Assembly (NCBI GenBank): GCA_019057735.1 | Contig: JAHLWV010000107.1 | Span: 1-7,250 of the forward strand | Direction: 5' to 3' | DNA: 7,250 nt | From: Promethearchaeota archaeon | Lineage (GTDB): Archaea > Asgardarchaeota > Lokiarchaeia > Sigynarchaeales > SOKP01 | Shown here: positions 1-7,250 of the stretch, one piece after another | Position numbering within the stretch: the first letter of the stretch is position 1 | Layout: each line of letters begins with the position of its first letter | The notes under the pieces: generated by a model | The model's input: only the letters and a program-made list of their open reading frames with translations | Told to the model about the DNA's origin: nothing | Databases searched by the model: none | Position numbers and translations under genes: made by a program

Positions 1-69
1 ATAACTTTTTTACCAAAAGTAGAAATCCTTGAAAAAGTATATAACCTAATTGAAGGATATCTAAAATAA
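1..69 (+). CDS. 3' end of an unidentified protein (partial)
   Basis: Frame 1 is open from the window edge and ends at a TAA at 67-69. It gives 22 residues, ITFLPKVEILEKVYNLIEGYLK, an amphipathic helical tail with ordinary composition. The start and most of the gene lie to the left of the window, so no family can be assigned. The reading is supported only by its coding-like composition and by a T-rich stretch shortly after the stop. The 315 bases to nurA suggest that it is not in the same transcription unit. Confidence 0.5.
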   Translation: MTFLPKVEILEKVYNLIEGYLK

Positions 70-87
70 AGATTGAATCTAACACAA

Positions 88-99
88 TTTTTGATTTTT
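88..99 (+). terminator. T-rich tract after the left-edge gene
   Basis: Two T5 runs separated by GA lie 19 bases after the TAA that closes the left-edge reading frame. Archaeal RNA polymerase commonly terminates at oligo-T tracts without a strong hairpin, and no GC-rich stem is seen here. The surrounding sequence is so AT-rich that T-runs are expected by chance, so this is only a candidate. Confidence 0.3.
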
Positions 100-262
100 C
101 AATATATTTATTAATTTTATATTAGCCACTTAACATCCATTCTAAAAACTATTAAATTTTAAAAGTCCTTGAAGTTTAAAAATGATGAAGGCTAATAATT
201 TTAAAAGAACAAATAATCTCTTAGACAAGGATTAATACAATTTTTTATTTATATTGATAAAA

Positions 263-280
263 TAATTAATATATTAATTA
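263..280. repeat. 18-bp perfect AT-only palindrome upstream of nurA
   Basis: TAATTAATATATTAATTA reads identically on both strands. It lies about 105 bases before the nurA ATG. It could be a dimeric regulator site or part of a TATA element. In sequence this AT-rich a palindrome of this size can also arise by chance, and no second copy was seen in the window. Confidence 0.35.
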
Positions 281-318
281 AAAATGAAATGTAATGGTTT
301 TATGCTATGATTAAATTT

Positions 319-350
319 TTTAAAGATTGAATATCTTTAAATCTTTAAAG
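319..350. promoter_or_regulatory. Inverted repeat with extra direct copy just upstream of nurA
   Basis: TTTAAAGAT at 319-327 pairs perfectly with ATCTTTAAA at 333-341 across a 5-base spacer. The right arm is then repeated directly: ATCTTTAA occurs at 333-340 and again at 341-348. Three half-sites of the same 8-mer therefore lie within 30 bases, ending 34 bases before the nurA start codon. This arrangement would suit an operator overlapping the core promoter, or a hairpin in the 5' leader. Function is inferred only from position and symmetry. Confidence 0.35.
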
Positions 351-384
351 TTTAGTCAAAGAAAAATTAAAAGGATTATAAGAT

Positions 385-1455
385 ATGAAAACTGAAGATA
401 TCCAGAAAATTAAGAACCTGTTAAATTTAGTAAATTTTGGTAAACCTAGAGAATCAATTAGAGAATTTGAAGGTAAAGAAATTGAAGCGATTCAATTTGA
501 ATTACCTAAAATCATAGGAGAAGAATTACCATTAGTATCTATTGATGGTTCTTATAGTATTTTATTTTCCTTTTTAGGTGTAGACACATGGATTGCATTA
601 TTTCGAATTGCGGTTACAGAGTATAAAATCCAAGTAAAAAATGGTAAAATATATTATTTAATTAATACACCCCCAAAGACATTTGATCACCTTAATTTAT
701 TAAGTTTCAACGAGTTTATATTGGACTCTCAATCAGAAGTCTTCTCTAAAGCGGCAGAGATTGCTACAGCGTTCCAAGAAAGAAACCCTTCTTTATTTGC
801 TAGCAATATAATGAGTTATTTGGAAGATATAACATTAGAAAAAATTTCGGAAACTTATAATAATTGTATCTTACTTAAAGACGGAGCTTTACTTACATAT
901 AAAGCGCTTGAAAGAGAGCCAATTTATAGAAGCATAATATTAAACTGCAGGATGAACGATATTTTATTAGCCGGTATCTCTAAATCAACGTCAACTCATT
1001 TCTTTAGAGATAATTATACTGATGATTTTTTCTTAAAAAGATATTATGATAAAAAATATTCAAACTTAACCTATATCAAAATTCCAGATACATTTATAGA
1101 AAGACAAACAAAATTTGATGCTTGGGGTAAAATACATTTTGCTAAATTGCATAAAGAAGCATATAAGTGGTTTAGAGTAGATATAGGTAATGATGGAGGT
1201 AATATTGATAAATTATTTTCATCGATTGCAGCATATTCTATGGTTAAATTAGTGCCTGGTTATCCAATAGGTCTTATTGAAGCTCATAAAATTGCTAAAA
1301 GTGTAAGGGATTTTAAAGATTCTTACGAATTAGAACTTATTAGGGCGCTAAAAGATATGGGGCTTAGTGCCAATGATATTTTGGAAGGTGCGGTAGATTT
1401 AGGAGGAAAAGAGTTAAGCTCATTCCATGAAATTTTGGATCAATTATCAAGATAA
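385..1455 (+). CDS. nurA: NurA 5'-3' nuclease
   Basis: NurA is the RNase H-like nuclease that works with the HerA translocase to resect the 5' strand at double-strand breaks, leaving 3' tails for RadA. The 356-residue product has the family's expected size and layout. An early Asp lies in a DGS motif (D54), followed by a candidate acidic residue E147 (SYLED) and D166 in the LLKDGALL strand. The C-terminal YPIGLIEAHKIA block supplies Y293 and H301, the conserved Tyr/His pair near the metal site. The assignment of E147 is by order and spacing rather than by alignment. The ATG at 385 is preceded by AAGGA at 371-375, nine bases upstream, which supports this start. It is the first gene of the operon, 42 bases before herA. 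No truncation or frameshift is visible. Confidence 0.9.
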   Translation: MKTEDIQKIKNLLNLVNFGKPRESIREFEGKEIEAIQFELPKIIGEELPLVSIDGSYSILFSFLGVDTWIALFRIAVTEYKIQVKNGKIYYLINTPPKTFDHLNLLSFNEFILDSQSEVFSKAAEIATAFQERNPSLFASNIMSYLEDITLEKISETYNNCILLKDGALLTYKALEREPIYRSIILNCRMNDILLAGISKSTSTHFFRDNYTDDFFLKRYYDKKYSNLTYIKIPDTFIERQTKFDAWGKIHFAKLHKEAYKWFRVDIGNDGGNIDKLFSSIAAYSMVKLVPGYPIGLIEAHKIAKSVRDFKDSYELELIRALKDMGLSANDILEGAVDLGGKELSSFHEILDQLSR

Positions 1456-1497
1456 TTCAATTCTTCCTATAAAAAAAAATAAAAAGGTCAAAATTAA

Positions 1498-3174
1498 ATG
1501 TCAGAAAAAGGAAATAAAGAAATTGAAATAGAATTAGAAAATTTAGAAAAACCAGTACAAATCGGTAAAATTGGAGAAGTGTGTTACGCAGACACAGGAC
1601 CACCTGATAGCGTAATAACTTTAAAAATACAACATCGACCCGATAGTTTAAGATTAGGGCAACCATTAGTTATTGAAACTGATAATCTTATATATTATAC
1701 CTTAATAAATCGTTTATATTTCAGTACTCGAAATTCTATTGCGGAGAGATTTGCAAACTCTCCGTTTATTGATTTGCTTCCCCCAAGCCAAATAGAAGGT
1801 GTAAGAGGGAAAGAATTTTACGGCCTTGCTGATTTAAGTTGTCTTAGAATATTACCTAAAAAAAGTTTAGAAGAAATAGAATTTCGAGAGCTCATACGGG
1901 GATTTGATACGATTCCTCCGATATTTTCGAATGGGCGTGAAGTAACAAAAGAAGAGATTGATCTAATCTATAAAACTTCAGAATATTCTGATTCAATTGG
2001 TACATTAAGAGGTTTTGAACATGAAGTTCCTATTGATTTTGCTCAGTTGGTAAAGAAACCATACGGACTATTTGGAAGAACTGGAATTGGGAAATCCATT
2101 TTGAATAAAATAATATGTCTTTTTATTTTGAAGCATCAAATCTCTCAATTAATCTTATTTGATATGCAAGGTGAATATGGATTAATTTCCCGCGCAGACA
2201 AAACAAAAGGGTTAGCATGGTATTATCGAGAGAAAATACAAATTTATCGTCTTGGTGAATTGGATAAGAAACGTACAACGACTGATGGGGCAGAGCAATT
2301 TTTCATATATAAGGATAGCATAACTTCAGGGGATATTATCGCTAGCACCCAGACATTAAATGAACCGAGTATTAATGTATTAATGTATATTGAAGGTTAT
2401 ATAAAGAATAATCCTGAAGAATTTAAGGATTTATTTGATGCAATTGATAAGATTGATGCTGGAGAACACAATCAGATCAATTCCTTCTCTTTGGGTGCTT
2501 TAAGAAACAGAATTATCCGATTTAAAAGGTATGACTTTTTAAAAGAACGTGGTGAGAGTAAAAGGGAAGATAGTTTAGAAAATATTTTTATCAGATTACT
2601 TGAGGGAAAGTCGATCGTAGTTGATTTTGGAAAATACGGAACTAATACTCATCTATATATGTTCATAGCAAATATGATTACTCGTAGATTATATAACATG
2701 TATTCTCAAAAAGAAGACGACACGAAATTACCTCCTTTAATAGTAGTCGTAGAAGAAGCTCATAAATTCTTAAAATCAGGAGTGATCCAGCATACTATAT
2801 TCGGTCGAATTGCTCGGGAAATGAGGAAATTTCAATTAACTTTAGCATTTGTCGACCAGAGGCCTTCTCAAATTGATGAAGAGGTATATTCACAAATAGC
2901 AAATACATTTGTAATGCATATGATTGACGACAAGGATATTAAACGGGTTGTTCAAACATTCCCTGATTCAAAGAAATGGCGCGGAATTATCTCAGGGCTA
3001 CAAAAGAAACAATGTCTTATCCGAGGAGACGCTGTCGCAGTCCCTACTATTATCGATGTCTTTGACTATAAAAACGAAAAAGAACTAAAAGAGAAGTTAG
3101 GGATTGGAAAACCTCTTGCAGAAACGCTTAAAGCTCTGGAAAAAGCTGATTTAACTAAATTAGAAGAGAATTAA
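1498..3174 (+). CDS. herA: HerA hexameric DNA translocase (FtsK/HerA ATPase)
   Basis: HerA forms a hexameric ring that pumps duplex DNA into the bound NurA dimer. The 558-residue product has an N-terminal HAS-barrel (about 20-115), the domain that contacts NurA. The RecA-like core follows: Walker A GRTGIGKS (193-200, K199), the family strand DMQGEYG (222-228), Walker B IVVVEEAH (415-422, acidic E419/E420), an arginine-finger region GRIAREMRK (436-444), and the sensor block VDQRPSQ (452-458). Relative to the usual HerA patterns as I know them, DPHGEYG is here DMQGEYG and SQRPS is DQRPS; the catalytic positions remain. A weak AAGGT site at 1484-1488 precedes the ATG. The gene ends with tandem stops TAA TGA (3172-3177). 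Its position between nurA and mre11-rad50 supports the DNA-resection role over FtsK-type or conjugation ATPases. Confidence 0.92.
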   Translation: MSEKGNKEIEIELENLEKPVQIGKIGEVCYADTGPPDSVITLKIQHRPDSLRLGQPLVIETDNLIYYTLINRLYFSTRNSIAERFANSPFIDLLPPSQIEGVRGKEFYGLADLSCLRILPKKSLEEIEFRELIRGFDTIPPIFSNGREVTKEEIDLIYKTSEYSDSIGTLRGFEHEVPIDFAQLVKKPYGLFGRTGIGKSILNKIICLFILKHQISQLILFDMQGEYGLISRADKTKGLAWYYREKIQIYRLGELDKKRTTTDGAEQFFIYKDSITSGDIIASTQTLNEPSINVLMYIEGYIKNNPEEFKDLFDAIDKIDAGEHNQINSFSLGALRNRIIRFKRYDFLKERGESKREDSLENIFIRLLEGKSIVVDFGKYGTNTHLYMFIANMITRRLYNMYSQKEDDTKLPPLIVVVEEAHKFLKSGVIQHTIFGRIAREMRKFQLTLAFVDQRPSQIDEEVYSQIANTFVMHMIDDKDIKRVVQTFPDSKKWRGIISGLQKKQCLIRGDAVAVPTIIDVFDYKNEKELKEKLGIGKPLAETLKALEKADLTKLEEN

Positions 3175-3207
3175 TGAATTCAGTTTTTCCTTAAAATAAT
3201 AATATTG
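3172..3207 (+). promoter_or_regulatory. herA / mre11-rad50 junction with tandem stops and TTG start
   Basis: herA stops at TAA (3172-3174) and is followed at once by an in-frame TGA (3175-3177). The next gene is in the same frame, 27 bases further on, and its only usable start is TTG at 3205. No ATG or GTG occurs in frame between the TGA and the first nuclease motif at residue 17; the first in-frame ATG is residue 72, after two essential motifs. No Shine-Dalgarno sequence is visible in the A/T-rich leader CTTAAAATAATAATA. Translation may depend on coupling to herA, or initiation may be deliberately weak. Confidence 0.6.
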
Positions 3208-6200
3208 AAGATAAAAACAGGTGAAGGGATCATTACAAAGATATTTTTCATAGGGGATACTCATTTTGGAAAACCGTATTCTTATCGCAAAAATTATGAG
3301 TTAAGTATTTCAGAAAGAAATTTTGATGTAATTAACAATTGCGAAAAAATTATTAATGCAGCTATAGAAGAAAAAGCAGATTATGTGATCTTTCTAGGAG
3401 ATTTATACGAAAGGCAGATGATTTCTCCTACTATTAGAAAAATCGTGCGTGAAAAAATCTTCATGCCTTTAAATGAACACCAGATAAAGACAATTATTAT
3501 TGGCGGTAATCACGATTCTATAAGGAATCCTAAGAGAGGGGCGGATGTTCAAGAATTAGCAAATTTTTCTAATGTTAATGTGTACACAGGTCTAAAACAT
3601 CTAATAATTGAAATTAATGAGAAGAAGGCTGGCATTATTTTTCTACCCTATATCCATTTTGATGTTTTAGTAAAGATGGCTAAAAATGAGGGCTTTATAG
3701 AAAAAGAAATTCTTGAAAATCAGAATAATTACATAATTGCTCAATACATTTTTCAAAATTATATTGAACAGATATGCAAGACTAAACTAAAAGATTGTCA
3801 AAAAAGAATTCTAATTGGACATTATTATTTGGATGGGGCTAAAATTCGAGAAACGAATAATCCAAGAATGATTTACGGGGAATTTCGATTTAATAAACAA
3901 ATGATTCAAAAAGATAAATTTGATCTCGTTATTTTTGGACATGTACACTTAAAACAAAAAATGTGGAACGACGATCGAATTATAATTCCAGGGTCAATTG
4001 ATAGGCTTGATATGGGGGAAAGAGATTCAAAAAAGTTTTACTGCGTCTATGATATTGAGAACGACGATTTAGAATTTAGAGAAATAGAATGTAGAAATCT
4101 TATAAAACTAAATATAGAAATTCCAAATGATACAGAAGATCTAAATCGATTTATTTTAGAAGCTCTACCAGAAAAAGAAAGCGTTAAAGAATCCATATGT
4201 GAAATCGCAATTTATTGTTTTAAAGGAATGGAAGTAAAAATTAATAAAAATCAGCTACAACAGTATTTTAAAGATTCTTTTTATACTAATTTGAACTATA
4301 AAGAAAAAATTGGTCTTGAGCTTCAGAAGCTTCGGAAGGTTAATTTAGATCCAAAAAGCTTATTTAAAGATTTTCTCGAGCAGAAATATTCAACTCATAA
4401 ATATTACGAAGAACTGAAAAGTATTGGTTTAGAATTACTTGAAAAGGAGATCTCCTTAGTTGATTTAACTACTAAAGGTTCTTTATCAATAAGATCTATT
4501 GATATGCAAAATTTTATTAACTACGGAAAAGGACCAAACAAAATTGTTTTTGAAGATGGTTTATATGTTATTAAAGGTCCTACAGGTTCAGGAAAGTCTT
4601 CAATATTGGATGCTATTACGTTTGCTCTTTTTAAAAGAAATTCTCGTAGAGACATAGGACTTACTCTTGATGAAATTTTATATGAAAAAGGATATGTAAA
4701 TCTTGAACTTTTAATTGGAGATCAACCATTAGTTGTAAAAAGAAGGCAAACTTCACCTAAGCTAGAGCTAAAATTTAAGAATGAGCCATTATATACTGGT
4801 TTGAAAATTCCAGAAAAAGAGGAAAAATTAGAGGGAATTGTAGGTTATGACTATGAAGGATTCACATCATCCTTTTTTATAAGACAACAAGAATTACAGA
4901 TATTTTCGTCTCTTGACTCTTCTAAAAGACATAAGAGGCTTATAAAATTGTTTAAGTTAAAGATTTTTCAAGAGGTTGAGAAAAATTTAAAACCCGTAAT
5001 AAAGGATCTCATAGGGAATCAAAATGTTTTAGAAGGAAAAACTGATGAATTAGGGGTAATAATTGAAGAATTACCTCAGTATATAGAAAATCTGAAACGA
5101 AATAATGAAGAAGTCCGGCAACAAGAGAAAGAAAAAACAATTATTTCAAAAGAAGTACAAAAATTAAAAGAAGAAACGGAAAGATTGCAAATTGAAGCTT
5201 TTAACTACTCTAATACTAAGAAATCTATCGATGAGTTAGAGATTGACATTGGTAAGAATGAGGAAGAACTTAAAATATCTAAAATCCAACAAAATAAATT
5301 TGAGAATCTCCAAAAAAAGTTAGAAAAATTTCACAATATTAGAAACGAGAAAGAAGATTTAGGAAAGCGAAAAGAGATTGTTAATAAAAAAATACATGAG
5401 AAAGAGTTAATACAATCTGAAAAAGAGAGCACTCAAAAAATGCTAGATCATATAAAAAAGCAATACGATGAGCAATTAGAGACATTGGTTGATCAAATTC
5501 AAAAAAGGGAATCCCGACTTTCCGGCTTAGATGTTGATATAAGTAAAGATGAAGCATTTAATACTTTAAAAGAAGATGGTATGTTAACAGAAAGACTTCA
5601 CAGGCTGCAGAAAATTGAAATACCTATGGCTAAAGAATATAAAGATGATAAACGCATCAAAGAATTTGTCGCTACAGGAGAAATAACTCGAAGAGAATTG
5701 CAGGTAATTAGACCTAAACAAAAGAAAATAACAAAAGATGTTTTCATTGCAGACGAAATCCAGATAGATCATCGAATATTACAAGAAAAATTAAAAGAAA
5801 TTGAGAAGAAAAAGACAGAGGAATTAGGAGAAGTTGAAAAAAAAATTAAAAAATTAAATGCAAGTCTCGTCAAACAAAGATTAATCGAAAATTTTGAGGA
5901 GCAATTATCAATTATTAAAAAAAAGTTAGAGAAGATTAAAAGACAAGAAGAAGAGAGAGAAGAGTTAGAAAGACGATTAAAAGAAATAAAGGATTATACT
6001 CCCCTAATTAGAAAAAGCGAAAAAGATATTATTAACCTGAAAGAGAAATTTGAAAAATTAAAGGAAGAACTTAAAAGACTGAAACCTTCTTATGAAGAAT
6101 ATTTGGAAGTTTCACGAAAGTTTGAAAAAAAACAACAGGACTTAAATGAGATAAATGAATTATTACAAGGTTTGAAAGGGGAAATCGGATTTATTAAAAA

Positions 6201-6807
6201 AGAAATTAATCGAATAAAAGAATTCAAAATAAAGATCAAACAAATTCAGAAAGAAATAGAACAAGTTAAAAATAATATTGAAAAATATACAATTTTACGA
6301 AAGGATGTATTTCATCTTAATGGAGTTGCTAAGTTTGCTATAGAAAAAATACTTCCAGCTATCTCAATCAAAGCTTCAGAAATTCTAAGTGATCTTACAG
6401 AGGGAAAATATAATCAAATTATTTTCAAATCTTTAAGTGGAAAAAATATAGGGTTTGAAATATATGTATTTGATGGAGAACGAGAAAGGGAGGCATCCAG
6501 CTTTTCGGGAGGTGAAAAAACTCAAATTAATGCTGCCATAAGATTTGCTATAATGGAGCGAATAGCGGAAATTCCAGATACTACTGGGGCGGTTTTTCGA
6601 AAATCGGATACCTTATTTATTGATGAGGGAGATATTGGTACATTAGATACAGAAACTTCAAGACAAAGATTCGTAGAAAAGATTTTTGAACTCAAATCAA
6701 TATTTAAAAAAATTATCCTAATAACTCATTTAGATGATGTCGCAGAACAATTTCCAAATCGTATAATAATTGGATGGGATGAATTAGGCAAGTCTAAAAT
6801 ATTTTAA
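3205..6807 (+). CDS. Mre11-Rad50 fusion: nuclease and ABC ATPase in one chain
   Basis: One 1200-residue chain carries both subunits of the DNA-end-processing complex. The Mre11 half (about 10-420) has every phosphoesterase motif: GDTHFG (D18, H20), GDLYE (D66), GGNHD (N102, H103), GHYY (H206), GHVH (H246, H248) and PGSIDRLDMGE (262-272). A capping region (about 290-365) and short helices around 366-415 follow; the helices resemble the SbcD/Mre11 C-terminus that contacts Rad50. The Rad50 half (about 426-1200) has Walker A GPTGSGKSS (458-466), Q-loop Q561, coiled coils about 585-770 and 858-1035, signature SFSGGEK (1099-1105), Walker B TLFIDEG (1136-1142), D-loop D1148 and H-loop H1175. No cysteine occurs after residue 338, so the zinc hook is absent. 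The start is TTG. The motifs are certain; the fused state rests on uninterrupted sequence and could only be false if assembly had lost a stop. Confidence 0.93.
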   Translation: MKIKTGEGIITKIFFIGDTHFGKPYSYRKNYELSISERNFDVINNCEKIINAAIEEKADYVIFLGDLYERQMISPTIRKIVREKIFMPLNEHQIKTIIIGGNHDSIRNPKRGADVQELANFSNVNVYTGLKHLIIEINEKKAGIIFLPYIHFDVLVKMAKNEGFIEKEILENQNNYIIAQYIFQNYIEQICKTKLKDCQKRILIGHYYLDGAKIRETNNPRMIYGEFRFNKQMIQKDKFDLVIFGHVHLKQKMWNDDRIIIPGSIDRLDMGERDSKKFYCVYDIENDDLEFREIECRNLIKLNIEIPNDTEDLNRFILEALPEKESVKESICEIAIYCFKGMEVKINKNQLQQYFKDSFYTNLNYKEKIGLELQKLRKVNLDPKSLFKDFLEQKYSTHKYYEELKSIGLELLEKEISLVDLTTKGSLSIRSIDMQNFINYGKGPNKIVFEDGLYVIKGPTGSGKSSILDAITFALFKRNSRRDIGLTLDEILYEKGYVNLELLIGDQPLVVKRRQTSPKLELKFKNEPLYTGLKIPEKEEKLEGIVGYDYEGFTSSFFIRQQELQIFSSLDSSKRHKRLIKLFKLKIFQEVEKNLKPVIKDLIGNQNVLEGKTDELGVIIEELPQYIENLKRNNEEVRQQEKEKTIISKEVQKLKEETERLQIEAFNYSNTKKSIDELEIDIGKNEEELKISKIQQNKFENLQKKLEKFHNIRNEKEDLGKRKEIVNKKIHEKELIQSEKESTQKMLDHIKKQYDEQLETLVDQIQKRESRLSGLDVDISKDEAFNTLKEDGMLTERLHRLQKIEIPMAKEYKDDKRIKEFVATGEITRRELQVIRPKQKKITKDVFIADEIQIDHRILQEKLKEIEKKKTEELGEVEKKIKKLNASLVKQRLIENFEEQLSIIKKKLEKIKRQEEEREELERRLKEIKDYTPLIRKSEKDIINLKEKFEKLKEELKRLKPSYEEYLEVSRKFEKKQQDLNEINELLQGLKGEIGFIKKEINRIKEFKIKIKQIQKEIEQVKNNIEKYTILRKDVFHLNGVAKFAIEKILPAISIKASEILSDLTEGKYNQIIFKSLSGKNIGFEIYVFDGEREREASSFSGGEKTQINAAIRFAIMERIAEIPDTTGAVFRKSDTLFIDEGDIGTLDTETSRQRFVEKIFELKSIFKKIILITHLDDVAEQFPNRIIIGWDELGKSKIF
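4444..4457. repeat. 14-bp palindrome containing AAGGAG at the Mre11/Rad50 junction
   Basis: AAGGAGATCTCCTT is a perfect palindrome at codons 414-418, between the last Mre11-like helix and the first Rad50 strand. Its left half is a full Shine-Dalgarno match. No ATG, GTG or TTG follows in the Rad50 frame at normal spacing; the next in-frame ATG is residue 434 (4504). An out-of-frame TTG at 4460 reads only two codons before TAA. It may be a relic of a once-separate rad50 start, or coincidence in a Lys-Glu pair. Confidence 0.4.
5527..5778 (+). other. Cysteine-free apex segment replacing the Rad50 zinc hook
   Basis: Residues about 775-858 lie midway between the ascending and descending coiled coils, where Rad50 and SbcC normally carry Cys-X-X-Cys. 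No cysteine is present. Heptad-like character fades, and the segment contains helix-breaking or strand-like stretches such as KIEIPMAKEY (803-812) and GEITRRELQVIRPKQKKITKD (about 825-845), rich in basic residues. This suggests a small folded apex domain or a long loop rather than a simple coiled-coil turn. Its boundaries are estimated by eye. Confidence 0.6.
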
Positions 6808-6822
6808 ATATTTTCTTTTTTT
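6796..6822 (+). terminator. Terminator of the nurA-herA-mre11/rad50 operon
   Basis: AAAATATTT (6796-6804) and AAATATTTT (6806-6814) are perfect inverted repeats around one base. They overlap the TAA stop and are followed by CTTTTTTT (6815-6822). The stem has only A-T pairs, so the T-tract is probably the working part, as is usual in archaea. A second T7 run at 6909-6915 could act as a backup. Confidence 0.5.
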
Positions 6823-7064
6823 ACAATTAGTTCCATCTTAACACATCTTATGGTTTTAAATATACTCAGTATCAAAGGAAGTAGAACTTAAAATTCCTGT
6901 TGCACCTATTTTTTTATTTTGGAAATCATAAACACTGCAAGATTCGAGGGATAAACTTCCCAAATTCTTTATTAATCTCTAATTCCAATTATAATAGAAA
7001 AGAATCTAATATTCGTTAAAATCCTAATTTTTTAAATGTATTAACATATACATCAAGCAATAAT
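6823..7064. other. Convergent intergenic gap with no recognised feature
   Basis: This is the rest of the gap between the fusion gene and the minus-strand surface-protein gene. Only very short reading frames are present, such as 13 codons from an ATG near 6851. No tRNA, repeat array or stable GC-rich stem was seen. The T-rich run at 6909-6920 is the only notable element. Confidence 0.5.
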
Positions 7065-7078
7065 AAAAAAAAGAAAAA
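7065..7078 (-). terminator. T-tract terminator of the minus-strand surface-protein gene
   Basis: On the minus strand this reads TTTTTCTTTTTTTT and begins 12 bases after the stop codon of the gene at 7091. Its position and composition match archaeal oligo-T termination. No hairpin is needed or seen. Confidence 0.5.
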
Positions 7079-7090
7079 TGGTATTATTTA

Positions 7091-7250
7091 TTATGGTCTA
7101 TTCTTGAATTTTTTAAGCACAAAGTAGACGACAGGAATCGCAACAACACCGATTACACCAAGTGTGATATACACACTTATGAACGGTCCAAATATATTTT
7201 CAGCTTCTTCAACTGTTACAGTCACAATATCACTATTTGAATTCCCTGCC
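7091..7250 (-). CDS. C-terminal end of a membrane-anchored surface protein (partial)
   Basis: The minus strand is open from the right edge to a TAA (complement of 7091-7093), giving 52 residues. The visible part begins AGNSNSDIVTVTVEE, which resembles the last strand of an extracellular Ig-like or PKD-type beta-sandwich repeat. One hydrophobic helix follows (about residues 20-45 of the visible part, FGPFISVYITLGVIGVVAIP and onward), then the basic tail KKFKNRP. This is the standard layout of a type I surface protein with its bulk outside the cell and a short cytoplasmic tail. The N-terminal portion and signal peptide lie outside the window, so the function cannot be given. It is convergent with the resection operon and probably unrelated to it. 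Confidence 0.75.
   Translation of the reverse strand, partial: AGNSNSDIVTVTVEEAENIFGPFISVYITLGVIGVVAIPVVYFVLKKFKNRP

Follow-up and report, generated by a model that had tools for sequence, protein, structure and literature searches.

The window analysed here, a stretch of 7,250 nucleotides from a Promethearchaeota archaeon, carries three closely spaced genes on the forward strand, the last of which encodes Mre11 and Rad50 as one chain. On both sides it reaches into DNA that is shared with kin carrying an ordinary repair operon (Table 1).

Table 1. Features of the window (positions counted from its first nucleotide)
Feature	Position	Strand	Evidence
Aminotransferase gene (PF00155), 3' end; border of the slot	1..69	+	Frame ends ...GYLK*; homologue adjoins the slot in kin
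Left flank common to kin with the ordinary operon	1..313	.	blastn to G145 29929-30242, 94.6%, E 4e-138
NurA-like nuclease, 356 aa, SIDGS motif	385..1455	+	Weak family evidence; neighbour of HerA and Mre11-Rad50 in complete loci
HerA hexameric DNA translocase, 558 aa	1498..3174	+	PF01935, E 8e-16; profile to PDB HerA
Mre11::Rad50 fusion, 1200 aa	3205..6807	+	ORF, Pfam, motif residues, alignment, predicted structure, Foldseek
Mre11 part: phosphoesterase, cap, C-terminal helices (residues 1-417)	3205..4455	+	Metallophos; Foldseek
Linker/junction (about residues 418-428), extra domain absent	4456..4488	+	Alignment with split Mre11 tails and Rad50 heads
Rad50 N-lobe: Walker A K464, Q-loop	4486..5004	+	Pfam, residue check, alignment
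Zinc-free helical apex in the CxxC hook position (residues 780-851)	5542..5757	+	CxxC and motif counts; model pLDDT 92
Rad50 C-lobe: signature SGGE, Walker B DE, D-loop, H-loop	6310..6804	+	Residue check, alignment
Right flank common to kin with the ordinary operon	6927..7095	.	blastn to G145 36611-36776, 87.6%, E 2e-53
Relic of the displaced zinc-hook Rad50 gene (its final 49 bases)	6927..6975	+	Aligned to G145 Rad50 3' end

The fusion is the last gene of a tight NurA-HerA-Mre11::Rad50 operon. The same order is found in all seven loci that have the three genes on the contig, with intergenic gaps of 3-42 bp and one of 190 bp; an eighth fused locus, in G125, is cut inside HerA and lies outside this count. 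The HerA central domain is present in the second gene, whose profile matches PDB HerA 4d2i (E = 3.5e-25). For the first gene, the candidate alone gives no Pfam hit (PF09376 is not over the cut-off), one of its relatives matches PF09376 below the cut-off (E = 0.059) and a profile of 10 relatives matches PDB NurA 2ygk with E = 0.0055, which tentatively suggests that its product may be NurA.

Mre11/SbcD and Rad50/SbcC are normally separate proteins. The fused gene has exactly the bounds given in Table 1, starts with TTG and contains no internal stop, and its single chain comprises two Pfam domains, Metallophos (residues 12-248, E = 6e-14) and AAA_23 (residues 431-657, E = 2e-14). Nuclease and ATPase are thus not the separate chains of a canonical MR complex. 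Pfam, residue checks and alignment identify the Mre11/SbcD metal-binding phosphoesterase motifs (DxH, GDxxx, GNHD, H and GHxH), and the Rad50/SbcC Walker A, Q-loop, SGGE signature, Walker B, D-loop and H-loop are present around an antiparallel coil. Indeed, all 15 catalytic residues named in the original prediction, which held every active-site motif to be intact, were found at the predicted numbers. The predicted structure of the chain resembles both Mre11 and Rad50 structures, and Foldseek searches with its Mre11 part gave TM-scores to the target of up to 0.80 (MjMre11, 4tug); the C-terminal helices of this part are expected to bind the root of the Rad50 coil. Consistent with the very short junction proposed earlier, alignment with split sister proteins gives a linker of ~8-10 residues. 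The first ~9 residues of the chain are uncertain, as the start lies ~12 residues later in most relatives and the model has a pLDDT of about 40 there.

A second assembly (G001) carries the fusion at equal length with 95% amino acid identity, and a full-chain search for co-linear relatives returned 31 full-length fused clusters (1169-1207 aa) among 115 matches. Faulty assembly or sequencing is therefore ruled out for practical purposes as the source of the junction, and the single chain is natural, as had been proposed. Identity to the window protein ranges from 27 to 95% across the 30 fused clusters aligned (P0009 was left out). Only 6 positions separate cluster P0002 from the G001 protein, and this cluster may also hold the window's own protein, so that 30 of the 31 clusters are clearly other genes. 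All fused clusters with organism names belong to Lokiarchaeota/Promethearchaeota, and a search of genome contigs for related loci returned nothing beyond the Loki_b31 record except a single poor match in bacteria. Between the window and G001, dN is 0.020 and dS 0.109, implying purifying selection on the fused gene. The claim of a natural fusion had been made dependent on close relatives not all encoding two proteins. Very close genomes do encode separate Mre11 and Rad50 proteins at the same locus, but this pair represents another lineage, only ~25% identical to the fused one, and does not bear on the claim.

Whereas its single chain, motifs and short junction held, the original prediction overlooked both the absence of a zinc hook and a replacement scar within the window. 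The zinc hook is usually regarded as a hallmark of Rad50. The window protein has no cysteine after residue 338, leaving its Rad50 half cysteine-free and without the central CxxC of the zinc-hook form. CxxC was found in none of the 59 nearest matches, fused or split, and 56 of them display instead a motif belonging to a conserved helical apex of ~75 residues. In a control set of 56 more distant matches, the reverse was observed: 51 have a central CxxC and none has the apex motif. The apex is more conserved than the arms, with mean majority frequencies of 0.68-0.69 (residues 781-820) and 0.52-0.58 (residues 821-860), compared to 0.39-0.53 in most arm stretches and 0.62 in one. No known fold could be assigned to it. 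In a tree of Rad50 heads that includes native-type sequences (L055, L057 and L058), the hookless clade is supported at 100/100.

The hookless clade also contains split forms. Separate Rad50s of the Asgard family f15 (G052, G049, G042 and G050) and of Thermoplasmata (P0043 and P0057) share the apex motif and lack CxxC, and the f15 loci have the order NurA-HerA-Mre11-Rad50, as in the fused cassette. Unlike in the fusion, Mre11 and Rad50 are separate in both groups; in f15 the two genes overlap by 4 bp in all four loci. Whether all archaeal fusions have a single origin is undecided in these phylogenies. In the Rad50 trees, the G085 and P0040 fusions group with split forms, both without these three native-type sequences (90/82) and with them (91/81), but a topology that unites the fused forms in one clade is compatible with the data (p-AU = 0.158, first tree); the Mre11 tree leaves the three-way fork open. 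A masked stretch in Rad50 sequence L048 was taken as gaps, and the trees cover proteins other than the fusions described in 2011.

The scar becomes apparent from comparison with G145, a close relative in which 24 genes around the slot are syntenic. The native operon of G145 (C-type), HerA-NurA-Mre11-Rad50, occupies the same slot of the genus and has the same four activities side by side, but it differs from the fused cassette in having two MR chains, a CPTC hook and HerA before NurA, at about 25% identity. The left flank match runs a few bases into the start of the displaced HerA and stops there, whereas the right flank match begins with the relic of the displaced Rad50 gene, now non-coding and with an internal stop (NTARFEG*TSQILY*, compared to STARFEGETSQILY* in G140 and G150). 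Its alignment score is 63; 300 codon shuffles gave a mean of 21.5 and a maximum of 32. Part of this tail, GIS-x-A-R/K-F/Y, recurs in 6 of the 8 native-type Rad50s of other genera examined, and a seventh is similar, which points to a Rad50 gene, as opposed to flanking DNA, as the source of the relic. For the same reason, the reverse direction, in which flanking DNA was captured as the end of native Rad50, was rejected.

Native-type Mre11 was not found in the G001 assembly, and a search there for native-type Rad50 and HerA returned nothing but the fused cassette, which matches weakly, although at 92% completeness such absence is not proof. In G001, the interval from the right flank match to the Alba gene contains ~9 kb of further genes that G145 does not have; the fused cassette is thus not all that entered the slot. 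The genes flanking other fused loci are mostly unrelated, which limits the displacement shown to the window and G001. Across the phylum, the fused form occurs in 6 of 227 genomes, at 7 places. No genome of the 79 compared has it together with native-type Mre11 (29 carry the native type, 6 the fused form and 44 neither), but with a chance probability of 0.057 this mutual exclusion is by itself a weak statistical argument. Moreover, G116, with two fused copies, and G125 each have another Mre11-Rad50 operon in addition to the fused type; the fused form is thus not always the sole MR type. Across the genus, at least four types of Mre11-Rad50 occur in the slot (zinc-hook C and H, C-x6-C M and fused hookless F), or none: in G139 (97% complete) it is empty and no Mre11-like match was found.

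We hypothesize that the cassette constitutes an entire DNA-end-resection module, NurA-HerA-(Mre11-Rad50), whose lineage is not the one usual in these archaea, and that it displaced the native HerA-NurA-Mre11-Rad50 operon in place in an ancestor of the window genome and G001. To this explanation as a whole, we assign a probability of roughly 0.7. Judging from the sister operons, Mre11 and Rad50 would have been joined by stop loss between genes overlapping by four bases. The protein would dimerise as ordinary MR complexes do, by way of its Mre11 parts and of Rad50 heads clamped by ATP, and the ends of its coiled-coil arms may meet through the metal-free apex in place of a zinc hook. Recombination at the flanks could have put the module in place of the native operon, whose job of opening and tethering breaks it presumably inherited; the broken end would then be handed to HerA-NurA for 5' resection. 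Both the end-resection activity and the zinc-free dimerisation are putative.

Alternatively, the cassette might be an accessory, possibly anti-viral, helicase-nuclease set that travels between genomes and sits in the repair-operon slot by chance. Its patchy distribution and the unrelated flanks at most other loci would fit such a role, as would the Piwi-domain gene adjoining one copy, the matches of PADLOC HerA profiles to the window HerA (best E = 2e-34) and the empty slot of G139. However, the PADLOC matches are to HerA and SMC-like ATPase types that fit repair proteins as well, and scanning the G001 neighbours (7 with Pfam, 2 with PADLOC) revealed no defence-family match. Furthermore, the cassette occupies the very site of the native operon, which is gone, and has the same gene content, rendering an accessory role unlikely.

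That the apex serves as a dimerisation tip is our guess. It might join no arms at all, with the fused protein being a head-only dimer whose free arms present the apex to DNA or a partner. Loss of the hook is complete in the clade, and the invariant apex residues include charged ones (E796, R797, R800, E805 and D814) beside hydrophobic ones, as would suit such binding. Conservation above that of the arms and the location exactly at the hook position are expected of a replaced dimerisation site, although DNA binding would fit that location equally, and we consider free arms the less probable arrangement. Still more doubtful, indeed improbable, is the origin suggested in 2011 for other fusions, with the fused gene reaching archaea from a pool of viral or plasmid genes. 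Viruses often carry fusions (PMC3175470), and there is a distinct phage-like fusion family (P0081, P0082, P0085 and P0086; phage records), but its members are only ~22% identical and lack the apex motif, and none of the phage records spans 80% of the window protein. By contrast, the nearest split relatives are archaeal and have the hookless apex, in f15 together with the NurA-HerA context.

Fusions of Mre11 and Rad50 (SbcDC) have been known since 2011 from viruses, plasmids, bacteria and eukaryotes, including Mimivirus R555, a Clostridium kluyveri plasmid, a Deferribacter megaplasmid, Dictyostelium, Physcomitrella and a Bacillus phage, among others, and were found to be polyphyletic (Yoshida, Claverie and Ogata; PMC3175470). 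The window protein resembles them in having Mre11 before Rad50 in a single chain, a short linker and a sporadic distribution. However, the canonical pair coexists with the fusion in all those cellular carriers but Deferribacter (PMC3175470), whereas in the window genome the native pair has been physically replaced. The 2011 text has no archaeal case, does not use the words hook or HerA, and has NurA in one reference title only. A literature search of titles and abstract openings, with subscription papers mostly outside it, found no description of an Mre11-Rad50 fusion in archaea, of a Rad50 clade lacking the hook or of an exchange of MR operons. Fusion as such is already known; the archaeal hookless form and the in-place swap were not found in print. 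A related exchange, according to Tatebe et al. 2020 (PMC6969161), was engineered in fission yeast Rad50, where a different dimerisation module, the MukB hinge, can take the place of the hook; such SMC hinges have 150-200 aa, whereas the Lokiarchaeal apex is natural, helical and ~75 residues long.

A natural hookless clade with a conserved substitute makes hook function testable by comparison and not by engineering alone, and the single chain, which fixes the nuclease beside the ATPase, could offer structural studies a convenient enzyme in one piece. The scar, in turn, directly documents how a remote relative took over the site of an entire repair operon. More speculatively, and at somewhat less than even odds, the MR end-resection machine of Lokiarchaea may be an exchangeable cartridge, its slot being repeatedly refilled with remote MR modules or left empty, perhaps through viral inhibitors of the resident type, and the zinc hook having been replaced during evolution, in the fused type, by a different, metal-free tip that joins the arms.

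Mre11 and Rad50 had been predicted to share a single frame with all active-site motifs intact, and both points held: Pfam assigns to the one chain both a calcineurin-type phosphoesterase and an ATPase of the Rad50 type, and 15 of the 15 catalytic residues named earlier are found in the 1200-residue product. An AlphaFold model of the chain, built with 31 fused sequences (mean pLDDT 78.8, pTM 0.45), resembles Mre11 chains of known structure (TM to target up to 0.80) as well as Rad50/SMC chains. Full-length fusions make up 31 of the 115 protein-search matches when recounted, and in an alignment of the window with 30 of them (P0009 omitted) the metal ligands and ATPase motifs vary little or not at all. 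The HerA identity of the second gene product is firm, whereas the NurA assignment of the first, based on its neighbours and a conserved DGS motif with weak sequence evidence, is tentative.

Features of the fused cassette and its right border
Feature	Position	Strand	Remark
NurA-like gene	385-1455	+	close-packed with the HerA and Mre11::Rad50 genes
HerA gene	1498-3174	+	
Mre11::Rad50 fusion gene	3205-6807	+	1200 residues, single frame
Zinc-hook Rad50 relic	6927-6975	+	no longer coding

The Rad50 half in the window contains no cysteine, and CxxC is absent from all 59 nearest matches (P0002-P0060; fused, split and some partial). At the hook position lies instead the apex, some 75 residues (780-851) that are on the whole better conserved than the adjoining arms and carry the motif AF..L....ER..R in 56 of the 59 near matches, the exceptions being P0021, P0037 (a 731-aa partial) and P0047 (a variant). 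The apex motif occurs in none of the 56 more distant matches (P0061-P0116), and 51 of these possess a central CxxC; four of the five lacking CxxC come from a phage-like fusion family and the fifth is P0110. In a separate apex model (191 residues, 11 sequences; mean pLDDT 92.2, pTM 0.65), two additional helices, about 781-811 and 815-840, connect the two arm helices, and comparison with solved structures gave no convincing match. Most likely, the apex joins both arms without metal. In the Rad50-head tree the hookless proteins (27 rows) form a single clade (support 100/99), which persists (100/100) with the native-type rows outside when these are added. The second, remote fusion family (P0081, P0082, P0085 and P0086; 1035 aa) has relatives in phages; P0081 displays C-x6-C spacing, and a gene of Microcystis phage Mel-JY01 (PP395634.1 183173-186373), annotated only as AAA domain protein, matches both fusion halves.

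Fused matches with an organism given in the source are from Lokiarchaeota or Promethearchaeota, although most matches carry no organism. Scoring the three best candidates per genome, we found the full fusion at seven places in 6 of 227 phylum genomes: G001 (the assembly with the 95% identical fusion), G116 (two), G125, G131, G087 and G085, the last with 28% identity. Single stops counted in G125, G131 and one G116 copy lie 5' of the start codon, and the reading frames are open. The order NurA-HerA-Mre11::Rad50, with short gaps, is found in all seven loci with the three genes on the contig (window, G001, G116 twice, G131, G087 and G085); the G125 contig begins inside HerA. The split hookless sisters of family f15 have the order NurA-HerA-Mre11-Rad50, and in four of four loci Mre11 and Rad50 share four bases at their stop and start, respectively; a small insertion or deletion at this overlap could have produced the fusion. 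A Piwi-domain (Argonaute-like) gene adjoins one fused cassette in G116 (L043 16570-18849), and a protein of ~320 aa lies beside three cassettes (L043 9061-10038, L045 4975-5949, L044 6324-7280; 40-59% identity among the copies), the L043 copy being without a Pfam match. In G050, the split hookless Rad50 frame next to Mre11 (L063 3858-4532) spans just 224 aa, and another Rad50 match, with a 623-aa frame, is found about 0.5 Mb away on that contig; this is a broken or rearranged gene.

Between the aminotransferase and Alba genes, G145, G150 (aminotransferase side only) and G133 carry the native HerA-NurA-Mre11-Rad50 operon with a CPTC hook. Neighbouring genes in G145 and G150 share 77-98% identity with their G001 counterparts, whereas G133 is more distant. 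Both seams of the replacement of this operon are present in the window. On the left, positions 1-313 match G145 with 94.6% identity, reaching just into the start of HerA; on the right, the match of 6927-7095 (87.6%, E 2e-53) begins within the 49-base 3' end of the zinc-hook Rad50 gene. The alignment of this relic scores 63, whereas 300 codon-shuffled versions of it reach no more than 32, and its translation is NTARFEG*TSQILY* compared with STARFEGETSQILY* in G140 and G150. The tail part GIS-x-A-R/K-F/Y is found in six of eight native-type Rad50s examined from other genera (of the remaining two, G157 is similar and G096 diverged), while the flank does not recur with them (best E 0.004); the relic therefore derives from the Rad50 gene, and the native operon came first.

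Native-type Mre11 was not found in G001, and searches there for native-type Rad50 and HerA picked up only the fused cassette, which matches weakly. The other Mre11-profile match is one 397-aa protein on contig C16, of a kind also present in genomes with the native operon. Together with the seams and the relic, this argues that the fused hookless module substitutes for the zinc-hook module in the lineage of the window and G001. This lineage is the only one for which displacement by the fused form is shown; in G131 and G116, the stretches viewed at the aminotransferase locus contain no Mre11-Rad50. In G001, the right seam and Alba are separated by about 9 kb of additional genes. The alignment with G001 is interrupted at 7095-7174, where about 530 bases of G001 (12433-11902) are without counterpart in the window. 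G001 also encodes a stand-alone Rad50-like ATPase (664 aa, CPIC hook; L060 5598-7592), with no recognizable Mre11 among the neighbouring frames. Native-type Lokiarchaeal Mre11s (L057 3253-4563, L055 6289-7599, L058 2803-4077) carry GNHG, most other aligned Mre11s GNHD. The window and G001 (L041) differ unevenly at synonymous sites along the cassette (385-6804): divergence is about 0.02 in NurA and HerA and 0.04 in Mre11, rises to about 0.2 over the N-lobe, first arm and apex of Rad50, then drops to 0.12 in the second arm and 0.05 in the C-lobe. This pattern suggests recombination within the fused gene.

This chromosomal slot is a hotspot for Mre11-Rad50 types. Of the 24 genomes in the genus, 17 have both flanks in the stretches fetched, and their slots hold the native type C (9), the fused type F (1), type H (2), type M (2) or no Mre11-Rad50 (3). 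Type H comprises NurA-like, HerA, Mre11 and Rad50 with CSLC, whereas type M (L122 8515-12728; L126 2110-10819) has an Mre11 of 517-519 aa and a Rad50 of 884-886 aa with C-x6-C in place of CxxC at its apex; a 1492-aa gene adjoins the M-type locus of G144. Four genomes show one flank, G150, G130 and G151 with type C and G143 with type H; G141, G148 and G149, without a close copy of the flanking aminotransferase, lie outside the survey. The three slots without Mre11-Rad50 belong to G131 (F elsewhere), G137 (C elsewhere) and G139. In G139 (97% complete) the slot is empty (L111 600-2723) and no Mre11-like protein was found at E 1e-8; some Lokiarchaea may live without Mre11-Rad50, or the genes may be missing from this assembly. 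Across the order, native and fused forms co-occur in none of 79 genomes (P 0.057 taken alone), 44 of which have neither. The fused form is not always alone, as G116 and G125 own a further Mre11-Rad50 operon.

Mre11/Rad50 fusion as such is already known (PMC3175470), and the passages on archaea considered from that source give no archaeal fusion. Our literature search found no archaeal Mre11-Rad50 fusion, hookless Rad50 clade or in-place operon swap.

Ordinary Mre11 and Rad50 form an M2R2 ring in which Mre11 binds the root of the Rad50 arms. The Thermotoga complex leaves about 28 A between the C-terminus of Mre11 and the N-terminus of Rad50, a spacing that fits a 9-12-residue linker (PMC3175470). 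The linker of the fused chain fits this spacing, so ordinary geometry is possible, and the chain would adopt the M2R2 arrangement. A MukB hinge substituted for the hook restores repair in fission yeast (PMC6969161), which makes a hook-to-apex swap mechanically plausible. HerA-NurA would then be predicted to resect the DNA end.
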